Positions 1 to 64,000 of a stretch of DNA of 64,000 bases are shown here, piece after piece (within the stretch, counting starts at the first letter, position 1; every line of letters begins with the position of its first letter). The stretch is from Brachyhypopomus gauderio. Lineage: Eukaryota > Chordata > Actinopteri > Gymnotiformes > Hypopomidae. The notes below the pieces were generated by a model. The model saw only the letters and a program-made list of their open reading frames with translations. It made no database searches and had not been told where the DNA came from. The stretch spans positions 4,677,656-4,741,655 of the forward strand of contig NC_135220.1 of the NCBI RefSeq assembly GCF_052324685.1, written 5' to 3'. Made by a program: the position numbers and the translations under genes.

Positions 1-156
1 ATCTTATATTTTCAAAACCATTCAGAGAACCCTGTACACAGTGTGAATAAACATTAATAATTTTTACATAGCAGTAAATGGTATTCCAAATATCCACAGC
101 TGATTTTCAGGTTCACACTTGAAGCAGAGTTACTGTAGATGTCATTTTAATTTCAG

Positions 157-3100
157 ATTGAACTGGAGCGGTCATATTTGGTCAACTTCTGGCTGAAGGG
201 CAGTGGTGTGGATGAAGACCCTGTTGATCTCCTGAGCATTGACAATAAGAACGGCCAGGTCTTTGTGCACAAGAAGATAGACTTCGAGGCCTATCAGGTT
301 CTCAGGGTATGTTCATAGACAAAACCAGGAGGAGAAATGGAATAATTACATATATAATTATAATCATAGGTAACATACTCTAGATGTATGCAGTCTTACT
401 ACTGAAATTATATGGTTAAAGTGAAAATTTGAATTGTTATTTAACAGACAGTATTAATATGATTTTCTCATGACAACTTTGCATTATACACAGTCTAATG
501 CAATAAATATGCATTTCTTTCATTTATATTGGAATGTCATATTGGTCTTTTGTCAAAATCTTTATCCTGCATAGGTCATGTACCAGGGTAGACTAGAACT
601 TCACCTAACTACAACTTTAATGTCTAGAATTGTAATATCAATTAATTCCTATTTTGTATCAATTACAGCTAACATTTGAAGCTAGGAATGTTTCCAATAA
701 AGAAGTGGACACAAGACTTGGTGTTGAGATCAAGATTCTGGACGTAAATGATAACCCCCCAATCTTTCAACAATCATTCTACGAAGTTTATATTGATGAG
801 TCTGCAGTTCAGGGTAATCCACGCTAGATACTGCGTCTAACAAATCTTACCAAGTTAATCCTGCAATACTCTATTAATGTCTACGTCTTCATGCGTGTAT
901 ATTGATGTCTGTATGTTGATGTTTGTATATTGATATCTGTGTCTTAATGTCTGTATCTCAACAGGTGAAAAGGTGGTAACAGTGATGGCAATAGATAATG
1001 ATGACTCATCGACTCAAAATGGCACCTTCACACTCAGAATCCTCTCTTACACTCCAAAAACTGATAACATTGAGTTCTTCATAGAGCAGGCAGAAAACAC
1101 CCTCACAGGGTCCATATATTTCAGGGGCTGTCTGGAATATGAGGTAAACATGTTTCACTGTGCAGTGGCTTCAGTCCTCATCTGTCATTCTCCACATCAG
1201 AAAACATTCTTCAGTTTTTTTTTTAATCTTTTCAGAAAGCACAGAAATATACCATCCTGGTTGAAGCCAAAGATCATGGAAACAAAATTCAGTTGTCCAG
1301 CACGGCTACAGTGTTTGTCAACATTATTGACAAAAACAACCACATCCCGGAAATCACTGGTCAAAAGGTAAATACTTATAAACAGGTTATGCTGAAACAA
1401 ACAGAGCCATATACTCCTACAACCACATGATCATTATTTTCAGTAGTGGTTATAATTTTTCTGGTTTTGTACTATGAACAGTCTAATGCTACAACTTTAT
1501 TGTAGACCTGCACAGTAAATGCATCGCTGCGTGTGCTACAGACCTGTGTTGCACTGACCTCATAGCCCTGCTTTACTGTGTGAACACCTGACTGCAGTGT
1601 GTGGGTCACATTTCAGGGTTCTGGAAAGATAAAGGAGGATTTGAGTGGAGTTGAAGTTCTGCGCTTGCAAGTGACAGACGAGGACAGTCATGGCTCTGAG
1701 GCCTGGAGGGCCAAGTTCTCCATTCAAGGAGATAAAGAGAATTATTTTCAAATTTCAACAGATCCCACAACTAATGAAGGAATATTAACAGTTATAAAGG
1801 TATTTTAAACTTCTTTCAACATTACACTTCTTTAACTAGCTGGCAAAGAAATATATTTATTAATGTTTTTGTAAATGCAAAAATATACAATTTCACACAT
1901 ATTCACATGTTTTCGGTGTGTGAGATATATGAGGCTTGTTCAGAACTGAACAAGTTTGTTTTTATTTTGTTGTTTTATGCTTCATAAAGAAAATGGATTT
2001 TGAGCGGCAAACGTCACGAAACCTGTCAGTCAGTGTGGATAACGAGGTCCCCTACTTTTCCTGTGAGATCAAAGCACGTACCAAACAGAGACTTTGGGAC
2101 GTAAAAACTGTTAAAGAAGGCTCCGGTGTGAGTGTGCCCAAACTCTATCCTATCACCATTGGTGTGGTAGACGTCAATGACCCTCCAGAGTTTGAACCAC
2201 GTGTTAAAGAAGTGATGATCATGGAAAATTTAAAATCAGGCACCTACTTGTACACCCTCCAGGCAATAGACCCTGACAAAATCTTTGCCAGCAAGTTTCA
2301 GTAAGTTCCTGCATCACACCCCAGACTCAGGGCCAGGTGGACATGGGGGGATATATCTCTGGTGGCAGTTTCTATTTGTCTGAAAGTCTGACATGAGCAA
2401 CTCTTCTGTGATGGCTCTAACTTATCACATAACGTGGGCCCAGGACTGCCTACCAATCACACTCTGCCTACTGAGCTGAATGATTTAAACTGATGGAATT
2501 TATCAGACACGCAGCTGTCAACACCAAGCTGTCAATCACAGGACACACAGATTGAGTGCTGATAGGTTCTGACCCACCTGTTTTAAAAAAAGGCAAATTT
2601 GGCCTTGGAGCTCACCTGGTAGAACAGGTGGGGCAAGGTTCTTCTAGCAACACCAAGATCATGGGGTTCCTCCCAGGGAGATGATGTATGTAAAGCTATA
2701 CATATTAAGACAAATATAAAGATATAAAGAAATAAAAATATAAAGCTCAATGTATAAAGATCAGTAACTGCTGAGGGGGGGGTTCATCGGTGTATGATGA
2801 CATGGTGTCTGTGTAAAAATTGCATTTGTGTAAAAATTGCATTTATTGAACAGCACAAAACAACATAGTACACTAACAAAAACATACACTGACATTTTTT
2901 GTGTAATAGTGATAGACTAAGTAAAAAAAAAAGAAAAAAAAGAAAAGGCTCCTCTACGTTGGCACCTTTATTTGCCACAGACACATAACTGCCTGCCTTA
3001 CACATCAAGCACTCTGCCTCATACGTGCCGTAAACGTACACTTTCGTTTCGGCTTTGCCGTAGAACCGGCGGACACACGTGCTTTCGCTTGTAAACACTT

Positions 3101-4588
3101 GGGGGTAGACTGGCAGGCCCACGCTTTCTTCTTCACACACACAATGCAAAGTTATGGAAGCCCATTCCCGCTACCTAAAATAAAATAAAAAACAGCACAT
3201 ATATATTTTTTTCTCATTATTAAGTAAATTGCTATCTCATTATTTTGAGATACTAAGTCATTATTTCGAGATACTAAGTAGTTATTTCGAGATACTAAGT
3301 CATTATTTTGAGATACTAAGTTATTATTTTAGGGTAGCTTAGCGTACCCTTACAATTGTAGGGTGTTTGTGTATTTGTATTACTGGGTATTTAATAACTT
3401 CCACTCAATAGTTTGAAAGTGTTCTTATTAAATATGATTTGGTTTGAAACTTCGTCACTAGTGTAGTGTAAATCTCTTTTCTTTCCTCAGTTTTTTCAAA
3501 GGAGATGATGTTGATAACTGGGTGAATATAGATTCAGAAACCGGTAAAATTACTACTGCAAAAGTTCTGGACAGAGAATCTCCGCTTTTGAAGAACAGTA
3601 CCTACAGTGTCCTCACCTACGCTGTGGATAACGGTGAGCACCACACATGTACTGTAGTTGGCTTATCTGGTGTTTTGGGGGGAGGGGATCAGCTGAACTG
3701 AAGGAAAAAAGAATATTTATTTTCTTCCTTTTGTGCTGGCTTCAGTCTTCTTTCTTTTATTCAGTTCACTCAATGCTCATTGCTAACTCTGATTGACAGG
3801 TGAGCCTCCAATGACAGGCACCGGAACCCTGATCATCCATGTAGGTGACCAGAATGACAATACACCTGTGCTGGTAGAGAAGAGGGTGGAGATGTGTCTG
3901 TCGGACGTGCCCACCAGGGCCAACATCAGCGCTGTGGACGCAGACCTGCCCCCCTTCAGCGGGCCATTTTCCTACGAGATCATGGGAGATGTTAAAGGGA
4001 AATGGAGTGTTGATCCCACCTTTGGTAAAACACCTATAAACAAATATTTCCAGCGAGTGCAGTAAGCACTATGGTATTTATTGCTATAAAGGTGCAGCTG
4101 TGTTAGAGAGAGGGATGGCCTTGGTGTGCTGAAGTAAAGGTATTTCTCATTACATGCTTGTGAAAACAGATGAAATAACCTACACAACTCTGATTTCTTA
4201 AGGGACAACTGTGAACCTGGTCAAAGAGAACACTGTTTATTCAGGCATTTACGAGCTTCAGCTCAAGGTATCTGACATCCAGGGACTTTACATGATTCAA
4301 AACCTGACGGTGACTGTGTGCGACTGCTCTGTCTCCACAACCTGCCACCTTCGCAGGATGTCAGGTTCCAACGTGGCCTTTAGTGCCATTGGGATCATCA
4401 TGTTGGCGTTGGTGCTCCTGCTGGGTAAGACTGAAACTTTCACATTATGCTCATGCCCATTCACTCACAGCCATGTCAAAGTTAAAGATGTCATGTCAAA
4501 ATAAGAGCTCCAGTGTCAAAATTAAAGCTGCAATGCCAACATTTAAAAAACGCTGTTAATAATGATAATAATAATAAAATAATAATAA

Positions 4589-4640
<52 letters not shown>

Positions 4641-7600
4641 TGTTTATTTTATATAGTGCCTTTCACAAACCAAAGATCACTTTACATGATCCTAATCATA
4701 TATAAGAGCGGAAGAGCAGAAAGTATTAGCAAGAGTGGAAGTGCTGAAAGAAAAGAAAAGGAAGGTCTTTAGCTGAGCTTTGAAGATAGGAAGAGAGGCA
4801 GAAGAGCGAACAGAAGAAGGTAGAGAGTTCCAAAAAGTGAGGGTAGCAACACTGAAAGATCTGCCACTCATAGTGGAAAGTCTGTGTCTTGGTTAATAGA
4901 CCCGAGTTAGAGGACCTGAGCTGGCGAGACGGAACGTGATGGTGCAACACATTAGAGAGGTAAACCGGTGCGAGGCCATACAGGGCTTCAAAAGTCATTA
5001 ACTGGATTTTGTAGCGTATCTGTTTTGAGACCGGAAGCCAGTGTAGTTTATGGAGGATTGGAGTGATATGTTTAAATGTTTTCAAATGTAGTGTTTTCAT
5101 TGGTAGACCATACCATTCATTGGCAGTGAATTACAGTAATCTAATCTACATGTGATGAATGCATGGACCAGGGTTTCAGCATCTGTAAGTGAGAGTATGG
5201 TGCGAAGCCGAGCAATGTTACGGAGATGGAGAAAAGCAGACTTACAGACAGAACTGATGTGTAGGACAAATGTGAGACAAGAGTCAAACAAAACATCTAG
5301 ATTATGCACGATAGATGACTGGCTGACTGAAGTGTCATCAACAACTAGACTGCATTTATAAAAGGCAGGGATGGCTGACTTGGTGCAGATAACCCTTAAA
5401 CTCAATCCTTGAAAAACAGAACTCATGAAGTTGCTGTTTAGCCAGTGTGTATTCTCCTGGATGCAGGACAGCAATATGGAAGGAGGGAAATAATCTGTAG
5501 AATTGAAATCGAGGTATATGTGTGTGTCATCAGTGTAGAAGTGAAAATTGAGACTAAAGGAAGAGATAATATTGCCAAGAGGAAGTATTTTTAAGATAAA
5601 TAACAGGGGACCTAGAGCCGAACCTTGTGGCACTCCCTGAGTGACTGGAACAGATATGGATTTGTGCCTCTCAATACTAACATACTGAGACCTGTCAGCA
5701 AGATAGGATGTAAACCAGAAAAGCGCAGTGCCAGAGAGACCAATACTGGAAAGACGTGAGAGGAGAATTTTATGGTTAGAAGTGTCGAAAGCTGCAGTTA
5801 GATAAGGAGCGGAAGGACAGATGTACAGCCACAGTCAGAGGAATGGAGCAAATTATTAGGTACGCTGAGGAGAGCTGTCTCAGTGCTGTGAAGGGAGCGG
5901 AAACCTGACTGAAATGTCTCAAAAAGATTATTGGTGGACAGAAAAGCCTGTAGCTGTATGGAAACAGCCCTCTCAAGAACTTTAGATAAAAATGGCAGAT
6001 TGGAGATAGGTCTGTAGTTTTGTAGGTCTGAGCTGTCATGGCCAGGTTTCTTAATAACATTAGTAATAGCTGCCTTTTTTAGAGAGCAGGGAACGTAGCC
6101 AGAAGTGAGTGAGAGATTAATGAGGTGAGAAATAGGGATGGTGATAGCAGGGAGAAACCGCTTCAGAAGTGTTGGTGCAGGAACAAGTTGACATGAAGAA
6201 GGTTTGGACTTGGAGATAATTACAGCAATATCGTCAGATGAAACCGTAGAAAAAATAGAGAAGGAAACACTATCAGAACTGAGGGGAGGGCGAGAAAGAT
6301 CAGGAGGGGATGGGTTGAGAAAGCCTTTGTTAATGGAGCTCATTTTATCTTGAAAATGATTGAGAAAAGCAGTAGAGATTTCAGGACAGGATGAGACTGT
6401 ATGAGTAGGAGGACGAGACAGTTTACTAACAAGTGAGAAGAGTTATTTGGGAGCCTTGAATGAGATTGGATTAATACAAAGAACGAGCAGACTTAAGTGC
6501 AGCTTTGTAGATGAGCACATGTTCAGAAAAGGCAAGAGCATGCACGTGAAGCCCAGTTTTATAGAGGTGCTCAAGGCACCAGCCGGCGGTCTTGAGAGTG
6601 CGAAGCTCAGGAGTAAACCAGGGAGAGGTGTGAGTGGAAGGTACAGTCCTAGTCTTAAGCGGGGCTAGTGTATTAAGGATAGTAAAGATAGAGTCATTAT
6701 AGAGAGAGACAGCATCATCAGCAGAGGATAGGTTACAGATCATAGGGAAAGGAGAAGCATTAAGATGCATAGAGAAGAACAGGGAATCAACAGCAGAAAA
6801 ATTACGGAAAGATATTGAAGTTTTAGAGCGAGTCTTAGAGATGGGAAGGCAGAGATCGGCAGTAACAACTTTGTGATCAACTTTGTGACCTTACACAAAC
6901 CAGAGATGATACTAACAGTACAACCATAGGAAGAAGAGCAAATTAGATTGAGAATATGTTCATGCTTGTGAGTAGGAAAATTGACATGCTGAGTTAGGTC
7001 AAAACATATGAGCAAAGACAAAAAGTCAACAGATAAAGCCAGTGTCTATATGGATGTTAGAGTCGCCAAGTATCACCAGAGAGGAGACATGGAGCTGGCG
7101 ATGGTAAACAGTTCACTGAGATCAGGCAGAACGTCAGCTGTGGAGAGTTTAGGTGGGTTACCAGCAGTAGTATTAAGGTTTTTATAGGTGCAATCCAGAG
7201 TAACAGGAGCAGACACTAATTGCCCTGGAGGAAGTTGTATAACCACCGCTCGGGCTTGATCAGGTGGGAGGCATGTGGGGAGATAGTTTTCTGAGAACTG
7301 TTCTGGGTTCGCAGAGTTTTGTTTATGCAAAGAACCCAGGAGGACTGTCATACCTTTAGTAGGGTGTGGATACTTTGGCTGTTGACAATTATGTTGGCAG
7401 ATACTATGCACATTTGTTTTTATGGTTATGCGTAACACACTTAGAAAAAAAGTGTTTTCCCTTAGTCTTCAGGGAACAACCCATAAAACATTTAGGATAA
7501 GGGATGTATTCATTATCCCTTCAGAAAGGTTTGGCACTTTAATTGAAAAACTTATCTAGAACCAAATCATTAAATCATTCGTTCAGTCATCATGTTTTAG

Positions 7601-8114
7601 TTGGTTTCCTTGCTGCAGCGTTTTAGCCACTGACGTTGTCTTCATCGGACAGCAATGCTTCTCCTGGCTATACTGATGTCCTGTAAAGATGAGAGGAAGA
7701 TGATCCCGACTGATGAAGGCTCTAACTGGCATCTCATCACCTCCAATATCGAGACCCCTGGCACAGATTGCATGGTTGTACCACACACGTCACTCCATCT
7801 CTCTGCTCCATCCTTATTCACATTCACGTGCTTAAAGGTCTCAGTGGTTAAAAAAAGAATACTCTTACAGTCAGAATGGGACACACTGATAAAAGGGCAA
7901 ATGGGATTGAAGCGTTCAAAAGGGATTGAACGCTTCTTGAGTATTCTGGATAACAGCACTAAACAATGTTCATTCTCTTTTTGTCCAAAGTGCCCAGTTA
8001 AAGTGGATTCCAACGATGGTGATAAAGGAACAAATAACCCAAATGGAAATGGAATAAAAGATCCAAAGCCCAATGTATGTCATAATACACACACACAAAC
8101 ACACATACATACAT

Positions 8115-8182
<68 letters not shown>

Positions 8183-9784
8183 CAAATTTTAATATGATTA
8201 ATTCACTAATTATATTCTACTTTAATAACACCAGTGGCTTAAAAGTAGCTGTCAGAGTCAGATCTATCCGGGCCCAATCTGTAAAACTGGCTTTGTCTCC
8301 TACATGTAAAGACATATACTCTCACTTATATGCTCACTTTCAGTCTTTTGTTCATTTCACTCCTGCAGGGCAGCGTGTCTGATTGGCGGGAAAGCTTTCG
8401 GAGGGTATGTACAGATTCCTTTTGAGACGGCTGCGTCTGTGTTGTCCCTGTGTGCAACTCTCTGTCTGCATGGCGGAGATTAGAGGACAGCAGCAGTGTA
8501 AATGACAGTAGTTATATTTGAGGCTGGTTATGAATTGTATTTTCTTTATTACATATCAGCGGTTGACTAAACAGGTCTTGAATGTGAGTCTGCTGTGTCC
8601 AAGACTTCTGGGTGATCTGACACGCTGCTCTTGTTTAGACAAGTTCTTGTAAAGATGAATGAAAGGGGAATTAGGTTTTAACAGGTTCACATTACATTAG
8701 GTTTTAATAGGTTCACATTATATTAGGTTTTAATAGGTTCACATTATATTAGATTTTAACAGGTCCACATTACATTAGGTTTTAATAGGTTTACATACAT
8801 GACTTCGTGTTTATGTCCCTAAAATAACTAGATGTGATTTAGGTCTAAACTTAGTCCAACTACTGATGCCTTTGTCTTTCCTTCTTCCACCAGGAATCAA
8901 ATAGCAGGAGCTCCTTCTACACCTATCAACTCAGACAAAACCTGAGTGCTCACATTAGACAGGTAGACTAAGACTCAGTGGATATTTTACAGACCATATT
9001 TAAAGATTTGCAGTCATTTGTGTGACTACAAAACATGTTAACATTTCAGTGTGTTTACAATATTGATTGATAATGTATATATTTTACCACTTATCAACAC
9101 AAAGCACTTTATAATGTGAATATAATGTGAAACAACTTTTCTACCTGTACTGTATCCACCCCTCCCCTGAAGACATACAGGAGTAATGAGACCTAAATTA
9201 CCCCACAGTTTCCTAAATTATGCATGGAAAGAAAAATGATTGCATGTGCGATCCCCCCCTGGCTCTGACCTACATCCTCTCTCAAGTAACCACATCTCTT
9301 GTCGAGCTGTGTTCTCCCAGCAAGCACTGCTACACTGTGGTGTATGTCAGCTCCACTGCAAGCACACACCCTACTGCCCCCACCTCTGTGCTCCAACTCG
9401 TGCTCCTACAAATTTCCAGTCATGATATCCCACTGGAACGCCCCTTCATCCACTTTTGCATTATCTGCTGATAGGACTGTGATGGATCTGTTAGAGCATG
9501 AAGCTGACTGTGTCTGGGGGGGGGAAATCCTTCTCCTGCAGAATATCCTCCAGCTTGAGATGGACGAGGAGCTGACAGATTACAGCCCCCACTGTTACGC
9601 CGAGGAAGGAGAACTGGAGAACGACTTCCACCTTGATGACCTCTCCATCGCGGGCAGTGAGCCCCAACCAGATGAACTCTCAAATCTGGATCACCACTTC
9701 ACCAAACTGGCGGCTATATGCAGGCCCGACTTAATGGCAGAGTTTAGTGAAATCAAGGAAATCAAAACCAGCTATATTAACTAG
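157..9784 (+). CDS. cdh26: Cadherin, CDH26-like (5' end outside window)
   Basis: Calcium-dependent cell adhesion receptor of the plasma membrane. Exons: 157-306, 669-813, 965-1143, 1236-1367, 1617-1799, 1990-2300, 3491-3633, 3800-4024, 4203-4424, 7653-8074, 8369-8404, 8894-8962, 9542-9784 (stop TAG); all phases agree, giving about 819 residues in the window. Five cadherin repeats are visible from within EC1 onward, with calcium-site motifs ILDVNDNPPIF, AIDNDD, VVDVNDPPEF, VGDQNDN and LDRE. A cysteine-rich membrane-proximal stretch (VCDCSVSTTC) and one hydrophobic helix (about 4365-4424 continuing at 7653) follow. The cytoplasmic tail ends in a catenin-binding-like region (YAEEGE, DDLSIAGSE, HHFTKLAAIC). 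The 7653 exon might instead end at 7837 (AAG then GTCTCA); both choices keep the phase. Family assignment is firm; CDH26 rather than another divergent or desmosomal cadherin is inferred from the tail and from remembered synteny. Signal peptide and prodomain exons lie upstream. Confidence 0.78.
2598..2710 (+). mobile_element. Degenerate tRNA-derived SINE
   Basis: Within a cadherin intron. A box-A-like stretch (GAGCTCACCTGGTAGAAC) is followed about 40 bases later by a box-B-like GGGGTTCCTCCCAGGGA, the layout of a tRNA-headed SINE. The copy is decayed and its ends are not clear. Confidence 0.4.
3235..3333. repeat. 21-bp tandem repeat, about 5 copies
   Basis: The unit is built on CATTATTTCGAGATACTAAG with small changes between copies. 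It lies in the long cadherin intron 2301-3490 and carries no coding signal. Confidence 0.85.
4556..4640. repeat. (AAT)n microsatellite, LINE 3' tail
   Basis: A nearly pure AAT/ATA run. It directly abuts the 3' end of the antisense LINE that follows, so it is best read as the simple-repeat tail of that element. Confidence 0.8.
4641..7440 (-). mobile_element. L2-clade LINE, 5'-truncated and broken, antisense in cadherin intron
   Basis: The minus strand carries pieces of a non-LTR retrotransposon polyprotein. An endonuclease remnant lies near 6960-7090 (GDSNIH, then LTQHVNFPTHKHEHILNLICSS). Reverse transcriptase pieces are at 5798-6343 (NYRPISNLPFLSKVLERAV, FQSGFRSLHSTETALL) and 5097-5633 (MPQGSALGPLLF, YTDDTHIYLDF with the YxDD-type active site). 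The C-terminal piece is at 4726-5100. Frames are interrupted by stops and shifts, so it is inactive. The 3' end has the fish L2 style GCACTATATAAAATAAA and a trinucleotide tail. It sits between the membrane-helix exon and the first tail exon of the cadherin, in opposite orientation. The upper boundary is approximate. Confidence 0.82.
8104..8179. repeat. (CA)n microsatellite
   Basis: Nearly pure AC dinucleotide run just after the predicted splice donor at 8075 of the cadherin. Apparent CVCV or THTH reading frames across it are artefacts. Confidence 0.95.
8671..8800. repeat. 26-bp minisatellite, about 5 copies
   Basis: Units contain TTAGGTTTTAATAGGTTCAC with C/T variation, in the cadherin intron between the 8369-8404 and 8894-8962 exons. 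Confidence 0.85.
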
Positions 9785-10764
9785 TATGTTTAATCATGAA
9801 TGATACCACAGAGATCGTTGGAGGTAAAAAAGCCACACTGAATATCGGTGCATTTTTCAGAGAACACTATTGCAATATTCATGTTCTGATTATGTAATCA
9901 GTCAGTGAAATTGTCAGGAGTTGTACATATAATTTTTTGCTTAAACGTCCTACACATTTACACATTGTTATATGTTCACACAGGCAAAGAAACCATACAA
10001 TGCACAATTTTCTTCAAAAATCTATTTTCACCAATAACTGACTCATGTGTTCCTGAGAAAATATTTCTTGAAGAATTTTACCTTGGTGAAGGATGCATTC
10101 TCCCACATATTAACAAACGTTTTTTTAGATAGGGCTTTTGTTTATCTGTATCACGAATACAAAAGTTTGGAGGACAGTAAACTACATTTTTTAAATGTAG
10201 ATGTAAAAATATGTAAATGTAGATGTAATCAGTTGGAAAGGTAGCAGATTTCTCTGTCAGTATGCGTATATGATTTCCAAAAGTCTTTATGCATGACTCT
10301 TTCTGTACATCACCTGTGCTTTATTTTGTACATGCTTACACAGTGCTAGGACTCAAGAGATATTCAGGGATTTAATGAATGAATCACAGTGAATTGTATC
10401 TGTTTCGTCTTTTGTTCCCAAGAGCTCAAGAAAAGTAGAGACAGACAGACAGATAAACAGACAATAGTGTTAGTTTTGGGGTAAGGGTTTGGTGTAGTCT
10501 ACAGGCCTAGTGTTCAGTTTTGAGTTAAGGTTCGGTTTTGAGTTAGGGCTTGGGTAAGTCGACAGGTCTCTCAGAATGACATAAGGAACAGGAAGAGTTA
10601 AAGTAGAAGCTTGTGTCGTGAGAATCACAAACATGATTAAACCTCTTTCATTCAACTCAGTTCCTCATCTCAGGAAAAGCCTTTCCAAGGCCTGAGTCTT
10701 TCAGCCGAGACGCTCATGCTATTGTTTCGAGCCCTCAGCTTTGTCCTTGTGATTCTGTTGTCCC
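9785..10764. other. Gene-free stretch after the cadherin
   Basis: Presumably the cadherin 3' untranslated region followed by spacer. AT-rich, with no exon, RNA gene or clear mobile element seen. Small GACA/GATA-like repetition occurs near 10440-10465, and a TTTTGAGTTAGG-like motif repeats near 10470-10560. Confidence 0.5.
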
Positions 10765-11137
10765 TCACGCTCTGAGTATTATCACTGCCTCTCACAGAGC
10801 ATAGAGTATCTATTTGCAAAACTCAGCACAGAGCCCCCCTTTCACAAAACCTGTTTCAGAACCAAAAATATAACCTTGAAGTGAATTATGCAGTGGTGAA
10901 GCTTTGGAATGACACTGAACACATGTGGAATGTGTTTTCAGAGAAAACTCACCCAGCAGTGTTAGCGTGTTAGCAGTGGTAGTGGTAGTGGTAGTGGACA
11001 CCAGTGTTCACATGCAGTGCTGAAGTCTCAGCAGAGGCAAAGTCCCTCCAGCCTGGAAACACACCTTCACTTTAACATAAAGCACCTTTATTTTCACATA
11101 AACAAATGGCAGGATTTGTTGTGGTATCAGAGCCAAA
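10765..11137 (+). repeat. Left arm of a ~370-bp inverted repeat pair
   Basis: Matches the reverse complement of 13627-13995. Over the inner ~320 bases I see one substitution (CA against CG), one base of length change in a C run, and one GTGGTA unit difference. The outer part also matches, apart from about 27 extra bases in this arm. Both inner ends stop at GAGCCAAAAA, which marks a real boundary. Probably two inverted copies of one repeat family, or long terminal inverted repeats of a composite element. Confidence 0.88.
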
Positions 11138-11511
11138 AAACTCAAGCTGAAAATGGGTGTGGTCTCACCTGTGAGATGGCAGTTTGACTCAACACATACC
11201 TGTGAGTGAAAGCCAGTTTTGTTATTTTTAATTTTATTTTATTGCTGTTGTTTGATTCCATTGACTTGTACCTCAACACATTTGTACTGTAGCTCTATTG
11301 GCTTTATTAAAATTAAGACCAGGGTGAATGCACTGGCATGTCTGACAGATTAACGAACCCACACCTGGGTTATATGTGCTGATACAATAAAAACATTTCA
11401 CTGTACTGGATGTTTGTGATCAGGGTTGGACTGCATAAATAACCCTTCCTGCACTCCTGCAGCTGGGAGTGTGTGTTTGTGTGTGAGAAAGTGCTCACTG
11501 TGACAGTGTGT
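11138..11511. other. Gene-free spacer inside the inverted repeat pair
   Basis: AT-rich sequence between the left arm and the 21-bp minisatellite. No gene, RNA or element is recognisable. An AATAAA occurs near 11385, but there is no transcript to attach it to. Confidence 0.5.
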
Positions 11512-11690
11512 GGAGTCTGATACCCACTGTGTGGAGTCTGATACCCACTGTGTGGTGTCTGATACCCACTGTGCGTGGTGTCTGATACCCACTGTGCGTG
11601 GTGTCTGATACCCACTGTGTGGAGTCTGATACCCACTGTGTGGTGTCTAATACCCACTGTGCGTGGTGTCTGATACCCACTGTGTGGTGT
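11512..11690. repeat. 21-bp minisatellite
   Basis: About nine units containing GTCTGATACCCACTGTGTGG, some shortened or extended by GC. No stop codon occurs in several frames, which creates spurious ORFs on both strands. Confidence 0.9.
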
Positions 11691-11845
11691 CTGATTACCT
11701 TAACTGTTCTGTACAGCGTCATTTTCTCAGCTGGGTTTGGAGGTTTGGATGTCGACTGTGCATGTTGGCACTCATCACTACCCAGACTCCATCACAGCTG
11801 CTCCTATTACCGCAGAAGCTGCCACACCTTCAGTTTCTGAGCATT

Positions 11846-11847
<2 letters not shown>

Positions 11848-11876
<29 letters not shown>
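11848..11876. repeat. (CA)n microsatellite
   Basis: Short AC run between the 21-bp minisatellite and the hAT MITE. Confidence 0.9.
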
Positions 11877-11877
<1 letters not shown>

Positions 11878-12022
11878 GCAGCTCCTTCGATCAATCCAGC
11901 TACACATGCTGATCAACATAATTTTTTTCTGTCTGTGTTTAATAGGATTCCTCGTTTAAGAGTTTTTTTTCTAACTAAGTTTACCAAGACCCACTGACTT
12001 AAAATTAGTGGTGGGTCGTTAA

Positions 12023-12191
12023 CAGTGGCGGACTTAGCAATTTGGGGGCTCAAGGCGAATTTAGCTAGGGGGCCCATCAACATTAATATGCGAGAAATAA
12101 TTTAGCTAGTCAGGGGGCCCCTACAGTGGGCTGCAGTGGGAGGGGCCCAAGGCAGTTGCCTAGCAATGCCTCTATGCAAAGACCGCCTCTG
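12023..12191. mobile_element. Non-autonomous hAT element (MITE), 169 bp
   Basis: Left end CAGTGGCGGACTTAGC; the reverse complement of the right end reads CAGAGGCGGTCTTTGC, so the termini are imperfect inverted repeats. The element is flanked on both sides by the same 8 bases, GTCGTTAA (12015-12022 and 12192-12199), the target-duplication length of hAT transposons. The flanking GTTAACGGCGTTAACG sequence is itself repetitive, so this is an insertion into another repeat. Confidence 0.82.
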
Positions 12192-12259
12192 GTCGTTAAC
12201 GGCGTTAACGCAGATAACGGCTGACCACTAATAAAATTTAACTTGCAGACCATTTTTAT

Positions 12260-12260
12260 C

Positions 12261-12293
<33 letters not shown>

Positions 12294-12314
12294 ATATATA
12301 TATATATATATATT
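12260..12314. repeat. (TG)n(TA)n microsatellite
   Basis: A TG run passing directly into a TA run. Confidence 0.9.
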
Positions 12315-12457
12315 AGTGCTGTCAATTCCAGGTGCCGCGATTAAAAGTCCTCACCAGGATTTTGCTCTAGCTTGCTAGATTTTCTAATTAGCAATCCAGG
12401 TAAAATTAGTGGAATCAACACAATCCAGGAAGCCTGATATATATATATATATATATA

Positions 12458-12689
12458 CACTGCTCAAAAAAATAAAGGGAACACTAAAATAACACATCCT
12501 AGATCTCAATTAATAAAAATCTTTGAAATCAGTTGAAAATCTCTCATTTCTACCTGTTGTCTGTTCCATTTGCACAAGAGCAGATGAAATTGATTCACAA
12601 TCAGTGTTACTTCCTATCTGAACATGAAGTGTGGATGACTTGGAGTTTGTGGTGTTGTTTAAGTGTTCCCTTTATTTTTTTGAGCAGTG
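12458..12689. mobile_element. Tc1/mariner-type MITE, ~232 bp
   Basis: Perfect terminal inverted repeats starting CACTGCTCAAAAAAATAAAG and running about 28 bases. The interior is non-coding. It is flanked by TA on both sides, as expected for Tc1/mariner targets, though TA microsatellites (12439-12457, 12690-12713) hide the exact duplication. Confidence 0.8.
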
Positions 12690-12713
12690 TATATATATAT
12701 ATATATATATATA

Positions 12714-12750
12714 TGCTCAAAAAAATAAAGGGAACACTTAAACAACATCA
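12714..12750. mobile_element. End fragment of a second copy of the same MITE
   Basis: Repeats the inverted terminal sequence TGCTCAAAAAAATAAAGGGA in the same sense as the left end of the full MITE, then diverges. It lies directly after the TA run. Confidence 0.65.
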
Positions 12751-13422
12751 CTTAAACAACATCAGAATCATCAGGACTCCAACAGTCATAGCCAGCAGTG
12801 CAGCTCAGTGTCCTGAAAGTCTTGAGGATTCCTCCTCCTATTGTTCCTGTTACTCTAGTGAAGTGAAAAAAAAACAAAGTACCCAGTTTGCAGGACAGAA
12901 ATGCTGACAGAGGTCCTGAAGTGTTCTAGGTTCACCCAGAAGGCCTCTCATCCTTTCTGTTAACATTTCTCACTTAATACAGGTACTCATCTTAGCAATT
13001 ACTTGCATGCTGAATATGCTTAATATACTGAATTATTAGTGACATGTTAGTGCCATTAGTGCACGAGAGATTGGTGGATGACCAATGACGGTTGGGTACC
13101 AGCTGGGGCATTACATTATCATCATCATTATATTATTATTATTATTATATGACTGTGGTGTAAGTCAGGTCAACCAGAATGCTCAGATTTAGTGTTGGGA
13201 GATGGTCCTGTGATGCCAGATAATGAACACCATGGTGTAGCCACTGCTGAGGAACTCACCTGACCGGTCTGGCGCCGTGGTGGTGCGGCTAGACGTCACA
13301 TCCTTACTTCTGCAGAAAACCCATCCCCATTTAATCCTGTTTCTAACTCATGTGTGACGCTCATACCACAGATACTCAACCGTCACATTCACAAGCACCT
13401 GAATGTATTAATGTTAATGTAT

Positions 13423-13423
<1 letters not shown>
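12751..13423. other. Gene-free spacer
   Basis: No gene or RNA recognised. Includes an ATT-type microsatellite near 13118-13150. The first ~200 bases may still belong to the family of the MITE fragment before it. Confidence 0.45.
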
Positions 13424-13995
<572 letters not shown>

Positions 13996-14784
13996 GACGA
14001 GAAAAGTTGGAATCCCTTGTAATGCTCTTAATAGTCTAATGTTATATAAAAAGGTGTTCAGACATAAAATAAGTGAAAGTAATTTCATAATTGTCGTGAC
14101 AACACAAGGAAATGTAATGCATGATTTGAGGTATGACGACGACGCACATGGTTTCACACGTCGTATATAATGGTGAGTGATCCGGTGAAACAAACATGAA
14201 ATGGTGGAGAGATCACAGCATAATGTACTGAGGACAGGACAGACCACATGTAAGGGTGTGGTGCTCCGCACGGACCTCCACCTCCTTCGCCATCAGTGAT
14301 GGGGTCTTCCTAATAGCAGTATATGAATATTTGGAATACATGAATGAATGTTATGTTATTATATTATGTTGTGGTTTATCCTGGACTTACTATGAGCAAA
14401 TGGATTTTTATGATAAAAAATCTATGCTGATAAAGCATATACACATGCACACAGAAGAGAAAAATGTAGAGAAAAATGTAATTTATGACATTTACGAGAG
14501 TACCTTACTACAGTGGCATTCGTTGTGTTCACTGTTAAAAAAAAATTTTTCAGCCCCCAAAAAGGATCACATTTTTTTTTTTTTTGCAAAAAAAAAAATA
14601 ATAATAATTGCTTAAACGGGTGGACGTTATTTAAATGTCTGGGCTGGTCCGGGGGGGGGACGACACCATTCATGAGTGCACATACATTTAGGTCACTTAG
14701 GTCAGGAACAGCCCCCCCCCCCTTCTGTCCATTTGTGGTGCTACTACCGACCAACCAAGTTATGTCCTCACACCAGAGACGCTC
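13996..14784. other. Gene-free stretch with homopolymers
   Basis: AT-rich sequence with no supported exon. Contains T and A runs near 14570-14600, G runs near 14650 and a C run near 14711; reading frames here look random. Confidence 0.45.
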
Positions 14785-14885
14785 ACAAGTCATTTTTTGC
14801 AAGTCCAAGTCAAGTCTCAAGTCTTTGATCTCAAGTCCAAGTCAAGTCCAAGTCTTTGGTCTCAAGTCCAAGTAAAGTCCCAAAT
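14785..14885. mobile_element. AAGTCCAAGTC-rich end of a hAT-like element
   Basis: Dense repetition of AAGTCCAAGTCAAGTC and CTCAAGTC, a pattern typical of subterminal repeats in fish hAT elements. It may belong with the BED-finger remnant and the GACTCGAG-type sequence at 16772-17160, with later insertions between them. That link is inference. Confidence 0.45.
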
Positions 14886-15524
14886 ATTTGAGTGACCCTG
14901 CAGTCACAAATCACTTTATAGTTGTAATGGTCTGTTATGAAACTTCTGATGTTTAATAGCTTAAACTGGTAAATGAAAAAATACAATTTAAAAAAGCACA
15001 CACACACACACACACAAATGTTTTCCAAATAAATTTTGTATCTGTATTTTTCTTACAATACTGACATTTTTCTAGATTATTTTCTTTCAGTAGAACATCT
15101 GCTATATTTTGTTCTAAAAGATAAAGGAGGGCTGTGAAATAAAAAAAAATCAAAATCTTTCTAACAATCACATTTTTTTACTATAGGGCCTATATGAAAG
15201 GTCTGCATATAAAGAAAATAGCAACCAAATGAGTGATCATAAAATGAAAAATTAAAACCTATAATGATTCTGGCATTAAAAGCCCTGCAGCAACAACTTT
15301 TTGTCTCCTAATGAACTGGATCAAACATAATCTATGTGAACTTCAAGGTGTCTTTCAGTGTCCCAATACAAGGAAAATGTTTATGCTACTAAAGCATTAA
15401 ATTTTTAAAAGATCAGGTTTGACAGGGTACTTGCACTTAGCCTGGCTGGGTGAGGGCTCATTATGAGGCCTCCATGACTGAACACCCTCTACTGGTGCAC
15501 TGGTGGTCAATACCAGCTAACTGG

Positions 15525-15668
15525 GTGAACATTAGGATGTTATAACACACTAACTGGGTGAACATTAGGATGTTATAACACACTAACTGGGTGAACATTA
15601 GGTTGTTATAACACACTAACTGGGTGAACATTAGGATGTTATAACACACTAATTGGGTGAACATTAGT
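15525..15668. repeat. 33-bp minisatellite interrupted by a LINE
   Basis: Four to five units containing CTAACTGGGTGAACATTAGG. The array stops at 15668 where a LINE begins and resumes at 16747-16781 with another unit. Confidence 0.88.
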
Positions 15669-16717
15669 TCAAAATGCCGCAGTCAGAGTTCTGACCAGAA
15701 CTAGAAAATTTCAGCATATTAGACCAGTCCTATCAGCCCTGCAATCGGCTCCCAGTTAAATTTCGTATTGATTTTAAAATTCTATTATTAACATATATAG
15801 CACTACACGGGCTTGCTCCTGAATACCTCCAGGAACTTATTTCCTACTATGAACCCCCACGTCAACTAAGATCACAGGGTGCTGGTCTTTTATTAGTTCC
15901 ACAAATTAATAAGGTAACAGCAGGGGGAAGAGCCTTTTCTTATAAGGCCCCCCAGCTTTGGAACAACCTTCCAAAATGCGTACAGGACTCTGACACAGTC
16001 ACAATCTAGGTTGAAAACCCACCTATTTGGTTTAGCGTTTGATAATTAACATCCCCCCCTTAGATAAAGGTACAGATCCAGGGGTTCATAGACGAAGGGT
16101 TTTATGGTTGACTGGGGTGCTGGTGCTGTCGTCCTGTCACTGCTCGTGGTCACTTAAGTTTGTTGACAGTGCAGTGGATGGATGCCAATGTCTCAGAATG
16201 CCCCCAAGCCTATGTTACCTTCTGGTTCTGCCTTTTTAGCTAGGCTGTAATAGTTTAACTTGATGCCGGAGTTGCTGCCACACTCCAGAAAGGTGTTTAA
16301 TTTCATCTGTCCTGTATATGTCCTCATACAGAGCTAATTTTCCGTTTTATTTTCTCCACATGGCTGCCCGCCTGCTCGAGGAAAAATGAGATGAGAGACA
16401 AGCGATTTATCCAGTGCCAGCCACCTACTGCCTGACCGGATAAGCCTACACCATGATGGACAATACGACATCTTTTCCTTTTCTTTATTTCTTTCTGTCT
16501 AAATTGTTGTTGTTGTCATGGTGACCGGTGTCGGCCAGAGGAGGATGGGTTCCCCCCCTGAGTCTTGGTTCCTCTCAAGGTTTCTTCCTCATGCAAAAAA
16601 CTAGGGAGTTTTTCCTTGCCACTGTCGCCCTTGGCTTGCTCACTGGGGGCTAGGACTCGGCACTTTTAAAGCTGCTTTGTGACAACAACTGTTGTAAAAA
16701 GTGCTATATAAATAAAA

Positions 16718-16746
<29 letters not shown>
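15669..16746 (+). mobile_element. L2-clade LINE, 3' fragment
   Basis: Decayed end of the reverse transcriptase frame, with recognisable pieces such as HYTGLLL and the C-terminal GRAFSYKAPQLWN-like region. This is followed by a 3' untranslated region (AGGTTTCTTCCTCATGC, GGGAGTTTTTCCTTGCC, CTTTGTGACAACAACTGTTG) and GTGCTATATAAATAAA with a (GATT)n tail. It is inserted inside the 33-bp minisatellite. The frames contain stops, so the copy is dead. Confidence 0.85.
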
Positions 16747-16748
<2 letters not shown>

Positions 16749-16771
16749 ATAACACACTAACTGGGTGAACA

Positions 16772-17040
16772 TTAGGTTGTTTTCAGGTGGTGAATAAATT
16801 TAGATGTGGTGGAACCAGCGTTCTGTATTTTTATGCCACACACGGTGCAGTTTGCTGCTCTTCTATTTGCTACTTGTGCGAAGTTTTTGTAGCCAAAACT
16901 TATGAACGGTGGAACAGAATCGAGCGTTCTCACCGGCGCCGCCATGATCGCAATGGTTTGCGGTGCGCGCATTTGTGTCACGTAAGCTCGGTTTAGCGCG
17001 AGGGACCGGTGCGAGGGTCCGCGCGCCGAAAATGTGACGT
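16772..17040 (-). mobile_element. hAT/ZBED transposase remnant with BED zinc finger
   Basis: Minus-strand frame 16772-16981 reads NCTVCGIKIQNAGSTTSKF then IHHLKTT, the C-x2-C ... H pattern of a BED finger as found at the start of hAT transposases. No long catalytic frame follows; the downstream neighbour on this strand is the LINE. The adjacent 16920-17050 is CpG-rich. The GACTCGAGTCCCCATCTCTGG-like sequence near 17130-17155 could be the element end. Confidence 0.6.
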
Positions 17041-17159
17041 CAGCGGGAAGTGAAAAGCATACAGACAGGCGGAGAAGAGATTGTCAAATGAAACACAACA
17101 GAACATTACAAATAAAAGATTGTTCACGAGTCCCAAACTCGAGTCCCCATCTCTGGCTC

Positions 17160-17761
17160 ACACTATAGAGCGAAGCTGGGAGTCCTGTCAGCAGCAGGAC
17201 AGTGAACACACATCATGCAATTCAGCCGGGGCCTGCTACCAAACACAGCCTTACAGCGCCCCCTGCTGCAGCTTTTCAAACAAGCACATTAAAAGCATGT
17301 TATAATCCTTTTTTTAATGAACTGACAGCTTACAGTACTGATTTATGACTACTTTATTCATGGTAGTCAGTCATTTAGGAGTAAGGAGACTAATCCTTAG
17401 GGTTCGTGATGTAGTCACCTTACATTTCGACAGTCCACCATGGGTATGACGAAGATCTGCTGCCTACGGTGGCCTTGTAGGACATGAGTGTTGGTGGCTC
17501 ACTGCCTGAAAGAACTTGGCTGGTATAGATTCATTCTTCCCCCTGACTCTTCAAAGGCCACATGTATCTCCATGGGAAACAACGTCTTTTATTTTCAATC
17601 TCCCGAGTCAGCTTTTCTCAAGCGTTCGCTCTGACGTCGACCGAACCGTTTTCCACAACCCAGCAGCAACGGGCATTCTGAAGGAACGTTGAGAACTCGG
17701 GTCACTCGGCCAACACCGTAGACGACATTAGATTTGCCTAATGTGGCTTCTCTTAGAGCAG
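17160..17761. other. MTG2 3' untranslated region and flank
   Basis: No coding signal is seen. On the minus strand, candidate poly(A) signals AATAAA fall at 17587-17592 and 17353-17358, 170 and 405 bases after the MTG2 stop. Confidence 0.5.
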
Positions 17762-18167
17762 CTACCACGTGGCTGGGGTCTGCTCACAGTGCTGCTGGCC
17801 GTCATAGATCTGTCGCAGGTGTAAGATGAGCTCCTCCGTGTTGTGTCCCGTCAGAGCCGACACGGGAATGACACGTTGGGTCACGTGACTCCTGAGGACC
17901 GCGAGCTTGTCCAGGGTGCCACTCACGTCCATCTTGTTGGCCACGATGGCGTGCGGGCGAGCGGACAGGCCTGGATCGTACTGGTCCACCTCGTAGCGTA
18001 GGTCGTCGAGTTGTTGCCATGGCTCCGGGGTTGTCATGTCCAATACGAAGAGCAGGAAGCGGCAGCGCTCGACGTGACGCAGGAAGGAGATACCGAGACC
18101 ACGGTTCAGGTGAGCACCTCGGACCAGACCCGGGATGTCTGCCACTGAACAGACAGACGGAGAGACC

Positions 18168-18257
<90 letters not shown>

Positions 18258-19451
18258 AGATCTGCAAATGGAATGCCAACACCTACCCTATTTTAACCTA
18301 GTTTAATTCAGTCTTAATCGTGAGGCACTTTGTTATGACAGATGTTGCTACAGAGCAGTTTTACAGAGATCCAGATCCCAGACAGAAGGCACAGAGGCAG
18401 GAAAAACCTCCCAGAGAAGAAGAAACCTTGTGAACAGCTAAACACATCCTCCTCTAAACGTTACCAGAGGGACTTTTATATTATACTTACATATGAATAA
18501 GCTACATTAGCACTTGTCTGGATATGTAGACTGTGGGAGTGGCAGGATGCATTGGGGGCATGGCTACAGGGCCTGAGGGGCGTGGCTATGACGGTGGGTG
18601 TCGTACCTGCCAGCTGCTCGTGGTCTCTGTACCTGACGATGCCCACGTGAGGGTTGAGGGTAGTGAAGGGGTAGGCAGCCACCGCGGGCCTGGCGTTGGA
18701 GATGGCCCTCAGCAACGATGACTTCCCTGCATTTGGAAATCCCACCTGGGGTCAGGGAGAAAGAACAAAAAAGATCTTCATCTTGAGTGTAACATTTTAG
18801 AGGAGAAGGTTTGGACAAAACAGTAAGAGCAACATAAGATAAATACCATGGCATGTGCTACACTGACACAAACAGCAGCAGATTACAGTGCAAACACAAA
18901 ACTGCACACAACTTCCCTGGCAATACAATAAACACTATAACCTGTACACAGGTACAACACTATAACCTGTACACAGGTACAACACTATAACCTGTACACA
19001 GGTACAACACTATAACCTGTACACAGGTACAACACTATAACCTGTACACAGGTACGGTAAACCTCACAATCAAGACGCACAGGTACGGAGACCAGAGACG
19101 GCGGCTAATGGCGTGGGCAGACTGCGCTGGCAATATTAACCTCATAAATCTCATCATAGCAGATGACATAAAAAGCGATGTGAATCCCTCTCTCTCTCTC
19201 CTCCCTCGCTCTCTCACCAGTGCTGCGTGAGCCATGGTTTGTAGCTCCAGGTGCAGCACCCTCTCCTCTCCTGGGTCTCCAGGCGTGGCCGTCATGGGCG
19301 CACGGTTCTCGTTGGACAGGAAGAAACGGTTCCCTTTTCCACCGGCGCCTCCGTGTGCTGCCACATACTCCTGACCATGGAGCGCCAGGTCTGCCACCAC
19401 ACCGCTCTGCTCCTTCACTATGGTTCCCATGGGAACCTGTGCACACGCACG

Positions 19452-19498
<47 letters not shown>

Positions 19499-20948
19499 GA
19501 GACACACAGCCTTTGGCTCAAACATGAATTTCAATTCCCAGAGGGTACTCATTTTGTTTCTTTTTGTTAGTCATGTGTGAGATTTCTTTACCTCCCGCTA
19601 CCTGTTCTGTGAGTATGATGCCATGATTAGGGCAGTCATGGCCTTGTGGTTAGGGAACTGGTCTTGTGACCGGAGGGTCGTGGGTTTGATCCCCAGACCT
19701 GAGGCCATGACTGAGGTGCCCCTGAGCAAGGCACCTTAACCCTCAATTGCTCAGTTGTATAAAAATGAGATAAAAATGTAAGTCGCTCTGGATAAGGGCG
19801 TCTGCCAAATGTCGTAAATGTAAATGATGCGAGTACAATGTGAGTACACTTCTACACTCACTGGTGCTGGTGTGTATTACAGACTCACTGACATGTAGGT
19901 GGTGCTGGTGTGTATTACAGACTCACTGACATGTAGGTGATGCTGGCGTGTATTACAGACTCACTGACATGTAGGTGGTGCTGGTGTGTATTACAGACTC
20001 ACTGATATGTAGGTGGTGCGTCTGTGTATTACAGACTCACTGACATGTAGGTGGTGCTGGCGTGTATTACAGACTCACTGACATGTAGGTGGTGCTGGCG
20101 TGTATTACAGACTCACTGACATGTAGGTGGTGCTGGTGTGTATTACAGACTCACTGATATGTAGGTGGTGCTGGCGTTGCGTCCGTAGCAGTTCTTACTG
20201 CCTCCGGGTTCTCCATCCTGACCCCTGTACACTGACGAGACCAGCGACAGTGACTTCACCTGCCTGTTCACTGCAAATTAAAACACTTGTTAGCAACTCA
20301 CAGCCTTGGGACTGGAACCCACGACCAAACGTCACTCCTAAGGTGTGTTATTAAATCCGTAGTGCAACATGCACAGACAATGACATGCTGCTACCACCTT
20401 TAATGACAATGTCTCCTCCATCACCACCATTGCCTCCGTCCGGGCCGCCCCACTCTTTCCTGGGTTCACTGTGAAAGGTGCACACACCCTTACCACCTGA
20501 GCCCCCCACAAGCTTCACCCGCCTGTGGTCTACAAAGTACCGCGTCTGAGGGAACAACCAGAACACAGTCATGAAGCATCAGCCTCCACATATCACACAC
20601 CATTTATACTTTCAGAAGAAGCATCTCAGATGGGATTCTGTGCCAAAATACACCAGGGGTTGGGTTTATTAAGCGCAACCACACAAACACACACACACAC
20701 AAACACATCACATCATGCTGCACGAGCCTGCGGCCACTAGACCGTCCACGTGGATCACGCACCAGCTTCTTCTCGGACAGCTCCTTCTTCTTCCTCGCAG
20801 CTCCGCGTGTTTTTCCACACACCTGGCCGCTCAAACACAGGTTCCTAACGACCTCATTACCTCCTCCCTCCAACACCCCGTGTTTGGCAGGAACAAACCG
20901 AAAAGCCTGTCCAAGAATCCTAAGTCGCTGTGTCATTCGGGTGGCCAT
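17762..20948 (-). CDS. mtg2: Mitochondrial ribosome-associated GTPase 2 (Obg family)
   Basis: Obg-type GTPase that works in assembly of the large mitoribosomal subunit. Exons, 5' to 3' on the minus strand: 20763-20948, 20398-20545, 20155-20270, 19218-19436, 18607-18745, 17762-18144; sum 1191 bases, 396 residues, near the human length of about 406. The start is the ATG at 20948 ([10 protein letters not shown]), giving an arginine-rich, acid-poor leader suited to mitochondrial import; the open frame runs further upstream without another ATG. Glycine-rich Obg fold about residues 63-220 ([23 protein letters not shown]). G1 is GFPNAGKSS at about 225, G3 DIPG at about 272, G4 NKMD, G5 SAL. The donor of the third exon lies in the first unit of a 38-bp minisatellite. 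It neighbours SS18L1 in the same orientation, as in human. Confidence 0.95.
18168..18253. repeat. (GA)n microsatellite
   Basis: Pure AG run of about 85 bases in the last MTG2 intron, close to the acceptor of the final exon. Confidence 0.95.
18330..18435 (-). mobile_element. LINE 3'-UTR-like fragment
   Basis: Read on the minus strand it gives AAGGTTTCTTCTTCTCTGGG and AGGTTTTTCCTGCC, which resembles the conserved 3' region of the L2-type LINEs at 16560 and 60790. Short and diverged, in the last MTG2 intron. Confidence 0.5.
18931..19056. repeat. 25-bp minisatellite, 5 copies
   Basis: Near-perfect units containing CACTATAACCTGTACACAGG, in the MTG2 intron between exons 18607-18745 and 19218-19436. 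Confidence 0.93.
19441..19497. repeat. (CA)n microsatellite at an MTG2 acceptor
   Basis: AC run immediately upstream (minus strand) of the 19436 exon start; on that strand it is a TG tract next to the acceptor CACAG. Confidence 0.93.
19629..19828 (+). mobile_element. tRNA-derived SINE
   Basis: Box A-like TGGCCTTGTGGTTAGGG and box B-like GGGTTTGATCC 30-odd bases apart, a body with GAGCAAGGCACCTTAACCC, and the tail GTCGCTCTGGATAAGGGCGT then CTGCCAAATG. This tail is common in otophysan fish SINEs. It lies in the MTG2 intron beside the 38-bp minisatellite. Confidence 0.85.
19864..20172. repeat. 38-bp minisatellite copying an MTG2 splice donor, 8 copies
   Basis: Units contain TATTACAGACTCACTGACAT. 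On the minus strand each reads CACCTACATGTCAGTGAGTC. The first minus-strand unit contains the end of MTG2 exon 3 (donor at 20154, TCA then GTGAGT). Seven more copies of the CAGTGAGT donor follow every ~38 bases into the intron. Reading through the true donor meets TAA after four codons. Confidence 0.92.
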
Positions 20949-23500
20949 CGACACGATGAGTTTCCACGAACTATCGCAGATGATCTGGATGTTCTCCAAA
21001 CATCTGAGACAGGCGCTTTAGCTGCACCGCTACGTGAACATGGGCTGGAGGTCTACTTCACACTTTACACCTAGCTAAGATAACAGCTGTCGCAACTAGC
21101 AAGGCGTATTACTTTATCAGGATAAAACGGAATAAGTATAGACACTTTTGAAATGTGAACAATCTCGTTAAATAAACCGAGTTTGTGGATATCAGCTTAA
21201 CGTCACTACGTAACGAACTCAGCAAGCATGGACGCACTGGTGGGCGGGACTACGGCGGCCCCAAAGGCTCACTTTTAATCATGCCATTTACCTCAGTCAA
21301 ATCTTCCTTAAAAATTAAAGTTGACTTATTTATTGTTTCCTATTAACCATTAAAATACCATATATTACAATCAACAGTGATTTTAAAATCTCTTTAACAA
21401 GCCTACATAATAATGATAATTATTCCATCGACTAGACAAGGATAAACAAACCACAGGAATGAAACACACGCTGACACGATTTCATATGCAACATAATTTG
21501 GGTAAACCTGTAATTGGGATAGCTTAGTGATAGCTGTCTGACACCCAGGAATAGTGACGCTCTTTGGACAGGTGCTGTCCCCTTGGGGACATTCTGTTTC
21601 CAATACGGCAAAACTGGAACCGTTATTACGGGAAACAAACACAATAGCAAAATACATAGTAATAATAATAATAATTATAACTATAATAATAATAATCGAC
21701 ATACTATTAACATTTCACTAACCACTAACTCATCTAATGTCCTAATAAAGTCCAAACAATAAGACCAACAATTCTAGAAATGAAAACACCTAAAATTCTC
21801 CACAAGTCTCCAACTCATTTTATGATTTAATATCTGTTCTTTTAAGAAATGGGACTACAGAAAATGTTAATACAATACACAAACAACACTTTAACTTAGA
21901 AAAACTTACATTCATAAAAAAGGTTATAATGAAAATGAATCTGTTTAATTCAAAATATGTAAATATGTACAAATTCTGAAAGTATAGGGTTTAAGCTTTG
22001 GCTATAATTACATAAAACATAAATGGAGACTATGTGCCAAAAATTCAATAAGAAAAAAAGAACAAAAAAAAAAACAAAAGTGTAGTAATAAAAATTGAAT
22101 AATAAAAACTCTTTCAAGTTATCAAGTACACAGACATGCAAAAGCATGTCATATGAGGTCACAATAAACAGTAGGGAAGAAGTGACATAAGCCAACTTCT
22201 GATATAATATTTGTTCATTCATCCATTTACCCATTTATCCATTAAAAAATGCTAAATAAATATGTACTTCTTATTTGTAAATACATGAAAACAAAGACTT
22301 AAGAGGTATAATAAAATCCTACAGATAAACAAAATTACATCTACCCATCTGGCTATAGACTATGCTAAGACACTGAGTGAATACTCTGTATAAAATAGGA
22401 ATGAACACAGTATCAGGATAGATGTGTACATATAAAGCACATATATGATCGAGTAATGCAGAGTTAAATCAGTAATCAGCTATGTCACCATAGTTTAACT
22501 TCCACAGTTCTTCACAGTTTATGCACAGATGAATCAGTAACAATATGACACTGTCAGTCCGTGGAGAAGGGGCTGTGATTTTTATGCTCAAACCAGAACA
22601 ATGGAACGTAAGAGATGCGTCGGACGCATGGAAGCTGTGTCTGATGACCATTTAGCACAGGACCTACAGTATTTCCCTCTGCACTGCCCAGAAGACACCG
22701 TGGAGTGGAAATGCTGGTGTTCAGAGCTGCAGCAGGTTGTCCTGGGAGCCTTTACAGTGCTCAGAGTCATTCAAACCCCTCACACGCCTTTTCTCTTCTC
22801 GCTCTGGAGCACTTGTGAGCCAACTGTATCAGGCAGAAAGGTGGAGCAGTGCATCTGGGCACTTACGGCTATTCAGAGACCCACGCCCTGGGAGCGTCCA
22901 GGTACAGTAAAAATGCTACAAAATTTAATCTAAAAGTCAAGAAAACAAAAGATCGCATTGTGGTGATGACAACTGTACTTGATCAGGTAGCTTTCCCAGT
23001 CCCAGTTAGGTAAGTTCTTCAGATGCTCTAACTCCTGACCAGCCTGGATGAACACTGGGTCTGATAACGCACTTACCATTTTCTCCATTAAACAGAAATC
23101 ACAGCTGATACACAACATTTAAAATATCAAATATCAATAGATGCTGAACTAATGAATCAAGGTTTGCGTTATATATTTATGTCTTTCTGTCTGGTTGGCA
23201 TATCTATTCTTTCTCTTTTCTGAGTTACAAGTAATCTAAAGTCCTCTGAGAAACAAAAAGGAGGTAGGTGAAATAAAGTAGTCAGAAAAAGACCAGTTTA
23301 AGATTCGAGTTGGGAGAGTATTCCAGTATTGATCTGGATTCTTTTCAAACCCAATTTTCCTATTGGCCAAACAGGACACCATTCTCAGTGTAAGTATACT
23401 GGGATGCACAGTATGTCTGTCCTGCTCTTTTGAAAACTCCGACGTTGTATCACCATGACAGTGTATCACCATGACAATGTATCACCATGACAATGTATCC
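20949..23500. other. MTG2 5' flank and SS18L1 3' untranslated region
   Basis: MTG2 5' flank to about 21280, with GGGCGG at 21242-21247 as a possible GC box. The rest, up to the SS18L1 stop at 23501, is AT-rich and is probably the long SS18L1 3' untranslated region plus spacer. An AATAAA on the minus strand near 21325 could end it. The 110-codon plus-strand frame at 22601-22933 shows no recognisable family and no splice support. Confidence 0.5.
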
Positions 23501-24111
23501 TTACTGCTGGTAATTTCCATACTGACCCTGCAGATGAAACAAGGGAAAAAACAAAACAAAACAATCACAAAACAAATGAGAAACACACACGTTTACACAG
23601 AGTCTCACTGGACCAAAGGCATGGAAAAGCTAGCATGTCGGCTAGGCTAGGTTAACAACAACAGTAATAATGTTACATTTCGAAAGAACCTCTCACACTC
23701 AAGGTTGCTTTACAAGATTGATACATGACAGTCCACAGATCAAAAACAGTATAGGACGAAACAAAGTATTAGTCACTGAAGGGTAAATGTGGTTGTCTAG
23801 GCCGGGGCGATGTGGTTGGCTAGCTCTTGTCTAGGCCGGAGCGATGTGGTTGGCTAGCTGTTGTCTAGACCAGGGTTAGACATTAGATGTTGTCAGCAGC
23901 ACTAATGTGTCCTGTAGGAGTCTCTGTGCACCTGTTCATATGTGTAGGGTCTTGGTGGCTGGGCGGTAGGAGCAGTCTGACTGGACCGGAATGATGAGTA
24001 CTGCTGACCCTGGCCCTGCTGGTACTGGCTGTACTGAGCAGGGGCTCCCTGAGCTGGACCTGCAAACACACACACACACACACATGCACACACACATGCA
24101 CACACACACAC

Positions 24112-24154
<43 letters not shown>

Positions 24155-27100
24155 AGTGTGTGTGCATGAATGTGTGTCTGTGCAGATGAATATATGAACG
24201 TGTGTGTCCGTACCATATCCCTGGGGCTGACCGCTGTACCCTGGCTGTGACGGGTACTGCTGTTGGTTAAACTGCTGCTGCTGGCTGGATGCCTGCTGAT
24301 ACTGGGACTGCTGCTGGCTGTACTGGGCATTCCCTACAACGCACGCGCAATTACACTCATTAACAATTACACCCGTGAGTTCCCACAGGTACTGTGAGAT
24401 TCAAACAGAATCTTTACCACAGAGACTGAGTTCAACTGTTGCTCGTGTTCAAGCACAACTGTCTAAGTCAGAGCATGCTGTGATAATTACACTGCAATGA
24501 AAAATGTTTTAGAGTCCTTTAGCAAAGCAGTATACTCAATATATTCTCAAATATACTCAATATATTACTGTAATACAATACTTCTCAAAATTATTTACTC
24601 TAACATTTCCTGATGTCTTCTGAAATAAACTGAAACAAAAAAGTGCTTTACATGCACTTAATAATCTGATCTTGATTAAGATTTCTCCAGTTGGTCATAT
24701 AAACAGCATACTCTGATTCCTTGATCGTGTTATGGCCTAGAAATCATATTGAGAATCTGATCAAGAGAGCTGGACTGTAGCTCAGTAATCTGATTTCTGT
24801 GTGATTTCTCAGTCTGTGTGTCGCAGACGTAAACCGAACTGTTCTGGAAGTGTCCAGCAGGATTTAAAGCAGCACCCATGAAACAGCAATCAGACACTTT
24901 AGGGGAGACTCTGAAACAGTACACGCTCGATGAAATGAAAAATTTGAATTGCACACTATTAGTAATCATTAGTAGCCACAAATAAACAAAGATCCATATT
25001 TTCTGGTAAAAAGAGGGTTCATGTTTTCAAAATGCTATGGCAGGATGTTTGATGTTTACATAACAATCTTCTGTGAGATTATTGACTGGTTGCAAAATAG
25101 AAATCTGATTATTGCCTGACTCATCAAAAACCCAAAGTTTTTTCATTATCTGAATACCCAAGAGCATGTAACCATGAATTGCTGACAAAATCTGATTTTC
25201 TGCCGATATTAGATTATTAAATGCATGTAATTTTTTGCTAATTTCAGTTACATTTATATAATTTTCATGCTAAAATGTAGTCTCCTGTTTGCAGGGTTGA
25301 TATTATAGAACTGTTGAGATGTGCACCATTATAGGCAATCACTCACCTCCTTCATAATAGTGTTGTGAAGGCTCTTCAAAAGATCTGTCATAACCCTGCT
25401 CTCCATAGGAGGACTGCTGATAGGAGTACTCTCCATGACCTACCGGGGTTGCAAAAAACAGCTCACATACAAATACCCGGCTAGACTTGGCACCCACAAC
25501 CAGCGCAAAAAAACCCCAAAAAAAAACCTAAAAAGCGCTAACCCCAACACTGAATGACAGGCCAGGCAGCACTCCCTGTGCTACACGCTGTCTCGCGCTA
25601 CCACGCATACTTCCACACCAAAGACACGTGCAAATGAACAGGAAAGGTAGATCTGAAATTTCCGCACACCAATACAGCTCACAAAGAAGAACAGCAAAGC
25701 ACAGACACTGGCGGCGAGATCAGTCCCAGCGCCAAGAAGAACCAACAACAGCCAAACCGTGGAAAGAATACAACACGCGTCAAAGAAGTGCCTTCGCTGG
25801 AGAAAGTGTTGAGCCTGACTCCTGAGATGGAGATAGTGCAACAACACAAAAGTACATGAACCTCGTGGAGATGGAGGGAAAGAGGTCTGGAACTCAGGAA
25901 GAGAAGGAGAAGATGTTCCAGGGAGGGGGATGAGTGTGTGTGTTGCGTGTGTGAGGGTTGAGCGACCGTGTGATTACCATCGGGGTAATACTGCTGCATT
26001 GAGGGCTCTCTGGATGGGGCAGTGTGGCCATACTGCTCTCCGTAGAAATCCTCCTGACCCATAAGCTGCTGGGCAGATCCTGAAAGACAGGGTGACACCA
26101 GGGTTGGGTTAGGGTTAGGGCTCTCCAACACCCCGCTGCTCCCCTCCAGACCCAGGGGCGTGGCAACACAGGGGGAGGGTGCAGGTATAGAGGGGCCTAC
26201 ACGAGCGTAGGGTGGCTCATCGTTCCTTTGTCAAGAGGATATCTTTGACTGGAAGACAGTTACTGGCTGTGTATTAGTAGGAGTGTTTTGAGTTTATAGT
26301 GTTATCACAGGAGAGCACTTTAAGCAATAAATGTAATAATGATTAGACATAATCATAAAAATATAGCTTGTGACAAAAACAAACAACCAAACAAACAACA
26401 CATAGGGGCAATTACCTGAAATCAAGAAAGTAATTCTGTAATAATGGACAATAAAAGGGGACCATTCCCATGAGAGTGGAATGAGTGGGGGACCTGCAGT
26501 GTGAGGGATTCAGAATGGGAAAGAGGATCAAACGTATGTTGAGAACTCCAACATGGCCAAAGGAGGAACCTGGGTTTTAGTGGTGGTGTGCAGAAACTCC
26601 AGATATCACGATTTCCTTTCACATTGCAACAAAAACCTCCCTGGAGCATCAGCAGACCAAATGCACTATATAGAGACATGAAAGCACAAACAGAAGACTT
26701 AATCTGTGGATTTCTAATAGCATAAAATATGGCCCCATTGGCAATACAAACAAAAAGAAACAGGTAGATGGCATCTAACTACAGAGAGAGACCAGGATTA
26801 TAAGTGCCTCAGTAAAACCACAAACTGTGAATGTATGCTAATGGAACATTTAGCCTTACACACAGTACTTCAGTCACTGGCAGAATAAAGACACTGTCGT
26901 TTTTCAAAGTCAAAGTCTAAGTTTATACAATGCTTTATACCAGCCATTGTTACAAAGCAGCTTTGTCCAAGACCCCAATGACCAAGTAACAGTGGTGAGG
27001 ATAAACTCCCCAAGAGAATGAAAACACTCCAAAAGGTACTGGGGGTGGGGGGGGGGGGGGGGGTGTTATGTCGCTGAGCTGAATCCTAACATAGAAAATG

Positions 27101-30100
27101 GAAGGCGTCATTATATGGAGATGCTCTCAGCCAACTGAACAACAGCACCCCCAGACTATCTGCAATGAGAACACTAGGCCTCACACCTATATTTAGTCAT
27201 TTGCTGACACAGCATGAAAGAAGAGATTTATGGCACACCGGATGAAAAGTGACAACCATGATAAATTTCTCCTCTCTTCTCCTTCAAGCTAACAGACGGT
27301 CACGTGACCATCTGGCTGATCTACAACAGACTCGGAGGGTGGATCTCATATCTCCAATACCTGCATCCTTCATTCCTCTGTGCTACCTCCGCCGTGACCT
27401 GCACACTGACCACACGCTGCCATCTTTAAGGACACATACATTTTCTTTCTGTTCTGGTGAAATAAATAGGTAATTTACTGGATTTGTGCCCAGATGCCCA
27501 GAAGAATATGAATAACCCAGTTAGACAGAAAACACAGACTGAGGCTTCCTACAGTTTGAACTGTGGATTTTAGTACCATGTTCTTCATATCAATAATCGA
27601 AATGAAATTGGAGTGAGGCTTCCAGAGCGAGGAAACACAAGCATGTCTTATGAAGAGTGAATGATTGATTGATTTATTATTTGGGGGGTTGTTGTTTTTA
27701 TAATAGCATGTGGGGTATACTTGCATTATACATTTAATTGCACTTCAAATTCATGGTCTGAGCAACACATCTTTAAGTATATTTTGATTCTTTGTTTTGC
27801 TGTTTTTTCTGTATTTCATACTGAACTAATAATTGGTTCATTTAGATTTCCATGTTCAAATGTAAATGCATTTGTAAATGCTCAAATTAAGCATGTGCTT
27901 ACAATGCCAGTTTTCAGGGTTTTTTTTTTATCACTGTGGCATTTGTTTCTTGATGCAAAAGAACCGTAGAGCATGTGATAAAAATAACACCTCTGAGTAT
28001 CAGAAGATCTGTACACGTCTAGTGACAGATGACACAGCTGTGCATCATGTGATGAAAGAGAGGATGTAGTGAATGCAGGATGTCTCTGTCCTAATGTCTT
28101 TCCCTCACATCATTTTCTCTATAGTGGGAGGAGCTATGACGTGAGGAAAAGAAACAAGGAAAACTAGACCAGACTATTAACATGATGAGATCCACCCTGA
28201 CCCTGACCCTGACCTCTGGAACACAACACACCAACGGCACGCTCTCAGCGTCTGTTGTGACACAAATGTCAATAAAATAGAATATAACTAAACTGAACTT
28301 AAATAAATAAGCTTCTTGGCCTCAGCTCAGACTATCAATGAAACGCTCTGAGTAAATAATCTAAAAAAAATTTTTGCAAATCTGTTGTGTTAAACCTAAT
28401 TTTCCAAAGCCCATATTAGGATAAAACTGATGTAAAATCTTTAAGACATTATTCAATATTCTCATTCTTTTATTGGTGTACAATCAGACACAATTATTGT
28501 TGAGAATATTAACTGTTGTGTTGTCCATTGGTGCAAATTCTTTGAAAATATCTTTTGCATCGATTGAAAGTACAAATATGAATCCGTGAGTTCAAAAGCT
28601 GAGATCTCAAGTGACTCCTCAATCACAATAAATAAAGAAACCTAAATAATCACTTCATATCATCTGAGCCAGCCAGCCCTCAGTCTAGCATACAGGGTAT
28701 TTTTTCAGTTTGTTTATCTGTTCTTAGATTACTCCTTAAAGGGTCATTCGAGTCATAACAGATCACTTGCATTGAGTGCTCCTGATTGCAAGTTGTGGCA
28801 TAAACACAATCTCACATCTCCCACTGCTAACTGCTGCCAACTCCCCCAGGTGGCCAAATCAATTAGATTAACATTTACACACATTTCCTACAAGATGACA
28901 TCATCAGGACATAATCCACATAATAGCGCCCTTTTGATCTTATAATTACAGCAACGCCCTGAGAAACAACAGCAGCAAGCCAATAGTCAGGTAGTTATGT
29001 TATCCATGGGTTCCTGTGACCATCACCCAATCACCATCTATATCTCAAACACAGCTCACAGTCTGCAACAAACAACCCCCAGTGGAAGTACGGAGGGGGG
29101 TGGGGTCAGTCACTTACCTTGCTGTCCTGGGCGATAACTTCCTATGGGCCTCTGGGGCATCATGTTGTTGCCTTGGTTACCTTGACCCATCATTCCCATT
29201 GCCTGCTGGCCCTGGTAATGCTGCCCCCCAGGCTGGGAGGATGAGAAATGGGGGCCCACACCTTGCTGATGCATCAAAGACACTACAAGGAAAGATGGGG
29301 GGGGGTGGAGGCAGTGACACCACATACATTACACACCCACACCCACACACACGACAGCCACACACACCCACACACGACAGCCACACACACACACACACAC
29401 ACACCCACACACAACAGCCACGCAAACACCAGTTATATCTGAACATGGAGGGGAGAAAAGATTACTTCAGTTAAGAGAAGTCATGAAGAAGGAGGAGATG
29501 GTTCGTCAGCTGCATCAGGAATGTAGGGGGGGGAGGGGAGCCACTGAGGGAAAACTGAAACCCCCAAACAAACACAAAAACAAACCCACAAACAAACACC
29601 AAAACAAACCCCCAAACAAACACAAAGCTAAAACTTGAACTGTGGGAGAGAGCAGAAGCCAGGCTGGAGTGAGGCAGAGAGGGGAAAGTGCTGACGGCCA
29701 GGGGTCAAAGGGTGGCATGTCAGTGGTGGGGTCAAAGGTCAGGGGAGCCTGTTAGCGAAGGAGGATAAATAATTGAACAGCGGCGGAAGGGACAGATTCC
29801 CAGTGATGAACTGAATGTGTCTTCTGCCTCTTACCCAAGCACAAGAACCTAGGAGCGGTAATGCAACAACGTGAAGGCTAGGTGAATGACGGGAGCCCTC
29901 AGAGGGCCACATCGCACTGCTGCAGTACCCTGGTGCCTCTAGGTGAAGACGTCAGGCTCAAACGCGCCACTCCGCTCCACAGCCCGTTCCTCATCTTCAA
30001 CTTCCACTCTCTCCACATCTGCCCCGTCATACACACATTTTACAGTCTACAAACGCAACCCGCCTCTCTCCCCATCTCGTCCAGTCTCCTGCCTCCCCCC

Positions 30101-30872
30101 GGGCTCTCCAGGCTCACCTTGGCTGGACTGCATGTTGAGGTTGGTGCGGGTGGCAGTGGGCGGGTAGCTCTGCCCCTGGAGAGGTGTGCCCTGAGAGGAC
30201 GCCACTGGGTGGCTGTAGCCGGGACCAGTGCCAGGGCCACTGGAGGACAGGCTCATGGAGGGGGCGGAGCCTGGCGACGGCCCGGACTGTTGTTGTTGTT
30301 GCTGCTGAATGGGGGCGTGGCCTGGGCCTAATGACACACACTCACAGTCAAGCAACCGTGCAAGGTAGGCACACAACGTCACACATTCAGTTCATCAGTA
30401 GACCATGACGTAAGAAGAACGAAACAAACAAACAAAAGTAGGCAAGACCTTAGTGGAAACGGAGAGGACGGGGAAAAGACCAACACCAGGATATGGGAGA
30501 CGAGAGAGGCAGAGGGAGAGATAAAGAGAAAGCCAGAGAGAGCGAGAGAGAGATAGAAACAGAGAAACGGGTCTGAGGGACATAAGATAAGCAGAGATAA
30601 GTGAGCACAGGTACTGTGGCAGACAGCGTGGAGATAGACAGAAGTGGCAGGCAGACAGATGTGGGAGCTCGGAGAGGCTCACCATTGCTAAGCTGTGTCT
30701 GCATCAGTGATGAAGGTGGCATGGCCGACACTCCAGAGTCATTCAGGTTAGTCTGGGAGTGCAGAGACTGGCCGGCAGTGTTCACACCCAGGCCTCCAGG
30801 TCCCAGAGTCATACTGGAGTTGGGCGGCTGAGGGGGGGGTGGAGAGAACCATAGAGTTGTTGATTACACAGA

Positions 30873-30921
<49 letters not shown>

Positions 30922-32224
30922 GTCTAATTGTTTAGGACGTACCGCGGGTAACAGTGACTGCATATTCTGGTTGGAGTCAGCTATTGTCGCCAGGTAGACC
31001 AAGTTTCTGTGTAATATCTGCTGATACCTAAACAAACATAGTAACATTGCATACATGTGTGCCCGTATATATGGAGAGAGATGTCAAAAAATTGTAGTCA
31101 AGTACAGAAACAAACAGGACATATCAGACAGAGATCATCAGCTGTGCAAATAATGTTTATATATACGCTTGGAGTTAAACAATACAAAAAAGAAAAGAGA
31201 AATACGCACTGTGTGCATTCTGCAGTCTTCCCTTTGCTTTGGTAGTCCATAATGCACTGTATCAGGTGGTGATTTTCGTCCAGCATCTTGTGTGATAAGG
31301 AAAAAATGCACTAGTAACCTAATTCTACACCAGTTTATTTCAGGTAAACTTTTAATCTCAGTTCAGCGCGACACTATACGGCCGAAACCCCGAAGCGTGA
31401 CGGTTTTGGTTTTGTTTATTTTTTAGTTTTCTTTTCTCTCTTTTTTAGCACTACTGCTCTCTGATATAAAAAAAAAATAGGTCACTCAAAAACAGAACCC
31501 GAGGGATTTTGTCATCTGACGGAAATATTAAGCCATTCCGATATTAACCTGAGATGCGTGTCGCTTTTAGAGTGAGCGTCACTGCTCTCGTGACACTTTC
31601 ATCACAGAAAAACGATGAAGTTGGAGACTGGACATCATCACCAAGACAACGCAGCCTGCACGCGCCTGACGGCGGACACCACCGCGCGCGAACAAAGATG
31701 CGCACCGCTCGCGCACTTTACCTCTTCACGGGGATGCGCCTGCAATTCCGCGCGTTTGCAAACCCACAACCTTTACGCATTAACATGCACAGAAGTCTTC
31801 CTTTCATAAACAAGGCTATTCCTTCAGCAAATACACAGTGTTCGCATTATATTACCAAGCAGAGCGATTTCATTACAAATGACAAAACATTTATCCAACC
31901 TTCCACCACTTAATAATAAAATGTGTGAATCGCGTGACAACTCGGTTAAGAGTTAAAACAGATGAAAAATAATTCGGTTTAGGTTTCTAAAAAAACGTTG
32001 AGCGTGATGCAGGTGGTCCAGTGAAGGACTACAGCCGAACACACGTATTCCCGGACCAGTTGCCATGTCAGGCGCTCCACCATTGGCACCCGTTTGTGCG
32101 CGCCTGCATCCTTCACCAGAACAACGTTCCTCTCCGCACGTCGGAGCTCCGTTACCTTCTGGATCGTCTGTTGAGTCACTTCCCCCTTTCCCCTCGGACG
32201 CGTAGACGAAAACGCCACTGACAT
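23501..32224 (-). CDS. ss18l1: SS18-like protein 1 (CREST), BAF complex co-activator
   Basis: Nuclear transcriptional co-activator, a subunit of SWI/SNF (BAF) complexes that in neurons supports calcium-dependent transcription. Eleven exons on the minus strand: 32156-32224, 31210-31286, 30943-31027, 30683-30827, 30118-30327, 29118-29282, 25978-26079, 25347-25439, 24214-24333, 23932-24059, 23501-23527; sum 1221 bases, 406 residues (human about 396). The start is MSVAFSSTRPRGKGEV at 32224. Residues 1-77 form the SNH domain (LIQCIMDYQSKGKTAECTQ, LVYLATIADSNQNMQSLLPA). Then comes a methionine/serine/glutamine-rich middle with seven glutamines in a row (near 30293), and a long QPGY-rich tail ending QYGNYQQ. 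The last coding exon is only 27 bases. SS18L1 rather than SS18 is chosen from the neighbours MTG2 and PSMA7. It shares a divergent 5' region with PSMA7. Confidence 0.94.
23795..23880. repeat. Two-copy ~43-bp tandem repeat
   Basis: GATGTGGTTGGCTAGCT preceded by GTCTAGGCCGG occurs twice. It lies in the last SS18L1 intron. Confidence 0.75.
24062..24152. repeat. (CA)n microsatellite at an SS18L1 acceptor
   Basis: Interrupted AC run immediately before (minus strand) the exon beginning at 24059; on that strand it is a TG tract leading into TTTGCAG. Confidence 0.93.
26080..29117. other. Large SS18L1 intron
   Basis: About 3 kb between the 25978-26079 and 29118-29282 exons. It contains a three-unit telomere-like GGGTTGGGTTAGGGTTAGGG (26101-26121), a G run near 27050, and a stretch at 26905-26975 resembling LINE tails (ACAAAGCAGCTTTG). 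No nested gene was found. Confidence 0.5.
29335..29412. repeat. Imperfect (CA)n microsatellite
   Basis: ACAC runs broken by GACAGCC, in the SS18L1 intron upstream of the 29282 acceptor. Confidence 0.85.
30873..30921. repeat. (GAAA)n microsatellite
   Basis: Tetranucleotide run in a short SS18L1 intron. On the transcribed minus strand it supplies the TTTC-rich tract before the acceptor at 30828. Confidence 0.93.
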
Positions 32225-35712
<3,488 letters not shown>

Positions 35713-36969
35713 TGGAGGCTGTGGGACAGAACCACACCTGCACCAACTTAATCACGAAACGCAACAACTTAAATGAGGCATTTACCATTTTATTAACAAT
35801 GGTTCTTTTGTACAAAGTCCCCATTAATGCTTAATCCAAAAAACTTTAACTCAAACTATAATAATGGAAAAGAAGGACATCCTTAAATCAGTGTTTGGGG
35901 ACCATATGCCCAAGTAAATTCACATTTTTACATCAGAGTACAAATGAAAAGTGCCTTACTTGGAATTAAACATTAAACATGACTGAGGTAAAGTGCATTT
36001 CTATTTCTGTGCCATCAATTCATATTACATACATGTCAGTCAATAACATCAGCAGTAGTGAGCCAATAGAAAGAGGGAAGGGGGGGGGGGGAGCCCATAC
36101 TGGTTAAACACTATACTGTAGTTGAAGGGTAATCCCAACTGAATTTAGATTCTTCATAAAAAAAATAATGTATTTACATGAACCACTAGGTGGCACCAGT
36201 CTGACGAGGCATCAATATCTGCAAGAGAGGAAAGGAAATCGATCACACACATTCCAAGGTGGCCATCAATGATTACCAGTATGGCTGCTTCAGAGATTTC
36301 ACAGTGCTCACTGTGGGATGGGCAAAATTCCAGTGTACAGTTTCTAGTACTTCTAATGACCTTGTGTTTAACCCTCACTCCCCTGGTATGACTTCAGACA
36401 ACCAACGACAGCCACTAATTAGTTTTGAATACACCCCTTAAACTGAGCTCAATTAACACGTCTTACCAGACCTCCCACAGCTGCAGGGCACTGATAGATG
36501 ACCGTACTGGGCTTCCAGCTGCAGTTCTGTACATTTTAGCGCTTGTCTTGCTCATTAGTACACAAGCTGAAATGGCTCCATTGGTAATAACGTCCAAATT
36601 ATAATGCCTGTCCCTTATGGTTACAACAGATGTCCAAAGCTCTGCTCATTTGACTATATAGGTCACATACACAACATGAGATGCGTCAGCTTGATAAAGC
36701 TAGAATGAACCCAGGGTGCACTGCTGCCTTGGTGCAAGCAATAACGTGAACTGCCACATTGTCTTGGGCACTGCAGCACATGCCTTGCTTTGCACCTGGT
36801 GCACACAGGTAATAGCAGGGATGAGGCATCATTTTGAAAACTAATTACATTGTGATGTTTTGGCAGAAGGTTGAACTCAGGGAAACGTCCTAAACTGGAC
36901 CTTTCCCCCCCTCTGCATCCAACATAGTCATGGTGACGGAGGACCAGTGCCGTCTACACTCACCCCATC
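35713..36969. other. Convergent 3' untranslated regions of PSMA7 and LSM14B
   Basis: Tail-to-tail interval of about 1.26 kb. ATTAAA motifs near 35965 could serve PSMA7. An AATAAA on the minus strand at 35789-35794 could serve LSM14B, which would overlap the two transcripts. A G run lies near 36079. No coding exon was seen. Confidence 0.5.
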
Positions 36970-39398
36970 TCACAGTCTGCCACTACCCACTGCCGGCTGA
37001 GGGACAAAGCGCTGATTGATCCCTCTGCCTCGTTGCCCTCGGTAACCACCCCTGAAGCCACGGCCCCGGAGGAAGCGGCCTGGCACGCCAAACGTCTCCA
37101 CATTCAGCTTGCGTTCTTCTGCCCATGTCGTACGTCTACAAGGGGCAAAGGGGGAGGGGGGTGTAAACATTGGACAGACGTGTTTAAATGAACACAATGT
37201 AGTGCACTTTAAGCACTCTTAGGCAATATAAAACCACTAGTGCTGCCTGGAGGGGAGTTCAGCTATCGGCAGTAGTGTGAACTTAAGTACCTTGCTTTGA
37301 GCTCTGAAGAAATGTTGTCGAAGAAACTTTTGGCTTTGTTGTAGAAGCACTTTGGACCGAGGAGCTCCGCCTCCACCGGTCCGTCACCATCCTTGGTCTC
37401 CACCCCTTCCTTCACCTCCTCAGTGTCTGCATGGAGAAGGTCCAACTTCACACACACACACCGAACTACGCTTAAACATAGCACAACACCCACCCAGGCA
37501 GCATGGTCACCTTTGATATTCTGGTGGTCCTGATGCTCCTTTGCAAGGGTGTCCTTGTTGAACTGTGCATTAGCAGTTTCAAAATCAAAGTCCGACTCGA
37601 ACTGAAGGGTCGTGGGTTTGGTGCTGCCCACGATGATCTGGCCCCGCCCACGGTTCCTGGACCTGCGATTGCCTATGCAGAAAATAGCCATCTGTACGGT
37701 TACCAAGGTAAAAGCCCATTTCAAGATCAAAGGGAATGGAAGGACACCTTGTCTCCTCCTCTGGGGAGGTCGGTTCTCGTCATTCGCTTGGCTCGTCCCT
37801 TGCATGTCACCTTGCTGAGTAGTAGCGCCTACAGAAGATGGAATTAATGCCGTCTTGTGATTTGGGGCATCTGCCACATTTGTGGACAATTTATTATAAA
37901 TAAGCCATTCATCAACTTCAAATTAGAAATAAGTTATTTGTATGATGCAGATAGACCAGTAGCTCCTTCAAGGACCACGAGATAAAATAGCCAAAATACA
38001 CCGTGTAGTACAGATTTCAATTAAGTACATTGCTGAACTTTAAGTCAGTCACCAAAAAGCATCAAACTTTATAGAACACATTTAAAGTCATTTTCAAAGT
38101 ATAGCTCACGAAGAATAAAACTGCTTTAGAGTCCTCAAATAAACCAGATGTTCGATACAGCAGGTCCCCCATATGGAGGTGGCCATGTTTTAATATAGAT
38201 TTGGCACAGAACCTCATTAAGGCTACCAGGCATCAGTTCAATGGCCATTTCAGTAAAGCATCAATGGAAAAGTAATTGGCCCTTTTACAGCAAAAGAAAA
38301 GCGCGCTTACTCCCGAGGTCGGCAGTCTTTTGCATCTTGGGGCTCCCCCTGCTGGATCTCTGTGGTCTGACAGCCTCCCTCACCTGCGGCTGCGACGCAA
38401 GCAAGCCTCTCTTTGGTGCCGCTTTCTCCGGAGGTACAGTCTGGACCGCCTGCTCAACCATCGGGCCCCTTCTCAGAGGCCCATGCAGACCTGCTCCCAG
38501 AACCAAGTCATTAGCCATCGTTAAATAGGAAAGAAAGCAAAAAGTGGAGATTAAGCAAGCTCGCGGAGCAAACGCTTGCATTCATCATCAAATTGCCCCT
38601 ACCCAGGCCAAGCGCCGCCGCGTACTGCTGACTGAGGAGGGAGCTGGCTGCAAGCTGGTTGTAGGAGGGCATCATGCTTCTGTAGGGACTGTACCCGCCC
38701 TGGGGCCCGTAAGCGCCGGAGGAACTGCCCACAGACGACTGGGTGACAGACGGAAGAGAGATCAAACAAATAAAAATGCCAAAAAAAGGTGTCAAGAGGA
38801 AAGAAAAAAAAAATAAATCACAGGAAATGAGACAAAGATGGGTTACGCCAACCTGAACAATCGCAGGGTCTTGGGGCAAACCATGGTGCAACTTGGGAGG
38901 TTCACAGACGGTGATGTCTTTGATGTCGCTTCCTCTGAAGATGATGTAGTCAAAAACCTCATCCCTAGGTGGAACTGGCCTTTCTGTGGGTCTGCCCTCG
39001 GTTCCGAAGGACCTCACTGGAATACAACACTCAGACATGCATCATATAAAAACACAGGCTTATGAACGTCCTTCAGAAGGGTGAAACATCTAAAATTGGC
39101 CTCCAGAGCAATAAAAACAAACTATGCTTTAATTATTGAACATACTTAATGACCACGAAATAAAAAAAACTATTAAAATCCCAAGAGGCTTCTGGATTCC
39201 ACGTGCACGAAAAACACGCGCACAAAGGTGTTTTTAATTAAAGCCAGACATCTCCTTGTGTTTCAGGAGAACCATACCTTTAGCCAAGGCCACAGTGGAG
39301 TTGTCGGTATCAATCGTGTACAATATTCCTTCGTAGCGAATCTGAGCCTTTGAGATTAGACTTATTTTACTACCGATGTACGGTGTACCCGTGCTCAT
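36970..39398 (-). CDS. lsm14b: LSM14B (RAP55 family mRNP protein)
   Basis: RNA-binding protein of P-bodies and stored maternal mRNPs, involved in translational repression. Eight exons on minus: 39278-39398, 38853-39016, 38603-38738, 38311-38490, 37748-37870, 37511-37672, 37291-37426, 36970-37135; sum 1188 bases, 395 residues (human about 385). N-terminal LSm domain at residues 1-95 ([35 protein letters not shown]). Then comes an S/G/Y-rich stretch with [19 protein letters not shown], a basic RG-rich segment, and the FDF motif ([11 protein letters not shown], about 265). FFD box [23 protein letters not shown] box [16 protein letters not shown] and a terminal RGG region complete it. The ending PAVGSGRL and the position between PSMA7 and TAF4 support LSM14B over LSM14A. 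The fourth exon could start three bases earlier (38493). Confidence 0.95.
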
Positions 39399-39565
39399 GT
39401 TTGAAAACTTTACGTAAAGCCTAAAGCAACTTTTCCACGAAAGGTGGACCGTTCAAAAGCAAAAACGTTTAGTAGAGTATGCCTAAATTAAGCGTAGGCG
39501 CGCGCCACATTCTCTTACCCACGAAACAGAAATTAACAAGTTCTGAAAACGAGCGGGCAGCGCTT

Positions 39566-39593
39566 TATTTATAGGCCACGCCCCCTTCATTGG
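39566..39593 (-). promoter_or_regulatory. LSM14B core promoter: CCAAT, GC box, TATA box
   Basis: On the minus strand, in order: CCAAT (39593-39589), a GC box GGGGGCGTGG (39585-39576) and TATAAATA (39573-39566). They lie about 170-195 bases before the LSM14B ATG at 39398. The tight order and spacing fit a focused promoter; this is motif evidence only. Confidence 0.5.
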
Positions 39594-39599
39594 CATTCT

Positions 39600-41120
39600 T
39601 ACACCTGTCGTGCATTGTCGGCAATGCCGATACGGTAGGATCCGGTGTTTTTAGAGCTTGTGTAATAGGCTGCTTTTATGGGGTAAAGGTTTAACCAATA
39701 CTACAAATATAATTAAAACGTCTATAATTAATAATTATTATAATTATTTTAAAAAACGCATTAAAAACGAATTCAGAAACCTGGTAAATCGAGGTAGGTA
39801 AATCGATAGATCAAATCAATTATATTTGTATAGCGCTTTTCACAACATCCTGTTTCCCTAAAGTCAAATAAATCCCAAATATACATTTCCACTACGCATG
39901 TAATACAGGCTCATAGTCTACATGTCCAGAAGTTCTAATGTGTACCTTAATCTTTGCTATTAAACGCGTTATGCATTTAGACTGGCCTCCAAGTTATTCA
40001 AAGTTGTCATATTCTGCGTTGTCATTAAAATCCAAACCAAACACACTTCTAAAAAAGTGCTCTGGTTCCAACCTGTACTTAAAACTGGTACAAGAGTGTA
40101 TTTGTGTAGACCCTACACACTGTTGTGCAGAAACTGCGCGCCATATCCTTTCATTTGATGGGAATGAATCTGATGATTTCTGAACAGTCATATTAGCCAA
40201 CGAGGCACCGCGCTTGTGACCCTTTTATAAAGTTTAAAGTAGTACACTGTTTTTCCCAAGTATTACATTTCCGTTAGCATGTGTACAAGCAAAGTGCTTT
40301 TGAAAGCAATTTACAAAAGGTGTTTAAACCATAGCTTGTATATTAAACCGTTCCTGGTTTATACATAATAAAGCGTGCATGCGAAAGAGCTTCATGAATT
40401 CAACCCCCTTCAGTTCACCCATTACACCTTCATCACTGCGTGCTGTTGAACTACAGAAGTGTGGCCGTACCTTCAACTGAAAGTGAAAGTCAGTCATTCT
40501 GCCAAAACTTAACTCAGCCCATTCTACAGCTTTTAAAAAGCACATTGTTAAACTGTCGAAATACCCAACTACGTTTGTATTTGATTCTGCTCTAAAATCC
40601 ACATAAATCCTGAGAAGCATCTTGACTTCTGAGTTTGCATTTTTTATTTTGAGTTTCCGATCTGAAACGGAAACAATGAGTTACTTCTAAAAGACACTAA
40701 CGGCAAACATTCTCTAAATGGATGAATAAAATAAAATAAAGACGGCTATATGTGCAACCCCACCCACAAGAGGGCAAGTTTATTCCACAGTGACTAGTGC
40801 AGCCGGTCCGGGCTCATGCGGGTCGGCCGGTGTTGTTGGTGCTGACTCGGTCCGTACGGGTCTAACTGCAAACGGACAACTCAGGAAAAACATCGCAGCC
40901 ATCTTGAACTCACTCCTAACATCGTAAAGTCATTTTCTGCCTTCATAAAAACCCAGTAAGTAGGAAGAAGCGAGTCGCAAAGCTATAACGCGGGGCAAGT
41001 TTTTGTTCACCCAACGAATCTCATGACAGGGAGTCCAGTGCTCCGGTACCGACCCGCTCCGCCGTCTAACGACACCTCAACACTGAAACGCTTCAGCCAT
41101 TTGTCCAAGTCTTTAAATGT
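39600..41120. other. LSM14B-TAF4 divergent intergenic region
   Basis: The two starts are 1.8 kb apart, head to head. AT-rich in the first kilobase, CpG-rich from about 40780. A short stretch near 39815-39850 (TTGTATAGCGCTTTTCACAACATC) resembles a LINE 3' tail. Frames at 39938-40200 and 40324-40620 match nothing I recognise. Confidence 0.5.
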
Positions 41121-41128
41121 TGAAACAA

Positions 41129-41190
41129 CCAATCACAGAGCTGCGGGGGTCTGACGTCACCGACGAGCTATCCAATCGGCGCATGCGTCG
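41129..41190 (+). promoter_or_regulatory. TAF4 proximal promoter: CCAAT boxes and NRF1-like site
   Basis: CCAAT at 41129-41133 and 41172-41176, followed at once by CGGCGCATGCGTCG (41177-41190), a good match to the NRF1 palindrome. This is 26-87 bases before the TAF4 ATG, so part may be 5' untranslated region. Confidence 0.5.
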
Positions 41191-41215
41191 TACGCGCCAG
41201 CGTAGCCGAGTGAAG

Positions 41216-43797
41216 ATGGCGGCGGGCTCCGATCTGCTGGACGATGTTTTCTTTAACACGGAGGTGGACGAGAGAGTAGTCAGCGACCTGGTGGGCTCCC
41301 TGGAGTCCGAGCTGACCGGGTCGGGTCACGTTAACGCGCCGGCCAGGACTCCGCCGCCCGCGCTGAGCCACGCGAGCGGCTCGGTTGTGAGCGCCGATCC
41401 CAACAAGCAGGACAACAGAACGGGGCTCGCGGGAGGGCTCGCGCACGCAGGTAAGCCTCGCGCTCGCAGGCGGGGTGGGTCGCGCTCTCTCTCTCGCTCT
41501 TAAATGCACGTGGGAGCACTGACAGTTTGCGCTCTGTGGTCTGTTTCTGTCGCACAAGGATCCAGGACACCAACGGGAGTGATCCACAATATGAAGTCCC
41601 GGGGTTCGGCTGTAGATCCCGCAGCGGGGACCATCACGGCCACTGGGTCGAGCTCGCCGGCGGACCTCAAGCCCGGTGTTGCAAACCCTTCAGTAACATC
41701 CATTCCGAACCACGGAGCAGGCACTGGTCAGAAAGACGTTTCTGGAGTACCAACTTTGAATGGGAGTAACGCGGTCATGAACTCTCATAGTTCAGGAAGT
41801 GCCGAGACCAGCAGCGCCGTGTCGTCCGCTCCACTCATCCAGAACGGACCCGGTTCTGTGGTTAAAGTGCAAAACACGGTCCAGCCCGCATCCTCCGTCA
41901 TCCAGACCTCTTTAACGAACACGCAGAATGTTGTCACCTCGACTGTGATCTCGGGTCAGACGTCCTGTCTGCCCACCGGACACACCGTTACACTCGTGAG
42001 GCCGCCCGTGCAAACACCGGGCGCAGTGACCGCACCAAACGGGAGCAGCTCGGTTCTGAACGCCGGAGTGACCGGTGCACACATGTCTGCTGCGAATACC
42101 ACTGCACATTTGACTTCAGGAGCCCAGGCTAACAAGGCAGACTCGCCGAAAACTATCATTCAGACCACGACTCAAGCTCCTGCATCAGGTGTGGTCGCGA
42201 GCGCAGGTAACCTGTGTCTCGCGCAGCCCGTGCAAAGCACCCTGCAGCCTGCAACGACTAACGTGATCGGCGGGAAAGGCCCGGTGCTGCCAAACATGAC
42301 CAGAACTTCCGTGCCCACCACCATCTCGTCCAGCACGGGCGGAATCAGGGCGATAGCCCCGCAGGTGTTGGCGCCCAGGGTGCCTCCTCCCCCGCAGGGT
42401 CAGACAAACATCCAAAACATACAACTTCCACCAGGTAACGAAAAAAACACATACATCCACTTCAGTCTTTAACTTTTCGCCCCAAACGTTACCGTTGCAA
42501 ATGTCAAGCTGAGTTTCTTGTGATTCGTATTAATAACGCGCATGTCAAATACACAACTTTGCAAAGTGAACTATTCTTAACTGCACATTTCCTAACACAC
42601 CTTAGAGAATGTTTGTTACTTTATTTGTGCATTATTTCTGCAGCTGAGTCGAATGGTTTGTTCTTGACAGATGTAGACGAATGTAAGGGTTGTAGAGTAA
42701 AGGTTGTACGAACTCCACACACTTTAGACGACACCTAGATTCCTCTCATAGTTGGGCTGAAAACATGCCAGTGCTTCTGGTGACGCGCTGAACGGCGGGG
42801 CTGCGCGAGGCTTCTGAGCGCCAGGACGACGCTCGAGCCCGCTCGCGTGCAGCCGAACCCCTGCGCACGCGCCTCGGCGTACGACATCGCGAGCGCTAGG
42901 TTTGTGCGCGCGGTAAAAATACTGCAGGCTGCGACCGAAACGGCGCGTTTCCGGAACGGCTGTGCAGATCGCGCTGTAATGACAAACATGTGCGGAATAA
43001 CTGATTAATGTCCTCAATACAATAGTGGTCTCCAGTTATCGTGTGTCCTTCCAGCAGAGCGCGAGTTGGAGTTTCTATTAAAATGTTGATTTTCCAGCTG
43101 CAAAGATTAAGAAATTCCAAAGCGTCAGAAAAGGTCTGAAAGTAATAAAAGCTGAAAATATAGACATGCGTTTCGCGTGAGTCATTTGTAATACTTTGCG
43201 TTTTGTGTTGTTTAGAGAGGTCTACAGTTTCAGGAGAGATGAAATGTCTCCAACTCGGGCAGGACTGAGAGCTTCCTCAGAAGGATTCTCTTCAGTCCCA
43301 TCTGAACCCTCCATGCATGATGAAAGGTTTTCTTTAACCTGACTCAAGATTGTTTTTCCGGCGTGTTTAAGACTGGGTCCTCTGCAGGGTGGATCTCTCT
43401 CTTCGCCAGTCTGGAGTAACAGCTCAGTTGCTTGTTGAGTCTGGAGCGTTGCTGTGCTGGGAGTCTCCTGCCTGGTGTTGGCCCTGGTGGTGGTGGTGTC
43501 TGCTGTAGTGAAGCACGCATGCTTAAGATGCTGAACAAGGGTGGAGGGGGTGGGTTTACGGTTAGAGACAGAGAGGTTATCAGCTGAAGAAGTTTTCATC
43601 TGTATGCTGATTTTATCTTATTTTATCTTGTATCTTGGCTTTCTGTCCTAAATGCTGTTCGTAAGTGAGGTATTGGACACAGTAAAACGCAACATCTTGA
43701 CTTTTTTGTCTCTCTGGCACGCGTGCATGTGTGTGTGGTGTGTATGTGTGTGGTGTGTGTGTTTGTGGTGTGTATATATGTGTGGTGTGTATGTGTG

Positions 43798-43843
<46 letters not shown>

Positions 43844-46800
43844 GAATGGTCCTCGTGCGTAGTGAAGGTGGTCAGCTGCTGATGATCCATCAGCAGACAC
43901 TGGCCCAGATGCAAGCTCAGTCCCAGGGCACCATGGTAACGAGGCCCACCGCACCTACCAGCACCCCACCTGTTCACATTACCTCGGTATGAGTATGACG
44001 GAGCACCACCCTCTCTCTCTCTTTCTCTCTCCCTCCTCCCTCTCTCTCTCTCCCACCCCCCATTCTGTGTTGTTGTCTCATGCTGATCTCACCCTCCAGG
44101 CCCCTGGGAGCCCGATCATTACACGGCAGGTGACTCCCACCACGATTACCAAACAGGGCACTCCTGTCTCCGCGGGCAGCCCGACCACTGCTGCGCTCCA
44201 GAGGCCTCCACTACTACAGGTCAGACACCACCCGCTGTCCCCTGCAGCAGGTCAGACACCACCCGCTGTCCCCTGCAGCAGGTCAGACACCACCCGCTGT
44301 TGTCCCCTGCAGCAGGTCAGACACCACCCGCTGTCCCCTGCAGCAGGTCAGACACCACCCGTTGTCCCCTGCAGCAGGTCAGACACCACCCGTTGTCCCC
44401 TGCAGCAGGTCAGACACCACCCACTGTCCCCTGCAGCAGGTCAGACACCACCCGCTGTCCCCTGCAGCAGGTCAGACACCACCCGTTGTCCCCTGCAGCA
44501 GGTCAGACACCACCCACTGTCCCCTGCAGCAGGTCAGACACCACCCGCTGTCCCCTGCCGCAGGTCAGACACCCACCCACTGTCCCCTGCAGCAGGTCAG
44601 ACACCACCCGTTGTCCCCTGCAGCAGGTCAGACACCACCCACTGTCCCCTGCAGCAGGTCAGACACCACCCGTTGTCCCCTGCAGCAGGTCAGACACCAC
44701 CCACTGTCCCCTGCAGCAGGTCAGACACCACCCGCTGTCCCCTGCAGCAGGTCAGACACCACCCGCTGTCCCCTGCAGCAGGTCAGACACCACCCACTGT
44801 CCCCTGCCGCAGGTCAGACACCACCCGTTGTCCCCTGCAGCAGGTCAGACACCACCCGTTGTCCCCTGCAGCAGGTCAGACACCACCCGCTGTCCCCTGC
44901 AGCAGGTCAGACACCCACCCGCTGTCCCCTGCAGCAGGTCAGACACCCACCCACTGTCCCCTGCAGCAGGTCAGACACCACCCGCTGTCCCCTGCAGCAG
45001 GTCAGACACCACCCGCTGTCCCCTGCAGCAGGTCAGACACCCACCCACTGTCCCCTGCCGCAGGTCAGACACCACCCACTGTCCCCTGCAGCAGGTCAGA
45101 CACCACCCGCTGTCCCCTGCAGCAGGTCAGACACCACCCACTGTCCCCTGCCGCAGGTCAGACACCACCCGCTGTCCCCTGCAGCAGGTCAGACACCACC
45201 CGCTGTCCCCTGCAGCAGGTCAGACACCACCCACTGTCCCCTGCCGCAGGTCAGACACCACCCGCTGTCCCCTGCAGCAGGTCAGACACCACCCACTGTC
45301 CCCTGCCGCAGGTCAGACACCACCCACTGTCCCCTGCAGCAGGTCAGACACCACCCACTGTCCCCTGCCGCAGGTCAGACACCACCCACTGTCCCCTGCA
45401 GCAGGTCAGACACCACCCGCTGTCCCCTGCAGCAGGTCAGACACCACCCGCTGTCCCCTGCAGCAGGTCAGACACCACCCACTGTCCCCTGCAGCAGGTC
45501 AGACACCACCCGCTGTCCCCTGCTCCCCAGCTGGGCTCTCTGCTCAGCTTCAGGTCTTAACTGCAGAAATGTTTGTTTCAGTGTAGTAAATGTACCAGTC
45601 AGTTAATGAGCTGTTTCATGGCTGTGATTGAGAACCATTAGAGTAGTCACCTAAGGTCATTAAGGTCATATAACAATCGAACTGTGATTCTGACTTTCTT
45701 CTTCAACCTCGCACCACACGTGTGACACATGGCTCACTCTTATTCACACGCAGAACACCATTGTGCTGGGTGGCACAGCCACGCCCACCGTTGGCACGCC
45801 ACCCCCGGGACATGTCGGAACGGCCGGTGCCACGCCCACTCCTGTGTCTGCGGTGAGAGGGGTTTCTACCGCTGGGGTTTTCCTGCTGCTCAGAGAACAG
45901 ACGCTGGGTTTTGTATCTTCAGGAGAAGAGCATCATCTAACTGACCATGTGTTCTTTCACTGTGAGCTTGAACACATTTGGTGCTTTGGACATTTAAGTT
46001 GGATTTTTTAAGATTTTACACAGCATGTTCATCTCGCAGAACAAGCATTGGTGAGCAATTGGGGATCTCTACAGAGTTGTAGATGGTCTCCATGGGGTGG
46101 TGGATCTTCAGGAACAGGGTTGTAGATGGTCTCTGCAGAGAGGTCGATCTCTACTAGACTGTGCTGTCTGTAGCAGATAACAGCATGAGACATTTGTGAT
46201 TGGCCGCCTTTTTAAAAATAGATCTAAACCTGTTTATAGTTCAAGTTCACGATGAAGAGTTTGAAAGAAAAGATGTGAAACTCAGCAAGCACTTGATCAT
46301 CTGAGATGGTGAGTGTGGGCTGCTGTGGTCTCCTCACTCCTGTCTTCATCCTCGCTCCTCTTCACAGGAAACACTGGAAAACGTAAAGAAGTGTAAGAAC
46401 TTCCTGTCCACGTTGATAAAGTTGGCGTCGAGCAGCAAGCAGTCTTCAGAGACGGCGGCGAATGTGAAGGAACTGGTCAAGAATCTCCTGGTACGTGTTT
46501 CCATAGCAACCCGGTGTCCATCACACCTCAAAGTGGAGTTTCAAAGACTACGTGTAGTTGTAGATATTTAGATTTGTGTGTGGGTGTCTGTGGGTGTATG
46601 GGTGGGTGGTGTGTGTGTGTGGGTGGTGTGTGTGTGGGTGGGAGCGTGGGTGGTGGGTGGGTGGGAGCGTGGGTGGTGGGTGGGTGGGTGTGTGTGTATG
46701 GGTGGGTGGGTGGTGTGTGTGGGTTGGTGGGTGGTGTGTGTGTATGGGTGGGTGGGTGGTGTGTGTGAGTGTTTTTTTTTTTTTTTTTTACTTCTGGTTT

Positions 46801-49800
46801 ATTTCTGCTTCTATTTCTGTCGTATAGCACAATCTGGAACTGTTAGAATTCTAGTGAATTATGACCATATGACAGTGAACTATGACCATATGACGGTGAA
46901 CTATGACCATATGACGGTGAACTATGACCATATGACGGTGAATTATGGCCATATGACATTGCTGAAAAACAAAAGGTGGGAGATGCCTCTTGAAGAGTGT
47001 AATTATGTTTAATATGTGGACATGCTGATCTACACTAAGCTGTCAGTAGATTACTGTAGATCACAGGATTAGTAAAATAAGATGATAAATGCATATATTG
47101 GCTCTAAAGGTATTAAAATATTTAAATGACGTTAGATGCACTCCAGAATCTGGGGGTCAGATTGGACTGTTTCTCTCATTTGGCACTCAAGGGTAACAAG
47201 AACCTACACTGCAATGAACACTAATGGACCAGAACATTCCTGGAATGATACCAGTGTAGAGTCAAACCACTGCCTAACACCATCATGCCGAACAACCCCC
47301 CCCCCCCCCCCCGACCCGGACCTAACGTCTGAGCTATCTGCCAAAAATGGACCGCGGAAAAATTTAATTGATTACTCCTGCTATGGTGTTGACTGTGGTC
47401 ATATAATTTAATATTTTAAGTATGTACCATATTTCCCCAAGATTCTAACAAAAAAATAACTTCACATACCAGTTTTATGTACTTCAATACTCTTCAGCTG
47501 TTTGTGGTGATGTCAGTTTGAATCACAAGCACAAGGGCGATTACGCCATCACAGTTTAATGGTTCCAGGAATGAGCTGTTGCATTTTCAGTTTGTGTAAT
47601 GAGATGTTTAGGAAAGATGATGTCTCCTTCCAGAACCAGCAGGAGTATGTGTTCCTCCGCCCTGCCCTGTTCCTCCGCTAGGTGCTGTGTGTTAGCGTAG
47701 CACTGCCCCGTGGCCCAGAGGTGCTCAGGTTCTGATGGATGTGGTTCTGTGCCTCCAGGAAGGCAAGCTGCAAGCGGAGGACTTCACCAGCAGGCTGTAC
47801 CGGGAGCTGAACTCCTCCCCACAGCCCTACCTCGTGCCTTTCCTGAAGGTACCGTTCACCGTCCTCCCTGCTGTCTGGCTCGGCGTGCGGTAACCGTGCG
47901 GTGTGCCGTCCACAGCGGCCTGTGGATTTGTCCATACACTCTTAATTCCTCTCGTCAGGTCTGTGAGCTGCCAGAATGAATGTGCTAGTGTGCCTGTTCT
48001 TTTGATCACGTTTAAGCAGCCACTGCGGTGCTGTTAACCACAACTTTGCTGAATCCAGAAAGGCCACATGATGAAAGTTCCACATGGTTTAGTTGGAGGG
48101 AATCATCCTAGTTTTAGATGGAGGATCTGTGTTATGATGATGTATATATTGTAGGTACACTGAGAGTTCTTAGCTATCACTGACTTCCTCTTACGTGTGT
48201 ATCTCTCTCTCTCCCTATTCCTCCCTCTTCCCCTCCTTCACACCAACTCATTTCTCTATCTTTTGCCAAACCCTTTCTGCCTTCCACTCCTCTCTCTCTC
48301 CCTCTCCACCTCTTCTCTCCATTTCTACCCCTCTCTCCTCTCTACCTCTCTCTTCTCCAGAGGAGTCTTCCAGCATTGCGCCAGTTGACCCCAGACTCCG
48401 TAGCATTTATTCAGCAGAGCCAGTTTCAGCAGACCCCGCCCCCCTCCACCACTGTCACGGCCGTGGTGCTGGGAGGGGGTGTGGCAGCCCAGCGTCCCCC
48501 TGCCCAGACCACACCCACCGCCACGCCCACACACCAGCCAGTCATCAGCCTGTCACCAAGCACGCAGAACAAGCCCAACCTGGTATCACACTCGCCTGCA
48601 CAGATGCTTGTCCTGTCTTTGAAATGATTGTTTTGTAATCTGCTCTGTGTGTGTATTAAATGTCTACCACACTATACCACAACAATTAATCAGCAGTAAG
48701 ACTATAGCTAACATTCAGACTAGTTCAATTTTACACCACAGCTAACGTTTAGACTACTTGTCAACATTGTATAACTTCATTTAGCCATTTAAATGCCAAT
48801 GCGTTACACATATAATACCGCATAAGAAGAGATTGTCATCGTTAACATGTTTTGTGTACTTGTGCGTGTGTGTTTAGATCCTACAGCAGCCTCAGCAGCA
48901 GGGGGCGCTGGTGAGGGGGCCACAGGTGAACTTGACTCAGACCCCCATGGTCACGCTGAGGCCAGGTCAGCCCCGTGCGTTTGCTCCTCAGACTGTGGTA
49001 AAGGCGCTGCCCTCTGGTGAGTGTGGGTGGGGCTTGATGTGGGCGGGGCTTGATGTGGGCGGGGGCATTGGATGTGTCGCAGGTGCAATTTTTCCCCCAA
49101 TAGTGCTAGTGCTGTTTGTCATACTGGAGCTGGTGCTGGTTCCTGTGACCCAGCGGTTACGTATGTGGAAGGGGACGTATCCCAACCCAAAAAGACATAA
49201 GGTTCAGTGCTAGACACTATCTGTAAACGAGCGGGTGACGCGCATCTCGTGGTGACGTCAGGGCCCCGCCCCCCAGAACAGCCAGGTTATGGGATCAGAG
49301 AAACCAGCTTGTCTAGATGGAATGTAATGGGGTTTTTTGCAGTGGAAAAGCATAGTGGAAAAACGGCTCAAGAATTTGGCAGAGGCTTCGATACAGGACC
49401 AATCACAATGTACTGTTGGAGGACTGGAAACCACGGGAAAGCGTTGAAAGGGCTTTTCATGAAAGTGTTGATTTTCATTTTGGTGTATGAAAGTCTTGTT
49501 CCTTGTCTGTGTGTTCCAGCTGTGCTGTTACCAGCATTATGTGGCAGCATGGGGTCTGTTCTCTGCTGCTGTTTCTGAGTTGCTTCTTGTTGAATGAGCA
49601 TGTGTCTGATGGGGCTTGTGTGGTCCAGCTATAGCGCTGCAGAAGGCACACGCCCCAGTAGCCTGCAGGTCTGCACTAGAGTAGGACACTAATCTAATCT
49701 GGAGGAGTAGGACACTAATCTAATCTGGAGGAGTAGGACACTAATCTAATCTGGAGGGGTAGGACACTAATCTAATCTGGAGGGGTAGGACACTAATCTA

Positions 49801-51098
49801 ATCTGGAGGGGTAGGACACTAATCTAATCTGGAGGGGTAGGACACTAATCTAATCTGGAGGGGTAGGACACTAATCTAATCTGGAGGGGTAGGACACTAA
49901 TCTAATCTGGAGGGGTAGGACACTAATCTAATCTGGAGGGGTAGGACACTAATCTAATCTGGAGCGGTAGGACACTAATCTAATCTGGAGCGGTAGGACA
50001 CTAATCTAATCTGGAGGGGTAGGACACTAATTATACTGGAGGAGTAGGACACTAATTAATCTGGAGGAGTAGGACACTAATTAATCTGGAGGAGTAGGAC
50101 ACTAATCTAATCTGGAGGGGTAGGACATTAATCTAATCTGGAGGAGTAGGACATTAATCTAATCTGGAGGGGTAGGACACTAATCTAATCTGGAGGGGTA
50201 GGACACTAATCTAATCTGGAGGGGTAGGACACTAATCTAGAGCCCAGAAAATCTACACTCTTCGTATCCTCCTGTAAATGATCATAGCAATATTCACAAT
50301 TCTTAAAATACATGTTAATATCTGGATATTCAGGCATACTGTTGTATTATACTATTGATTAAACTATATAATTTTTCAGTTTATGTACATGAACACTACC
50401 TTGCTCGTCGGTGTAATTTTATATAGATTGGATGACCCCGTTGATTTAATTGTCCCCAAATAATTATTTTGCAGAGAACTGCTGCCCCCTTGTGTTCATG
50501 CTCGGAAGTGACAAAGTACAGAGAAACGGAGGCAACATGCTCGTACATACTCCCCAGTTAAACAACCTCTGTATTTCTCTCTCCTTCTCTCTCAGGACTG
50601 CTGAAGCCTGGTTTGGCCGTGGGCACCAAGTTCCTGTCCGTGTCTGGGCCCCAGTCTGGGTCCTCAGCAGTCCAGAGGACCAGGCTGAAAGATGCAGGCA
50701 GTGGCTCCTTTAGGTCAGTGCACATTAACTGGACTGTCACTTCTGTGGCGTTCAAACTGACCCAAGATCAGCTTAACACATCTGTATTATACATTTCATT
50801 GTTCCCACTGTATGATGGTCCCAGATGTATTTACATTTCTGCAGCAATATGTATACCAGGCACTAATATGAATGAATTCCTTAAAAACTGCAGAGTTAAG
50901 TGGTCTGTGTCTTAACCAAGTGTGAACCTGTTATGGAGGAGTGCTTAGACTAATCACCAGATTCCCAGCCCCAGATTAAGACTTAACCTAAGGATTTAGT
51001 CTAGAATAAATGAAAAGAATGATGCAGAGAGAGAGAGAGAGAGAAGAGGAGAGATGGAAAGAGGGACAGAGGAAAAACAGGAAGTGAAGCGATGAACA

Positions 51099-51136
<38 letters not shown>

Positions 51137-54100
51137 CACCCAGTCTTCTGGGGGGCAAACCCCAAATTAAATTTAATGGTCCTAACAACAAGTCATTACT
51201 CAGAAAATTAAGCAGAACTAAGCCCCGCCCCCTGAGACCTGTGTTGCCATTAGCTCATCACTGCTGCAGTGAACTGGTGAGGACCGCCCCCTCACTCAGG
51301 CCTTCTAGGACACCCAGATAAACCATGTGACCTGTGCTCACACACCTGTCACCTGTGCTCCTTATATTCACACACCTGTCACCTGTGCTCCTTATATTCA
51401 CACACCTGTCACCTGTGCTCCTTATATTCACACACCTGTCACCTGTGCTCCTTATATTCACACACCTGTCACCTGTGCTCCTTATATTCACACACCTGTC
51501 ACCTGTGCTCCTTATATTCACACACCTGTCACCTGTGCTCCTTATATTCACACACCTGTCACCTGTGCTCCTTATATTCACACACCTGTCACCTGTGCTC
51601 CTTATATTCACACACCTGTCACCTGTGCTCCTTATATTCACACACCTGTCACCTGTGCGCCTTATATTCACACACCTGTCACCTGTGCGCCTTATATTTA
51701 CACACCTGTCACCTGTGCTCCTTATATTCACACACCTGTCACCTGTGCTCCTTATATTCACACACCTGTCACCTGTGCTCCTTATATTCACACACCTGTC
51801 ACCTGTGCTCCTTATATTCACACACCTGTCACCTGTGCTCCTTATATTTACACACCTGTCACCTGTGCTCCTTATATTCACACACCTGTCACCTGTGCTC
51901 CTTATATTCACACACCTGTCACCTGTGCTCCTTATATTCACACACCTGTCACACATTTCGTCTTTTAAATAAAGCCAAAAGTACTTACTGTGAGAACTTG
52001 CTATGTGTGTGTGTGTGTGCGTGTGTGTGCAGGGACGATGACGACATTAATGACGTGGCGTCCATGGCGGGCGTGAACCTGTCTGAAGAGAGCGATCGTA
52101 TCCTGGCCACCGGCTCGGAGCTGGTGGGAGCAGTGACCCGCTCCTGCAAGGACGAGGTCTTCCTCCACACGGGCCCACTGCACTGCAGGGTTCTGGAGAT
52201 AGGTGAGGTCTTCCTCCACACGGGCCCACTGCACTGCAGGGTTCTGGAGATAGGTGAGGTCTTCCTCCACACAGGCCCACTGCACTGCAGGGTTCTGGAG
52301 ATAGGTGAGGTCTTCCTCCACACGGGCCCACTGCACTGCAGGGTTCTGGAGATAGGTGAGGTCTTCCTCCACACGGGCCCACTGCACTGCAGGGTTCTGG
52401 AGATAGGTGAGGTCTTCCTCCACACGGGCCCACTACACTGCAGGGTTCTGGAGATAGGTGAGGTCTTCCTCCACACGGACCCACTGCACTGCAGGGTTCT
52501 GGAGATAGGTGAGGTCTTCCTCCACACGGGCCCACTGCACTGCAGGGTTCTGGAGATAGGTGAGGTCTTCCTCCACACGGGCCCACTACACTGCAGGGTT
52601 CTGGAGATAGGTGAGGTCTTCCTCCACACGGGCCCACTACACTGCAGGGTTCTGGAGATAGGTGAGGTCTTCCTCCACACGGACCCACTACAGTGACAGA
52701 CGGTCCCCCTACTGGACAGAGACAGATGCTGCCCTCTGTTTTGCTTGTTTCAGGACATTGTTGTCTCTGTGCCTGTTCACTGTTGTTGAGGAGGTCGACC
52801 ACTGTAGTCATTGGTCATCAGTGTGAACAGTAGTGAACTGCGGATGCAGCCCTGAGGTGCTTCCTGTGTTTAGTGTGTTCAGGGAGGCCAAGTTCCAGGT
52901 GCAGAGTGAGGTGTTCTCTATTCTGTTGCTGATTGAGTGATTGTGTTGAATGCTGAACTGACCAGTGGCAGATGAATATGCCAGCAGAGGGGTTTTCGTT
53001 TGTAGGACCGTGTAATCTCAAAGACCTCCAGGGCAGCGTGGCCTCCAGGGCAGCGTGGCCTCCAGGGCAGCGTGACCTCCAGGGCAGCGTGACCTCCAGG
53101 GCAGCGTGGCCTCCAGGGCAGCGTGACCTCCAGGGCAGCGTGGCCTCCAGGGCAGCGTGGCCTCCAGGGCAGCGTGGCCTCCAGGGCTGCGTGACCTCCA
53201 GGGCGTTTAGAGAGGCTGATCTTCATGATTGGTTTGACTGCTTCTGCTCAAAAGTCATTTTGTTGGTCCAGGATGCTGGTCGTTTTGAAGCCCTTATGAA
53301 GCCTGTCTCAGGGAGATGTGGAAGATGTCTGTTAGGGACTGTATACGGAGATTACAGGTATACGGTGAATACTGGTATACGGTGATTACAGGTATACTAT
53401 ATTACAGTTCAACGGTGGATATTACTGTTGCATTATTATTGGTATTTGGTATCCATGGCTATTTTCAATTCACTGCATGGACCTGCTGTGGATGGTGAAA
53501 GATGGTATCAGTGTGTGTAGAAAGAAAAGGTAAAGGCTTGTTCTCTCTGAGGTTTGTCTGGGACACTACTGCCCTGCTCAGAAGGCGACTGGCTCCTCTC
53601 CTCTCCAGCGTTTATCATGGTGTTAAGACACTTCCAAAACAGAGCTTACTTCAGAGACTATGCTAAAGGCTCATGTTAATATTTATATGTACCTTTATTT
53701 ATGTATTTATTTGTTTCCGCCCCTCATCACAAGTACATCTGCTCACCTTGATCTTTCTGCCCCACAGGTAAAAGATTTGGCATTTCAGAACTTGGTGCAG
53801 ATGTCATCAGCCTGGTGTCTCACGCAACTCAGCACAGACTAAAGGATCTTCTAGGAAAGGTGACACAGGTGGCCCATCAGAAGAACATCTCCTTCAAGGT
53901 ACATCATCAGGATCACCCAGGATCTGGATCACCGGGTCGAGAGATGCATACAGAACCAGAAAGCCCCTCAAAACGTTTTACCCAAACACAGTTGCAATAA
54001 AATACTGGTGCAGTAAAGTAGGGCAGTGTGTGGAGGTGAAAGACCTTTAGGGTTCCTAATGCGATCGCTAGATCAGTCAACTGACATGTGCGATTAGCTG

Positions 54101-54278
54101 CAGTTCAGGAACAAGACTGATGGTGGTGGCACTGTTTACACAGGAGGATGAGCGTCACGATCAGGTGAGCGACGTTCGGACGCAGCTGAAGTTCTTTGAG
54201 CAGATGGATCAGATGGAGAAGCAGAGAAAAGAGGAGCAGGAGAGAGAGATACTGCTGAAAGCTGCCAAGGTGAACACT

Positions 54279-54330
<52 letters not shown>

Positions 54331-54508
54331 TTTAGGTTCATTCTAACTCAAAATGTTTTCCATATTTGCCCACAGTCACGATCAAGGCAGGAAGACCCAG
54401 AGCAGTTGCGTCTGAAGCAGAAAGCCAAAGAGGTACAGAGTGTGTGGGACATGAGCCCCGGGCAGAGTGTGTGGGACCCGCACTCCTGCAGAGCAGGCTG
54501 TGAACCTG

Positions 54509-54549
<41 letters not shown>

Positions 54550-54982
54550 CTGTGGTTCAGATGCAGCAACAGGAGTTGGCTCAGATGAGACAGAGAGACG
54601 CTAATCTGACCGCGTTGGCTGCCATCGGCCCCAGGAAGAAACGGAGACTGGATTCGTCGGCTGGTGGATCGGGCCCAGAGGTACCGCACGCGCCCTCTGA
54701 ACCACTAACCACTCACAAACAGGAGCAGAGGCTCAGAAGCCATTTTGTTGTACTCTTACAAATGACTTGGCTTTTCTCCCTCTCTCCCTGTCTCGGTCAC
54801 CCCCACTCCAGGGTTCGGGCTCGGTATCCGCGGGCTCCGTGGTGGGGACGGGTACTGGTGGGAGCTCCAGGCAGTTCACACGCCAAAGAATCACACGCGT
54901 GAACCTCAGGGACCTGCTCTTGTGTCTGGAGAATGAACGTGAGAGCCATTCTCACCTGCTTTATAAAGCTTTCCTCAAATAA
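41216..54982 (+). CDS. taf4: TFIID subunit 4 (TAF4)
   Basis: Scaffold subunit of TFIID, pairing with TAF12 by a histone fold and contacting activators. Exons: 41216-41450, 41559-42434, 43844-43986, 44100-44219, 45754-45852, 46368-46490, 47759-47848, 48361-48582, 48878-49016, 50596-50713, 52033-52202, 53768-53898, 54144-54269, 54376-54432, 54561-54680, 54812-54982; sum 2940 bases, 979 residues (human about 1085). The start MAAGSDLLDDVFFNTEVDE is the family N-terminus. Exon 2 encodes a long low-complexity S/T/V/N-rich activator region, richer in these residues than the P/A-rich human one. TAFH domain about 492-580 (TLENVKKCKNFLSTLIKLAS, RLYRELNSSPQPYLVPFLK). Histone fold about 722-822 (DDDDINDVASMAGVNLSEES). 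A charged coiled region follows, then the conserved end RQRITRVNLRDLLLCLENER to YKAFLK. Exons 4 and 11 each end in a minisatellite that copies the donor; the exon 11 boundary given here uses the first of ten possible donors. Confidence 0.95.
42735..42990. other. CpG-rich block in TAF4 intron 2
   Basis: Dense CG dinucleotides (for example GCGCACGCGCCTCGGCGTAC) about 1.5 kb after the TAF4 start, in an otherwise CpG-poor intron. It could be the tail of the promoter CpG island, an internal promoter or part of a young repeat. Confidence 0.4.
43727..43843. repeat. (GT)n-type microsatellite before TAF4 exon 3
   Basis: Imperfect then pure TG run ending in the acceptor GTGTAG of exon 3, so the repeat serves as the acceptor-side tract. 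Confidence 0.93.
44220..45529 (+). repeat. 31-bp minisatellite at the TAF4 exon 4 donor, about 42 copies
   Basis: Starts exactly at the exon 4 splice donor: CTACTACAG then GTCAGACACCACCC. Every unit ends CCCTGCAGCAG and the next begins GTCAGACACC, so donor-like CAG/GTCAGA and an acceptor-like CCCCTGCAG recur every 31 bases. Variants are CGCTG/CGTTG/CACTG, GCAGCAG/GCCGCAG and a 32-base form with an extra C. No unit contains a stop in any forward frame, which explains three long overlapping ORFs (up to 523 codons). Confidence 0.96.
45853..46367. other. TAF4 intron 5
   Basis: Single-copy intron with no exon or element recognised. Two similar phrases, TAGATGGTCTC, near 46080 and 46120, suggest a small local duplication. 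Confidence 0.5.
46574..46790. repeat. GTGGGTG-rich low-complexity repeat plus T run
   Basis: Irregular arrangement of GGTGGGTG and GTGTGTG units ending in a 20-base T run, in TAF4 intron 6. The G-rich strand is the transcribed-sense strand, so G-quadruplex-like folding is conceivable. Confidence 0.88.
46854..46962. repeat. 21-bp minisatellite, 5 copies
   Basis: Units of GAACTATGACCATATGACGG with single-base changes, in TAF4 intron 6. A C run lies nearby at 47297-47314. Confidence 0.9.
49674..50240. repeat. 26-bp minisatellite, about 21 copies
   Basis: Units contain GGTAGGACACTAATCTAATC then TGGAGG, in TAF4 intron 9. A few units are shortened (ACTAATTAATCTGG). There are no unique spacers, so this is not a CRISPR-like array. 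Confidence 0.95.
51329..51952. repeat. 30-bp minisatellite, about 21 copies
   Basis: Near-perfect units containing CACACCTGTCACCTGTGCTC and CTTATATTCA, in TAF4 intron 10. The unit length is a multiple of three and lacks stops in several frames, giving spurious 212-232 codon ORFs on both strands. Confidence 0.96.
52154..52697 (+). repeat. 51-bp coding-compatible minisatellite at the TAF4 exon 11 donor
   Basis: Ten full 51-base units and one partial. The first unit is the end of exon 11 (residues EVFLHTGPLHCRVLEIG) plus its donor, ATAG then GTGAGG. Every following unit repeats both, with donors at 52203 and every 51 bases to 52662. The reading frame stays open across the whole array. Unit differences are few (CTGCAC/CTACAC, GGGCCC/GGACCC, ACGGGC/ACAGGC), so the array is young or homogenised. 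Confidence 0.97.
53024..53205. repeat. 17-bp minisatellite, about 11 copies
   Basis: Units of CCTCCAGGGCAGCGTGG/A in TAF4 intron 11. On the minus strand it reads as an artefactual PGGHAALE repeat. Confidence 0.92.
54282..54546. repeat. (CA)n and (GT)n microsatellites around TAF4 exon 14
   Basis: A CA run at 54282-54329 in intron 13 and a TG run at 54510-54546 in intron 14, either side of the 57-base exon 14. Confidence 0.93.
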
Positions 54983-57900
54983 CACCCACACCCCCCTGGA
55001 GGCTATTAAACACGAGGGCTCTGATAGACTCTTCTCTAGAAAATCACCATTCTGGCCCAACTCTGGACATGGTGGTCTCTACCAACCTCTCGCAGGTGAG
55101 CGGTTTCATGCATCTTTACTTGAAGGCCCTTTAACACGTGGCATCGTGAGCACCGAGCCTGTGCACCCCACACGCTCCACCCCATGAACTGTATATACAG
55201 TTGGACTGGACCAGTGCAGGGAAAGGTGAAGCCAGGCTGTGTCTGCTGCCCTCTAGTGGCCCGCTCCAGTACAGCCGTTAACCCTGCCCACAACTCAGGC
55301 CACAAACTTTCAGTTCAAGTTACAAGTAATAATTTTTGGGCAACTGTGTTCTGTCAATTTTATAAGATCCCTTCGTGTTAATATTTCTCCCAATATTTTT
55401 CATTACAAATGAACAGGTTTTATATAAGTTATTTGTTTATAAGTTTGTTATTTGATTATACTTAAAGGGGTGTGACAAGGTGGTGATTGACAGCAGTTGG
55501 CCGTGTTGACAGCTAATTCTGACAAACATGAATGCAGCTGTCTTGACATCAGCTATATTAAGCTTTACATGACATTTTTAAACCTTTCACTATGTTAATA
55601 ACAATGTTTGATTTGTCATTGTTGAAGTGAAGCACTGATACCGCCGCAGTGATCTGAGACGAACATTTATAAACAACATTTATTAACCCTCTCACTCTGA
55701 AGGACTCCACAGTGGAGATGTTTCATGGATGGTTATTTATCTAGCTTGCTAACAATAAATGTCAGATATTTTGCTAGTTAGGTTTTTAATATATTTTTGT
55801 GATGCAGAAATGAAGAGCTTCATTCAAGAACATGTGATGCGAATGAAGGCATATGTTTACTGATTATGGATAATTATCTGATTATGGATAACTATCCATA
55901 TGATCACTAGGTAATTTAATTTACTAGGTAAAGAACATATTCTTTTGATATGCTGTGATGCTTTTGCTTTGTAAGCTGTTAACTGTGCTCACAGGATCGA
56001 GAGGGGGCGTGTCTAACAAATGTGGGCAGGGCCTCACCTCAGATGGCGGCTCCCATGTCAGCTGTCTTGGCTTCAAACCCTCACAGAGTGAGTCAGTGGT
56101 GATGTGTCGTCCATCGTATATATAGTCTATGGTTCACATGGTCCCCGGCCTACCTGCACACAGGCCATGCCCACCCCACATAGGACACGCCCACATTACC
56201 TCAGCCCACCCCTACACATGCCACGCTCACACAGGCCACACCCATACGGTCCCTGGCAAGCCCCTACATAGGCCACGCCTGTTGCATAAAAATGATTTTG
56301 TAACTCCCACCCACCCAAAGAAATTTTCAGTGGACTGAAATGGAGTGAAATATTTTCTACTTAGGTTTGTCAGGATTCTTTTATTACACATTTTTAAAGC
56401 CTGTAGGTTCAAAAATATTTGTTTTTATTTGCTAAGTTGCCTTCTTGCCAAAATAAGCCATATAACTGTAATTATCTGTCTGATGGCTGAGCAATTAATC
56501 AAGCAATTAACTTCAACTTCTGTCTGAGGTAGCATCAGTCCTCGTTAACATTGTTAATCTAATCTTCCAGTCTGTTGCTTATGCAGATCTTTCATTTAAT
56601 CATCTGTCTGGGTGATATTGTAACTTTTTAAAATTTTTATTCAATTTAATTATTTATATGATCTTTTTTGAGATTATGTACACATACAGATGCAAAACAG
56701 AATGTGTGTGCCTATAAAGGTGTGTGTGTGTGTGTGTGTATGAGATTTTGGGTCTAGAGAATGGTGTAGTCCTTGTGAATTTTTAACAAAAATGAAGAAA
56801 TGGGAGAATGAAAGTGCTTTAGGGTTTAGGTGGTGTGAGATTATTGTAGAGAGGAGTCAATTCTCTTTTATTGCACTTTTTCTTTTGCTAATGATTGTTG
56901 TGTGTGTGTGTGTGTGTGTGTGTATAGACGGGAATGTGAGGACTGCTTTCACTCACACGGCTCAACTTTGTTCTGTCTGCTCCTCTGAGGTCTAGTTTGT
57001 ACCTATATTTTTAAGTGCACATACTAATTTGTTCTCGATATATTTTCACATATGGTATGAAAAAAAAATTAAGATTGTACATACTTGTTTTCATTCCTGT
57101 TGTTGAGAGATTGTTTTAGTAAAGTTTTTTTTTTATTATTTTTGTAATCACACATAATTTTATCAGCCAATCAGTGTTTTCCTTAAAAACGATTACCATA
57201 GTAACGTCACGAGCTGTCCCCAGGATTTCTCGACTCTGAGAAGTAGTAGCAGGCAGCCTGAACTATATGTATCCATATAATGTACATTTTGCACAGACAC
57301 TTGTTAATATGTAAATATTTTACTTAAAATGTTTTTTATTGTGATTGTTTTATAGAGGATTGAATGAGATGAATCTCCTTCATTAAATATGAAAATGTGA
57401 TCTTCCTTTCTTTCTGTAGTGGCCTTCTCTCAATGATTTTATTTAGAATGCTGGAACAAATATTTGGCCTAAGAGGTGCTTCCACAAGGGGGCACTGTTG
57501 CCTCAAGAAAGCGTTAAACGCCACCTCCCCACACACCTGATTCCACTTGGGTTAAAATGAAACGCACTGAATTGTGCAATGTGCACAAGAACCACAAACC
57601 CTGATGTTACAAACAAAATCAGCTCTGTAGATCTCTGTGCCTTGTAGTCACATTATGGCTTTTAGCTGACACTTGTCCAGGGTGTCGTACAATAATGCGT
57701 AGTCTAGGGACACCATTAAGCTAGAACCCTGTCAGACACAGGAAGTTCATACCTTTTTTTATTACTATTGTAGAAATGAAGGTGAAGTTTGGTGATTTAT
57801 TCAAGGGCAATGAAAGGATTAGGGATCGTTTAAGTTTCTGGAAGAATCGTGTCTTTAAACTAGATCAGAAGATGATGGGATACTCTGATGAGCGATAGTT

Positions 57901-58613
57901 GCAGATGAGGGTCCAGTGTGTTGTCCCTGTCTCTTATGGTGCAGTGGTTCACATCATGCTGTCCTTAACATGTACCTTCTACTCTGAGAAATGACTAAAC
58001 ATAGTCTAGCTTCTGTCAGTTTGGGGCTCTGCTGGTCCTGTGGTCCGTTTCGGGAGTGCGTGTCTTAGAACCGGATCCTATGTCACAGAACATCTCCTGA
58101 ATTCTACAGTCCAACATACCCAAACGTCCACGTTTGCAGAATTCTGTTCAGTTTGTACAGGGTTTTTCGACAGACTCATGTCAGCCGGCTGGGTTGTTTC
58201 CAGGACCAGAGAACTGTGTTCCCATGTGTGCTGTGGTGCGAGGTCCATAAAGCACATAATGAGAACCTTGTCTTCACGCTTCAGCACTGTATCCCCATGA
58301 GCTACTATGGGAACTCATCAGAGAGGGATTCTGTTCCCCAGCACTGAGTGTTTAAAAGACCTATGGTTAGAATTAAGGTTTGGATTAGGGTCAGGATTAG
58401 GAGGGTTAATGTGTGGACAGAGTCCTGGAAACAGCTTCACCCTCATGCAGGGTGTGTGTGAGGATGTAAGAGGATCTCACATATCATTCAGAAATAACAG
58501 AATGTCTCCAGAAGGTCTCCTGTTGCATGTCTGTTCAGCCGTGACCAGCTGCACAGGCTTCGATTGCTGCTTGATGAATTACGCTCTGGGGATGGCAGCT
58601 AGCTGGAATCACG
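54983..58613. other. TAF4 3' untranslated region and downstream spacer
   Basis: Begins with the TAF4 3' untranslated region; an AATAAA near 55754 is a plausible end. The rest is AT-rich with TG microsatellites at 56722-56740 and 56900-56925. A degenerate GGCCACGCCCA-type repetition lies near 56160-56285. I see no exon, tRNA or other RNA gene. Confidence 0.5.
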
Positions 58614-58620
58614 TCTGACC

Positions 58621-58711
58621 CTGCTGAAGCTCACAGGCACCGCCCACTCCCTGCTGAAGCTCACAGGCACCGCCCACTCCCTGCTGAAGCTCACAGGCAC
58701 CGCCCACTCCC
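58621..58711. repeat. 30-bp tandem repeat, 3 copies
   Basis: Perfect units containing CTGCTGAAGCTCACAGGCAC then CGCCCACTCC. Confidence 0.92.
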
Positions 58712-59057
58712 TGCGGCCCCCTTGCACCACCCCACTTCTACGCATCTGATTGGTCAGCTCTGGGTGGTTGTTTATCTTTTGGATCATATACCTGTACTCT
58801 CCACCGTCTTACAGGTGCATCACCCACGTCAGGGGGTCTATTTCCCTGTTCAGATCCTACACCTGAATGGATGCTACCCACAGAAATGCATGTATAGTGC
58901 ACCTTATGTAACCAATACATCCTGTATATGCTGGCACATCACACCACGCATGGTCAAGGGTTTAATCCACACCTACTGTCATACAGATAAACGTGGAAGT
59001 CGCTCTGGAGAAGAATGCTGAGAATGGAAATGTAGGTGCATTTTACAGTTGTACAAT

Positions 59058-60215
59058 TACAGTGGGTGGCCCACAGTCACGAACCCCTTAATTACAGTGG
59101 GTGGCCCACAGTCACTAACCGCTTAATTACAGTGGGTGGCCCACAGTCACTAACCGCTTAATTACAGTGGGTGGCCCACAGTCACTAACCCCCTAATTAC
59201 AGTGGGTGGCCCACAGTCACTAACCCCCTAATTACAGTGGGTGGCCCTTAGTCACTAACCCCTTAATTACAGTGGGTGGCCCACAGTCACTAACCCCTTA
59301 ATTACAGTGGGTGGCCCACAGTCACTAACCGCTTAATTACAGTGGGTGGCCCACAGTCACTAACCGCTTAATTACAGTGGGTGGCCCACAGTCACTAACC
59401 CCCTAATTACAGTGGGTGGCCCTTAGTCACTAACCCCTTAATTACAGTGGGTGACCCACAGGCCCTAACCCCCTAATTACAGTGGGTGGCCCACAGTCAC
59501 GAACCCCTTAATTACAGTGGGTGGCCCACAGTCACTAACCGCTTAATTACAGTGGGTGGCCCACAGTCATGAACCCCTTAATTACAGTGGGTGGCCCACA
59601 GTCACGAACCGCTTAATTACAGTGGGTGGCTCACAGTCACTAACCGCTTAATTACAGTGGGTGGCCCACAGTCACTAACCCCCTAATTACAGTGGGTGGC
59701 CCTTAGTCACTAACCCCTTAATTACAGTGGGTGACCCACAGGCCCTAACCCCCTAATTACAGTGGGTGGCCCTTAGTCACTAACCCCCTAATTACAGTGG
59801 GTGGCCCACAGGCACTAACCCCCTAATTACAGTGGGTGGCCCTTAGTCACTAACCCCCTAATTACAGTGGGTGGCCCACAGGCACTAACCCCCTAATTAC
59901 AGTGGGTGGCCCACAGGCACTAACCCTCTAATTACAGTGGGTGGCCCACAGGCACTAACCCCCTAATTACAGTGGGTGGCCCACAGTCACTAACCCCCTA
60001 ATTACAGTGGGTGGCCCACAGGCACTAACCCTCTAAATTACAGTGGGTGGCCCACAGGCACTAACCCTCTAATTACAGTGGGTGGCCCACAGGCACTAAC
60101 CCTCTAATTACAGTGGGTGGCCCACAATCACTAACCCCCTAATTACAGTGGGTGGCCCACAGGCACTAACCCTCTAATTACAGTGGGTGGCCCACAGGCA
60201 CTAACCTCCTGTGGC
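59058..60215. repeat. 35-bp minisatellite, about 33 copies
   Basis: Units contain TTAATTACAGTGGGTGGCCC then ACAGTCACTAACC. Variants (CGC/CCC/CCT ends, CACAGTCAC/CTTAGTCAC/CACAGGCAC) recur in blocks, indicating higher-order duplication of several units at once. No unique spacers. Confidence 0.96.
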
Positions 60216-60329
60216 CCACACAGTCACTAACAATAAATTTCTGACCTCTAGACCACTGCTGATAATCAGTGATCACTGGGTCACTTCCCCAAACACAGCG
60301 CACTCTGCCCTGGACGTGGGTGTTACATT

Positions 60330-60978
60330 GTTGTATTAACTGTTCCTAGGATCAAAAAGATCACAGCAGGTGGAAGAGCCTTTTCTTTTAAAGCTCCACA
60401 ATTGTGGAATAATCTTCCTGCCTCTATTCGGGACTCAGACACAGTCTCAATGTTTAAAACTCGATTAAAGACTCATCTGTTTAGTTTGGCCTTTGATTAA
60501 TCTGTTACATATTTACTACATCTCGTATCTTTTCTCCGAGGTTCACCTGGAGAGTAACATTGCAGTCGGAGCCTACAATACCAGCATCGCTGCTCCGACA
60601 CGGAATGAAAGCCTGGCGTTCATCAACAGACATTTACAGTGACAATATCATAACCCAGAACTTTCATTTTTACCTTTACTTAGTCTGATTGTGTGATTTG
60701 TGTGTGACTTGTGTATTTGTCTGTATTTTGTGTAATCTGTGTGTTAACGGGCCGCCCAATGGAGGATGGGTTCCCTTTTGAGTCTTGGTTCTCCCGAGGT
60801 TTCTTCCTATTCCCCACTATCTTAGGGAGTTTTTCCTCGCCACTGTCGCCCTTGGCTTGCTCATTAGGGTTCTGGACCCGTAGTATTGTTAACCTTTTAA
60901 ATCCTGTAAGGCGCTTTGTGACAACATGTGTTGTGAAAAGCGCTATACAAATAAACTTTGATTGATTGATTGATTGTT
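60330..60978 (+). mobile_element. L2-clade LINE, 3' end
   Basis: Starts in the last part of the reverse transcriptase frame (GGRAFSFKAPQLWNNLPASI) and ends in a conserved 3' untranslated region (AGGTTTCTTCC, GGGAGTTTTTCCTCGCCAC, GCGCTTTGTGACAACATGTG). The tail is GCGCTATACAAATAAACTTT with (GATT)n. Strongly 5'-truncated, the usual fate of LINE inserts. Confidence 0.88.
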
Positions 60979-61909
60979 GTGAGCATCACTTCGGGGTTTA
61001 GAGTGACATCCCAAAACGTTGAGTTAACAGCAGTCCTGCTGAAGGCTTCGAGGATAATGACCCCAGACTGCATGCAGCAGGTAGACCCCCCCTCACCTGG
61101 ACGGGCCTCTATTGTGAAGGCACATCTGCACCCAGCAGCCCGTACAAACACCATGACCACATGCCGCTGTCTGAGCGCGCTCGCTAATGAACTCAATAAG
61201 ACAGTTTGTGCTGCTTTCAGTCACGGCAGCCTGTGCACTACAGCAGGTCCTGAGTGACGCACATCACTACAATATGGAATTCTGTTCGTTTGCGCTGAGC
61301 AACAGCACTCTGCACCCACGCTGGAAAGAAGGGTTTGATCATGGGGTTATTTGAAGGTTTGATCATGTGATTATTTGCAAGGCTCAAGATTTTGATTTTG
61401 AAGTGCAGAAATGTGGAAAACAAGCAAGTGGCACTTAATGTTTTTATATGTTTTTAGATGCACATCCAAGGATGGGAGGAGTTAATTATATTTAACAAGC
61501 TGCCGCCTTTTCCAGGCAGTGGTTAGAGTGGTTCCACCATGGTGCGTGAGTGTGTGGTAGCAGCAGTATTGTGAGTTGGGTCTAGTTTACTGTGGGACTA
61601 GAACGCACGACTGTCAGGCTGTCGGAGTGCTACTGACGAAAGGTAGTGTAGATGAGGTGGGTGATCTAAGCTGACGAGGACTTCACTGCTGCCGTGAGGG
61701 GATTAGGCAGGCAGCTTCTCCGGCTGGATTAATGGGAGTCCACTCCCCTGGCCGCTATCTCCCCCCCCGGGCCCCGACACTGGGAGCGCTGGCAGATACG
61801 TGATGGGTCTGCCAATGAGGAAGCGGGAGAAGAAGCAACGGGAGACGGAGCTCTACAGATCTGGGAAAGAACGGGAAGAAACGCCGGGATCACGGCAGTG
61901 TGCAGGAAC
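60979..61909. other. Gene-free spacer
   Basis: No gene or element recognised between the LINE tail and the 42-bp array. Includes a small direct repeat, GGTTTGATCATG, near 61330-61365. Confidence 0.5.
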
Positions 61910-63498
61910 GGAACAGGCGAACTCCACTGGTGAGAACATGGATGAAGGAAGGGGAGGGGCCTACTACACTGGTGAGAACATGGATGAAGGAAGGGGAGGG
62001 GCCTACTCCACTGGTGAGAACATGGATGAAGGAAGGGGAGGGGCCTACTCCACTGGTGAGAACATGGATGAAGGAAGGGGAGGGGCCTACTCCACTGGTG
62101 AGAACATGGATGAAGGAAGGGGAGGGGCCTACTCCACTGGTGAGAACATGGATGAAGGAAGGGGAAGGGCCTACTCCACTGGTTAGAACATGGATGAAGG
62201 AAGGGGAGGGGCCTACTCCACTGGTTAGAACATGGATGAAGGAAGGGGAGGGGCCTACTCCACTGGTGAGAACATGGATGAAGGAAGGGGAGGGGCCTAC
62301 TACACTGGTGAGAACATAGATGAAGGAAGGGGAGGGGCCTACTACACTGGTGAGAACATAGATGAAGGAAGGGGAGGGGCCTACTCCACTGGTGAGAACA
62401 AAGATGAAGGAAGGGGAGGGGCCTACTTCGCTGGCAGCAACAAAGATGAAGGAAGGGGAGGGGCCTACTACACTGGTGAGAACATAGATGAAGGAAGGGG
62501 AGGGGCCTACTCCTCTGGCGGGAACAAAAATGAAGGAAGGGGAGGGGCCTACTCCTCTGGCAGGAACAAAAATGAAGGAAGGGGAGGGGCCTACTCCTCT
62601 GGCGGGAACAAAGATGAAGGAAGGGGAGGGGCCTACCCTGCTGGCAGGAACAAAGATGAAGGAAGGGGAGGGGCCTACTCCTCTGGCGGGAACAAGGATG
62701 AAGGAAGGGGAGGGGCCTACTCCTCTGGTGGGAACATGGATGAAGGAAGGGGAGGGGCCTACTACACTGGTGAGAACATAGATGAAGGAAGGGGAGGGGC
62801 CTACTACACTGGTGAGAACATAGATGAAGGAAGGGGAGGGGCCTACTCCACTGGTGAGAACAAAGATGAAGGAAGGGGAGGGGCCTACTCCTCTGGCGGG
62901 AACAAAGATGAAGGAAGGGGAGGGGCCTACTTCGCTGGCAGCAACAAAGATGAAGGAAGGGGAGGGGCCTACTACACTGGTGAGAACATAGATGAAGGAA
63001 GGGGAGGGGCCTACTCCTCTGGTGGGAACAAAGATGAAGGAAGGGGAGGAGCCTACTCCTCTGGCGGGAACAAAGATGAAGGAAGGGGAGGGACCTACCC
63101 TGCTGGCAGGAACAAAGATGAAGGAAGGGGAGGGGCCTACCCTGCTGGCAGGAACAAAGATGAAGGAATGGGAGGGGCCTACCCTGCTGGCAGGAACAAA
63201 GATGAAGGAAGGGGAGGAGCCTACTCCTCTGGCGGGAACAAAGATGAAGGAAGGGGAGGGGCCTACCCTGCTGGCAGGAACAAAGATGAAGGAAGGGGAG
63301 GGGCCTACTCCTCTGGTGGGAACAAAGATGAAGGAAGGGGAGGGGCCTACCCTGCTGGCAGGAACAAAGATGAAGGAAGGGGAGGGGCCTACTCCTCTGG
63401 CGGGAACAAAGATGAAGGAAGGGGAGGGGCCTACCCTGCTGGCAGGAACAAAGATGAAGGAAGGGGAGGGGCCTACTCCTCTGGTGGGAACAAAGGCT
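61910..63498. repeat. 42-bp minisatellite, about 38 copies
   Basis: Units contain GATGAAGGAAGGGGAGGGGC followed by CTAC and a variable segment (TCCACTGGTGAG, TCCTCTGGCGGG, CCTGCTGGCAGG). Because 42 is a multiple of three and units lack stops in several frames, it yields long ORFs on both strands (603 codons on minus, 424 on plus). I treat these as artefacts. Unit types alternate regularly toward the right end. Confidence 0.96.
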
Positions 63499-64000
63499 GC
63501 ATGTGAGCCTCGGGTTTACTGCTGCTCTCAGCAGCTGCACCAGAAGAGAAGACGAGAAGAAAAAAAAGAAACGGAAGGCACAGTAGTGAACTCCTGTTCA
63601 CTCTACAAGGAACATGAGCAACATCACAACCAGTGCACAGCGTGGATGTCTCACTACATGTATTCCATTCCATGTTCTTTGCAGGCCACATTTTTTGCAC
63701 AGATCTGTAGAGGTTCAGGAAATACAGGCTTTCATTTCCTGTTGCAACATCGAGACCTCAAAGGCACGTGTAGCTGTGTGCAGTGTTTAGGTCACTGTTT
63801 CTACACACTGTGTTCTCCCATTAGTGATTAAGAACACTGTCTGTGTTGTCCAGTCAGTCCTGTTGAGTCTCAAGCCGGGTTTCCATCCAAACCTTTCGAA
63901 AAAATAATGCGCAATTTCCAAGTTTCGGCAGAAAAAAATGCGAATGAAGCCTTGTTTCCATTCATTACAGTTATGCGAATAAACTTTAGATCACGTGAGA
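63499..64000. other. Spacer with a dispersed repeat at the window edge
   Basis: From about 63875 the sequence (GGGTTTCCATCCAAACC, AATAATGCGCAATTTCC, ATGCGAATAAACTTTAGATC) resembles a dispersed fish DNA-transposon-type repeat, cut by the window end. The rest shows no gene. Confidence 0.4.

Follow-up and report, generated by a model that had tools for sequence, protein, structure and literature searches.

Ten identical splice donors at the end of a fish TAF4 exon, probably a tolerated decoy series, and further donor-copying minisatellites in the same genome

Which 5' splice site is used when an exon ends in ten identical ones? The question is raised by the TAF4 gene in a stretch of 64,000 nucleotides of Brachyhypopomus gauderio DNA, the whole of which was analysed and is termed the window (Table 1). 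A preliminary description of the locus had stated that the last 49 bases of exon 11 and the first two of the following intron recur about ten times with ATAG/GTGAGG intact (the slash marks the splice site). This holds. In the window TRF reports a period of 51 with 10.5 copies, 98% matches and 0% indels, and an exact motif search finds ATAGGTGAGG ten times on the forward strand, at 52199 + 51k. The exon ends proposed at 52202, 52253, 52304 and onwards are recovered by this search as a series of ten which runs to 52661. Unit 1 (52154-52204) consists of 49 exon bases plus GT. Column comparison of the ten full units shows variation in 3 of 51 columns; two of the changes are silent, the third replaces G by D and is confined to unit 7. 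Units 2, 4, 5, and 8 do not differ from unit 1, which represents the exon proper. Either the exon end is homogenised together with the rest of the array, or the array arose recently. Exon 12 opens with GTAAAAGATTTGG at 53768, the junction reads ...CCCCACAG/GTAAAAGATTTGG, and the joined codons are ATA-G/GT-AAA for every donor of the array. Thus, all array donors join exon 12 in one phase. The frame is open, and splicing from donor k would indeed add k-1 copies of a 17-residue peptide in frame, as had been proposed. The exon numbers 11 and 12 are those of the preliminary description. In the assembly, a true TAF4 exon does end in an array of ten donors. The 51-bp array was located at one place in the 796.5-Mb genome by a DNA search, which was not exhaustive and overlooked a paralogue on contig C2 described below; two weaker matches are paralogous exons.

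Table 1. Features of the two TAF4 arrays (window positions) and of three survey arrays (L033, L044, L086; positions within the locus)
Feature	Position	Strand	Description	Basis
Upstream TAF4 exon	44100..44219	+	APGSPIITRQVTPTTITKQGTPVSAGSPTTAALQRPPLLQ; 120 nt, phase 0; its donor opens the second array	sequence and translation
31-bp minisatellite	44217..45523	+	42 copies of CAG/GTCAGA	TRF, donor table, column variation
Next TAF4 exon after the 31-bp array	45754..45852	+	NTIVLGGTA..., phase 0	
TAF4 exon 11	52033..52202	+	170 nt; end = donor 1	Pfam PF05236 and PDB TAF4 matches; splice sites and phase read from sequence
51-bp minisatellite	52154..52689	+	10 full units and partial 11th; includes last 49 nt of exon 11	TRF, unit table, column variation
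Ten identical donors	52199..52667	+	ATAG/GTGAGG, 51-bp spacing, exon ends 52202 ... 52661	exact motif search
Partial 11th unit	52664..52697	+	diverging; in-frame TGA at 52694-52696	
Exon 12	53768..53898	+	remaining histone fold (GKRFGISELGADVISLVSHATQHRLK...); phase fits all ten donors	tblastn with human TAF4; sequence; PDB 1H3O_A match of the joined window query
L033, SHC-like	1641-2023	reverse	44 bp x 8.8; first 22 nt of array = exon	
L044, AFG3-like	1995-2478		32 bp x 15; first 5 nt = exon	
L086, CHD8-like	2541-2649	reverse	23 bp x 4.7; first 8 nt = exon	

The identity of the gene is clear. Exon 11 matches the Pfam family TAF4 (PF05236) with E=5.3e-17, a second TAF4 exon does so with E=4.5e-09, and both pass the cut-off. 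Human TAF4 chains in PDB are matched by exon 11 with E=4.8e-21 and by the joined exons with E=2.3e-95; the exons for the remaining TAF4 C-terminus were located downstream of exon 11. Judged by Pfam PF05236 together with the human TAF4 match, exon 11 and its neighbours belong to the TAF4 family. The array translation also matches DUF1409 in Pfam, with no single stretch passing, which is taken for a repeat effect. Reading frames near TAF4 match the Pfam families SSXT, LSM14, and MMR_HSR1; presumably these are SS18L1, LSM14B, and MTG2, which adjoin TAF4 in human as well.

The repeated peptide had been placed inside the histone-fold region, and this can be specified. 1H3O_A, the crystal chain of the human TAF4 histone fold, is aligned from its second residue at FLLQAPLQRRILEIG, which is the 17-residue unit peptide EVFLHTGPLHCRVLEIG minus two residues. 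By this alignment the unit corresponds to the start of the crystallised fold. From the layout of histone folds we take the TAF4 stretch in the unit to be helix 1. Whichever donor is used, one complete helix 1 would then lie beside the loop and helix 2, with the spare copies ahead of it. In mouse, Taf4a alleles lacking exons 11 and 12 have been described as null (PMC4820908), with an exon numbering that may differ from the one used here.

How much do an open frame and ten intact donors tell about function? When an open 51-bp stretch is duplicated the frame stays open, and when the duplication spans the junction the donor is kept. Both properties follow from duplication; they prove little and do not indicate selection. 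The divisibility of 51 by 3 is the sole part left to explain, and its chance is 1 in 3. Selection on the donors is unproven in either TAF4 array of the window, because so few columns vary (3 of 51 here, 3 of 31 in the second array) that the donor could be expected to escape change by chance. For the 31-bp array, compared over those 36 of 41 units which are exactly 31 long, the probability that 0 of 3 variable columns hit the donor is 0.34. Faster protein change at the copied exon end was considered as well and is not claimed; by eye, the last 17 residues vary among paralogues without an array, too.

We propose that a minisatellite expanded over the 5' splice site of exon 11 via tandem duplication. 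The slip probably occurred between short GAGG(T) matches 51 bp apart, i.e., GAC-GAGGT-CTTCC in the exon and GT-GAGG at the donor, a plausible origin as judged from one sequence. Exon end and donor would have been rebuilt in every copy. Because the introns on both sides exceed 1 kb and the donors are all equal, the spliceosome would pair the exon 11 acceptor with the first donor, and units 2-10 would leave as part of intron 11. The downstream donors would act as decoys and back-ups. An occasional slip to donor 2 would add 17 residues, and one to donor 3 would add 34, with the frame unharmed, and the last unit copy would still be positioned beside the remaining histone fold. We assign a probability of about three in four to this reading, a tolerated decoy series in which donor 1 is mainly used and units 2-10 are spliced out as intron.

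The gene geometry and published minigene data bear on this. Introns 10 and 11, on either side of exon 11, measure 1319 and 1565 nt, and exon 11 is 170 nt long via donor 1, 629 nt via donor 10. In one study, the upstream of identical donors was used exclusively in five minigenes with flanking introns of 365 nt, and natural donor pairs of near-equal strength between long introns lean upstream (PMC9225289). In the same study about 60% of competing donor pairs, unfiltered for strength, lean downstream, and larger exons with weak equal donors were predominantly skipped (PMC9225289). Other elements could therefore shift the choice of donor. Upstream of exon 11 (window 51996-52032) a TG repeat takes the place of the pyrimidine tract that is usual before an acceptor, so recognition of the exon may be weak. 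On balance, use of donor 1 with little leakage is predicted. We infer first-donor use and, likewise, tolerance of extra helices. RNA structure was considered as a donor selector and rejected: predicted pairing renders the ten donors similarly inaccessible (unpaired probability of the 9-mer 0.001-0.026) and singles out none.

The preliminary description had left two readings side by side, a decoy series and a length-polymorphic TAF4. In the latter, several donors would be usefully employed and TAF4 would carry 0 to 9 extra copies of helix 1, perhaps in a regulated or individual-specific manner. A period divisible by 3, an open frame, identical donors, and a unit which is a structural element of the histone fold would suit such a function, yet duplication by itself accounts for the frame and the identity of the donors, and the donor columns are spared no more than by chance. 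The five other donor-copying arrays found in this genome (see below) either have a frame-breaking period or meet a stop before donor 2, which argues that the first donor normally counts there. Exon-definition data also favour donor 1 (PMC9225289). Intron lengths, minigenes and the other arrays thus favour the decoy series and lend no support to the length polymorphism. Useful length variation is unlikely in our view; a length-variable TAF4 at low level is possible.

A known system is relevant at this point. The minisatellite of human IFI6 is located near the end of exon 2; its unit of 12 nt, which keeps the frame, is little more than a donor consensus. Turri et al., in NAR in 1995, reportedly described it as providing multiple splice donors. 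The TAF4 array shares with IFI6 the tandem units at an exon end with a full donor in each (ten, at 51-bp spacing) and the frame-keeping extension, here with a period of 51 and exon 12 in phase. The differences concern the unit, which in TAF4 is 51 bp long with 49 coding and carries a histone-fold helix whereas that of IFI6 is mostly donor consensus, and the use of multiple donors, which is reported for IFI6 and would be a possibility in TAF4. The TAF4 array belongs to the already known IFI6 kind, with a longer and mainly coding unit. Three IFI6 mRNA species are described, with two downstream repeat units serving as alternative donors (PMC4526556), and this favours length variation. Since splicing in IFI6 is not confined to a single repeat unit, it would be no surprise if TAF4 donors 2 or 3 saw some use.

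Two further systems resemble the TAF4 array in part. Intron gain via tandem duplication of an exon segment containing AGGT is covered, with Rogers 1989, ATP2A1, and 24-bp arrays of fission yeast, in PMC4974935. There, too, AG/GT segments are copied in tandem, splicing is able to remove them, and the protein is unchanged; in TAF4 ATAG/GT is present in 10 of 10 units. The TAF4 array, in contrast, sits on the donor of an existing intron, and a new intron is not needed. In ABCA7 an intronic VNTR affects splicing (PMC5954066). It is likewise an intronic minisatellite with a splicing effect, but the accessible text does not describe it as copying a donor.

Could splicing instead proceed from the end of the series, with one or more of the donors closest to exon 12 in use? 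TAF4 would then constitutively carry about ten helix copies. The classical proximity rule does prefer the donor nearest the downstream acceptor if introns are short, but intron 11 would still measure 1106 nt, far above the switch at 200-250 nt given for this rule (PMC9225289). An exon of 629 nt would be required as well. We regard this arrangement as very improbable. Equally remote is an assembly artefact, in which the true array is shorter or longer, or the expansion false. Only one assembly is at hand and arrays are error-prone, but the units carry variants of their own, the partial 11th unit is distinct, and similar arrays are present on other contigs. The copy number in the assembly may be off.

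The 51-bp array has a counterpart in the same gene. A second, 31-bp array opens exactly at the end of a TAF4 exon (44219), an exon which we take to be homologous to human TAF4. Here the frame to the next exon is kept by 13 of the 42 donors and lost with the other 29, so loose donor use would usually ruin the protein. A genome search for paralogues of this exon returned 4 matches, of which two are the window itself and the others have E values of 3.25 and 9.7. Ten plus 42 identical donors in one general transcription factor gene constitute a natural experiment on donor choice. Minisatellites (period 10-120, at least 5 copies) cover 25% of the TAF4 gene as against 2% of the window left of TAF4 and 4% of the first 53 loci of the survey described below.

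Most of the 31-bp units have a pyrimidine-rich stretch and CTGCAG ahead of CAG/GTCAGA and resemble a combined acceptor-donor, i.e., a recursive splice site. By its sequence this unit (CTGTCCCCTGCAGCAG/GTCAGA) is a better candidate for recursive splicing than the 51-bp unit. For the latter, recursive splicing at AG/GT was considered and rejected because ATAG has no preceding pyrimidine tract.

Different pictures emerge when the paralogues of exon 11 are compared. Four TAF4-family exons were found, on contigs C10, C11, C9, and C2. The fourth, on C2, terminates in CTGGAGATAG/GT like exon 11 of the window. At this homologous junction five GGAGATAG/GTAC donors follow each other at spacings of 90, 56, 69, and 132; the array is built differently, and an in-frame TAA precedes donor 2. 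The pattern TTGGAGATAGGTACC has 4 matches in the genome, all of them in the C2 array. At the C11 and C9 paralogues a donor-copying array is absent. Donor-copying arrays, each with its own unit, are thus present at 2 of the 4 paralogous junctions found. All four exons appear to stop at equivalent residues, with the least certainty for C9, which suggests that the intron between exons 11 and 12 is old. CA repeats are embedded in the C2 array (L093, L094; minus strand). Further matches to TAF4-family C-terminal exons lie on small contigs (C201:142733-143471 and C427:16775-45287), one of them below the cut-off; as far as the sequences tell, they may be extra paralogue pieces or alternative haplotypes.

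Are donor-copying arrays peculiar to TAF4? The best-scoring exon-centred loci of three Pfam families, selected regardless of repeats, were surveyed: the best 30 of 129 matches for SH2, 23 of 23 for AAA, and the best 30 of 91 for Helicase_C, together 83 loci with 266,259 bases (246,191 without overlaps). The arrays of TAF4 and its paralogue had prompted the question and were left out of the count. TRF (period 10-120, at least 4 copies) yielded 28 merged arrays, a few of them long microsatellites, and the flanks of all 28 were inspected by eye on both sides; array starts are uncertain where they lie within 11 bases of the edge of the stretch (five arrays) or are preceded by the same repeat (a sixth, L036). 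Three of the 28 copy the donor (L033, L044, L086). Their periods of 44, 32, and 23 are not divisible by 3, and in each case the next exon beyond the array continues in phase. The SHC-, AFG3-, and CHD8-like names are our presumptive assignments, based on the translations.

Five more survey arrays open inside the intron close to the donor and do not copy it, at +2 (L068), +3 (L048), +15 and +15 (two arrays in L045), and +17 (L015), with exon ends read by eye. By eye, 0 of the 28 arrays overlap a recognisable acceptor; three stop 27, 47, and 52 nt upstream of one (L023, L091, L066). Hence, 8 of 28 arrays open within a 40-nt zone around the donor, a zone chosen after the data had been seen, against 1.1 expected with an assumed 266 donors (one per kb; P about 1e-5) or 1.7 with an assumed 400 (P about 2e-4). 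When only donors of the query exons are counted, at least 3 are observed versus 0.35 expected (P=0.005). Donor-side against acceptor-side arrays gives 8 versus 0 (P=0.008), or 8 versus 3 when the acceptor-near arrays are included (P=0.23); donor-copying against acceptor-copying gives 3 versus 0 (P=0.25).

In all, six donor-copying arrays were found in one genome. TAF4 has two of them, a TAF4 paralogue has a third at its homologous junction, and the other three belong to an SHC-, an AFG3-, and a CHD8-like gene. This recurrence is the unusual part, and the survey tests it only suggestively. Among titles in the open-licence literature we found no report of recurrent donor-seeded minisatellites. 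Tentatively, and at somewhat less than even odds, minisatellites of this genome are seeded at 5' and not at 3' splice sites, exon-intron junctions being hot spots of tandem duplication at which donors are copied repeatedly. If this is true, introns lengthen from the 5' side, and the arrays offer natural tests of donor choice, with up to 42 identical sites available to the spliceosome. A milder interpretation is also compatible with the data: arrays fill introns until halted by splice signals, within a few bases of the donor on one side and some 30-50 nt short of the acceptor on the other, and they sometimes overrun the donor since additional donors do no harm under exon definition. The independent donor-copying arrays, which occur at one junction in two TAF4 paralogues and also in unrelated genes, point to splice donors as a possible source of minisatellites. 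They raise a question about mutation at exon-intron borders which is open to a genome-wide test.

A 57-bp intronic array ahead of a DDX6-like exon (L091, reverse strand 1198-1469) has units with a donor-like AAG/GTGGGT and an acceptor-like TTTATTTTAG. Downstream of TAF4 the window holds two more large minisatellites, at 59055-60210 (35 bp x33) and 61921-63495 (42 bp x37.5).
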